Below are positions 1-64,000 of a stretch of 64,000 nucleotides of DNA, piece after piece. The notes below the pieces were generated by a model. That model was not told the origin of the DNA. It was given only the letters and a program-made list of their open reading frames with translations, and searched no databases. The stretch's first letter is position 1. Each line of letters starts with the position of its first letter. Position numbers and translations under genes: made by a program. This DNA comes from Sipunculus nudus. Its lineage: Eukaryota; Annelida; Sipuncula; Golfingiida; Sipunculidae. The stretch is from NCBI GenBank assembly GCA_026874595.1, contig CM049317.1:60360618-60424617 (forward strand), in the 5' to 3' direction.

Positions 1-179
1 ATGTGGGAATGACTTATAATTAACTAAAATTACCAATCAATGTTATCAACCATGAAGGGCCAACTTAGAAATTTGACAACTTATAGGTAAGGATGGTGTA
101 CTTTCTTAAAAGTGTTAAGCATCTATTACATCATAGGACTGTAAGAAAAAAATTGCCTTTGCACAGCAGACTGACTCAC

Positions 180-1740
<1,561 letters not shown>

Positions 1741-1763
1741 GTTTGACAACAGGTGCTCTCTGA

Positions 1764-4700
1764 CTGTTATTTTAGGTGTGGCTCACCAGAGCTTCAAGTT
1801 GTTCTACTAATGTATTCCTACAAGACAAACATAAACTGACAAACCAAAAAGAAAACAGACAAAGATACAAACATACTCATAAAAGAAACATTTGTTAATG
1901 TATTTTCACCTAATGTTTTGGTTTTGCTAAACAGAAACAAACAAAATCTCCACAAAAATATCACAAACTGATCTGTTTTGACCTAAAATTTTCATAATAA
2001 ATACTTCATACTGAGCTGTACCAGTCTGATATAACACAACTAAACAAAAAAAATGCAAAAACTTTAGAGCTGTATTGATCTGAACTAGGTTGTACCAGGT
2101 TAATATCCCTGGACCAATTTCCTTGTTTCCTTTTATGTTACTATAAATAAACAAGAATAAACAGACATTAACAGCTGATCAACAGACCCGCTGACACTGC
2201 TGTGTTACTTGCATGGTTCTGTTTATTCTCTGTAGTGTTCTTTGAAGTGCAAATATAATTAAGAGATTAACATCAAAGTGTGCACATTCTACAGTACAAG
2301 CTCAGAAAACATGACTTTTTGTTTCTAATGTGGAGAGTTATTCTTATTCATGAGGGCTTTTTGTAGTGCTAGTTGATAACACACAACAGTAGATCTATTC
2401 TTTACCTCTGTCAAGGCCCAAGGAGGTTATGTTTTCACCTGTGTCTGCTTTTTTTTTTACTGATATCAGGATTTCGCACAAAATACTGAACTGATTTCTA
2501 GGACTTGCGATAAATTATCTCAAGATATAATACAACAAAATACGTTACGTTATGAAAAGATAGTTCCTTAAAGGCCTTATAAAATGTACACAGCCGCCGA
2601 CAATCAATGTTTCATACCGCACCGTCTACATTTGGAAAAGTTTTGACTTGTCTGATTGTTTGACTATTAAAACACAAATTTGGCTTAAATTCCAAGCCTA
2701 ATCTTACTTGTATACAGAAATGTAAATCAGTTTACGGTACTATTACAAAATACGAACACTTTGGCATTAGAATGCCATTCAGCCCCTTTCTTCCATTGTA
2801 ATTACACCTTTACTTTATAAGTTACATGGTGTCGAATAACTGTTTTAAATTTCAGTTATAACTTTTTACTGAATGATCAAATATTGTAGACATATTGATA
2901 CAAGGCCACCTGATGATATGGGTATGATATCTGACATTTTATCATGATGGATTGGTGCCCTGGCAAATTGTTACAGAACTGATTTTAATGAAATTTTGAT
3001 GAGGGGTTGGACATTGGCCGGGGAAAAGCCCACTGAACTTTGGTGTTGATCTTGATGAATGGGCAGACTTATTTTTCTAGCAGGACCATTGTGCCTTTCA
3101 GAGAAACTATGGTTGCAAGCCCTTTTTGTTTATGAGGGATTTTAATTCGTGATATTTGCAAAATAGGAATAATTGCAAAAATAAAAAACCTTCATGAATA
3201 TGAGATTCCACCGTCAAAGGGAATTGAAATGGTAGAAGATTGATATAATAATACATCTTGTATATTCAAAGGTTGCTATTATAAATCTGATCTTTCAAAT
3301 TATCTTCCAATATGGAATAGAAATTTCCAATTGGTCATGATTTTGCACACATAATAATTGACATAAATAATTTATATAATAATGGCTATATTCTGTATGG
3401 ATCTTCTATATTTTGAGAATGTGAAAATGAAACAATGAAAAGTGAAAATTGCTGAATTTAAAGCCAACCACATTATAAATATATAAGAGAATACTTACAG
3501 TAAATATGAAGAAAACAGATAAGTGGTTTTGATATTAGGCAGTCTTGAAAAGTGAAAATTGTTTTTTAATGGAATATTGAGATTTTTCCTTAATTTTTCG
3601 AAGTAACAAAGTTGCATTGACCGGTATGCTGAAGTATGGATTGTAGGTATAAGGGTTTCAAAATGTGCCAGTCTTACGGACAGACAGATGGACAATAGAC
3701 CATAACTACAGCTCAGATGACTTATAATCAGATGTGCTAATAACTATTCATGGGAATAACAAAAGTGAGTGGGAATGGTGGGGCAAATTCAAACTAAGGC
3801 TGGATATAAAATAATGTTAATAAGGATATTGAATTGATTATTGATACAAATAGGGCTAGATAATCAGGAAAAGTATTAATACTACATATTGATCAGCCTT
3901 TGAGCATGGGATCACTTATAAAATACTGAAAACTTTACGAAAAAAAACCAAGTTTAATTTATCTAGATAAATGCACCTTGTAGAAATGTAGCCGCAAAGA
4001 AGCTTTAACAGACTGAGAAACAAACTGTTTTGATAAAGCCAGAAAAAAATTTTAAACTGCACCTAATTTGCCATGCAATATCTTGATAAACATAGCAAAG
4101 TTTTCAGCATGAAACAGATAATAAATATTCTTATTGTTGAACTTCTGCTTAAAGTTTACTGTACCAGTCCATGAGACTGTTCCACTGATTCATATCAGAA
4201 CCACTGCTGATAACATAAATTCTTATTCCTAGCAGAACCAATGTTAGTCACAGGCACGGTGTTAGTTAAACTGTTAAGTCAAGTATTTGAAAACTTGCAG
4301 GTTTCAAACTAGCCAAGACATGAATTATTCCATTAGCTGGACTTTGTAAAAGTTTGTTTAATTTATTAGTACTGATACAACTGCCCTTGCTTCCTTTATA
4401 TACTATACAGTATCACTATCTGTACTGCTATTGCTCAAAATAGTTTTTCATTTCCAATGATGGTCATCCTTCTGCCAAAGGTCTTTTCTACTCAAAACAA
4501 ACTTCTTCCAGTCAGGCAAGTGGGACTACTTTTCGTAACTGTCAAACTTTAAAGTCAAAACTTGTTACATTTCAAGGGAACACCTGTTAACATTTCATGT
4601 ACGCATGCTTGAAAATATTAACTTTCTGTGAAGTCCTTGCCAAAAAAACACACCCATGTTTACATACTTTGCTTTGAAACAATTCTTATCTAAAGAACTT

Positions 4701-5785
4701 TATTGTACTATATTACCCTCTTCACTACGTTTATACCTATGTGCCATTTGTGTAGCAGAGTAACAGATGAACAATTATTGATTTATAATTTCAAGTGCAT
4801 ATTCTCTAGTTATTTATTTTTAACATCTTAAGGACTCGTAAATTGTCATTCCGACAGCACTGGCCCACCAAACCATAGCTTTCTACTGATCAATACACAT
4901 CAGCTGCAGAAGACAATAATCGTGATCATTACTCATGTAAAGACTTGATAAATCATGCTGTTATGGTATTGAGTTCTATGAACATACAAATCAAGAGTTG
5001 TAGTTCTACTTTTACCGCTTTAATCTCACCTACCTTATATTTCTGACATCATCTAATTATTTTCCCAATGCACTTCCCTGCATGCCAATACACTATTGTT
5101 TATGACAGATTACATGAAAATACAACCAGTCTCATAAATTACCAGTCAAAGCATTATAACCCATCATGGAGATAATTAACTTATCACCCTAACACTTCTC
5201 TATTACTGTTCCCTTGTTTTCATTACCAATGAGATAATTTATCTCTGATTTTATTTTTAAATCATACCACTTAAGCCATTATAACACTAATGTCCATAGG
5301 CCATATATACAACATATGTGCACTGCAGTACAGTAACCATGGTAGTACAAAAATAACATACTATTATTATATAATTATAGTCATTATTCAAACACTTTCC
5401 ACCACTATTTCACTTATTATATCGTGCAACTATGTCAAGGGCTGCCTATTATATAGTCTTGTGTGTTATATATAAGGAAAGTGTACATGAAAAGTGTCAT
5501 AGACTCATAAGCAAGGAATGGGGCCTGAGTGAAAGACACATTAAATTGCCATCAAAGAGAACATAAAAGACCAGAAACTTTATAACAACAGACACCTGCC
5601 TGTAAGAAATGTAACCACAAAGCTGGTAAAACCGGATTTTCGCTACTCCACATTTGTTGGCACTCGCTATTACTAATAATATGACTTAATATGTCAGTTG
5701 GGCTTGATAAGATATGAGGTGCTTATGAAATAGTGATATGAAATGGTAGAGTACCAAACATGTTTTGTTTTATGTCAGAGCGGGA
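1764..5785 (-). other. SPOP upstream intron (left part), no gene seen
   Basis: AT-rich DNA between the first coding exon and the candidate 5' exon. No coding match was recognised. At 3120-3190 there is a fragment resembling the ATTTTAATTCGTGATATT-type MITEs seen elsewhere in the window. At 3450-3745 there is a minus-oriented relic of a HINE-like repeat (separate entry). The rest is unassigned. Confidence 0.5.
3450..3745 (-). mobile_element. Relic of a HINE/pearl-like element, left end, minus orientation
   Basis: The reverse complement of 3495-3745 matches the left part of the element at 45495-45850: the CATCTGAGCTATAG-type end, the GTCY run, then CCGTAAGACTGGCAC and the block ending in the TTAGGACTGCCTAATATC-like motif. 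The right end and tandem core are missing. Confidence 0.65.
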
Positions 5786-7743
5786 TTGAAATCAAGGCGA
5801 ATTTTAAATTCACCTAGACGAGATTGCGATTGTGATCTCGCCTAGGCGAGATTGCAATTGTGATCTCACCTAGACGGATTTAAAACTTGCCTAGACGAGA
5901 TCACAATTGCAATCTCACCTAGGCGAGATTGAAATCCATCATGGAGGGACCAGGATTTTAATCTCGCCTAGGCGAGTTTAAAATCCTTCTGGTATCATCC
6001 AGGTGACTTAAGAATCCACCTGATATCACTTAGGCAGTTTAAATTCTGCCTAGGCGAGATTAAAATAGTGATCTGATCTAATTTTCTATTATATTATGCA
6101 CTGTAATTGATATATGAATGATGTTTTCGGTCAGATTTTCAATATTTTAACACTGAATGGTTATATGTAATTTACAGGTAATATATTTATTAATATTTAC
6201 AGTATATTATATTATTAATGTAATAATTAACATTAATTTTTACAGTAATGTAATGATTTTTAATTTTATAATTAACATTAATTTTGGAAATGGAATTATT
6301 AAATAGGTATTTGATTATTACTTGCACCTTTGATGTGTTTCATGTGATGTCTCCAGCATCCATATCATACCAATTATTTGCTAAAAATTAATTTTTATTT
6401 TATTCCCAGTTTTCTTAACAACCTTGGAGTAGTGAAAATCACAAATAATTAATACCAAAAAATAATTTGTAATTGTATTTAATATAAAGCAATTAGAGAG
6501 TAACAAGAGGTATACTGATGGAAATTTATTAGATATTAGGAAGAGCAAATCTGAGGGGGAAAAAAGTCATCCACTTGCATATTAAATCAATCATAGATAG
6601 ATAATCTAGAAAGATAGATAGATTAGTCTAAAAAATATGTACACTTATGATAAAAAATATGCAGTGTATCTGTATTTATGAAGGACTTGGATCCACCATA
6701 ACCTTTTTTTGGTAATTAAACATTATATGAGAATAGGTAAAGGTTGATACACAGATGTATGCATGTATATATTTCTTTGTCTTATTCAGTCTTTTTTTCT
6801 AATGTATATAATATTCTTCTTATCTTTTCTTTAAATGTTTTGTGAGGGATTTTGTGAAGCTCCAATATTTATGTAGACTGTGTTACAAGATAACTGCCTT
6901 TTTGTACAGTATTATATCATATCAGAAAAGGTATGATTCTAGATTCATAGATTAATAGATCATTTAGGCATGTGAACATGGCTTGTATTATATTCATATA
7001 TAATAAATGAGTTATATTCAGTCTCCTTTTGTCTTTTTAAAATACTACATCACTTGTATTACTAATACCAGTTTCACTTCAAATTAATATTAACAACAAA
7101 ATTATTATGTAAATAATCAGCAGCAGCCTACATCATTATTTATTAATAAAATTATAAAATAAAAATCATAATGTTAATTATTACATTAATAATATTATAT
7201 TCTGTAAATATTAATAAATATATATTACTTGTGAACTATACATAACCATATTAATAATAAATATATATATAATAAAAAAAATTCCATTTCCAAAATTAAT
7301 GTTTATTATTACATTAATGATATAATATTCTGTAAATATTTATAAATATATTACTGGTGAACTATACATAACCATTCAGTGTTAAAATATTGAAAATATG
7401 ACTGAAAACAACTTTCATATGTCAGTTACAATGCAGAATATATCAGGAAATTAGATCAGATCACTATTTTAATCTCGTCTAGGCAGGTTTTAAACTCGCC
7501 TAAGTGATATCAGGCAGATTTTAAACTTGCCTGGATGATACCAGACGGATTTTAAACTCGCCTAGGCAGATTAAAATCCTGGCATGCTTCATGACTGATT
7601 TCAATCTCACCAAGAGATTGCGATTGTGATCTAGGTGAGTTTTAAATTCGTCTAGGCGAGATCACAATTGCAGTCTCGCCTAGGCGAGATCACAATCGCA
7701 ATCTCGTCTAGGCAAATTTAAAATCTGCCTGGATTTTAATCTC
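5786..7743. mobile_element. Foldback-type element with arms of about 0.5 kb rich in the CTCGCCTAGGCGAG palindrome
   Basis: The left arm 5786-6300 and right arm 7281-7743 are imperfect reverse complements along almost their full length, both starting near GATTNAAATC and running through an AT-rich inner part (AACACTGAATGGTTAT, ATTTACAGNATATTATAT). The outer third of each arm is built of short units around the palindrome CTCGCCTAGGCGAG alternating with GATTGCAATTGTGATCTC. A second decayed copy of the inner motif lies at about 7130-7250. The central 1 kb (6301-7280) is AT-rich with no recognisable protein, so it is probably non-autonomous. Confidence 0.8.
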
Positions 7744-10700
7744 TTCTCTTACATATACATGTATGTGTGTGCACCTTTTATCCATTAAAACTGGGTCATT
7801 AGTGCTTTAGTCTAAACAAAGCTGAAGAAGGCTGTCATAGGGGGTACTGTTAATTATAAACACTGAAGTGATCAATATATTGTAAACAGCATTATCAAAC
7901 TACAAAGACATAGATTAAATAAGGAAAGCCAGATATATCTGACAGTATCTTTCAGTTTTTGCTTTAAGTAATGTTGACTATGATTTAAAAGAATCTGTCC
8001 AATGTTTTATCAGTAATTCAACAATCACTGAACCATCAGTGATATCATTTTTTGCCCTTTAAACAGGAAAATTTGAGACCAACTTCAAGATGTTAAGAGA
8101 GACTTACCATAAGGAAACATCTCTGAACACGGGCAGCCCTTGTGATAACATGGCACTGTATATAATTTGTTCGTATACCTTACCTTCTATGTTCAAAGAG
8201 AGGGGCACCAGAGTTCACTCAAGATGGCACTTACAGCTCCCTCATTTTGCTAAATTCTCAGAGACCAAACACAATGAATTTTCTCATTTTCAGTTCAATT
8301 CCTCATTAGATTATCGTAAAATACCCTAAAGCAAACCTGTATTAAGTGCTGGAAATTTTGTAAAGTACAACAAAAGCTGAGCCTAACAATACCTGTAGAT
8401 AATGTAACTTAAGTGTGTCAAATATCCAAAATAAATTGGAACAGTAATTGGACCTACTGCTGTGCTGTGTAAAAAAATCACACATACCTGGGTGTAGATA
8501 AATCCAAAGTTGTACTGCTTGGTATGGTAATATTATTTCTTAATTAGACCATACAAGCCAACTGATTAGAGCATAGCCCTTCTACATAAAAATAAACTAA
8601 GCTTATGTAAATGGGCTATATTTAAAATTTTCATATAAAAAATATATATATATATCCACACGCCACAGTGGTCCAGATCTTAACTGTGCATGCACCTGTC
8701 TAACCACTGTGTCTAATACATAAGAGATAAAGCTAGAGAAAAAACTAGGCTGTCTCAGAACCAGATAAAGATCGTGCACTACTGTCCCACTTTAGTTAAC
8801 GGCACCTCTTGTATCACGGCTGCCACTAGGTGCAGACAAACGAGCCCACGCTCCTGTTTCCATGTCAGCCTGTTCCCTGTACTGGGGAGTGACAACTGCC
8901 CTGCCCAGAATTCAGGACTCCCGCAGAGGCTGAAATTGGTGATAAATTTTACAGATCTTCAGGCCCTGTGCATTAAAGAAACTACATAGCCACCTGACAA
9001 GCTGTAGATTTATACATTTTTTAAGACCACGGGGTGTTTTTCTTGTTTCATAGTAATCTACTATCACATTAAAGGGAAGAATTTCATTTAGTTGTGTTTT
9101 CTTAAGATGCAGTTCATAGTATATAACTATTTTTGACACAATATATGAGATTTTCATTTATTTATTAATCAAAGTATTTTTGTAAACATAACATAAGAGG
9201 TTACACATTTAGAATTCAAAAAAAGAGAAAGCTTTACAGGGACTGATTGTAACATTGTAAAGCAAGGACTCATTGTAACATAGCATCTTTCTTTAAATCA
9301 CCTGGCCTTAACTACACTGACCACTGCTTAGGCCACAATATGAAATACAGCATGTAAATAGATGCTACAAGAGTGGTGGACAGTCTTTATCTTTCAAAAT
9401 AGTACACTGCTGTGAACTACCCTTCACCATTCAGATTAACTGTAAATTCTGAATTATATATTGACGTTACAGGCAATATCACATTCAGTTGGAAGCAATA
9501 AAGGCAAGCCAAAATCTCAAATATATTCTTTTAGTGAAAAAGAAACAAACTTTTTTTTGGTAACCAGAGCTGAAATTTTGCCAAAAACTTCTCAGACTCT
9601 CTAACAATTTGCAACTTCACACAAATCAATGTTCAGTGTGCTGGAACAGGTTAAATCTGGGCTAAATCTACAATGCTTGAAGCTTCCTGCGAAACCAATG
9701 TCAGTCTCATGCAAACACTTTAAGGATACAAGTGTTTTTTACCAGCAAAATAAAGTACAGACCACTGTACCGGAAATGAGTGACAATGTACTGTGCTTAA
9801 AAACAGCTTTTCATGCTTTGCACACAACAAGTTATTGCATTAGTTTACTGATATATTCAACTGGCCTGTTTTTATACTCCCAAGAAGCCACATGTAATTT
9901 TACAATACACTGAGCCGCATGTATGTATTTGACATATACTGAAGGTGTATAAAAGGAACAGGAACTTCAGAACAGCAGCAGAGGAAATATTACTTGCTCC
10001 ATCAGATTCATGAGATGTTATTGAAGATAATCTAAAGCTTTCAGGAGTAAAGGTGAAAGCACTGTGTTTAAATTTGATTTGAGAGAATCAAGCAATAGGG
10101 GGCTCCCTCAGATGCTTAGATTTGCTAAATACACATTTAGAACATTAACGAATTGTGAGACCAAACTGATGTCTATATAAAGCCATACCAAGAACATAAA
10201 TTGTTCTATGGAAACACTATGCCTATTCTTAAAGAACTTTTTTTGGGGGGTTGGGGGGTGGTTATATGATCACAAAGGTTTAAACAGTATTGTCCCTCAT
10301 TGGTTCTTTTGCCTTAATTCCTTCAAAGACATAATAATGATGTGCAAATATTCATCCATAAAAGAGTTTTGATTTCAAGAAACACTTGCAGGCTTGTTCA
10401 TTATTCATGAAATAGACGCCAGAGCAGCTCACTGAATCAAGGTCTAAGAAAGCATGTCTGCTACACACTTGATAATAATAATAGTAGTAGTATCAAGATG
10501 CATTGACCATCTTTTGCCCCTCTGACATGAGAGATTTACAGAAATGTCAGAATGGCACCAGCCGCATCACATACTTTGTAGAAAACTGTGTCAAAGTTCC
10601 AGATGAAGAAGCAAACTCATTTGTCATTTTTGACAAACCCTAGCTGGTTTGCATGTTTCAGACAGGTTATCTAAGAGTAAATCCAAAGATATGTGAGTCC

Positions 10701-13645
10701 GAAGATATGTGGTTAATGCACAGATGGATGCACCGCAGAGAAAAGTAGAGCTCAATGCAAAATGGTTAAGCACCAGTGCACATGTGACCTGATAATGGGG
10801 TCAAGTTTCGGAAAAATTGGTCCAGTGGTCTATGAGGAGTTCTCTGGAAAGGAATGCTGCATTGGCACAGACGGCCGAACCTGGTCAAATACATAGTATC
10901 CACAAAACTGATGTATTGTCGCATTTGTTTTTTTTAATCATAAATGCAAAACTGTTGCACTTAGATTTCCTAGGTTCTGGTGTAATTGTGAAAATGAAAA
11001 TTATGTGAAATAATCAATATGAAGAAATAGCATAATAACAGCCTCGCGATTATGAAGCCAAGTTGCAACCCACAGTATATTTGTTTTCTTTTCAAGTACA
11101 ACCATCACAGGCTAGAAATATTAGCATATTAGCAGATCTACTCCTTAACCACAAACTTTTAGCGAATTTCATTTGCAAACTCATGGTGCTGCTATAAATA
11201 GACATGTGGCCATAAAAAGAGGATCTACTGTACATGTTTTTTGAATTTATGACCATATATGCTTGTGTTTCACCAGTTCTTTGATGAACAGTTAAGTTGT
11301 GTTAGGGGCAAGAAGTTTGTACATCCACAAGTGTTCCTATGTTGAAATCCTCAGTCATAGCTTAATTACTAGTTGGTTACAGCAATACCCTTGTGACAGT
11401 ATGGTCTGGCACTACACTGCAGTTTTTGACATGACTAGTGTCATGACTCAAAAGTAGGTGATATTTATCCATTTAGAAAGCCTGTATTTTTTCAGGTCAT
11501 CGCTAAAGCATCAGTATTAAACTGCATTATTATGCAAAGATTTCTTTTTTTTTCTTTTGCCTAGGGAAAAATGCAGGAAAAAATGACATCTGATGAACAT
11601 AATATGTTTATCTTTGTTAAAATTGACAATACCAACAGCAATTTTAAGTTTACTTTCATCATGAAAAGTATTTTGGCTTTAATTAACTAGTGGTTTACTA
11701 GTCTGATTACATGGACTGTTAATGAAAAAAATTTCTCATCTGAATGCCACAAGGCAGACTTGTACAAACACCTCAGTTTCAATTTAGGAATATCATCTAG
11801 GGTGACAGAACCTGGAACAACACAAAACAGTTTTAAATGGATTCGTTAATGCTTATTAAATGTTCAGCATATTCTTCCTGATAATAACTATTTAATTACA
11901 TGTCTCTCATCCACTCATTTCATATGTCATGACGAGAGGAGAATATGTCATTTGTGAACAGATGCCTGATGAGTGGCTTTTGTAAAGACAGCATAAGAAA
12001 AGATATATCTTGTATTTTACAGCAGTGACAATTTTCCCTACAGGTTTAATTTCCTGTGGCTTTTCGCCTTTAACATTTTCTCCATTGACTGATATAATGA
12101 CATACAGCGATGAAAAGGGAGAACTTTCTTTTATCAGAAAATCAACTTTCATGTATCGCTGCAAGGATGAATATAACAGACTATTCTTTACAGGGACCTG
12201 TAGGTTAGCCAGGTAAAAAGGAAACAAATCATCTCAATGTCTCCTTAATGTGGGTTTTCTTTTTCACTTCCTGAATGAGTACCAGCGTTTCTTATTAATC
12301 TATCATTCCTGTTAGTGGGTACCTATCAACCATATTAGCAGCCGAGCACCTGGGCAAAATCCAGGACAGGTTAAGCTCTTTTATGACCTGACCTGATTCT
12401 AGGAGCACCAACCCTGTCCTGTATTGAAGTGTTCCATGTAAAACATGGATCAAACAGCATACAATACACACACTGATATCACTAAGTGTGATAAAAAAAT
12501 ATCAACAACAGACAGCACGCAATTATTCTTAATACGATGTAACCAAACCCTGTATTGACAAAATGCCAGGTGTAAATGTGAGTCCATCAATATTCACCAT
12601 TTCTTTTACCTCTCCTACAAGGGAAGAAATAATTTTTTATTTGTATCTGTTTGCATAAAAGCATGACTGTTCTAGATATTTGTGACAGGATTTTTACATA
12701 ACGTGATTTCTGATACAAAAACTTTAAAGTATCCAATACATTTTTTAGCTGATCCAAATATGGGATACAGCTTTTCCCTGCCTGTGTATTCCATCTGTTA
12801 TCTTTATTTGAGAGCCGCACTGGAGCAGTACATAATTGAAGCCTTAATTTAAGTGAACACAGATCATGATGTGAATATTGAATCTTTAATGTAAATAATC
12901 TGTTTTATACATGTCCCAAAGGTAGGACAAGGTAAAAACTGGTTAGAACCATGTGTTAGATTAATGGCCCAGAGATTCCACTTGCTTTTAAAAATCTAAG
13001 ATAGACTTCTTACACAATGCCTCTCTTATTGCAGATTGAATCAATCTCAATAGGGCCTGACAAAATTGAACTCTGGCTGTTGATTACAACAAAAAAATCA
13101 AGGTAATTCACTGAACTAGATGTTGACTATTAGTATTCTGACCACATGCACCACCCTAGAATCACCTCTGGGGAGGGTTGTTTATGAGTTCAAGCCAATA
13201 TGTGGCCCATACATGGTTCCATTAACTATCTAAACTAAGTCTAGGCCAGACAGGTTAATAGGGAGTCCACAACATAACCGCAGTCTGAGAGCTAGTTGTT
13301 TAATTCAAGAGCCTGCTGGGGTCACAATAAAAGCAATGTATCCTTAAGAGACAAGACCAACAATGTTGCCCATACCCATGAACCACAGAGCCTTGAACAC
13401 ATTCATTTCCCTGTTAAATACCAAAACTAGAGGGAGCCACCTGGCACTTAGCACATACTCTGTATCAGTTGACAGTGCAAGACGTCCAGGCTCTTGGACA
13501 GAAAACTGATAAAAAGTTTATTAACCAAAACAGGCCACCAGAACTATGATTAGAACTCTGATAACTTTTGTATTGAGTAATAATTGTTTCTCAAACCCAC
13601 CAAGGTGACTGAAGAATCCTTTAATCACAAGACTGATTATATAAA
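7744..13645. other. Intronic or intergenic DNA, no gene seen
   Basis: Inside the inferred first intron of SPOP. Contains only short unrecognised open frames, a G-run at about 10235-10258, a short match at 10393-10460 to the 57 kb long-TIR MITE, and a relic of the 276-bp-array family at 10735-10920 (separate entry). Confidence 0.45.
10735..10920 (+). mobile_element. Truncated 3' end of the family found complete at 58.0-60.3 kb
   Basis: The segment shares several blocks in order with 60120-60300: GGTTAAGCACCAGTGCACAT, GATAATGGGGTCAAGTTTC, GGTCCAGTGGTCT, GAGGAGTTCTC, CATAGTATC. No 276-bp monomers precede it. Confidence 0.75.
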
Positions 13646-14608
13646 TCACTAGCTGATAAACCCGGTATACCGGGCTTTTTACCGGGGTTTGGGAGATATA
13701 TTTACTGAGATATTGAATGTTGGCTCATTTTTTATTATGAAAGTTAAAAGAAAATATAGATTTTTAGTGGGGTACTCTCGGAATACGATATGTACAAATT
13801 TTTTTACTGTTATTTTGTGGTCCTGTACTCGTGGCAAAAATCATACCCCAGTATGTTTACCCTGAAGACCTGGTCAGTGATGGTTTACATTGCGAACCGG
13901 AATGAGACGCGGAGGCATACAGTGTTTCGTTGATATTTGACTGGTTTCTATCGTTGGACGAATAAAGAATAGGTTGATGTGAGGAACACAAGAATGATTA
14001 ATTATATGTACGTTGCAAGGAAACTGTTCCTGAAGAAGGAAAAAGAAATATGCATACATCGTAAGTAGCAGAAGCGGACCCAGTGGGACTCCATGCAGTA
14101 GGTCCTTATCCCATTTTCAGCCACCGCAACCTTTTTTCATCGTATTACACAAATTTTGAGGCCTGAAACCCCCGCCACCACCCCAGCCCTGTTCCTGAAA
14201 TTGGGACCTTGAATAAGGTTTTGTCATTAATCCTCCTGGGTTGAACTCTCCATTTCATAAAGCGAGAAACATGTGTTTTTCTCTTTTACAGACCACGCAC
14301 GAGGGTAAAATCCCCGATTGAAAGCAAGCGTTATTCATATGAACAATAGTCCTTAGTGTTAGAGGTTAAGTGACCACGATGCACGCATTCCGGTGATTGC
14401 CGAAGGCAGTTCGGCTGTGATCGGTAAAAAACAGAAAATCACTCAAAATTATATGTATATTAAAAAATATTTATTTTCATATTGCCTATGTCACTGCGGG
14501 GATAATAACCTTCAAAATGATGTATGGCACAATATTGTACACAACGCGGTTTTAGAGAACATTGCGAACAAACGTGAACCGAATTCCTTTTATAAGTATT
14601 AGATGATT
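13646..14608. mobile_element. Possible unclassified insertion beginning with a GATAAACCCGG palindrome
   Basis: Base composition changes at about 13650, where a perfect 14-bp palindrome CCCGGTATACCGGG (13661-13674) is followed by a more CpG-rich stretch that ends near 14600 at a TATAAGTATTAG-like tail. No protein was recognised and no target duplication identified; the boundaries are a compositional judgement. Confidence 0.3.
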
Positions 14609-17600
14609 CATTATGGATGGATGAGATAAACTAATAAGAGGTGATCCACTGATCCATGGCCTATCAATCATCACATTCTATGTGTACCCTTTACACAACC
14701 AACTCTTCTTCCAGGACTGGCATCTATATTCACTGTCACCTTGTTTATGAAGGACATTTATCTGATATTACCATGATTTATGTGACACACAATTTCCATT
14801 CTCAATTATCTGATCATGTTTACTTATATGAAATGTACAGGGAAAGAGCAACTAATGAGCTATGCTCCTGCTCAATCCCAAAAATTTTTTTTACCAAGAT
14901 GAATGTTATATTAGTCTGATTTCAATAAAATATTCACAACAAGACAATCTGTATCAAAATTGAGAATCACCAAATTTTATAAATTTTATCAGTTTAAATA
15001 CTGCACAATTTAATTTGGGAACCGGTGACAATCCACTACCATTGTAAACTACACAATTCGTCCTTAAATTTATCCCACTGTGTTGGAGCCAACTTCCTGG
15101 ACCAATCCTCACATGCATCACTAGCACCAATACAGGTTTAATGTCAATAATAGTGAGGTATGATGTAAACTTGCGGAGCCACTGTCCCCCCCCCCCCCCA
15201 AAAAAAAAGACAGATCCACCCTTAATTTAGCAAATTATCTGATACAAAGTCATAATTCATCGCAGGAAACCTGATGCATGAATGGTAATGTAACTATGCT
15301 ATATTTTGACTTGTTGGCTTTCACATATGGAAACTGGATCTGATTAGCCAGGCAGGACTGATAGTATCCTGTCTGATGGAAAGAAATCATGTTGAAAGAC
15401 TCAGAACCTAAACTGATCTCTGCAAAAAGTGACAAAGTAGATAAAGGGTCTTAATGTTCTGGTTAATGGACATTATTAAAATAGACATTATTTGCTTCCA
15501 GAGTGGCAAACATATATATGACTACCACTTTGAGTTCACTCATTTCTTCGGTATTGCTGAACAATATCACAATCACAGAAAATGGAAAAGAGAGAGTTCC
15601 TCAAGCAAGGGCCCACTGTATCACAGAAAAAAAGAAACAATTTCCATGCTGCATAGGCCTCCTATCTGCAGCTGGCCCTTCACCTGGACCCCTTTGACAC
15701 TAAGGTACTGGATGGACAGGAATCCATCTTGAAGTTAGCACTGCACCAACTTGTGCTCAGACTCCAGCTGAGTTAAGAATTTGAACATACAACAATTTAT
15801 TCACAACCATGTGGGAGTGATGGGACCTTTCTGTTGTACCATGCTTCTTCACTATAACTGCATTCATCATTACCTTTGCCCCTTTAGTCCTTTTGAAAAG
15901 ACAATGACCTATTTCTTGGATAGGTCAAGCACCACTGGATGATGGGCTCTAAACATATAAAATAAACAAGTAAATACAACAGACACCAGTAAATGTTTTT
16001 CAAAATGATAAAAGTTAGGAAAACTTCAATTAAGTTCAATATTTATAAATATTTCATTACTGTATTTACATTACACTTGTAACAGATTTATTTAACAAAC
16101 AAGGGGTATTGTTAAACCTACAACTGTTGAATTCTTTAAACTAAATTTGCAACTGGGGGGAAGGGGGATAAATTTATCAAATATCAATATGATAATTATT
16201 TTCAAAAGAATATTAATGGTTTAAGTACCAATTCAATAATACACAAGATTACAGCTTGCTTTTTGACATTCACAATAGAAATCTTGAAAGCACAGACTCA
16301 ACCTGAGTAAGTTCTTAAATGAAAATATAAGCTCTGGTGGTGTCTTCATTAAAAAGTATCACCAAAAAATTACCTATGTGTAAAGCACATCACAACATTT
16401 GGTAACTGAAAACATTGAAAATAAAATGCTGCATTTCTTATCCATTAATCAGCATAAGGTTACAGTGTTAGAAAACAATTCAAACACTTGATCCAATTTC
16501 AAATGAACTGGGAGGCCTTGAACTTGTAGAATATGATAAGAGACACTTCTAAGAACAAATCAAATGACATTTACACTGAATTTGAAATGTGCATATAGCA
16601 TACATGCTTTATTATTGGGAATTTGAACCATACAACAGTAGTGAAATGAGCTCCAAAAAATTTGAAAACCTATTAGTCGGGGGTATTAAAATCAATTTGA
16701 TTTCTGGTTGTCTTAATCAAATGAAACTAATAACCAAATTCATCTAAATTGGCTGAGTCTACAGACTTAATTCCTGAGATTCTGTTATTTACAATGAAAG
16801 TTTATCTGCCATATTTGGCATACACATGCATATAAATCTAAATTTGCAACATACACATTAAATAATCTGGAACTGGACACACCACATTTTACCTTATAAC
16901 ATTTACTTGAGAAAATATGTGTGATTGTTCACAACATAACTCATGCAATCATTAATGGAATCTCATGAAATGTTCAGGGCATTTTGGGAATGGGCAAATG
17001 AAGAAGACCCCCCCCCCCCACCACCATCAGGTTGGGTTAGAGAAACTGGAAGAAGTAAATCAGTCCAAGTCTGAAAAGGACAAGGGGGTGCAACATGAAG
17101 ATACTCTGAGGACAGCATCCAGGCGAGAATCTGTTTGTGGTGAGTCTAGTGCCAAGGGTCGTGTACATGGGCAAGGTTTATAGTGGAATAATGGTTTTTT
17201 TTTTGCATAAATTAATGATTATGGTCTTTTGTGTGTGTGTGTGTGTGTGTGGGGGGGGGGGGGAGAGTGGGCACATGGCAGATAGGGAACCTCAATGTAC
17301 CTTTCCTCAGCCCAAGCTATAGCACAAGTGTGCCCTTCAGAGACTAAACTGAAAATCAGGGCACGTGCTTCCCCTTGTCAAGCAACTCTGATAGGTTACC
17401 GTGTCCAAAAATATAACAATGTAGTATTGGGAATCGGTTGCAATTTCATAATCAAACTTCAGCAAAAACTGGTTGACCTCCACCAAACAATAATCAAAAT
17501 TAATTGGTTATTTAGGAGAACAAGATTTCTGACAATATATAGACCTGGACATAATCTCAAATGATATACATGCCATCGCATTTGCTGATACAAGTGTAAG

Positions 17601-20283
17601 AAATTCAATCTCTATTAATATGTGTTTAGTGGCGCAAGATATATGCACAAATGGTACACCAAGACCTTTATGGAGTCTGTTCACATGAAATAATTGAAAG
17701 CATACATTTCTACATTAAAACCTCAGTCCTAAGTTCTGTGCAAAACTTTGTTAAGGAGTATGCCGGTATGGCTCTGCAAGATTGATGATCTGGATCATGT
17801 TGCACCAAGCGACCAACCATCAATTATGGTTGATTAGCAGCCCATCACTGCTTCACTGAGTAAATCCATTATAAAAATATTTTGCCCCATATATTGAGAA
17901 TTCAGTGCTGGCAGGAAAAGTCTAACAACCTTGTATAAGGTTATAAATTTATAAGTTGCATACGGCTGTAGAAACTGTACCATATCTGCAGTCTCACCAG
18001 TCTGTCATCAGCAGGTTGGAAATCAGGGAATGTTCACATTGCTCCTTCTCCACCGGGTTCTTGATATCTTCTGGTTGTAACAGGACAATACCTCATTTTC
18101 TTTGCAGCAAGTGCCCAAACTTTGGACACATTGATCATTTGACAGTAATTTTTGTCTAAATAGTCTAAAATTTGTAATAATAATAAATAAGGGTTATTTG
18201 GTGTCTTCATGCTACACAAGGGACATGTACCCAAATGTATTTGAACAGTTCTGTCCCACCATCTGTAGGTAAACTCACCATATACCACTGTAGCACTCGC
18301 ACCCTGTTGGTCAAGTGGTATAAACTAGCTAGCACAGGGCAATTTCATCCCTCTGAGTCTCTATGACCAGCACACTGGCTGTCAGAGTGCCTTCACATCC
18401 TTCAACGAGGACCAAACTGTAAGGCTCTATGAGGTAACAAATATGGCCTACAAGTACACTGTTAACTGAAATAAACCAGACTAATTGTTAGCTTTATTAT
18501 TGTACTTTCTATCAACACCCAAGATGAGCAAGAAATATTTCGGTTTAATTCAGTATATTGGTAAATCCCTCTCCATGTGTGTTGAATTTTTTACTTCATA
18601 AATAAAAACATGGTTAGTATGGGTTACTGGATGGCAGCCAACTTGTATACCATACAGGAAATGACTCATTATCATAGAGACAGAGTTTCAGTTTGGGTTG
18701 TGAGTTCACATGCATTCTTGTGTGTTATACATCATTCTTAGCCAAATGTTCAGATAATTGGCTGTTCACCATGATATGAATGCAACATGATGGAAGACCA
18801 CTGCAATGCATTCCTCAGTATGACTTGTATCACGACTCAAGTGAGGCTTACTGGTCAGCCCAATGTAAGTGCCTCCTCAGTCATGAACTCAAGGCTATGA
18901 CCAGCAAAGGTAAAGCTTTGTGTATGTAGTCTTATTTTTGGAATAATCTTAAAGTGGTTTATTGGCACATGTATATTAAACTTGTAAATACTAAAATAGT
19001 CTTTCTACTTGATCCAAGGATGGACTTGACTCCAATCCAGGGATTGAGCTCTACAACACTGGTATCATGTCTATACAATTGTATGTCAATCTCTTGACTA
19101 ATTCAACACAAAGCTGAATGACTCCGGTTACTCCATCATTCAGCCTCAACTTCTGTGTTTATGTAGCGCCATAGGCACAGGGCTGTCAACATGGTATCAG
19201 AAGGCTGGCTAGCAGCAAAGGACCGTAAGTTTGTTCCCTTGGTTTTAAGACAAAGCAGCTACTACAATTGGCAATAGTGCATGTGTTATACAAAATGGTT
19301 ATTTACCTGTTGGCAATGGCAGCTCTGTTGTTGATATAATCCATTAATTAATAATCCAGTAAGTGACTACAATCCAGACTGAGACTGGTAAGATAAGAGG
19401 TTAAGATCGTAGCATAGTGAAGCTTAACCTCTAATTTAATTGGAGTATCCCTTGACAATGGCAACTGGCAGTTCCTATGAACCTCTTCCAGCCTTAATTA
19501 TGGGGGTAAGATGATATCCCGCCAAATATGTTACTAAATACCAATGCCTGTTCTCAGACTGTAATTAAATTTCACCCGTGTAAATTTCTTAATTAAAATA
19601 AATATACTTGGTAGATTTTATACTGACTTAGTTTTTAAATTTAAATGACAGACACCAGTTTTACGCATAAACAGCAAATATATAAAATGTATATAATCCA
19701 TAATGAATAAAATAATTAGATTTAGGTTTACATGCACTGATTGATGACTTCACTTAAGAATGTACACATTAATAACCATGACGTATCTTTCACTTTCAGT
19801 CTGAATAAGCATTGTAAATTTGTTATTTGTGGCCAAGTTACACAGGTTTGACATAATTTTGCAGTCCCTACAGGGTTCAGTGGTTATCCTAACTGGGAAC
19901 CATGAACAATATTTGCAGATGTCACAGAAAAGTACCCTCCAACCTTTCCTGTCACAGAGAACTGTCAGTGACACTGACACTAGTGACAGTGTCACTATAG
20001 TATCAGCCTGCCTCCACAGTGGACCAAAAGTACACGCATGAACGTGTACAAGAACGTGCTTGTATCATTTCCTTCTACACCACACTGGTCAAATGTATTT
20101 ACCCATGACCATGTAGCTATTATAATGACCCAGTTTTGCAATAATATCACGATACTTGTTTACAGCTTCACTTCCACTGAACCCCTGTATGACACAGTTG
20201 TTTCATGTTCAAGTAATCAAGACAGTTCAAGTCAACATAAGTACGGATCCATACATAAACCCAGGTCCAAGCGTGTTCCTTAC
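14609..20283. other. Intronic DNA with simple repeats, no gene seen
   Basis: Contains C/A homopolymers at about 15185-15208, a C-run at 17009-17020, and a (GT)n tract with following G-run at 17231-17263. A hAT-like fragment beginning TATTGGGAATCGGTTGC at about 17427 matches 32840. No coding exon with family similarity was found. Confidence 0.45.
17231..17263 (+). repeat. (GT)10 followed by a 13-G homopolymer
   Basis: Twenty bases of GT repeat run directly into an uninterrupted G tract. Likely length-polymorphic and error-prone in sequencing. Confidence 0.95.
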
Positions 20284-20610
20284 CTCAGAGATATCCTTCA
20301 CCGCCTCTTAAGACCATCCGTTTCCTAAGATTTTGAGATCTGTGGTTTACCTCCGGTAAATTTAAGATTTCAGAGAGAATTACTCCAGGATTTTTCCCAG
20401 TGTCATGGTGAGGTTTTCGACCAGACGATATCAGCCAACAGTTCATCCGGGTACTCAACATCAGTACACCTGCCCCAATAACCCGACCGCGACCTTGTCC
20501 CAGTATAGCGGCCTACAAATTATGCAATTTTATCAATTGTTTTACGTAATCATTTTCCCTTTTCATATTTTCTTGTTCACAGCTCCCGGTTTAAGACGTC
20601 GCGTGTCAAT
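20284..20610 (-). other. SPOP: Candidate untranslated first exon of SPOP
   Basis: Inference. A near-perfect minus-strand donor (CTCTGAG|gtaagg, gt at 20282-20283) closes a stretch that is clearly richer in CpG than the surrounding DNA and lies just inside a promoter-like region. SPOP needs an upstream exon because the acceptor before its first coding exon implies a split 5' UTR. The upper boundary (start site) is a guess. If correct, the SPOP first intron is about 18.5 kb. Confidence 0.4.
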
Positions 20611-20613
20611 CTT

Positions 20614-20621
20614 TGACGTCA
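20614..20621. promoter_or_regulatory. Consensus CRE (CREB/ATF site)
   Basis: Perfect palindrome TGACGTCA, the full cAMP response element, within the CpG-richer segment; a GACGTCG half-match lies about 20 bp upstream. Confidence 0.6.
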
Positions 20622-20648
20622 TTTCAAAATCAAAGTTCGAGACTATAT

Positions 20649-20658
20649 GTCACGTGAC
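20649..20658. promoter_or_regulatory. USF/CLEAR-type E-box GTCACGTGAC
   Basis: Perfect ten-base palindrome that is the preferred site of USF and MiT/TFE bHLH-ZIP factors, 28 bp from the CRE. Confidence 0.6.
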
Positions 20659-20659
20659 A

Positions 20660-20729
20660 TTGCAAATCATGTGACCACATCAAAATATTATGTTTATTAT
20701 GACAGGCGGACGTTCCTTTTTTCTGGTAG
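20660..20729 (+). other. Candidate untranslated first exon of RUNDC3
   Basis: Inference. A donor GTAG|gtaaat follows the promoter-like segment and there is no ATG before it. The first RUNDC3 coding exon begins with a strong acceptor and 77 nt of 5' UTR, so an upstream non-coding exon must exist. Start position is unknown and another location is possible. Confidence 0.3.
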
Positions 20730-20730
20730 G

Positions 20731-21090
20731 TAAATGGGATGCACATGAAAAATGTTGGATTGTATGTGCTCTGTGAATGATTTTGTACAAATACTTTCTG
20801 ATAATTTGCTTCAAAATACTAATGTATGACATGCAAGATGGTATTGAATTAGAACATTGGTTTTTATACTGAATGAAAAAAATCTGGATCTTGCTATGTT
20901 GATTTCATATAATAATGGAGATATATTGTCTTATTGATACTTTTCACTGTAAAAAAATATATGCTTATGTATTTCCACTGCAAGTGCTTTTTACACTTTT
21001 ATGTCACAAAGACCTGTAAAAATATTAAGACAACACAGTTATTCAGTGTATAGACAACCAAACATACAGGCTATGTACAAATACTGCACA

Positions 21091-21158
<68 letters not shown>

Positions 21159-23144
21159 ACTTCATATATATTATTGTTCATTGAGGAAACAGTTGTCCTT
21201 CAAAACATTTCCTGTTCCATTTTCAGGGTTTTAATAACAATTGCGAGTTATTTAATAGTGGATAGTACCCCTCTGAGAACACCCAGTATGATTCCTAACA
21301 CTGTCCATACATGCCAGTGAAATGAAAAAAAAAATCACTAAACAAAATCTCAGAGCATTAGGTAAACTTCATGTATTCAATGGACCTTTAGGATTATTGC
21401 CACCTAGAAGGCTCAGAGAAACTAAAAGAATGACAATTCTCCATCAGGAAAATAATTGCGCTGTCAGTGACTGCATGGGTATTTTAATAAAAAAACCTAT
21501 AGGCAAAAATGCTGACTTGAAATTCAGCTTAATTTTATATAATTTAGACTCAAGAAGTGTAAGTTTTACAGCTCTTAACAGAAAAACTGCCTTAATTATG
21601 TCTCAAAGGAAAACTCCCAACACATTTATTTTTAAGCAGATACTTGTTTAGGCCTAAGGCTTGCAGATGTTATGTACAAGTATCATAAATTTTTTTTTAA
21701 TGTAATACAATATAATTTTCTATGTGTCAAGGTACCAAGGTGCCATAGTATTTAATATCTCTAGATCGCTAATAAATTGTTTTTCAATAGCTCACTCAGT
21801 AGTTAGCATAATGATGTAATTATTTTAATATGTTTCAATTTGTTAACTTCAATATTTTTCCAAGAAAAATTGCAGTATTTTGTTAACTGCAAATATGAAA
21901 CGTTTGTGTGCATGTGATGTTCAAATGGGACACTATCCACCACTGATGATGGGGAAATGATTTAAATATTAAACTTATATACTGGTGTTTCTGTGTGTAT
22001 TAAAAAAAGACATATATTAATAAATGAGTAATCATTATGCAACCATTCTTTTGGGCCAAAATGAACTGATCACTAATTGCTTTTTCATGGGTGCTATACT
22101 GTTGATTATCTAGTCAGACCAATCAGTTGACAGATCTCAGAGGGCCTTTGTTATGTAATGGGTTGACTGGGTTATGTAATAAAAAAACCTACTGAGATTA
22201 AAGGAAATTACTTGATAGCTTTGATATACCTCTGTGTAATGAAGTGCAATAGGTGTCTAGTAGTGATGGTAGTAGATCCCGGCACCATAAAGTTCCAGGA
22301 ACAAACCCTGCTCAAAAGCATAACAGTTTAATGTCAATAGAACCCCAATGATTCACTCTCATGTCATTAATATTGACAGGACTTTGTGATTATTTTTTGT
22401 CCCTTGAATATAAATACAAAATTCCAAAAAGTTTAATTATAGCATATTATTCTTATTATTAGGTCACATTCTTCCTCATTAAAGAGTAAGTGCCGCAAAA
22501 AGGTCTGGGACATATCCTTTGAATTGTGTATTTACTAAGGTTACACAAAAAAGGAAATTGTCATAAAAAAACCCTTTGTGAATAAGACACCATGCCTGCG
22601 TATATGAACAGTAATTTATTCTATGACAATGGCATCTTGCATATATTGTGCCTGTAACACCAATATTAGCACACATTGTATGTTTCCAATAATTCTAAGA
22701 TTGATAATTTAAATAATATCAATTCTTTGTTATATAAATTTATGCATGAAGAAATTTCACCTGTTTGATATTCCCTTAGCTTCTCATGCAATTGTTAAAA
22801 TCTTAAGTACATATTAGGCATGAAGGATCCAGCATTTTGGAAAGGGGATGGAGGGTCCAACCCAGGAAGTCTAATACGAAAACCTGAATAAATGTCCCCA
22901 TATCCAGAAAAACTGCACTTGTTACACTTGTCAAGAAAATATTTCTTATCTTGTCTTAAGAAAATTAAGATAAATTTTCTTGAAGATTTCTTTTCAGAAG
23001 AAAATTTTTCTTGTCAAGAAATTTTATCTTTACAAGAAAAATTTTGTTTGCAGTGCAACAGATAACATTTGTAAAGGTTAAAGCCAGTTTTGACAGCATG
23101 ACTTGCACTATGTTGTATAATTCTCTTCTTTTTTTTTCTTTCAG
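20731..23144 (+). other. RUNDC3 first intron (inferred), no gene seen
   Basis: Contains the long (TA)n tract at 21094-21150, a short copy of the G-rich repeat at 22830-22900, and a cluster of TTTTCTTG/CAAGAAAA inverted motifs at 22930-23045 close to the exon. No recognised coding exon. Confidence 0.45.
21094..21159. repeat. (TA)n microsatellite with CACACACA tail
   Basis: About 28 uninterrupted TA units followed by a short CA run. Translated open frames here are artefacts (I-Y-I-Y runs). Confidence 0.97.
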
Positions 23145-23280
23145 ATCAGTCCCGCCATGTGATTGCACTGATCCAACTTAATTCCTGAGGCAATCTGAGG
23201 TGTTTATTCTTTGCACAAGAAATGGAGGAGGTTCCTTTGAATGTGCAGATTCAGCAGAGGAATCTGTTATATGTCTGCAG
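23145..23280 (+). CDS. RUNDC3: RUNDC3 first coding exon (UTR 23145-23221, ATG at 23222)
   Basis: A strong pyrimidine tract and TTTCAG acceptor, 77 nt of 5' UTR, then 19 codons and two bases (M-E-E-V-P-L to L-Y-V-C, Ser20 split), donor CAG|gtagac. R-N-L-L-Y-V-C corresponds to the conserved start of the RUN domain. Confidence 0.9.
23157..23162 (+). promoter_or_regulatory. Minimal start-stop upstream ORF (ATGTGA) in the RUNDC3 5' UTR
   Basis: Thirteen bases into the exon, an ATG with a good context (CCCGCCATG, G at -3) is followed at once by TGA. It lies 60 nt before the main start codon and is the only upstream ATG in this exon. Start-stop elements are known to stall ribosomes and lower translation of the main frame; a role here is inference. 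Confidence 0.6.
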
Positions 23281-26200
23281 GTAGACACAGAAGGCTGTTA
23301 TTCTGAAATCTTATTAACATTTTTAGCACTACCACCATCTATGGGACAGTGATATAAATATTTCAAGAATTTATTCGGGGCTATTGAAATTTCAAAACAT
23401 TTCATGCAGCTTGAAATGAAAGTAATGGTTGCCACAGTTAAATTCTTGTGTCTTCTCTATTTGTTCGTTTAAAAAACCTCAGACTGTTAATTAATCTCAT
23501 ACCTCATACATAAGTAATTATTATTTTATTTAATATTTACTTTATTATTTATATCACAGGGGCAGATCCAGGATTTAGGAAAAGGGGGGGTCCAACCAAG
23601 GAGGACTAATGATAATCCTTAAAAAAAAGGTCATCAGGTCTGGAAAAGGGGGGGGGGGGTCCAGGCCGCAAAATTTCATCTAAAACCCTTTAAAAAAGGT
23701 TGCTTCAGGTGAAAAAGGGGGGTTTGCACCCCCTGGACCTGCTTCAGTATCATACCTGATGGTAACATGACTAGACCTTCTCATGAGACTTCACTGAAAT
23801 GCTCATGTTTGGTCTTTATAACTGTGGAGAATGTCAATTATGTCCTAAGGGGGGTCCATAATTTCCTGTATTTTTTTTTTGCTATTGGGATATTGCAGCC
23901 CCATCTACAATAATTATGCTACACTGTATCCAGTGGTTGAACTTCTGTTGTATACATTTGGAATTAAAACCGGTTTTCAGGTGCAAAATAATAACAGTAA
24001 TAGGTCATATTTTAATAAACAGTTATTTTCGTATTCTAAATTAAACCTTTATATAATTACTCATAATTTACATCCTCATGATCAATTACAAGTAAAAAAT
24101 ATGTGTTGTTTCTCATTTCCTACATGCTGTCTACCTCCTGTTTTCCACAGTTTGGCTGTTAAGGCAATGATAGACAAGGCCTGTAAAGAAAGTGTAGTGG
24201 AAGAGAACTGCCATGAGCTTTACAATCTTCTGGCTGTGATTGAACATATATTGATGTTCCAGATCAGACGTGAGTATATTTAGATGAAAAAAAATTACTG
24301 TATTTCCTTGATCAGACACTGGGTCTTAAATAGTCACCCGCCTTATTCATTTGCAGAGGCAAAACAATATATCTAAAAAGTAAACACCTGTCTAAAAAAT
24401 AAGTTAAATAGAAGCAGGGCTCGAAAAATGCCTATTTGCACTATCTGAGACAGGCAAACATGTGCACTGAAAGGCAATTTTCATTTTCCACTAATCCGTT
24501 GGAATGATGAATACAGATGTTTTCCACATCAGTAGCTGATATGTTGGAACAAACATGACTCAAAAACGAAACATTTTACAGGTGGTGCTTCATCGACTCA
24601 ATATATTTACCTATAATATTCAGTTCTCTTTACATGCAAGTGTGTATGTAGGATGGCATGTTAGATGCAGAATCAGGTGTACACTGGTTAAGTGTGACTG
24701 AAAGCTTGATATGATGATAGGATGCATCTTTTGTGGAAAGGCAAATTTTTCTGCAAAAGGCAAACCTGTTATAATGCCTTTCTGATGGAATGGTGAAAAT
24801 TTCAAAGTATTACAAACTCTGAAAGAAGCCTACCTTGTTTAGACCCCAGTTAAAAGCGGGGTCTGAATAAATAAATGCCCGGGCATCTGATAAAGGAAAT
24901 GCGGTACTTGTACTTATGACTAAATAAATGAGAGCTTTAAATTAGAGCCAGAATTTGCTGACAGTTGTTTTTGGACGCCATTAAAAAAAAGTAAATGCAT
25001 GTGTTTAAGGCGCTCAGATCAGCTGACATCTGGTATAACATTACAATGAATGTACGTGTTTTCTGCAATTTTGCATTTAACACAATAAAAAACTTGGTGT
25101 GTGGATATTTGCTCTCATGTAAATGTTTATGTATACTGTAGATTCAGATAATATCGTGGGCTTAAAATTTCGTGGTTTTTGTACAAAACGCATATCGTGG
25201 GGTATTTGAATTCGTGGAAAGACAAAGAAAACTTAAGAAATTTATGGTTTTTAATACCTCCATGTACGCAAGGAAGACGAGCCCGATGTACACAGGTGGT
25301 TTGGCTCAGATGCTTATCGCACGGTGCGCCTGTACCGCGGTCAATCAGGTCAGTGTTGAACAAGCATGCTCCGCCCGACGCGAGCCTAACAAAGAATTAA
25401 TCAGCCGTGACCGACACGTGCCGGGCGATACATCGGCTGTTAGTTGTAACACCCGATACATCGGCTATCAGTTATAACACCCGATCACACCAAGTTAACA
25501 GAAAACGTAAATCATCACTTGACCGGAGGAAAAAAATTAACGGGACCGTCCACATGAAGGTTTTTAACTTTTTTTATCTAGGCGGTAGTCACATGTGGCG
25601 CCTGTAAATCCCTGACGGGGCGGTGAGACGAGACACGGTTCGTTCGTCATTCATCATGTCAGCTAAATTTGGAGATTATAAAGAAATAATTTGCCTAATA
25701 GTATTCGGTGGCGCTTACTTACGCTAACATATATATGTATCACTATCGGCAATATTCGGAAAAAGTACCGCCTTATTCGGAATAAGTGCTCTTTCGCGTC
25801 CCGCAGTAATCGCGGTAATGCAAATGAGTTTACACGGCCCTTGTCTTTTGGACCAATAGGTAGCGTTAGTCTCGTTTAATATCTATAAAGAAGGTTGAAA
25901 AGGCCGGTTCCGAAAATGCCGTGCCTCGGTAGCTATGGTTACGAACATTGGAACTTGTGTACCGTTCTTGGCGTGTCAGAACTACCGTTTTGCTCGACAG
26001 AAATGTGGTATTGTTCTTGAATTTTTCATCTGAAATGCTGATATGAGGAAAATACGTTTTCAGTTTAAATTATACTTTGATATTGTTTTATTGTTAAGAT
26101 ATCAGGGGCCGTGTTCGTACGATATTAGGGGAAATAATTTAATTGACAAAAGAATATTTATAAATCCCGTATTTTATAGTAATTTACGAAAAGCAATTCA

Positions 26201-29200
26201 GTGCATTTAATGATTGTATCAAAAACAATCATAAAAAAGTAATAAACAATTTTTGTATCTTTATTGAAAATTCAGCCAGCGGTAACAATTATAAATATAA
26301 AGTCGACCACCAGCTGCCGTTGAGATACCGTATATCCTCTGACCGTGTGATTTTTTGATCGTTGGAATCATGAATTCGTGGATTATCTTGATCCACGAAA
26401 ACCACGAAAATAAAATCCCAACTAATATTTCTGAATCTACAGTATGTATAAATATTAGGGCTGTATCAATGTACTGAGATATTGATACATATCAATTATA
26501 CACACTGATATATGGTTACTGATACGCTATACATCCTGTATCATCATATCGATGTAACACAAAAACATCTCACAAATATAGAAACAAGTCATTCACCCCT
26601 AGTGTGAACTATAAGCTGAGTTATTAAAAAAACATATGCTGCTTTTGATTTCTTATATTGACCTTTAAACTCTTAAATAAAATCACCTGTAGTCAAATGA
26701 TTGACCAGATGAGGAATGTATATACATTTCTTGGTGCTCCCACGACAACAATAGATTAATATTAGTCTTTGTTTATTTGTTTATATACAGTTTGTACCAG
26801 ACCAGGCTGTCCGATACCCAGCCCTAATAATAATGCACATTTTAGTTTATGAGAGATGACCATGTGCATGATGTTATAATTGTACTTGTTCCCAGGTACT
26901 TACATACAAATATTATTGTATTCTATGGCTTTTCCTGTTATTGTTTAATACACTATGTGAAGTGATTATTTGTATGTATCTCTTTTCAGTCAAAACATCA
27001 TTGGTGTGGTGTGACACAATATTCAACAACTCTGTGCCTCAGATATGTCCCCTTATTTAGTCTTAGTTTCACTATAGCTTTATTTTATTCTCTTTTCAGC
27101 CAAAACATCATGGTATGGTGTGACAGATGTTCGTTGGTTCTGGGAGTACATAAAGATAGCGTGCAAGAAAGTATCTCACAACTGTGTGCCTAGCATCGAG
27201 TCTATAGCCAATGTTAAAACCCCCAGAGGCAAGGTATTCATAAATTATCAATTATTATTTGTTGCATTTATCAATTATTAATAATTCACCAGAGTCACCT
27301 GGGGCAGATCCAGGATTTAGGAAAAGAGGGGGGGGGGGGGGTGGTCCATCCCAGGAGGACTAGTGAAAATCCTTAAAAAAAGATCCAAAGGGCCGGAAAA
27401 GGGGGGTGGGGGTGGGGGGTCCAGGCTGCAAAGTTTGGTCTGAAACCCTTAAAAAAGGTTGCTTCAGATGAAAAAGGTTAAAGATTTAATCTAGTTGGAT
27501 ACAAGGATATTTTCTGCAGTTTATTTTACTGTCCCAGTGTAGTATTAGGAAGTTGATGGTAGGAGAAACTTAGGTACTGCTAATAGTAAGATAATTTAAG
27601 GTTATATTAAGGGTGATAGGTAGAGATATGTGGTTAACAGTGATTAATAGTAAGGTAAAGCCTGTTGGGCTTTTATGCCTGAGCCTACTGGCTCAACAGG
27701 CTGGAGCTTATCAAAGTTTCTGTAGCATGAAGTGACTCAGGAGTTAAACACCCACTATACTGGTCCATCACAGGTTACCTTCCCAGTATCCCCATTTGTA
27801 TTTCTGGGTGACAAGAGGCACACTTTCACCAAGGGTCCTTGCATGGTGGGGGTTTGACTGGGATTTGAACTTGTGACCTCTTGATCATGAGTCTGGCACC
27901 TTAACCATGAGACCCCCCCCCCAGTAGAGTGACAGGTAGAAGAGTGACAGGTGGTAATATATGGTAAACTAGTGATTTATAGTAATGATTCTAAGTAACT
28001 GCAGGACCCGGAGAAAATTGTAACTTGTAATACACCTAGCTACTGCATAACAAATCATGCCTTGTGTAACATAACAACTTAGTCATGTTGTTAAAAAATG
28101 AAAGAATTGCTCTGTTCAGTTTATTTGTGTACATGCCTGTCATTTAAATTTTTTGTCCCCTGCTCCGCGGATTCAGGGGACTTTGATTTGGGGTTGTCTG
28201 TCTGCCTGTCTCTCTGTCCGTCTGTCAGGTTTTTTCACTTCTGTGTGATAACTTTCCTAAATTTTATCCGATTTTATTCAAATTTGGGTCAGTGATTGCT
28301 CTCATGCATACCTTGGTTGGGATTGGTTTTGGATTGTCTTTCTGAAAAATAATTCTCTCCAGCTAAAAAACAATTTGATCAAATTTTGGTCCTATTTCTC
28401 AATGTGTTTTAGTTTTTAACTCAGCTGACTGTAAGTCAGCTGTGGTATAGGAATGGCGCTTTGTCCGTCGTCTGTCCGACCGGCCGTTAGCAGAGCACAA
28501 ATCGTAACTGCTGGTCCTAGAAACTTTTTTAGTGAACATCCAAAGAGGTCAATTAAAAATCTCCTTGGAAACCTGAAATTAGGTCACTGTGACCTATATC
28601 CTCCAAGCTATGGGGCTTGAAAGTACCCCCCTGAATAATCAAAAATATAATACAAAACCTCCAATATCTTGATAATTAATGCATGGATTGTCATGAATCT
28701 TGCCTTGAATATTGACCATGACTAGTTTTGTCAGTTCCCAAATAGTGGTGGCACCACCTGTATTTTTTGTTATTTTAACGAATATTTTTCTATTTTTTAC
28801 TATAAAATGACAACAATCTTCTCAGTTTCTAAGCTGTAATTACATCTTGTGTCCCAAAACCTGGTGTGTTTATTGATCACAAGTGGATGCCATATAGTTA
28901 TCCTCTGTCTGTCTGTCTGTTTTTCTGTCTGTCTGTCCATATGTCCATCCACACAAATTTGTTTCCAGATGATAACTCCAGGTTGTATTGACACATGGAT
29001 CTCAAACTTGACTTACGTATGGCCCACCACTAAAGCAAGAACCTATATGATTTTGGGGTCACGAGGTCAAAGGTCAAGGTCACAGGACTCTCTTATTTAA
29101 AAAGATTATGGCTGCATTTTAAGCCAACCTTTTCATCCTAAATTTTCCATTTTGCGCATTTAGCTGACTTCCTAGTATGGGGAGAGCATAAATGAATTTG

Positions 29201-32200
29201 GGGTCACATGGTCAAAGGTCAAGGTCACAGGGGCCATCTGTTCACAAATTACTTTCCAGATGATAACTCCAGTTTAGTTTGACATATCAATTGGTTTCAA
29301 ACTTAACTTTTATATTTTTTATAAGCCAAACTTTTCATGGCAAACCTTGCATCTTCAAGATATTGCTAACTTGCCAACAGGAGAAGATTCTGTTCAATTT
29401 TGGGGTATGAGGTCAAAGGTCAAGGTCACAGTACCCACTTATTATGAAAGATTGTGGATGCATTTTAAGCCAAACTTTTCATCCCAAACCTTCCATCTTG
29501 CGCATATAGCTGAGCTGCCAATAGGGGAAGAACCTGATTGATTTGGGGGGTCACAAGGTCAAAGGTCATGGTCACAGGGGCCCATCTGTCCACATATTTG
29601 TTTCTGGATGATAACTCCAGTTTGGATTGACATATTGGTTTCAATTTTGACTTATATATGACCCACCAATAATGTAAGAACTTTTTTGATTTTGGGGTCA
29701 TAAGGCCAAAGGTCAAGGTCACAGGGCCCACTTCTTTAAAAAGATTGTTGTTGTATTTTTAGCCAAACTTTCTGTCCCAAACCATCTATCTTATTGATGT
29801 TGCTCACCTGCCAATAGAGGAAGTACCTTATGGATTTTATTGGTCACAAGGTCAAAGGTCAAGGTCATGGGGCCATCTATCCACATATTAGTTTCCAGAT
29901 GATAACAACAGTTTGGTTTGAAATATTGGTTTCATACTTGAGTTATATATGGCCCACCACTAAAGTAAGAACTGTTGATTCTGGGTCATGAGATATAAAG
30001 GTCAGGGTCACAGGACCCACTACTGTAGAAAGATTGTGGATGCATTTTAAACCAAACCTTTTATCTCAATCCTTCCATTATCGACATATGGTGCACCTGC
30101 CAATAGGGGAAGTTTCCTCTTGATTTTTGGGTCACAGTTCAAAGGTTAAGGTCATAGGGCCCATCCATTCACCAATTAGTTTATGGATGATAACTCCAGT
30201 TTGGGTGAGAGGTTGGCTTCAAACAGATAACAGGACCAATATTTTCGAAAACCTCATAAACATATATCCTTATAGACAAATGCAGCTGAGCTTCGAGACC
30301 CATGGGTCCCTAGTTATGTTTACCTGCAGATGTCTCCACATGTCAGAGTGGATCTGTTTAAGTGTTCATGTGCCCTCAAGATTTTCTCCACATGTCATAA
30401 TTTTGGTTGCTTATCAAGCATAAAAGACAACAAGAGCCAAAAGTGGGGGGGGGGGGGAGACATCAATCCCACAAATTTGCTTGTTTTAACATTGTCTTCT
30501 AACATTACCTACAGTTTGTTTAAGATTTGTTTATTTCCTGATGTAGAAATATTTCAATGTTTTTTATATAGTATGAAGAGAAAATAATTTGATAGGTTGA
30601 TATCTTTAATGGTCATTCATATAATCTGTATGTTGTTATATTTCTGTTTCATCACTTTTCTGACCTTTGTAATGTCATTGTCATTAATCCACAGGGCCGC
30701 GCTTGGTTACGGATGGCCTTAATGGAGAAAAGACTTTCTGATTATCTCACTGCTGCTACACAACAGAAGGAGCTCACCAGGTAAATAACAGTTATCTGTT
30801 GAAACATACCCAAGATATTTCATATTATTTCTTTAGTCCATTTCAATTTGATACAAGGGGCTAGGTTTTACTGATACATGTATTTATTTGTCCCCCCCCC
30901 CTCCAGGGGAGACATGTTGTCTTCAATGACATCATGTCGTCTGTCCTTGTCATCAGTCTTCATCTGTAGGATATCTTGTGAACTCAATAACTTTTGAAGG
31001 GCTGTATATTTTTTCCTGAAATTTGAAAATTGTTTCTACCAAAATCTCTGACAAGTTTGATGACTGATGACCTTGAACTTCATCTTCAAGGTCAGATCTG
31101 CCAAAATGTAAAATTTTTGTGAACCCCATAACTTTTAGGTTTTTTATATTTTGTCCTAAAATTTGGTACACAACTTGTTACAACTAAGTTTTTGAATAAG
31201 CACCAAAACCAGGGACCTTGACCAGGATCTTTAATGTCAAATAAGCCGAATTATAGTGAACACAGTAACTTAGGAAGTATTGCATATTTTTCCCTTAGAT
31301 TCGACACACAAATTGTTTCCACTGAGTTCTCAGAATAGTATGGGTACTTATGACCTTGACCTTCAAGGTCAAATCTGCACAATTCTAGGATTATTGTGAC
31401 ACCTATAACTTTTGAAGTACTTTAAATTTTTTCTATAATTTGACACACCAGTTTTTTCGGCCAAAATTTCAGAGAAATTCAAAAACTGGTGACCTTCACC
31501 TTGATCATCAAGGTCAAATCTGCTGAAATGTAGAATTATTATTTTGAAATAGTCCATATTTTTACCCCTAATTTTTTAGGATAGCCCACAATGGGGGTTG
31601 GGGGGGGGGAGAGACAAATTCTTTTTTTGCAGACCAAAATTAATTAATTTTTAATAATTAATTAATTTTGATTAAATTTTGTACAATAGGTCACAAATGA
31701 TTATGTATGGTCATACATATAGGTCATATTATCTAGAAAACAACATTCCAAGCCTGTGAGCGACGCAAGGAAGACAGGACATAAAGGAGCAAACAGCACC
31801 AAAATTGAATCTTGAGTGTCCGCTTCCTTTCAGATTGACTGTAAACATTAAAAATCAGCCACCTTTCTTCCAACAGTTACCACAGGTACCATATTAACAA
31901 CTGATGACACATATGCTTATCATTATAGTTATTATGATTTACATAGGCATAACATGAAAACTTATGGGTTACATCTATTGTTACTTAATATGCTATTAAT
32001 ACCGCTTGAGTTTGGCTGTGTAGATCAGATATTTATCAAAATCTAATGGATAATTTATACTTTAGCTTAGACAAAGTTCATATTACCCTTGAGTTCCATT
32101 TAGAGCCCGGAGCCGAGTTAGCCACACAAATGCGACTGGCTTGGACAAAAAGATGGCTGACTTTAGTGGTAAGCTGAGTTTGGTGGCTATATAGACTCAG

Positions 32201-35200
32201 CTTGCAAATTGTCAGCTGGCTTAAACTGACCTGAAAGCCTGTTCACTTGACAATGTTACAAAGTGTCCATTTTATCTTAACAAGTTATCTATATTACATG
32301 TGACATATTGCATCCATTTTACATATAAATAGTTTGTGATTAAATATTGAGTATAATTTACCCTGATGGTTTCATAAGCCAACATTTTCATACTTCAACA
32401 ATCACACCATTTCCTTTCAGTGACAAGAAACAAAATATAAAAGCTGAACATTTGTTTCGGGCATTTTTAATTGTAAAAGACTTGTCTTTTTGTGATTAGT
32501 TTTCTTAAGCCAAACTGAGCTGCACAAAATCGGTTCACTTTGGCTTACTGAAATATTGGCGGCCCCTCCTGATAAACTTGGCTGGCTCCGCTTAATCTTA
32601 ACTTGACTGGCATTGGTGCAAAATGGCAGCGGCGTGGACTCTAGTTCCACTGGTTCTCAGTGATCGTTACAGGATGCTATTCTACTATAATATGCTGATG
32701 AAGGCATAGTCATCCGCAGAGCCTTCTCCTTGGTTTCATTTCTGAAGATTAGTGTTAGCCCGGGAGTCACTTACCAATCAGAATTGATCATGACATCGTA
32801 TCAACAACCGATGATTGATTATTAGTTGATTTTAAGAAGTGTTGGGAATCAGTTGTAATTTCATGATCAGTCATCAGTAAAACTGGAATTTGAAATTTCT
32901 GATCAAATATTGACATGTACATCCTCTCAATTGATGTATAGACCTAATAGTGGCTTATATATTTAATAACTCTACAACCTACATATGTATAAAATGAACT
33001 AAGGGTGAAAATCTATAAGAAGATTATTCTAAACAGATTGTTCTAAAGTTTGTTTGCCTAAATTTTATGAAAGCCTAACCTTTGTGGAAAAAAATCTTTA
33101 ATCAATTATGTCAATGCAAGATCAATCATCGGATCGTCTGCATCAGCCGACTTTTAATCCATTATTATGGATCATCATTCCCAACACTACTGAAAACATG
33201 AGTCTTATGGCAACTGAACTAAATTCCTACCTAGAGACTGTCCTTGCATGGAGTACTTTCCTGTCATATTTTCATCACCTCATCATCAGGGTTGGGGTAA
33301 TTGTAATCGATTACATTTTAAAATGTAATTGTAAGACCAAAAAAAGCGGTATGGTTCTCAGGCACTTTTTTCCAGAAATCAGTGCAGGCAGGCGATTTCT
33401 TTATTTACTTTTTTTTTGTATGTTTTGATAAAAATGTCATATGATCACCGAAAATCATGATAATAACAGAAATTTGTTGCTAAACAGGTAGAACCACTAC
33501 ACAACAAAGGAAATCTTATCATAATTGAATTATTTTATCTTCTTAAAAAATGAATAACAATTACAAATAACAATTTTTCATGCAGGGGGTTAAAATTGAC
33601 AGGGGTGGTGCCTGAGAACCATACCTTTTTTTTATGCCTATTTGCTATTGATGACATTTGGTTTTAGAGCAAAGTAATTGTAATCATAATAAATTACATG
33701 GAAAAAGTAATCGTCTCATAGATCACTCTAATTACTTTTCACTATTTCTCTCTAAATTGGGTGTATTTATGTATAGTGTATATCACTTAAAACTATAAAG
33801 TAGATAATAAAATTAAATATGGCCATCATAACTTTATTAAAAACTATGGGTAAGGTCTCACTATAACTTTCTTAGCTATACTCCCTTATCATACTCTGAC
33901 CTTTTCCGACCCTGACTGAAAAATTTCAAAACCACTCATGGGAGTTGCCATTTTTTGTATAGACTAAAAAGTAGAAGATGCACAATGCATGTCAAAGTTA
34001 AGGGTATACTACTAGTTTACCATAATATATAGAATTATTCTTTCTTGTCTAAATGATTACAGGTCATTTTACCTACCAGGATCACTGCTGTTGGGGGATG
34101 AAGCTGGCATTGTTGTCGGGAATCTGATTGGTCTAAATGCCTTGGACTTCAGGTATAAATAAACATTTCAACTTTAGTATGATACTCAATATACTGTGGT
34201 TGGCTTTATTTTCGCAAGGCTGAAATTTCGCAATTTCTTCATTTTGAACGTTTCGCGAGGGTTTCATATTCGCGATTGCATCAGAACCTGTAAAATCTTA
34301 GTTTTATTACGTAAACATAATTGTGAGCTGTTTCTGTATTAATGAGAATTTTCTCTGTTAAAGTTTATACGCCAGAGTAAGCCGACTGAAAATATTCCCT
34401 TATTGGGCCTATTATCGCCCAAACCCGCCTCATTCCCGTGTATCTAGGTCACACTTCTGTTTCCTGTAATCACTTTTTTCTTCTCGCGTCCGCCATGATG
34501 GACGTGTAATCGCGCTCTGCGCGATTCGTCCACTGTTTTGGTTTGTACAGTTGAGTTTGCCAACTGAATTGTAAGTAGTGATTCTTTTTCCCTTCCCGCC
34601 ATGGAGACCCCTCTTATTGTGCTACTTGTGGTTAATTAATCCCCACTTGGGATTCTCACCCCACTTGTTTCACCTGCTGTTCCCACAATGACATTTGCCG
34701 GGGCCCTGCAGATCCCTGCTACTATTGTCAGACCTGATCGTCTGACAAATGGGCCATGTTCCATGCCTGGTCCCATTCCCCAGTTGTAGGGGTTCCCCGT
34801 TCACGGGGACTTTATCTGGTCCCGTTGTGACCACACGGGGGGGGGGGGATCCTACCATGGGTGGACGCAACACATCCGTGTTACGTTCCCCATCCATTCC
34901 ACCCTGTGAAGTTACTTCCCCGGTAGTTCTACCGCTAAATATTTTTACTATCATTTCCCGTAAGCGGAAGTCCTCCCCTGTTCACTCGGCTTCACATTAG
35001 GACCCCAGTCCGCTTATTCCAATTTGAGTAAACTCTCAAGTGTTTGCTCTTCACTGATGTCGGCTCTAGACGATTTGTCTAGACCCGCGTCCATTCGTCA
35101 GGTTGCCTCACCACCCCCGTTTTCTCACCTAGACCGCTGCCCTCCCGCTGGCCCTGCTGGCGTCCTTCCTTGTCTACGGAGCCGGCTGTTGCTGTCACGC

Positions 35201-38200
35201 TGGATACCTTGGGGCTTCATAGAGCTGAGTTAGGTATTTCCGGCCCTCCTGCTTCCACTTTATTTCAGCCGCCCTCGCTTCCTGTGATTCCGGCTGCTCC
35301 GGCGGGCTGTTCTGCAATCCTGGCTGGCCGTCCACATCTTTGTTTCAGACTCCGGCTGCTGAGCCACCTGCGAGCTGGTTCCTGTGGCTTCTCGGCCCGA
35401 TCCTGCCCCTGGCCGACCGCGGCTTCTTCTTTTTCAGCCTCCGGTCGTTCCGGCGCCCTGGGATTCATTGGTTCCCGCTTCAAGGGGTTCTCAGGCTTCA
35501 CCTTCAGCTTCTGCTGCCGATCCCACCCTGGCTACAGCCCAGTGGTCAGTGATCGGGCTCCAGCGCCAGGATTGGCTTGCGCGCAAACCTGCGCTGCTGG
35601 ACCTAGTTGCTACCTCCAAGCAGGAGACGCAACCAGACAGTCCTAAGTTCCGTCGGCTACGGCCTTGGACTTCCCCAGTGTTGGCGTCCGGTTTCTAATT
35701 GATTCCGGCCGCCCTTCATTCGCCTTCCTCCACACGGCAGGTTTATATGGACTTCAGCGTTATTATGGTTGAACTTTAAGGAGAACGCCACGCCGCCGTC
35801 TCAGGGTCGATCTCGACCACTACCAGGGTCCTGGTACCACCCAGGTCTAATAAGGCTTGGTCCCCCGGCACCCTCTGGACCTCCCGAGGGTACTGGGCTT
35901 CATATTTTGATCGTTTGATCCCTTTTCCGGATCATCAGGCCGTTCCTTAGGCACTCATGCGTCTAGAGTCTGGGCTGGAATAAACATTCGCGGATGGGAA
36001 TCCCTTCAGTTCTTCATCTGTACCGACCATTCACTGTCGGATTTAGAGGGGCTCGGCCGTCCGGCGGCGGGGTTGGTGACTGATTTCCACTAACCTCCTC
36101 GCCGGCTCAATGGATCACAACTGACCACACTACATGATATCTGTCAGGCGTCAGCCAATGACTGTGCTGACCACCGGCAGGTTGATTGGCATATTGTAGA
36201 TCTTGTATTTTACTGCACCTCTCGGCCTGTATCCATTCATTAAGTACCTTGAAACCCGAACTCCAGCTGAATTGGCTGAGCTTTACGCTCCACCTTTTCT
36301 GGGGTATCTTCTGTTTGGCCACCACCTTAGGCCCCTCTTAGACCGTGCTTTGGATCGTTCTAGCCGGCCCGCCCGCTCCCGTTCTGCAACTCCTCCTCCA
36401 CGCCCATCTTCCCACATTCTGCGGTCGCGGCCTTCCTGTATGGCCCTCTCATCAGCTCGTCGGGCCCCCGCTCCATCGTCCCGTCCTTCCGGCCGAACCA
36501 GTCGTGCCCAGCCTTTTCCCGGTTGTTCCTCGGGCCAAGGTTTGACCCAGAATTGTCTCATTAGGTCCGGTTGCCGCTCTTCTAAGCGCCCCCTTTTCCT
36601 GCTTGGGCGGGCATCCCGTCCCATCATTTAATTCTTAGCACATTCAAGTTCAGGTTCCGTTTTCTGTTTTTGCACGATCCTCCTGTCACCCTGCACCCCT
36701 TCTACCCTCAGTCTTACACCGATCCGATCAAACGTCTCGCGTTGGAGGAGGCCATTCAGTCTCTGCTCGACCAGGGGGCGATTCTCGAGGTTCCTCCTTC
36801 CACCCGGGGGTTTTCCTCTCCTTTTTGCTGGTTCAGAGACCGCACGATCCTCCTGTCACCCTGCACCCCTTCTACCCTCAGTCTTACACCGATCCGATCA
36901 AAAGTCTCGCGTTGGAGGAGGCCATTCAGTCTCTGCTCGACCAGGGGGCGATTCTCGAGGTTCCTCCTTCCACCCGGGGGTTTTCCTCTCCTTTTTGCTG
37001 GTTCAGAGACCGCACGGACGGGGGCGCCCGATTAACAATCTCAAGCGCTTCTATTCGGTCATTAACTCACCGCCCTTTCGCATGTTCAATATTCATGCGG
37101 TTCTCCACCTTATCAGTCAGAAGGATTGGGCGTTCAAAATATGACCTTTCGGATAAATATTGTCACATTTCGATCCATCTGTCGTCCCTACCGTTTCTTC
37201 GGTTCACCTACCAGAACAGCGTGTATAAATTACGTGCCCTTCCATTCGGGATCAATGTGGGCCCTAGATTTTCCGCTGCAGGGAATAGAGAAGTCGTTCA
37301 CACGGTCACTCATTACCTCTGCTCCCAGTGCCTATCTGCATGTGCTTCCTCACCTAGCCGATTGGCTTGTCCATGCGGCCGCCCGCTCTTTCTTACTGGC
37401 GCACCGCTCCCGGGTTCTCGATTACTCAGGAACCTTGGCTTTCTTGTCAATACAGAGAAGTCCCAGCTCACTCCCACCCCGTTCTTACAGTTTCTGGGTG
37501 TGACTCTCGATTTTACGTCAGGGACTGTGTCTCTACCGCGCATTTGCTCTAAAGCTCAGGACGCAGATTTGTTCCTTTCTTGCGTCTGGCCATTTCGATT
37601 CTCGTGCCGCTGCTTCTCTTCACGGCACTCTCAACTGGGCCGCCGATTTCGTTCTGTTCGGTCGGTTATATTCCATCCGGTTCAGCCTCTCCTGCGCGCT
37701 CACGGCCTTCTCCATCTCCATTCGGTTCGTTCTGTGGTCCTCCCGTTTCCACTCGTGGCGGACCCTTCGCCCCTGGCTGGACCTTCCTTTCTCCATCAGG
37801 GAGTTCCTTTCTCTCAGGAGATTGATTGTACGGTATTCACCGGCTCATCTCTCCTCAGTTGGGGTGCCATCTGGCAGATCTCCGCGCCTCGGGCGTCTGG
37901 TCCCCGTCGGCACGCCCCCTCATATCAATGTCCTCGACCTTCGCGTTGTCCGTCGCGCAGTCTCCCGTTGGTCCCCACCGCTTACTTGGCCGTCACATAC
38001 TCGTCGTGACCAACCCCTCCACGGTGGTGGCATTAATAAACAGGCAGGGCGGTACTCGGTCTCCCTCACTGATGCAGGTGACCTACCTCTTGTTCAATCT
38101 ATGTATCACGCTACGGGACTTAGTCCGTGGGTCTCATCTTCCGGGCGTATTGAACTTCCTAACAGTCGCCCCGTGTCTCTACCACCGCCAGTCGTCCTTC

Positions 38201-39983
38201 CGCTCTCCGTACTTCAGTGTCTCTTCACTCGACTGGGGCCTCCGGATATCGATCTATTCGATTTCCCCTCCCCCCAGTCCTCCTTCCTTTCTACGTCGCC
38301 CTTGCGACCGTCTCCCCGACCTCCAGCCATCCGTTTGGTCTCATAGGTTCTCTACGTGTTTCCGGTGCCCCGTCTCATCCGTCGTATCCTCCTCCGTCTG
38401 TCCCTTATGACCCAGACAGATCTCCTCCTCATCCTCCCATTCATCCTGCAGTTCCCTGGTTTCCAGGGAACGCTCACTTTTCTCACGACCACCGCTTCTT
38501 CTAATACTCCGGATCGATCTCCTGTTGTTCCCACGTACCCGTCGTCCAATTCGGTCATGTCCTCTGTGCACCTGCGTACTCTCATCAGTCATCTCCAGGA
38601 TCAGGACCTTTCGAGTCCAGCTGCTCTCCTTGCCTCGGCTCCACGTCGCCGTTCTTTGGACCGCATCTATGACTCCTGGTGACGTCTCTTCACTGGTAGG
38701 GCATCTGACCCCGGAATCTCCTTTAGATTCATCGATTGCGGCGATTTTGGAATTCTTCGTTTATTCCTACAGGATAAACATTTATCCTAACAGTCTCTTT
38801 GTGGCTATCGAGCCGCCCTGCTGTCAGTCCTCTGTCTGCAGAGTCCAGATTGTGTCCTCCGTCATCCGTTTTATCATGGGGGTACATGGCCGCGCTTCTC
38901 GTCCTCGTTACGTCACTACTTCCTGGCGTCTGGACGTTGTCTTACTTCACCCCCGCGGACCCCCTTCGGTACCGCTTCGTTCGGCGCATCTTCTGCATTT
39001 GTCTCGGACAACAGTTTCCTCCTTGCTCTTGCCTCTGCTGGTCGCCGCTCTGAGCTTCATGCCCTACAGACTTTATAAGAGGAACCATCATTCGATGATC
39101 CTCTGTTAACCTAGCACGTTCCGGCCCTCCCTATCGGACAGTACCGTTACAGGACTACCATTTGCCCTGTTTGTGCTTTACGTTACTATCTTAAAGCTAC
39201 TCATTCAAAGAGGGGGGCACAAGAAGTTGTTTATTTCAACGAAAGTCACTACTTCAACCAAAGAAATTAGCCCTATCACCATTAGTTCCTGGCTAAAAGC
39301 TACCATTGTCTCAGCATATGAATCAGCTTCTCCATCAACCTTAGACCAGCTTCACGTCAAAGCTCATGACATCAGGGCCCTTTCTACATCATTGGGCCAT
39401 TTATCAGGGATATCCCAAAACCAACTGGTCAAGAAGGCTATTGGAAGTTGCCTTCTCCATTCACCTGCTTATATCTCAAGGATGTCAAATTACAAGCTTC
39501 AGGCCTCTATTCCTTAGGCCCTGTGATTACGGCGGGTGAGGTCCTACAATTCTCCAGTCCGTCCTCACCTCCTGCATCTGTTCCTGCAACGACGTCTTCG
39601 GCTGCTCCATCACTGCTGTGATGTTCTCCTAATTTGTCTTTCCAGGTAGGTATCCCCTCCCCAAGGTTTATCTGTTATATTCTCATTAATACAGAAACAG
39701 CTCACAATTATGTTTACGTAATAAAATCCCCCCATTCCCTCCCTGTGAATGGTGGTTTTGTTAGTAAACTGTTGTGAGCTTTTCTGTATTACAAACAACG
39801 CTCCCTCCCAGTCCACTTCATTCCGCCATCGAAAAAAGTGATTACAGGAAACGGAAGTGTGACCTAGATACACGGGAACGAGGCGGGTTTGGGCGATAAT
39901 AGGCCCAATAAGGGAAAATTTTTTGGTTGGCTTACTCTGGCGTATAAACTTTAACAGAGAAAATTCTCATTAATACAGAATGC

Positions 39984-40014
<31 letters not shown>

Positions 40015-43000
40015 GGTTTGGCAGGATCTGTATTGATTTAAAGTTTAGAATACAATACTTACAATACCTAATTAATTTCTGGATCAGTCATTAAATTAGG
40101 ACTTATATCACAGTCGATATGTATCAAAGTCTTTGTGTACAGCTAATGCATGGGCCATTTTTCGAAACCATGCACAAATCAGGTTTGTAATGAAGTTGAT
40201 TTCAGAGTTCATCTTAGTTGATGGGGCATCTTATTCCCGAGGGATTCATATTCTCAATTATTTCACATTCGCGAATATCACAAAAATAAAAACCTCATAA
40301 ATAAAAAGGCAACCACAGTATAACCGAACTTTTTATACCTATGCCAGGTGGCAGAGGATAACACCTTTGTTGCTGCTGGTTGGATTGGACTGTCTGCAAC
40401 ATTTCTCAAATTGTTATATTTTGATGAAATTTTGTCAATTGTTTGGAATACACTCAAGAAACTCAGTTACTTTAAAATAATAAAAGTTTGAGCAATTTTG
40501 ACATGTTTGCAACACACTCAGTGAACTCAATTACTTTTTGAGCAAAAGTTTGAGCAAGTTAAAGAAAATCTTGAGATTACAGCATGATTTGAACTGAAAT
40601 GTGCTGAGTTTGTATCTCTTTAATTCTAATGAATTTATTTAAATTCTTCTCTCTCCATAGCTTTGATATCAAAAGTGCCAACTTGGATGACAGCAAGAGT
40701 TTTGTGGTGGACTACACTCCCTTCCTGGTGCTACCAAACAGGTCAGGGCTTGATAATTACATTTGTTTTAAAATCTTATATATCTCAACATTTTAAAATA
40801 TGTTTCATTTTATGTAACAATTCCATGTGCAACTGTTTGACAGTCCAGCTGATTGTTAAAAATAATAAGAAAAAGTTGGGTTTTTAGCTCAGCTGACTTT
40901 CAGTCATGCTGAGCTATAGCGATCACTCTTTATCCGTCGTCCGTCTGTCCGTCTGTCTGTCTGTCTGTCTGTCCGTTAACCTGGCACAAATCGTAACCTC
41001 TGGACTTAGAATCTTGTAACTTGAGATTCTGAGAGGTAGATGAAAAATCTCCTTGGAAACCAGAAATTAGGTCTCTGTTACCCATATCCTTCGAGCTATT
41101 GGGCCCCAAAGTACCCCCCAGAATAGTCAAAAATTTCATACAAAAACTTCAAGATCTCATTAATTACATCACTGATGGTCATGATTTTTGGCATACATAT
41201 TGATCATGAGATGTTTCATCAGTTTCTGCAGACTGGTGACACCACCTGTATTTTTTCAAATTTTTACAATTTTTTTTCTCTATTTATGAGACCTTTAAGG
41301 ATGAAGTTATCTGTCAACAGGGTACAAATTGTAACGACTGGACCTAGAATCTTCATTCTTGACACACAGGGAGACCCATGAAAAGTCTCCATGCAAACCT
41401 GAAATTAGGTCTCTGTTACCCATATGCTTTGAGCTATGGCACTCCAAAGTACAGCTTGGAATAATGGAAAATTTGATACAAAAGCTTAAGTATCTGAACA
41501 ACTAAAGCAGAGATCACCATAATTGTATGCATGGATATTGATCACGGAATGTTTCATCAGTTTCTGCAGACTGGTGGCACCACCTATATTTGTTCTTTTT
41601 TTTTACAAATTTTTTTCTTTATTTTTGCGACCTTTAAAGATATGAACATCTGTTAACAGGGCACAAATCGTAACGACTGGACGTAGAATCTTCATTCTTG
41701 ACACACAGGTTGACCCATGAAAAGTCCCCATGAAAAACTGAATTTAGGTCCCCCATACCCATATCCTTTAAGCTGTATGGCTCCAAAATACCCCTAAGAA
41801 TAATGAAAAATTTGATACAAAAACAGCAGTATCTCAGTAACTATAACACTGATGGTCATGATTTTTGCCAGACATATTGATCATGAGGTGTTCCATTAGT
41901 TTCTGCAGACTGGGTGCGCCACCTCTATTTTTTCAAATTTTTACGAATTTTTTCTCTTTTTTTGAGACCTTTTAAAGATGTGGTTTTCTGTCAACAGGGT
42001 ACAAATCGTAACAACTGGACCTAGAATCTTCATTCTTGTCATGCAAGGAGGCCCATGAAAAGTGTCTGTGGAAACCTGAAATTAGGTCTCTGTTTCCCAT
42101 ATCCTTTGAGCTAAAGGACTCCGAAGTATCCCTCAGAATAATGAACAATTTGATACAAAAGCTGAAGTATCTGAACAACTAATGCAGAGATCACCATGAT
42201 TCTTTGCATGGATATTGATTATGGAGTGTTTCATCAGTTTCTGCCGACTGGTGGTGCCACCTATATTTTATTCAATTTATCGAATTTTTTTCTCTATTTT
42301 TTAGACCTTTAAGGATGCTGTCATCTGTTTACATGGCACAAATTGTAACAACTGGACCTAGAATCTTCATTCTTGTGATGCAAGGAGGCCCATGAAAAGT
42401 GTCTGTGGAAACCTGAAATTAGGTCTCTGTTACCCATATCCTTTAAGCTATAGGACTCTGAAGTATCCCTCAGAATAATGGAAAATTTGATACAAAAGCT
42501 GAAGTATCTGAACAACTAATGCAGAGATCACCATGATTCTTTGCATGCATATTAACCATTAAGTCTTTTTATTAGTTTCTGCAGACTGGTGGAGCCACCT
42601 GCATTTTTTCTCTATTTTTGAGATATATAAATACAGACACAATCTTGGCCTGTTGGTTAATCTGTTTGATGCTTCAGTTGAATGGGTATATACTACCATT
42701 CAGATGTTAAAATTTTCTTTTGCGAATCTCTTCCCAGTCAGCTGAGCGTCATGACCAATGGGTCACTTGTTAGTCAAATATCACCAATTTTTAAATGGCA
42801 CACTTGATCACACTTTTAAATGGCTATTTACACACTGTACTCAGATCTCCAAAGTAACTACCATCTTGATCAATATGCAAATCTCAGCCGCATATGACAC
42901 CCATATTTAAGCCTACTTTCTTCAAACAAAAATTTATAAAAAAATAGTGTATTAATTGAGATTTATTTAATTTAATTTATCAAAATGATGTGCACAACAT

Positions 43001-46000
43001 TTCTTGAAATATTAATTCAAGAAGTAATCCAAGAGATGCCAAATTGTTCTGATGTAGCATTTTAAAGAAATTCTTTCCTTTTAAATAATTAAACAAAATA
43101 TAGTTTAACTCATCAGTAGGCATAATTTGATAATATATGAAACAAATCATGGATAAATAAAGGTGCAACTTCAAATTGTGAATTCTGGAGTGTTATATTC
43201 ATATATTTATTGCTTTGCAAATTTAAAAAATATATTTTATAAAAAAAAGGAAACATATCTGTGTGCATAATGTGATGTTACCGGACTAAATTACATATAA
43301 ATGTTGATGCAATTTAGATTTGTGAATCAATTTAAATATTCAGATATATATGATATACTGTAAATATAAAGTAAAATTTATAAACTTAAAAAAAAAGACG
43401 TAACAAAAGAAGAAATAGGATCTAATGCAAATATTTGTTCATTGTTTTCCTGTCTCAGTAGAATGGAAATTAAACTTTTTTGCTTTGTTTTCCATCTCTC
43501 TGCCTGTTTTTAAATATTTTAAAATAATTTCATTTAAATTAAATTTTATCCTTTACGTATATGCAGAGGTGCTGTAACTCCCACCAGTCCCTGTAAGCAC
43601 CATTGAATTTAATTCCATATTCTGTATTAATATCCAAAGGTGTTGTAACTCCCCCCCCCCCCCCCCCCCCCCCCAGTCAACATTGAGCCCTAGTTCCTGA
43701 GCACTGAGGATAGTATTATTGTTGCAACTTCAAAAATTCTATGGTGATGCAGTTATAACTGTTACAATCAGCTGAGCGCCGTGACCTATTGGTCCCTTGT
43801 TTTTTTCTTTCTCTATTTTTTAGCTACTAGTTGGTATCTTGTTGAGTGAACTGAAGGAATCATGGTCTCTTTTTTGGATTGTTTCAGGGAAATCATTCCA
43901 CCAATGCAACCAGCCAGGTCTTCTAAACAAAATGATGAAAAAGAGAAAGAAGAAAAGAGAAGATCTCTCAGTCAGCAGCTTATTCTCCAAGCAGAACAAA
44001 AGGTTTGTATGAAATCCATGAAAAATATAGACATCTGTGTGTAGATGTGTATCATAGAATAAAGAGTATCATTCAGTTGACTTCAGATTATACTTAAAGG
44101 GTCCTATTCATTTACCAGGTATGTTAAATATATAAAAATACCATTTATTTACCCTTGTACACAAGTTTAAATTAACTTGACCAGGCACGTTCACAGGCAC
44201 GTAACATAAACAAAGGAGGGTTATTTAGTAATATCAGACAGGGCACCACTAGGATGCATGCAGCGCTCTCTGTCTCTGTATAGAGACTGATACTGCATCT
44301 ACTTTTATCATAGACCTTTTTTGGTACACAATCTCCCAAGGGTTCACATTGGACTCTGACTGTTTTCAAGCATACTCCTTCACCTGAAAGTGCTTCATTC
44401 TTCACATTTAGTATTATTGTTGAGAACTGATATATATATATATAGATATTATTAACTTTTTTTACCTAGGTTTCTGTGAAGAATTTATGAAAATGATGTT
44501 TGCCCTACTTTCTTTGTTATCAGGGTTACTTTGAGGAGCTTGTGACACTGATGTATGTATTTCTGTTTTTGTTACCAGGGTTACATTGTGTTGCTTTCTT
44601 TGTCACCAAGGTTACTTTGACTAATTTGTAAAACTGATATACACATTGCTACCTTTGTCACCGGAGTTCTTTGTCTTCCTATCTTTGTCACCAAAGTTAT
44701 TTTGTGTTGCCAACTTTGTTTCCAGGGTTACCTTGTGTTGCTTTCTATGTTTACAGGGTTACTTTGAAGAGCTTGTGAAACTGAGAGAGATGCAGTTGGA
44801 GGAGGCTGTAAGTGACAGAGACATGTTACAGATGAAACTGAAGGACCGAGAGCAGGACCACAACCAAGAAAAATACCAGCTTGAGTCAGTTGTGCTAGAA
44901 CTCCAGGCTCAGATGTAAGTTTTTTTCCTTTCTTACACTAGTGGTATACCCTTTAATCATGAAATCACTTATGCAGCTTCTCGTGTAGATGGAGGAGAAA
45001 ACCACTGGCTGGTGCAGCAGGAAGCCCGTTTGTGCAGGCAAGTGTGATTCAGCCAGACACTCAATAGCAGGGACGAAACTGTCAATCCCCACTTTGTTAG
45101 CTTATATACGCTGTGGTCTCTAATTAATTAATATAATTAATGAATAAATATGAGGTTACAATTGTTTGGTACCAGAATATATGACAAATTCAAGAAACTT
45201 GCAAAATTTGATATTTCTTAATGATTGAAAGACAATGTGTACGTTCCCTTATATCATCCTACAAGGTAGTTGATTCAAGATCAAATTCAAATGCAAACCT
45301 TGCTGTCAATGCAGCAATTTCTGATGTCTTTTCATGTTTCTGTAATATGTTTTAACACAGTATAATAAATATGATAAATAATAATTATCAGTATGATCAG
45401 CATTTAAAAAGACTGTCCAGTGCCCATCCTGTTGTATTGAATGAATGGGCTGGTCAGGCTTGACGCTAGGGGGCACTAGTTGTTTGCCTGCAGTTTTTAG
45501 CTCAGCTGACTATAAGTCATCTGAGCTATAGTCATGGTCCATTGTCCATCGTCCGTCCGTCTGTCGTGCCGTCCGTCCGTCTGTCTGTCTGTCCGTCTGG
45601 ATGTCCGTCCGTAAGACTGGCACGTTTCAACACCGTTGGACCTGCGAATCTGAATTTCAGCATACAGTTAGATGTCCCCATAATCTCCTACCATGCCAAA
45701 AATTGGGTCAATAGGACTTCGTTCCTTTGAGATATTAAGGAAAAACCTCATTTTTTTATTTGAAATCTATTTTCACACTTTAGGACTGCCTAATATCAAA
45801 ACAACTCATCTGGTTTTCTTCATATTTACCATAAATATTCCTCTATATAGTTCCTATTTAATGCCAGATATTAAGTCAGTATTATATAATTTAAAAAAGT
45901 TATGGGCCCAAACATAATGGACTTTGTAAAAAAATCAGGAAGATATTTGGTCACTTAAGACCAAAAGTGGTAAAGGTAGGGACTTTTTTCCAGTAAAACA

Positions 46001-49000
46001 ACTTTAATTAATCAAAATTTAATTGTATACCAAAAATTAGATCAAAATCTGTTAATTTTTTTTTAAATATTGGCAAAAATATAAAATTGGTACCTTAAAT
46101 TTTGCCCAACTTTGGCCATGGCACGTTTTTTTCCTGTAAGTACTGTGAATTTAATTTTCACACCATGTATACATAAGGATTTAATCTGTTAAAATCTGAA
46201 ATTTGAAAATAAAAGCTGCAAAATTAGGCTAGTTATTGAATTTTTTGGGGGGTTTTGTTGTATTCCCTTACATTGTCAAGCAGTCCACTTTGATGACTGT
46301 AGGTCATTCAGTGCACAACTCTATGCTCCCCAGGCTGTTGACATAATTTTAGATGTCCCCAAAATCTCCTACCATACCGAAAATTGGGTCATTAGGACTT
46401 TGTTCCTTCGAGATATTAAGGAAAAAACTCTGTTTTCCATAAAAAAAGCCATTGTTACACTTCAAGGCTGCCTAATATCAAAACCACTGATCTGTTTTTG
46501 ATTGTATTTAGTATTCACATTCTTTTATACATTTTCTATGAACATACCAAAAATTAGGTCAGTATTGGGTATTATTTTGAAGTTATGGGCCAAAACATAA
46601 TGCAATTTTTTAAAAAATCAGGAAATATATTTACTCACCTAACATGAGAATTGCTGAACCTAGAGACTTTTTTTTCAGGAATATAACTTTATTTAATCAA
46701 GATTCAATTGTTTACCCAAAATTAGATCTGAATTTTGCAAATTTTTCAAGTTATTAGCATAAATAAAAAATCAATACCTTAAATTTTGTCCAACTTTGGC
46801 ACTGTTGATTTAATTTTCCCAGCATATATGCATAAGGATTTAATCTTTTAAAATCTGAACTTTCAAAAGAAATTGATTGGAAAGAATAGCTTTTATTCAT
46901 GTTTTCATACACCATGTCAAGTGTTGTTTACATCTAGCCCACCTAGTAGTACAGCCTTCACTTGCATTATGTAACCCACCCCAGGCAGCTTACCTTGGCC
47001 CAGCTTGGCCACTACTAGCAGGCTTCCCCTCTGCCCTGCACTCATCCCCCCAGCTGGTGCATAAACTAGATGAATGTTATAGTTTTTCTGTATTTTATTT
47101 TATTCTTGGACATGCTACATTTTAGATTTTGTATTGAACCACCAGGGTTACAATGATTAAAGTGTACATTTAATTGTGTCCACAAAGTGGTGTATTGCTG
47201 TGAAAGTGTGGATGTTCATGAGATAAGTAATTCCTTACTTCAGAAGAGTAAAAACTTCACCAGGTGTGAAATTGACTATTAATTCCAGTAATTAATTAAA
47301 ACTGGGATAGTAATTAGCACATTCAACCAACAGTGTGTATACTTTATTTGAAAAGATGTTGTATTTTATCAAATTTACTTTTATTTTATTTTGGTGAATA
47401 AAATTAAGCATGTCCTGAAAACTCCAATGTGCAAAACTTTTTAATAGTGATTCAAGGAATATTCTTGTAGATGCCATGTTGTGGCATTATTTTCTTTTAA
47501 AATCAGTTTAAACATTTATGATTTAAAAATAATAAAATATATGTGTATGCATAATATGACCCAGTGTTTTTTACGCTGTATATATAATGATTGCAACTTT
47601 TGAAATAATTCTAATATTTTAACTTATATTTTCAGGTTTTTTAATTAAAAATTTATAAACCTGTAAATAAAAAAATGATTCAGATAAAAACTTCTTAATG
47701 GAAAAAGTGGATCTGCTTAAAAATATAGGATTATATATAAACTTAAATGCATTATTCTCTTGAAAGTGAAATAAAGGTATTAGTCCATTCTGTCCACTTG
47801 CCTGTCCATCTGTAAATTTTCGTATGCGTCACAGTATCTCAAAACTTTTACTGTTTTTCTTCATGACAGTCTTGTCAGAGTATTAGTTTGCAATCATATA
47901 TTTAGAACCTTACTATAACCAAGTAGGAGGGCCCCTTTCCTCTTAGCTTTTCATATTCTTATATAAATGAAAAACATTACAATAGAATATTTCTACATCC
48001 ACCTTCGTGCTGCCCTCACTTTTCCCTTCTCCGAACCCCATCCCAAAGTTAGCCTCAGTAAGCAAGAACAAGATGAATCAGATATATTCATACTTTAATA
48101 TTTTGTATAACTATTCGTCCATAGGTACCTATGTACATGCCAGAAATTATGTCAATATTGTGTAATATGTAGACATAGTGGGCATCACAATAATGTACCT
48201 TGTCAAGACTAAAGAGATATTGTGTCATACAGTCACATATTCATAAATCACTTCATCAGCATAGTTAATCATAACATCATATCTGTCAAATTGAACGCTT
48301 GCAGACTACCATACACTTTAGATCCTTCAACAAATAGCCTTATCATCATTCTACTACTGCTTATTACTGCTGTCATTGCATTCATATTTGCTCAAATATA
48401 TCACAATTTTCAACCCCTCCTAAATAAAAAATAAATAACTTTATTTGACTCTATTAATCCATCAGTCAGGTGATTTCATTTATCATTTACTCACATATTA
48501 CATTACATTCCTTTATAAAAGCCCAACATGTACATGATATTCATAAGCTTTATCGACTCGATATAGTATCACAGTGGAGAAACATTTATAGTCCAATCAC
48601 GATCAGCTGAGCGCCGTGACCCATGGGTCCCTTGTTCAAGCAGGCAGTCATTTACTGCCTCAACACACAAGAGTATTGGTATTGGTAATATCCTGAATCC
48701 CAATATGCAACTTGTAACATCTGGGTTTTAATCTGTACCCAAAAATGGATGCCAAATAAGCAGTTTTTTTGCAACGTTTTGCAGTTTTTGAGAAGAGCAG
48801 GGTGTCACACCACACACATAGCGGACATATATTTCCCGGGTTCTTTCACACAAAAGTCCAAAATAATCACTTGTTCTAGGGGTAAAGACAACACAGGTTT
48901 ATTCTGGTAATGTCCAACAATTGACCACTGTCATCATTGACTGGCTCCAATCTTACAAGAAACAATGTCTTCACCAAGGTACATTCCAAGTATAATCCCT

Positions 49001-51938
49001 TAACACCCTGCTTGGCTACATATAAACTGTCTCCAGGAACAATATTGTCCTACATGGTGTTTCAAATACACCCTGATTGATGTAGACCTAAACTGTTGTT
49101 AACACAGCACATCGCATCACCAGTTCACACTGACCCTCAAACTCATTTACTGATTACAAATAGCCTTGACAAGTCTATACATAACCAGATCACTGAAATT
49201 TCAAGAAATTCCGAATACAATTGGGTCTTTTCTCGTTAGAACTAATACCTCTGGTAGGTTTCAGGAATCTGTCTACTGGGAATTGTCAACTGCCTGAATT
49301 CTGTAGAATCTTCTGTTACCTACTCAGAATGAACCATAGTACAGACTCTTACACAATAGATAAAATCCTGTTGAATAATCCACCAGCCCACGCAGCACTC
49401 TTATGTAAACAACCAATGACGACATCAAGTGCAACGTTATTAAATATTATCAACTCTGTCTCCCTGACTATACTTCATGATTCTATGAGACTGCATTTGA
49501 CATACCTTGGTATACTAGTACATTTGTGTCACAGGAAAATATGTCTCAAGGTAGTTACCTATCTGTGGAGAGAGGTTGGTGGCCATTAGACCTGTATCTT
49601 CAAGTATAAGCCAAAGAATGCTCTGGGGATGACTGTGCTCTCATCCACATATCATAGTATGATTTCCAGTGTTGGAGGTATCTAGGTTAGGTTTCACCGG
49701 CCTCTACCTTGGCCCCACAGTGGCATGACTGGGACTTGGCCTCGAGCCTTCCGGCCTAGGTGACTCGGGTGCAAGTAGGTTTGAGGCCAATAAAACCAAT
49801 ATTTATTAATTATACAGTAGACATTCCTTTTAAGAGGGATGTCATGTATGGGAGGGCCCCTTTAACTGGTAGATGGTGGACTTGGCCTTAGACAGTGGTG
49901 ACTCGGACTCAGCCTTGGCCTGGCCTCGGACAGTGGTAACTTGGCCTTGGCCTTGGCCTATGATAGTGGTAACTCGGACTCAGTCCTTGGCCTCGGGTTG
50001 GTGACTCCTCTACAATACTGAGGATTTCTGGGCACTTTAGGATTACTCGAGTACTCAAGTCTGTGTAATACTTATGTAGTGATGGAGTCAGTAAGCTTGA
50101 CTCTAGTAAATGTGTGTACATGCATACTGGTTGTCTGAATATTACTGTAAGCTTATGGGCAGTCTATATTGATTCATTTTTGTAGGTCTTTAAACCTTAC
50201 TGGAGTGAAGGTTCTGTTATGCCACTTCCTTTTGCTTCATAAAAACAAAAAAAAAAGCCCTTTCTTGTGCTCAGCCACTAGCACTGAACCAAGTAAAATT
50301 TATACATATGTAACGAGACACACAAAAGTGTTCCTACTGGCCTTGCTAGTAAAGCTTGCTTTATTAGCGAAGTGGTAAAACGTCTGACTGGTGTGTCACA
50401 GGTTACAGGTCTAGTCCATCTTCAGGCCTTGATTCTATTTTCACTCGTTACACATATATTGCATCAGCAAACAGGCATCCATTTGTCTTTTTACTGTTAC
50501 CATGGCAATAAGTACTCAAATCTGGTTCAAGTAATGGTAATTCAATGCTCAAATCCAAAGTTTTTTACCTGTTTAAGCCCTGCTAGTAGGTATGACCTGA
50601 CTTGGACTTGAAAACTCGTGATCAAATGAGACACTACAATAGTATATTATCTGAAGTCAAAACTATTTGTATATGGGATATATGACAGTTTTTTTTCTGG
50701 ATAACCCTTATACTTTATTTTACTTGATTAGACAAGCTTTAGCTCAAGGTTTAATGCTAACCAAAAACAAGGTAATTTTTTATGCAAATCTTGTTAGTGT
50801 ACATCTGAAACAAATTAAAAAAGTATATATTTCTTACCAATTTGTAACTAACAAACCATGAATTGTAAATTTGTAAACAATTTCAGTTACAATGCATTTA
50901 AAATAATAATGAAAAATTGTAATTATTGTGCAATTTAAGTCAAATTAATTTAAAAATGATAAAAAAAATGAAATATTTATATGCAATTTCAGCACCAGCC
51001 TCCGAGGACAACACAAAAAACAGATCAAGAAACTCCAGGATGCCTTTGATGGTTCGAGTCACCCTATGGCAAGAAATTTACCATTAATACAGATAACAAA
51101 CGCCCCCAAGACACCAGAGTCACCCCCGCCATTTTACCCACCCCCCAATCATTCCGTAGGTGTTCAGGCGGACTGCCATAGTGTCTTCTCGATCGACTGT
51201 AAAAGTCTTCAATCTAACGAGTCCTCCACTGCATCACTCCTTAAAGACGAAACACAGAGTATGATCCCGATGACGGGAAGCTTGACAAAGCTCGTGCTAG
51301 ACGGGAAAGAAAAGGAACAACCTAAAGCAGAGCATGGCTCAGATCTCGAACAATCTAATGATAATAACACTGCTGATAGCAATCAAGACACGAAGAAATC
51401 TTCTCCACATGTCAGATGGAGCATGAAATCACAGGACAATGATGATGAAGTGCACAAATTGCAGCCCAATGGTGATATTAATTCACATAATAATGCTAAC
51501 GGTCAGTCGTCAAAATGTCAGGATTCCGAACGAGAACTTGTGACTGAAAAATATTCACTTGATGAGGAAGTGTCCAGTATTGGTGACATGGCGAAAACCA
51601 GTCCTGATGGTTCCGATGGAGAGACCGGTCAGCAGAATAGCAAGGAAATAGAAAGGGTTATAATGGCTGACCAGCACGCAGAGGATACAGGGGTCTCAAA
51701 TGATAGCAGTGTCACTGTTATTCAAAATGAGCTGACGGACACAGGTGCTCTTGATGAGTCATCAGGCGAGAGCAGTTCAGCTGTTTCTGTTGAATTACTC
51801 CCGGAAGTTAAAAGTGTTGCAGTTACCGATCATGTCTGCATGGACATGAATGGCTGTCCTAGTCAAAATGATTCATCAGATATTCAGCCAGATCTGGTAA
51901 CAAAAGGAAGTATCCGCATTGTAGAAGGAGAGGATTAA
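23222..51938 (+). CDS. RUNDC3: RUNDC3-type RUN domain and coiled-coil protein (RUNDC3A/B, RPIP8/9 family), complete CDS in nine exons
   Basis: Joining 23222..23280, 24151..24269, 27100..27233, 30695..30780, 34063..34152, 40661..40741, 43888..44002, 44757..44914 and 50993..51938 gives 1788 bp, 595 residues, all junctions GT-AG with matching phases. A RUN domain spans roughly residues 14-190; diagnostic blocks are R-N-L-L-Y-V-C, G-R-A-W-L-R-M-A-L-M-E-K-R-L-S-D-Y-L, N-L-I-G-L-N-A-L-D-F and V-V-D-Y-T-P-F-L. A charged linker and a coiled coil (about 205-300; Q-K-G-Y-F-E-E-L-V-K-L-R-E) follow in the order seen in vertebrate RUNDC3A/B, neuronal proteins that bind Rap2. The tail (about 305-595) is acidic, Ser-rich and probably disordered, with a PPFY motif at 326-329; vertebrate family members are nearer 450 residues. 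The start is chosen for its Kozak context (G at -3, G at +4) and family fit. The A/B duplication is vertebrate, so one pro-orthologue is expected. Confidence 0.95.
23281..24150 (+). other. RUNDC3 intron with G-rich repeat
   Basis: Holds a copy of the G-rich repeat at 23562-23750 (separate entry). Otherwise AT-rich and unassigned. Confidence 0.5.
23562..23750 (+). repeat. G-rich dispersed repeat (GGGGCAGATCCAGGATTTAG family), copy 1
   Basis: Starts GGGGCAGATCCAGGATTTAG, continues with G-runs, GTCCAACC, AGGAGGACTA, GTCCAGGC, AAACCCTT and GGTTGCTTCAG. The same order occurs at 27301-27477 and, shorter, at 22830-22900. Several G4-G12 runs per copy. Class unknown; SINE-sized. Confidence 0.8.
24151..24269 (+). 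CDS. RUNDC3: RUNDC3 coding exon 2 (RUN domain)
   Basis: TTTTCCACAG acceptor, GAC|gtgagt donor. Encodes residues 20-59 (L-A-V-K-A-M-I-D-K-A-C-K-E ... E-H-I-L-M-F-Q-I-R), matching the first RUN helices; an open frame continues into flanking intron but the family match stops at the splice sites. Confidence 0.93.
25136..26442. mobile_element. 1.3 kb TA-flanked DNA element with CTGTAGATTCAG terminal inverted repeats
   Basis: The termini CTGTAGATTCAG (25136-25147) and CTGAATCTACAG (26431-26442) are perfect inverts, flanked on both sides by TA, as in Tc1/mariner-like insertions. Subterminal TTCGTGG and CCACGAA motifs repeat the symmetry. The interior is strikingly CpG-rich against its AT-rich host and has no recognisable transposase; the short open frames there overlap in several frames and match nothing I know. 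Contains a 28-bp direct duplication at 25427-25482. Lies in the RUNDC3 intron before coding exon 3. Confidence 0.75.
25427..25482 (+). repeat. 28-bp tandem duplication within the CTGTAG element
   Basis: Two units beginning GATACATCGGCT, offset 28 bp, with a third partial CCCGAT start at 25481. Confidence 0.85.
26981..27060 (+). pseudogene. Decayed duplicate of RUNDC3 coding exon 3 with its acceptor
   Basis: TCTTTTCAG (26981-26989) followed by TCAAAACATCATTGG and GTGTGGTGTGACA copies the real junction at 27091, 110 bp downstream, with one inserted base that breaks the frame. A second block, CAACTCTGTGCCTCAG, matches the C-terminal part of the real exon, so the middle of the duplicate has been deleted. 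Reading on from the previous exon meets a stop (TAG at about 27058). Confidence 0.85.
27100..27233 (+). CDS. RUNDC3: RUNDC3 coding exon 3 (RUN domain)
   Basis: CTCTTTTCAG acceptor, AAG|gtattc donor. Completes Pro60 and encodes residues 61-104 (K-T-S-W-Y-G-V-T-D-V-R-W-F-W-E-Y ... V-K-T-P-R-G-K), in phase with both neighbours. Confidence 0.94.
27301..27477 (+). repeat. G-rich dispersed repeat, copy 2
   Basis: Same block order as at 23562 (GGGGCAGATCCAGGATTTAG, AGGAGGACTAGTG, GTCCAGGCTGC, AAACCCTTAAAAAAGG), with two long G-runs. Confidence 0.8.
27650..27925 (-). mobile_element. tRNA-derived SINE
   Basis: On the minus strand 27840-27915 reads as a tRNA-like head: TCATGGTTAAGGTGCCAGA (box A-like) and CAAGTTCAAATCCCA (box B-like) at normal spacing. 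The head is followed by about 190 bp of non-tRNA body (CTTGTCACCCAGAAATAC, TGTGATGGACCAGTATAG). A C-run abuts the head. It is not a functional tRNA: box A is off consensus and the acceptor stem does not close. Confidence 0.7.
28413..30315 (+). mobile_element. HINE/pearl-like (Helentron-related) element with tandem core, copy B
   Basis: Left end TTTTTAACTCAGCTGAC (28413-28429). Right end GCAGCTGAG, the hairpin GACCCATGGGTC (30297-30308) and CCTAGTT. CTCAGCTGA at the left is the reverse complement of the right subterminal motif. The first part (28484-28800) matches a single 338-bp monomer of the 40.9 kb element. It is followed by a GTCT microsatellite (28903-28937) and about five monomers of roughly 290 bp (GATAACTCCAG at 28971, 29262, 29610, 29901, 30189). 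Composite structure. No helicase gene. Confidence 0.65.
29064..30150 (+). repeat. Array of AGGTCA direct-repeat clusters inside copy B
   Basis: Eight clusters around 29064, 29214, 29408, 29556, 29704, 29850, 29988 and 30134. The best read AGGTCAAAGGTCAAGGTCA (DR1 plus DR0 nuclear-receptor half-sites), two per monomer, spaced near 147 bp. The later ones are degenerate. Confidence 0.8.
30695..30780 (+). CDS. RUNDC3: RUNDC3 coding exon 4 (RUN domain)
   Basis: TTAATCCACAG acceptor, CCAG|gtaaat donor; residues 105-132 plus two bases. G-R-A-W-L-R-M-A-L-M-E-K-R-L-S-D-Y-L is one of the most conserved blocks of the family. Confidence 0.96.
30895..31560 (+). repeat. Tandem repeat with CTTGACCTTCAAGGTCAA motif
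   Basis: Three to four decayed units containing AACTTTTGAAG, TTGACACAC, a GACCTTGACCTTCAAGGTCA block (31069-31093, 31351-31373, 31490-31515) and AAATCTGC, preceded by CCCCCCCCCTCCAGGGG. Probably the core of another non-autonomous element. Confidence 0.6.
31635..31670. repeat. Perfect 15-bp stem hairpin
   Basis: CAAAATTAATTAATT (31635-31649) and its exact reverse complement (31656-31670) are separated by six bases. Confidence 0.9.
32101..32645. mobile_element. Possible MITE with degenerate TAGAGYCC...GCCG termini
   Basis: Left TAGAGCCCGGAGCCG and right (reverse complement) TAGAGTCCACGCCG are similar, with weaker similarity continuing about 30 bp inward. Ends are imperfect and no target duplication was seen. 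Confidence 0.35.
32839..33190. mobile_element. hAT-like MITE with AGTGTTGGGAAT termini
   Basis: AGTGTTGGGAATCAG near 32840 and ATTCCCAACACT ending near 33187 form inverted ends of the hAT type. A relative lies at about 17427. No eight-base target duplication could be confirmed. Confidence 0.55.
33310..33329. repeat. 20-bp perfect palindrome
   Basis: ATTACATTTTAAAATGTAAT, within the left half of the hAT-like repeat. Confidence 0.9.
33348..33625. mobile_element. Small element with perfect 18-bp inverted repeats, nested in a hAT-like repeat
   Basis: GGTATGGTTCTCAGGCAC (33348-33365) and its exact reverse complement (33608-33625) bound a 278-bp insertion. The flanks (GGGTAATTGTAATCGATTAC left, AGTAATTGTAATCATAATAAATTAC right) look like the two halves of an older hAT-like MITE. 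Confidence 0.7.
34063..34152 (+). CDS. RUNDC3: RUNDC3 coding exon 5 (RUN domain)
   Basis: GATTACAG acceptor, TTCAG|gtataa donor; residues 133-162 (S-F-Y-L-P-G-S-L-L-L-G-D-E-A ... G-L-N-A-L-D-F). Matches the family block L-L-G-L-N-A-I-D-F. Confidence 0.95.
34608..36630 (+). pseudogene. DIRS gag-like region (broken)
   Basis: C/G-rich region without one continuous frame. Open frames of 142-158 codons at 35170-35646 and 36203-36631 are rich in Pro, Ser, Ala and Arg, as in DIRS first-frame proteins. No zinc knuckle is seen. Assignment rests on position before the reverse transcriptase. Confidence 0.5.
36670..37560 (+). pseudogene. DIRS reverse transcriptase (frameshifted, catalytic box damaged)
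   Basis: Starts with A-I-Q-S-L-L-D-Q-G-A-I-L-E-V-P-P-S-T, then L-R-F-T-Y-Q-N-S-V-Y-K-L-R-A-L-P-F-G, the frame-1 piece H-L-A-D-W-L-V-H-A and L-G-F-L-V-N-T-E-K-S, the order typical of DIRS reverse transcriptase. The pieces lie in two frames. Where Y-L-D-D is expected only a degenerate L-A-D is present, so the copy is inactive. A 170-bp tandem duplication (36672-37016) repeats the first motif and shifts the frame. Confidence 0.8.
36672..37016 (+). repeat. 170-bp tandem duplication in the reverse transcriptase
   Basis: Two nearly identical units starting GCACGATCCTCCTGTCACC at 36672 and 36842. Near-identity implies a recent event or an assembly artefact. Confidence 0.95.
37800..38180 (+). pseudogene. 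DIRS RNase H region (frameshifted)
   Basis: S-L-L-S-W-G-A-I-W in one frame, then A-S-G-V-W-S-P and V-V-A-L-I-N-R-Q-G-G-T-R-S-P-S-L in another, both typical of the RNase H domain that follows DIRS reverse transcriptase. Confidence 0.7.
38525..39600 (+). pseudogene. DIRS tyrosine recombinase (frameshifted)
   Basis: Catalytic-core landmarks of the DIRS recombinase are recognisable: A-G-R-R-S-E-L-H-A-L around 39040 (first Arg box) and A-H-D-I-R-A-L-S-T-S around 39360 (H-x-x-R box), followed by a Y-I-S-R-M-like tail region. Frames are broken at least twice. Confidence 0.75.
39984..40012 (+). repeat. 29-base G homopolymer
   Basis: Uninterrupted G tract right next to the DIRS right end. Confidence 0.95.
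40661..40741 (+). CDS. RUNDC3: RUNDC3 coding exon 6 (end of RUN domain)
   Basis: CTCTCCATAG acceptor, AACAG|gtcagg donor; residues 163-189 (F-D-I-K-S-A-N-L-D-D ... V-V-D-Y-T-P-F-L-V-L-P-N). It lies after the 6.5 kb intron that holds the DIRS element. Confidence 0.94.
40881..42771 (+). mobile_element. HINE/pearl-like element with five 338-bp monomers, copy C
   Basis: Left end TTTTTAGCTCAGCTGAC, then a (GTCT)n tract (about 40940-40970), then monomers marked by TAGAATCTT at 41009, 41348, 41686, 42024 and 42361 (period 338). Right end GTCAGCTGAGCG (42737-42748), the hairpin arms GACC/GGTC (42753-42764) and ACTTGTT. CTCAGCTGAC at the left is the reverse complement of the right motif. No protein. 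Confidence 0.7.
43565..43690 (+). repeat. 70-bp duplication with a 24-base C tract
   Basis: AGGTGCTGTAACTCCC (43566) recurs as AGGTGTTGTAACTCCC (43638), where the C run has grown to 24 (43651-43674). Confidence 0.85.
43760..43801 (+). mobile_element. HINE-like 3' terminus just upstream of RUNDC3 exon 7
   Basis: ATCAGCTGAGCGCCGTGACC followed by TATTGGTCCCTTGTT, the same right-end motif as at 42737 and 48601. It ends 87 bp before the exon acceptor; no left end was identified. Confidence 0.7.
43888..44002 (+). CDS. RUNDC3: RUNDC3 coding exon 7 (charged linker)
   Basis: ATTGTTTCAG acceptor, AAAAG|gtttgt donor; residues 190-228, low complexity and strongly charged (K-Q-N-D-E-K-E-K-E-E-K-R-R), ending L-Q-A-E-Q-K before the coiled coil. 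Identity rests on phase fit and on the family ending E-Q-K-G-Y at this junction. Confidence 0.9.
44469..44756 (+). repeat. Array of decayed copies of the RUNDC3 exon-8 splice junction
   Basis: At least seven copies of the block (pyrimidine tract, cag, GGTTACTTTGAAGAGCTTGTG) lie in tandem before the real exon: exon-like starts at about 44469, 44524, 44579, 44610, 44665, 44695 and 44726, then the real 44757. Steps are about 55, 55, 31, 55, 30, 31, 31 bp. Long units keep 28-33 exon bases up to CTGATG; short units keep about 7-16. The AG is intact at 44469 (TAG), 44524, 44579 and 44726 and lost in the other three. Confidence 0.85.
44757..44914 (+). CDS. RUNDC3: RUNDC3 coding exon 8 (coiled coil)
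   Basis: TGTTTACAG acceptor, GAT|gtaagt donor; residues 229-280. G-Y-F-E-E-L-V-K-L-R-E starts the coiled coil and E-S-V-V-L-E-L-Q-A-Q ends it, matching the corresponding vertebrate segment in order and spacing. Confidence 0.96.
45495..48636 (+). mobile_element. HINE/pearl-like element, copy E
   Basis: Left end TTTTTAGCTCAGCTGAC (45494-45510), a (GTCC/GTCT)n tract (45548-45610), two large units offset by about 680 bp (ATCTCCTACCATNCC at about 45683 and 46365), AT-rich filler, and right end ATCAGCTGAGCGCCGTGACC plus hairpin GACCCATGGGTC (48618-48629) and CCTTGTT. No helicase is visible. Confidence 0.65.
49690..50020 (+). repeat. Degenerate GGCCTTGG/GACTCGG short-unit repeat
   Basis: Repeated words TTGGCCT, GACTCGGACTCAG, GACAGTGGTAACT recur in variable order; the Pro/Arg/His-rich frame on the minus strand is a by-product. 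Confidence 0.7.
50367..50430 (+). mobile_element. Decayed tRNA-like SINE head
   Basis: TAGCGAAGTGGTAAAACGTC (box A-like) and GGTCTAGTCC (box B-like) at tRNA spacing; no cloverleaf closure and no clear body. Confidence 0.4.
50993..51938 (+). CDS. RUNDC3: RUNDC3 last coding exon (end of coiled coil and long disordered tail)
   Basis: GCAATTTCAG acceptor; completes Ile281 and encodes residues 282-595, stop TAA at 51936-51938. The first 24 residues (T-S-L-R-G-Q-H-K-K-Q-I-K-K-L-Q) continue the coiled coil. The rest is rich in Ser, Asp, Glu, Asn and Gln, with a proline-rich patch S-P-P-P-F-Y-P-P-P at 324-332 containing a PPxY motif. No membrane segment or known domain is visible in the tail. Confidence 0.92.
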
Positions 51939-54700
51939 CTTTTTTAATTTTTAAGTAACCGTTACCATGGAAACAGCTGAGCACCTTAAAGGTATTCTTG
52001 TCCCAGCTCTGTTATTGCAGCTTCCTAGTGGCTGTAAATAACATGTATTAACATTTATTAACATTTTTACACTGGCATATTTCATACCTGCTGATTAATC
52101 AATCTCGTTAGTGTTATCACATATGAATATTTAGTGCCCTTATAGTGTGTGGTAAGAAAGGGTTGTTTTGGACATGAATGCCCATGCATTCCTCCATGGC
52201 ATTTAAATATCATAATGTACACATGTGCAAATGGAATTCCATCATATAAAATTATCAGCCAGTGGAATTTCATGATATATTATTCAACCTATGGAATTCC
52301 ACAATGTAGACTTTTTTTGCTTGGTGAATTTCATAATTTTGACTTATCTGTCTAAAGAACTCCATTATATAGACTTATCTGTGGAATTTTAATAATGCAG
52401 CCTTATTTACTTGTTGTATTCAATAATGTAGACTCATTTGACTGTACAATTCTATAAAATACACTTACAACTTGTAGAATTCCAGAATATACACTTATCT
52501 ACCTGTAGAATTCCAGAATATACACTTATCTACCTGTAGAATTCCAGAATATACACTTATCTACAATATTCAAAAATGCAGACATAGCTGAGTGCACTCT
52601 TCACAAAGAAAATACCCAGATGAATACAGTGAAATTAACCAACAGGAAACTCACTTTTTTTTCAATTTCTTAAAGAGATCATACATGTGTCCCTTTATTG
52701 AAGCCCTACTCGTACTTCAAATTATTTTTTTGTGGAATTTATTAATAGGATGACTATAAACTTGTATCAGCTTTTATTTTTTTCTCTTTAAAAATATTTA
52801 ATTTTATATACATTTGTTCATTATGCATGTACATATTACTTACATTATTCATTTAAAATATTTCTATATTATATTAGGATGCATTATAAATTAATTTTCT
52901 GTAACATTTATTATATATCTGCTTAAAGTATAGGGTAAGTTTCACTTTTAAACCTGGTTTTCTGTATTAGTAAGAAAACACTGAAAATTATAGAAGTAGA
53001 AGGTGGAAGTGCATTGACTTTGCAATTACTCACCTGCTACACAGATTTTCATTGGCTAAATGTACATTTATGGATTTGTAAATTATTCTAAAGTTATTTT
53101 GTTTGTAAGTCTTGTCAGACAAAATCCAGGTCCCAAGTGTGGGCAGCACAGGGTATATACCTATAGAGCCATGTTTCCATGTGCACATACATGTATATAT
53201 GTATGTATGTGTATAGCATGAAAAATCACTCATATGATTTTGTAACTGTGGTGCTTCCACGTGTCTGTCAGTGTATATGTGTATGAACTATGTATGTATA
53301 TTCATGAGATTTCACTCAACAGTGTCTGCATGAACAAGTATGGGGATGCTGAATGAAATGATACCATTCAAGCATATTTACTCGGGAAGACCTGCTAGAT
53401 TCACTGTATCACCATTGCTTCTGATAATTCACACATATATGCATATATTCAACTATGTGCAGATGGCAACACAGCAAATTTTTATTATGTATATACACAT
53501 ATATGTGCACAGGTAAACACAGCCTTCCAGGTAGATTTTAAGATACTGTGCCAAACATAAGCTACCTTTGATTAATTACCTGGTAATTAACACACCATTT
53601 GTATCAGGTGGGGAATATTTTCATATGAATTCAAATGGAATCCAAAAAATTAGTATATATTAAATTGTGTTTACATATATAAGGCACATTTTGCAAAAAA
53701 ATGGAAAGACTTACATTTGTACCTTTAGAAAAATTAGGATGAGTAGCAAAAGATACATGATAAAATACTCTGTTTGGTCATGTTATTTAATACAGTGGAC
53801 ATTTGGTATAATTTATCAGATGGAGTACACGTAGTATGATCAGCACTAACTGTACCCAGATAAGTTATGAAATATGAATTACAATATTGTTTAATGTCTC
53901 AAAATTGGTAATTGCTATGGTGGTGATAGGTGGCAAACTATGCTATTGAAAGCAGTAGTAAAGTGGATGGAGTTATAGAATGGATGTATCATGACCAATT
54001 TATACAGGGGGATGTAATCCCAGCATTCAACAACTGTATATCACCAAAGACGTTTCATGTATCACTGACAATTTTGCATGTGTTTTGGTAGCATTATTCA
54101 AAAGAAGCTGCCAATTATTACCTGTGTATAAGTTCCTGAATGTACATGAGAGATATCTGTGTGCACTTGTTATTATGTAAACAAGCGAATTTGTGGAATT
54201 TATATCCTCTGCTTCAGCCTCTTGTTGTCCATCATGCTTGCCCTATCAATATGTTTTAGTTTTTATTTTCGCCTGAAGATGTCTCCACATGTCATAGTGG
54301 CTGTGTTTAGTTTTCATTGTCCCTGAAGATGTCTCCACATGTCAGAATAGTTATCGCATGGAAACTAAAACCTGATGGACAGACAGACAGACAAACAGAC
54401 GGACAGACAAGAAACCCAAATCAATGTCCTCAATACCAAGGAAGTTTTAGAACAAATCAAAGTGGAATTCAGCTTTGTCCTCAAAATACTCTTTATCAGT
54501 CAATCCCTAAGAAGGTAGGGAGGGAAGTGTTGATTAGGTTCATATCAGAGAGAGCGACGCTGGACAGTTTATAATAATGAACATTGTGATTATTTTTCCA
54601 GTTGACTACATACTTTTCTAGATCAGCTTTACATTTCTCTTGAAATTTCATGAATTCTTGTAGTTCTTTCATTTTGTGTGGTTTCTTCTCCATTCATCAT
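51939..54700 (+). other. RUNDC3 3' UTR and downstream region (extent not determined)
   Basis: No further open frame continues the protein. AT-rich DNA with several AATAAA candidates (first clear ones near 54747, 54839 and 54918), so the polyadenylation site cannot be fixed. Contains the GAATTCCA minisatellite at 52200-52600 and a 56-bp duplicated block (GATGTCTCCACATGTCA) at 54270-54345 followed by a (GACA)n-like stretch. Confidence 0.4.
52200..52600 (+). repeat. GAATTCCA minisatellite in the RUNDC3 3' region
   Basis: Three nearly perfect 31-bp units (GTAGAATTCCAGAATATACA at 52474, 52505, 52536) are preceded by about eight decayed relatives sharing TGGAATTYCAT and TAGACTTATCTG words. Confidence 0.85.
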
Positions 54701-55489
54701 AAACATTACTTCATGATAATGAAGTTTAACAATGAAACAGATGGCAAATAAATGAAGTCATACTGCATTAACAATGCAACTCATTTTAGAAGTACTGGAA
54801 GTTGATGTTAATGGAGTCTAACAAGTAAAAGGGTGGCAAATAAATGAGGGTATAGTGTAATTCCTCTGCTGTACATCTTACATATCACTTGGTGGTAACA
54901 GATTTTTGCAACTGAATAAATCACAAATAATGAGGGTATTCTTCACTTAACAGTGAAGGTGAATGTCACTCAAATGCCTAGATAGTTGCCAGGACAAGGT
55001 ATATAAATTATCATCATATTTTCTTCATCACCATTCCATAGGCAAATAAAATTTGCCATAGTTGTCATTGTAAATGAGTAATTCAGATTTTGCTAAAGGA
55101 AATGACCATAGGGAAAAATTGTTCTCATTAGTACTGTGTTGTTTCGTGTTTTAAGGCCTGGGGTCTGCAATTATTTTTATGGTATTTGTTATCATGAATG
55201 TATTAAAAGGGTAGATATTACTTTCAATTCATACATATAACTAAGGTGTAGAGATTATGACCAAGTCAAGAATATGTTATAGGTTTAGATATCATTGTCA
55301 AGTCATGCATGCATTTAAAGAGTAGATATTTCTTTCAACTGTACATTAATGCTTGTTATAAGTTCTCTTATGTAAAGTGCCTTGTGTGATGCTTGTTACG
55401 ACTATTTCATAGCATTGGGGAGACACATATTGATTGAACCCCTGGAAGCAATCATTGTTAGCAACAAGTTATTGTTACACAAATTGTCA

Positions 55490-55690
55490 GTTCTAATTGG
55501 CTATTAATCTAGAACTTAAACTCATGTGTGTGTATGTTAAGAGATGTAATGTTTTAGTAACAGATGTTACCGTGCTAAACTTGTACAGGCTGATAATTGG
55601 CTATTAATCTCGAACTTAAACTCATGTGCATGTTTGTTGACAGTTGTTGCTTATGATTTTGAGATAGACATCACAGTGCTAGACTGGTAC
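55490..55690 (+). repeat. About 98-bp imperfect tandem duplication
   Basis: TAATTGGCTATTAATCT at 55496 and 55594, followed by GAACTTAAACTCATGTG in both; a third partial unit follows. Confidence 0.85.
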
Positions 55691-57110
55691 ATAGTCAAAT
55701 TGTGACTCAAGTCAAACATACTGATAAAAACTGATTATAACTCAAAATTTCTTATTCACCTGTTCTGTATATAGCAGCATTCATACTGTCACTATTATTC
55801 CTAAATTCCACCCCATTTACAGCCTTGCTGGTTATTCATAAAAACTAAATTTTGAGGATAAATCAGCCTGGAACCAGTCTATGTGAACCCGAGTTAAAAA
55901 TTCAAAAGACAATAAGTAGCATTTGTCTGTGTCTCTTTGCTGACAAGAAGAACTCATAGTACCGGTATTTGTCTATTTATCTGAACTACAGCTGATCATG
56001 TTTTACTTATTTATTTGTGAGGGTAATAAACATTTTGAACTAAGAAAATAAGTATATGAATCACAAGAAAAAGAAAAGAGATTGTTTACTATAACTGCTG
56101 CTAGCTACATGACTGATATTATATTTGTGAGGTTTTTGTGTTAAGCATTCTATTGTTAATATCAACACATTTGTATTATGAAAATGTGCTGTGTTTTGTA
56201 GTTGTTGACTTGACATATTTAGGTGGAAGGAGAGTAAAAGACAATCAAAGATAAGGTTGTTGTCATTTAATTAAAGAATAAGAGGCAAATAGAGGAATAG
56301 AGGCAGTATAGGCCTTTATGTAATGTGCAATGTTGAGGCTCTGTCATGACAAATTGTGTTTCTGTCTCATTTGCATAATTAAATAAATAAATCACTGGTC
56401 CTAGTCTCCTTGGGTTGGGATCCCCCCCCCCCCCCCCAGCTTTACAAAATCAAAGATGTTTCTCTGCTGTCGTAACACTGATTCTGTGTAGGGGTCACTA
56501 CCGCCTCTGTGCCAGGGTAAATTTCAACATATGTAGACAGTTTTATCAGGATCAGTGAAACATAACCAGGTATTGATTGTTTGAAATGATTATTGTGACT
56601 GTTTATACTGAATACTGTTTTATATCGAATTATCAATGTTAGTAATTGTACAGGGACTAAAGAGCATGAACAACGCTTTGACATAATGAGCATTTATGGT
56701 TTAATTGTGAGATGAGAGAGACATTACATTTTATATGCACATTTAAAGTATTCATGTTGGTTTAAAACTTTATCTCTTTCAATTGATTTGCATCAGTGAG
56801 TGTACTCATGTAATACCTTAATATAGAGTTCACAGTGATGTTACCTATGACTTGCAATATTGCTTTCTAATCTCATCTGTTGTAATGTGCAATCAGCAAA
56901 TGATAGGGAGGACCTGTTGCAAGTCTAGTCCTCCAGCAATGACCAGCTTGTCATCATTAGGAGGACAGAATAAGCCATGATTCCTTTGATCACACTGAAT
57001 GCAGAGGTGGAATTTTTTAAATATATTGATGTTTGAAAAATATTTCTATTCACAACTGCTACTACAGTCTTGCTGCACAAGTCATGGGACAGATAAGATA
57101 ATTTCATACT

Positions 57111-57522
57111 ATCAAGCCTGTGGGAGCTAAACCTCCAGAGGTCTTGATTCCTCCAGCAGATCTGGCATCTATTTCATGAATAATGAACAAGGCAATTGAG
57201 CCAATCAAATGACATGCATATACTTCTCTATGCAGCTGCAGGAGCACATCTTGTGCTATTTTTAGACCAAACATTTAGCATCAAGAATCTGACCAATCAA
57301 AGTCATATAAACCTGTCCTGTTTCTGGTACATGTGTTCTTGTTCAGAGGGCATGTGAACAGTGTATTGTTTACATTTGGTGCATTGCATTTGGTTTGCAA
57401 TTGGTCTTTGGATTTTTGTTTTTGACAAAATGCAGGCTTGTCATTATTAATGAAACAGATGCCACAAAAGCTCCAGGAATCAAGGCCTCTGAAAGCCTAG
57501 CTGTTAGAGGCTTGATATTATG
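57111..57522. mobile_element. MITE with long inverted arms of about 85 bp
   Basis: The left arm 57111-57195 and right arm 57433-57522 are imperfect reverse complements (shared words TCAAGCCT, CTTGATTCCT, GGCATCTRTTTCAT, AATAATGA). The interior has CCAAT-like GCCAATCAAAT and ACCAATCAAAG. A partial relative is at 10393-10460. Confidence 0.7.
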
Positions 57523-58041
57523 AAGAATGGTAAGAGATTCCCCACTTTATCCATATTGGATATCAAGTCCCATTATCTATTGTGGATAGGCATGTGACTG
57601 TCCAACTGGAACCATAAACCATTGCATTGTGTTGTGTCACATCTGCATTTATTGTGTTAAGGACCGAGGATAGATTATTTAACTTAAACATAAATAGTGT
57701 GACAAGGTAACTGGTTGTAGGCCTGTAGCAGGATCATATGTTAATGTATATGATAATCATTTAGACACAGCAAGTATATCTTATGAATTGTATTTCCCTT
57801 GAGATCTCACAGTGCATTGTGTATACGGGCATACCTACTCTATAAAGTGTTCACTGGTGAAAACAGAGCTTGTTTACTTATTCATACTGCCCATTGTGGA
57901 CCCACTCATAATCCACTCCCATCAAGACATTCACACTATGTATAACATTTCATTAAAATTCTTGAAACTTCTTCAGATGTTTCACAAACACACACAAACA
58001 TTAAATAAAACTAGAATACAGATAGTCGACAAGCGACTACG

Positions 58042-60302
58042 TGTATCCACCAAAATCAGAGTGGAACAGGTGAAGTGAGGCATGGATTGAGTGGCAAGGG
58101 GAAATAAAGTGAGGTGTGTTGCATATTAGCATGGATGTTTGCAGCCAAAATGTATGTAGGTTGCGCCACCTACCACAAAATCCAGAAAGCTGTCCAAGTT
58201 GTATACATATGCAAAATTTTAGGCAGATAAGTCAAACCACTACATGTATATGAGTGAATTTATCCCACAGCAGACAAACAGAAGGACTTGTGCAAAAATG
58301 GTGGCAGGTGGCGCCACCAATTTTGTGTATGATTAAGAGCTATGTGAGATCTATACACATGCAAAATTTCAGGGGGATATGTAAAAATCAGTCCTGAGAT
58401 ATAAGCCTGAATGTCTGCAGTGTTAACATAAATGTAGGTGGCACCACCTGCCAAAAAATCGAGAGAGCTATCCAAGATGTATAAACACACAAAATTTTAG
58501 GCAGATATGTCAAATTACTGCCGAGATATGAGTGATTTTATCCCATGGCAGACAAACAGACAGATGCTGTGCAAAAATGGTTGCAGGTGGCGCCACTAGT
58601 TTTGCATATGATAAAGAGCTATGTGAGATCTATACACATGCAAAATTTTGGTGCGATCAGCCAAATGGTTCCCAAGATATTAGCTTGGATTTCTGCAGCC
58701 TAAAATAGAATGTAGGTGGCGCCACCTGTAAAAATCAAGAAAGCTGTCCAGGATGTATAAACCTGCAAAATTTTAGGTAGATATGTCAAATTACTGCCGA
58801 GATAGGAGTGATTTTATCCCATGGCAGACAAACAGACGGACACTGTGCATAAATTGTTGCAGGTGGCGCCACCAGTTTTGCATATGATAAAGAGCTATGT
58901 GAGATCTATACACATGCAAATTTTCAGGAAGATATATCAAACAAGTCCAGAGATATAAGCATGGATGTCTGCAGCATGAACATGAATGCATGTGGCCCCA
59001 CCTGTCAAAATCAAGAAAGCTGTCCAGGATGTATAAACCTGCAAAATTTTAGGAAGATATGTCAAATTACTGCCATGATAGGAGTGATTTTATCCCATGG
59101 CAGACAAACAGACGGACACTGTGCATAAATTGTTGCAGGTGGCACCACCAGTTTTGCATATGATAAAGAGCTATGTGAGATCTATACACATGCAAATTTT
59201 CAGGAAGATACATCAAACCAGTCCGGAGATATAAGCATGGATGTCTGCAGCATGAACGTGAATGTGGGTGACGCCACCTGTCAAAATCAAGAAAGCTGTC
59301 CAGGATGTATAAACCTGCAAAATTTTAGGCAGATATGTCAAATTACTGCCGAGATAGGAGTGATTTTATCCCATGGCAGACAAACAGATGGACACTGTGC
59401 ATAAATTGTTGCAGGTGGCACCACCAGTTTTGCATATGATAAAGAGCTATGTGAGATCTATACACATGCAAATTTTCAGGAAGATACATCAAACCAGTCC
59501 GGAGATATAAGCATGGATGTCTGCAGCATGAACATGAATGTATGTGGCCCCACCTGTCAAAATCAAGAAAGCTGTCCAGGATGTATAAACCTGCAAAATT
59601 TTAGGCAGATATGTCAAATTACTGCTGAGATAGGAGTGATTTTATCCCATGGCAGACAAACAGACAGACACTGTGCATAAATTGTTGCAGGTGGCGCCAC
59701 CAGTTTTGCATATGATAAAGAGCTATGTGAAATCTATACACATGCAAATTTTCATGCAAATTTTCAGGAAGATACATCAAACCAGTCCGGAGATATAAGC
59801 ATGGATGTCTGCAGCATGAACGTGAATGTAGGTGGCGCCACCTGTCATAAAATCAAGAAAGCTATCCAGGATGTATACGCATGCCAAATTTCAGGTGAAT
59901 CAGTCAAACCACTGCAGAGATATAAGTAATTTAAACCGAAGGCAGATGGACAGATGGACACTGTGCAAACATGGTTGCAGGTGGCGCCACAATTTTCTGT
60001 GTATGTTATCCAAGGGCTATATTGTATAAAAATTTTTTCCTGATCAGTCAAATGGTTCCCGAGATATGTGGGTTTATGTGTGGAAATAAATGCACAAATG
60101 GAAGCTGGGCAGAGAGGAAAGGTCAGAGGTCAACGCCAATTGGTTAGGCACCAGTTCACATGACTTGATAATTGGTGCAAGTTTCCGAAAAATCGGTCCA
60201 GTAGTCTCAGAGGAGTTCTCCGGAAACTAATACGGCAGCGGGGGTGACGGTGGAACCCGGTCAAAAACATAGTATCTGCAAAACTTCGTTTTGGTGGATA
60301 CA
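58042..60302. mobile_element. Element with TGTATCCACCAAAA inverted ends and a seven-unit 276-bp tandem core
   Basis: TGTATCCACCAAAA at 58042-58055 and its exact reverse complement at 60289-60302 bound the block. Inside, monomers marked by RAGCTRTCCARGATG start at about 58187, 58465, 58741, 59017, 59293, 59569 and 59859, a period of 276 bp (the last step is 290 because of a 14-bp slip at 59747-59760). Each monomer has two GGYGSCACC boxes, often as the palindrome GGTGGCGCCACC. The central units are the most alike. No protein. Confidence 0.8.
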
Positions 60303-60621
60303 ATTGCCAGGTAAACCAGTACCCGTCCTTTGATTGGCAGAGCTAATGTTATTTTTTTATAAAATTTATTATTTTATACAAATAATTTATATATACCAGT
60401 AATTATAATTTGCTGAAGTCATCTGACAAAGTCGAGGCCAGGAAATATAAACATATGATTAATAACTGTCAAATTTTGGTTATTAAAAACTTGTTGCACT
60501 ATTGGGGGTAATTGAAAAACATATAAAGGCAACATAAACCGTGATCTCTCTCCTAATATTGGTTAAAATTCAATTCTTTTCATACTGGAAAGAATGACAA
60601 TATAGCAATAAAATATACACA

Positions 60622-62001
60622 TTTATTTATTCATATAAACATTATATACATTCACTATGTAGCTCTGTCAGTGGTACATGATTCTTCCTAATGTAATCTT
60701 TCAAAGTATGAAATTAAATTAATTTCTTATGTAACTTTGTAAGGTGACAGCAGAAGCACACTGGTCTTATCTTACCATGTGTAATCTCTTTCTTTGTATG
60801 ACTGCATGCATTTCTTCAATATAGTCTTTTTAACAGTAGTTAACAGCACTCTGTAAAAGGATTCATATTGGTTCTTAATATAGAAGTTTCCCAAAATCAG
60901 GTGCGATGCATGTGAGAATGCCGCTCTAAATATACCGGGGGTAGATCTGTATACACAGTGGAATCTCTGTTGCAGAATGACACTAAACATGACTGTGTCT
61001 GTGCCCTTTATAGAGTGAAGGGGTGCGTGAACTAGAGAGGTTATAGTCTTCCACAATTTCATGTAATAGAACCATCTGAAGTGATCACAATGGAGGTGTC
61101 TTCTACAGGGACATCCCAATATGGAGATGAAGGTGTTTAAAGGAAAATTAAAGAAAATCACTAAAGGAAAATTATCATCAAATGAAAATTTTGTGAATAT
61201 GATAACACAAGTTAACAAACATTTATGTGCTTGCCTCATTGGCATCTCAAGTACACATTATCCATGTACACAGCATGGATTGTTCACAGGCAAACGATGG
61301 ATATTATCAAAAATAAAATATCTGATGTATATATTACTGTAATCAAAGATTATTGGTACTGGCAGGTTATTATGCTCTTAATTCCAACATGTCGCTTTCA
61401 ACTTCTGGGTTTTAGTCTGCATACAAAATGGCAGCCCCCATGAGGAATTTTTCTTGTGAGATCAAGGTTCAATAAGGGCACAGATATGATATAAGAACAC
61501 TTTGGACAGTCTTTTGAGTAGAGCATCAAAGCAGGAATCTATCTGCATAGAGATTTTGGTAGCTATTCGATCAGTATCTTACAAGTTGAAGTCTGAGAAA
61601 TGCTCTCGGGAGTACTGCACCCTCATCTGCAAATTATGGTAGGATTAACAGATGTTTTATATTGTCTGTCAATAATAAATGCTGTCCATATCCTGCCCAC
61701 AACAAAGTAATTCATGTATGCATATACTCTGACTGGCCTCAGTTTATGTATAGTGAGATGATGAAAATGATACCTTCAACTAACAATGTAAAGGATAAAT
61801 CACATTAATATAACATTGCAAATATGAAGCACATTGCCATTGTGTGATTTAGGCAGAATTTAAAGTACATTCTCCAGATTCATCTCTCCTTTCGGTTGAC
61901 GTATCTGTGACTTTGCCTCCTTCATAAACTTTAAATAGTTCCACTGAACACAGAGGGGATGAGTGATACACAGGTCTCTCATTCAGAGAAAGTGTGATGA
62001 C
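60622..62001 (-). other. MED27 3' UTR and downstream (inferred)
   Basis: The first clear minus-strand AATAAA cluster below the stop is at 60623-60634, so the 3' UTR may reach about 60.6 kb. A 157-codon frame at complement(60772..61245) lies inside it but shows no family similarity. Segments 61350-61450 and 61535-61645 resemble parts of 48650-48830 and 49255-49660, indicating a dispersed repeat. Confidence 0.35.
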
Positions 62002-62136
62002 TTAATTTCTGCACTGTTCATGATACGCGTGGGCATTGCGTAGGTCCCTCCATGTGGGAGGTAAGCCGTCCAGCAGGTGCTTGTTACATCTATGACACTG
62101 AGCAGAAAACAGGCTGGAGTAACTTTTAAACCAGGT
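62002..62136 (-). CDS. MED27: MED27 last coding exon
   Basis: Acceptor TTTTTACAG; 44 codons plus stop. Contains C-H-R-C-N-K-H and L-L-D-G-L-P-P-T-W-R-D-L-R, the MED27 C-terminal signature. Confidence 0.96.
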   Translation of the reverse strand, partial: TWFKSYSSLFSAQCHRCNKHLLDGLPPTWRDLRNAHAYHEQCRN

Positions 62137-63908
62137 CTGTAAAAAGAAGAAAGTTTAATGTTTATTATTAATAATTAAAGTATAGCATAAAAAGGTGTCT
62201 GTTTAAAGCAAATGCAGGCAACACTGCTACTTTTGTTTACACACAATTTTTTTCTAGAGTTAACCATTTTATACATTTCCCCTTCATTTTATGATTTATT
62301 TAAATACATGTATTGCTTTACATCGGTTAAAATTCATTAAACAAACATTTGGCACAAAAAGACAAGATCAAGAGTACAGTCATAATATGAAACCTGTCTG
62401 ACAGGCCGCCTATCTAGTGAACCGAGTGAACTGAATACATTCACATTGATTATAACCAATCTGTCTTATAAAACTGCCTGTGAATTTAAGACCATTTTTA
62501 GCTGGTCGTATGGGTGGTCTTATTACACAGGTTTCATTGGATCAAGTTTTACCACCCATACTGGTTGGTTAAGTATGCAGCACATAATTTTTCTCAATAA
62601 AATTACAATCAAGGGGTTGTCTACACATCCATCACACTTACTTAGCAATTTCCAGGTGGCTTAACATATGCTCAGATTCTGTTAGTGCTATGCATATGTT
62701 CATGGCTATGATAGTTTTTAACAAACAGACCATAGAATGAATTAAAATATCATAAAATATGGATTAATAAAAGGATTATCCTCATCAGTCTGTATGTCAT
62801 TTCTGTCACTAAGAGTGTCAGTTGTGGTATCACTTGTTTAGTATTTAATATCTACGACAATATTTAATACAAAATGCTTAAAATATATTTTACACATTTC
62901 TATAAGTAATGGTTGATCTCCACTTACCAAAAAAGACTTGATTGCCAGCTCAGGGTAAAAAGGGGAATAAAAATGAAGCATGGCTGAATTTGTGTGGTCT
63001 GTCACCTGCAAACACAAAGTTAATAAAACAAAATAAATACATTACATCATACTTACAGTTAATTATTCTGGTTGTCTGTGCGCTAAGAAATTAAAATTTA
63101 ATGTTGTTTTTGGTATTATTGAAAATACTCATTTAAGTGAATGAAAAATAACTATAATTTCACATTTGTTTTGTAAAAAAAATTTGCTGCAAATTAGTAG
63201 CGTGTAAATGTTGATGTCACACATTTTTTCCTGTATAATTATTTGTTGCCTGTGGAGCTTATGGCATCCTTGGAGCTATGGACCTGTGGCCTTTTATTCC
63301 TGAATTAAGTACTTCTTCATGACATCATACGCACTCATGGATACAAAACAAGTTTTGTTGTCATTTGGTAATATAGTGCTGTGAAATTATTTAAACTGAA
63401 TATTAAATGCTCCATTCAAAACTACTTCAGTAACTGATGTATGACCTAAGGGCTAACAAAAAGATTGCATGAGTGCAGTTGTCTTGTTAGATTTTACCTC
63501 GGACGAGTCACAGGAGACAGTCATTATTGGCTGGTCATTTGTTCAGGTGGTGGTCAAGAGGAGTTTCACTGAATATTAACTACTTAAATGAATTGACAAT
63601 GAGGTTACTACCATATCAAAATTTTACCATTAAAGTTAGATCAGATCTCAGCAAAAAAAGGTAAAATCATATTACCCTGAAACATATGAAACCAGCATTA
63701 AATTTTGGAACAATAAATTGTTATGAAACATAATTCTCTTATGGATGGAACCTTATTTTTTTGCATAAAATGTAAATAGAAATTAATAAATATGTGTAGA
63801 ATTTCTTCAAATCTTAAGTCTATGAATATATTTGGCACCTTAAACATGCGAAAGCAAGTAACTCACTTTTTGGAAAACTTGGTACTTGGACTGTGACCAG
63901 ATATCAAG
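62002..63908 (-). CDS. MED27: MED27 (Mediator complex subunit 27), last three coding exons; gene continues off the right edge
   Basis: Subunit of the Mediator tail that links transcription factors to RNA polymerase II (family knowledge). Exons complement(63867..63908), (62928..63005) and (62002..62136) are all phase 0 with GT-AG borders and give 84 C-terminal residues: L-D-I-W-S-Q-S-K-Y-Q-V-F-Q-K, V-T-D-H-T-N-S-A-M-L-H-F, then T-W-F-K-S-Y-S-S-L-F ... D-G-L-P-P-T-W-R-D-L-R. This matches the C-terminus of animal MED27 including the conserved C-x2-C and terminal H...C residues. Stop TAA at complement(62002..62004). Convergent with RUNDC3. The upstream exons are outside the window. Confidence 0.96.
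62928..63005 (-). CDS. MED27: MED27 penultimate coding exon
   Basis: Acceptor TTTGCAG, donor TTTG|gtaagt; 26 codons from V-T-D-H-T-N-S-A-M-L to L-A-I-K-S-F-L, matching the V-T-D/E-H-A-T-T-A-L-L-H block of the family. Confidence 0.94.
63867..63908 (-). CDS. MED27: MED27 antepenultimate coding exon (42 bp)
   Basis: Micro-exon of 14 codons (L-D-I-W-S-Q-S-K-Y-Q-V-F-Q-K), acceptor GTATTTCAG, donor AAAAA|gtgagt. Too short to stand alone but an almost exact match to MED27 directly before V-T-D-H. Confidence 0.92.
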
Positions 63909-64000
63909 CTGAAATACATGTCAGCACAAGTTACTCAACATAAAACATAGTTGAAATAATGTTAACAGGTAATTGGTACACTCTTGTGCTATCTCTATAA

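Follow-up and report, generated by a model that had tools for sequence, protein, structure and literature searches.

The coding exon at 44757-44914 of the window (the whole stretch of 64,000 nucleotides of Sipunculus nudus DNA analysed here) is preceded by seven decayed head-to-tail copies of an intron end plus exon start, which occupy 44470-44756. This array is best explained as a decayed minisatellite of an intron/exon boundary, of the kind called a "mirage", and it is likely that it arose by tandem duplication over the acceptor and that its upstream copies are ignored in splicing. Rather than a switch, the array is probably a side effect of DNA duplication that has been tolerated. The earlier note on this DNA had considered both a minisatellite born at a splice site and a poison-exon regulator of a neuronal-type gene; the former is supported, as the unit is composed of intron end and exon start, genome searches found the array at this locus only, and unrelated arrays are present on other junctions of the genome.

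Host gene and anatomy of the array

The array is carried by a RUN-domain (RUNDC3-like) gene. The joined exon peptides (24151, ~27100 and 30695) match the Pfam RUN domain PF02759 at 2.3e-16, and RUFY3 is the best solved-structure match of the gene. Searches of Pfam with two exon peptides and of PDB with exon 44757-44914 alone gave no matches. The latter exon encodes GYFEELVKLREMQLEE and onward, and its protein matches the genome at one place. The tentative RUNDC3 naming is based on the motif QKGY.EELV.LRE.QL, which stands at the corresponding place in vertebrate RUNDC3A; the exon start would thus be ancient, and the copies would derive from it. The intron upstream of 44757 is 754 nt long. The features of the region are listed below, in which percentiles refer to the scores of 115 acceptors inferred in the Sipunculus nudus genome, from which the scoring matrix was built.

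43888-44002, + strand: preceding coding exon of the same gene
44425-44430, + strand: AACTGA in the intron flank; the same string lies in the exon at 44779-44784, at the end of the exon part of the long unit
44470-44523, + strand: copy c1, 54 nt; exon start and pyrimidine tract; acceptor-like AG at 44468-44469, 10th percentile
44524-44578, + strand: copy c2, 55 nt; exon start 26/28, CTGAT, GTATGT at 44553, pyrimidine tract and CAG; preceding AG at the 61st percentile
44579-44609, + strand: copy c3, 31 nt, short unit with shortened exon part; preceding AG kept, 74th percentile
44610-44664, + strand: copy c4, 55 nt; exon part 23/28; preceding AG lost (AA)
44665-44694, + strand: copy c5, 30 nt; preceding AG lost (GG)
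44695-44725, + strand: copy c6, 31 nt; preceding AG lost (AA)
44726-44756, + strand: copy c7, 31 nt; preceding AG kept, 41st percentile; gives the true acceptor its pyrimidine tract
44757-44914, + strand: true coding exon, source of the copied start, 158 nt, open frame; acceptor at the 91st percentile

The copies are of two lengths, 54-55 nt (c1, c2 and c4) and 30-31 nt (c3, c5, c6 and c7), and TRF likewise reported an 86-bp composite unit (55+31) at 44508-44704 as well as 31-bp units at 44646-44742 and 44702-44766. Copy c1 is the most decayed and is offset by one base, the first 28 nt of the exon matching it at 22/28 from 44469. Around the junctions, per-base agreement among the copies is about 0.76. 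A pyrimidine-rich tract is found in all seven, and c2 and c4 also carry CTGAT, which resembles the branch-point consensus, so that the long unit is a nearly complete acceptor module. The last copy is intact because it is the exon itself.

Comparison with shuffled sequence places this repetition beyond chance. A 35-mer across the true junction (-25 to +10 of the acceptor) was scanned over 44420-44731, a stretch that leaves out c7, and matched at four places with 29, 27, 25 and 24 bases, whereas no match in 2000 dinucleotide shuffles exceeded 24; places with at least 22 bases numbered four, against a mean of 0.02 in the shuffles. The first 28 nt of the exon, in turn, recur in the array with 26, 23 and 22 bases identical, whereas shuffled sequence reached 20 at most. 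The seven decayed copies that the earlier note had read from the letters are thus borne out at their positions, as are their two unit lengths (30-31 and about 55 bp), by both the copy starts and TRF, and the AG kept before four of them (c1, c2, c3 and c7).

Boundary arrays on other junctions

As a base-rate control, slices of 450 nt upstream plus 61 nt were taken for 110 of 126 kinesin exon matches, and 60 of 75 myosin matches were treated alongside; 16 kinesin matches (hand-picked, mostly long open frames and non-random) and 15 myosin matches were left unsliced, and overlap between some slices (L055 and L056) makes them not fully independent. An alignment test flagged 11/110 kinesin acceptors, 1/60 myosin acceptors and 1/90 donors, after which the sequences were read. 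Frame and acceptor score served to infer exon starts, which in the array cases were judged by eye along the coding frame. Arrays spanning the true junction were found at five of the 110 kinesin acceptors (L041, L045, L049, L053 and L061; paired locus labels are L041/L232, L049/L234, L061/L233 and L053/L235), a count raised to 7/110 by two weaker cases below the alignment cut-off, L108 and L073. A donor-side array is present at one of 90 exon ends (L147). By alignment and reading, boundary arrays were found at none of 60 myosin acceptors, and the class is therefore unevenly spread. The remaining flagged cases were dropped for want of a junction span, namely L018, L044, L059, L070, L078 (on its match range alone), L098 and the myosin case L230, in which the array is intron-only. 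TRF alone placed arrays touching the match edge at 7/110 kinesin acceptors (a set that includes L018 and misses L053), 0/60 myosin acceptors and 2/90 donors (L147 and L010). Separately, an acceptor-like unit of 17 bp resembling TCTACAGACCTTGATCT is present at 1043-1513 of L018 in more than 20 copies, which end just before a kinesin exon and carry no exon start.

The kinesin array units range from 31 to 72 bp. In L041, 32 nt of the 61-bp unit are exon start and are followed by CTAAT, a pyrimidine tract and, in most copies, TTTAG, with eight close copies upstream, while L061 has about 22 upstream copies of a 31-bp unit. The 72-bp array of L049 is broken by other sequence and then resumes, a 212-base query giving 24 alignments between C14:446167 and 451997. 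On the donor side, L147 carries at 16-511 about ten 52-bp units, most of them combining the exon end with a GTAAGT-like donor, and the array extends into the intron. When eight units were compared, the best unit-to-unit score was 19, against an average of 19.4 for the maxima of shuffled units; the units share no sequence, and the arrays therefore look like independent events. The 5' edges of the L041 and L045 arrays fall at AG|exon, a position not expected from a simple intron-plus-exon duplication unless loss followed. Array edges differ among the cases, and no single duplication mechanism was found for all of them.

Recurrence on several junctions does not by itself demonstrate a hot spot. 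Tandem-array coverage over the 450 nt upstream of kinesin exons is flat, at 7.5-10.7% per 50-nt bin, compared with 1.4-5.0% upstream of myosin exons and 1.4-3.4% downstream of kinesin exons. In deeper sequence at 30 kinesin loci, coverage is 6.1% (3863/63000 nt), and the window itself is covered at 2.5% for the same periods of 10-250 and at 7.9% for periods up to 500. Arrays overlap 4.5-6.4% of kinesin junctions, which is near the coverage of the deeper sequence, and no hot spot is therefore shown. Likewise, none of four Fisher tests fell below 0.05: kinesin acceptors against donors gave p 0.076 (7/110 vs 1/90) or, with strict cases, p 0.23 (5/110 vs 1/90), kinesin against myosin acceptors p 0.052 (7/110 vs 0/60), and all acceptors against donors p 0.27 (7/170 vs 1/90).

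Other repeats were recorded in the window. Large tandem arrays lie at 58123-59990 (276-bp unit, 6.7 copies) and 40975-42610 (338-bp unit, 4.8 copies), and the 276-bp unit holds GGTGGCGCCACCT, which is also present, as judged by eye, in the sequence interrupting the L049 array (L234). A near-perfect (99%) 170-bp tandem duplication at 36672-37016 lies within retroelement-like sequence at about 34.7-39.5 kb, which looks reverse-transcriptase-like by eye.

Decoy acceptors and alternative explanations

The true acceptor at 44757 is the top scorer within its array. On the kinesin genes, upstream AGs whose score equalled or exceeded that of the true site numbered 6/24 in L041, 5/13 in L049, 12/21 in L045 and 2/27 in L053, and 0/13 in L061, 0/21 in L108 and 0/16 in L073; in the first four cases, therefore, strength alone cannot select the site. 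The sites assigned as true in L045, L049 and L041 score low (0.4, 4.2 and 5.5, respectively, with the 10th percentile at 5.7), which makes the exon starts of these three less sure.

In the RUNDC3-like gene, c2 and c3 would be good acceptors by score, and some use of decoys is possible. The decoys might act as poison acceptors, which some cells would use to insert frame-shifting sequence, so lowering protein level via nonsense-mediated decay. Use of c1, c2, c3 or c7 would shift the frame and meet a stop at codon 7, 36, 14 and 14 past the junction, respectively, so that inclusion from any of the four AG decoys would bring a premature stop. The earlier note had c2 reading for about 30 codons before a stop, in which the stop holds and the count is slightly low (35 sense codons), and its frame shift and stop from c7 agree with a stop at the 14th codon. 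The GTATGT at 44553, the sole paired donor looked at, would give c2 a mini-exon of 29 nt that would also shift the frame. The middling to good percentiles of c2, c3 and c7 fit such use, as do excerpts of PMC4526556, in which repeat-borne donors of human IFI6 are described as used. Retention of AG in the array, however, is 4/7 against 4.0 expected from the per-base agreement, and thus the splice signals are not kept beyond neutral decay; excerpts of PMC3087553 have amphioxus mirages leaving splicing normal; and the same structure, with close copies, occurs on kinesin genes, which argues against a function peculiar to the RUNDC3-like gene. Over six arrays, AG is retained in 40/44 copies against 34.8 expected (with one L041 copy moved two bases by hand and two out-of-register L053 matches omitted), a slight surplus with which some constraint or recent homogenisation would be compatible. 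The poison-exon regulator proposed in the earlier note has found no positive support, and a poison-acceptor role is unlikely. Less probable again is that the repeated pyrimidine tracts form a binding platform for U2AF- or PTB-like proteins, which would tune exon recognition irrespective of decoy splicing: although every copy has such a tract, agreement around the junctions reaches only the 0.76 given above.

Origins outside the gene are more remote still. A dispersed satellite or transposon end could have landed beside the acceptor and come to resemble it by chance in this minisatellite-rich genome, and a pattern search allowing at most two mismatches did return 53 matches genome-wide, against 17 for a backward-read control. 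The surplus, though, includes recurring look-alike strings elsewhere, and the five matches inside the array comprise all three with 0-1 mismatches and only 2 of the 50 with two. Together with a DNA search of the genome that found the array sequence at one place, and with an exon-derived part matching the coding exon at 26/28, this renders such an origin very improbable. An assembly artefact is the least credible of all, since artefacts give near-identical copies, whereas these agree at only about 76% and fall into two unit lengths.

Origin, known boundary repeats and meaning

Under the boundary-minisatellite reading, the founding event would have been a short tandem duplication across the RUNDC3-like acceptor, taking about 27 nt from the end of the intron and about 28 nt from the start of the exon, possibly at the microhomology AACTGA (44425-44430 and 44779-44784), which could also be chance. 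The unit would then have multiplied by unequal exchange or slippage, a partial deletion would have given rise to the short unit of 30-31 bp, presumably in that order, and the copies would have decayed without detectable selection. As for splicing, the donor of the exon most likely pairs with the nearest acceptor (exon definition), and the array would be tolerated because the spliceosome uses the copy closest to the exon's own donor. Judged from the sequence, such nearest-acceptor pairing across the exon would be the simplest account, and the abstract of PMC9225289 reports that sites closest across the exon are preferred where flanking introns are large. The upstream intron is just 754 nt, however, so that intron definition, which favours upstream acceptors, may also apply.

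Boundary repeats of this kind are already known in chordates. The mirages of amphioxus are described in excerpts of PMC3087553 and PMC3902484 as minisatellites of intron/exon boundaries; the former proposes them as an origin of new introns, and its Adh3 data and globin RT-PCR suggest that they leave regular splicing undisturbed, while the latter also lists PGBD5 and refers to Adh and troponin C. As in amphioxus, the unit here spans an authentic boundary, with intron and exon both represented (c2 at 26/28 and c4 at 23/28, plus pyrimidine tract). Several copies are present, and unit length varies with the gene, at 30-55 bp in the seven RUNDC3-like copies and 31-72 bp in the kinesin arrays, within the range of about 10-160 bp in mirages (10-72 bp in Adh3 and 150-160 bp in globins of amphioxus). 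Many, not all, copies keep the splice dinucleotide (AG or GT), and both acceptor-side and donor-side forms occur. The likeness is one of sequence features, and it differs in the protostome host and in the strong decay of the RUNDC3-like copies.

Other systems share part of this structure. Variable minisatellites of human segmental-duplication genes lie in some cases at exon-intron boundaries, where they may form novel introns and often accompany alternative transcripts, according to excerpts of PMC2812944; unlike the present arrays, they belong to recent primate paralogues, and the repeat often stays exonic. In human IFI6 (6-16), the minisatellite unit likewise holds a splice site, but on the donor side, and its units are reported to be used as multiple splice donors (Turri et al. 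1995, as cited in excerpts of PMC4526556). The Rogers model, cited in excerpts of PMC3087553, derives intron gain from tandem duplication of AG/GT proto-splice sites; there, too, boundary duplication makes extra splice signals, whereas the RUNDC3-like array has no new intron. A literature search, largely of titles and abstract openings, gave no report of boundary arrays in a protostome.

In the Sipunculus nudus genome, mir-2 gave five matches over the Rfam cut-off, four of them clustered at G000:C11:13593869-13596068, and none over the cut-off in control genomes. This microRNA is not known outside protostomes, which would place the animal among them and apart from amphioxus.

It is conceivable, at somewhat less than even chances, that tandemly repeated splice junctions form a persistent type of variation throughout the genome of this protostome, present on about one in 20 acceptors in some gene families and reaching dozens of near-identical copies, from which the spliceosome reliably picks the last. 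Such arrays would offer a test of proximity in splice-site choice and a reservoir of shifted boundaries and new introns. Competing copies of one splice site at differing distances from an exon were reportedly compared in the duplicated-site constructs of Reed and Maniatis in 1986, which were designed, unlike these natural arrays; L041 and L061 would be natural experiments on the choice among near-equal acceptors. If this holds, boundary minisatellites would arise repeatedly in distantly related animals, at a rate that can be measured, and their arrays would be raw material for change of intron/exon boundaries.
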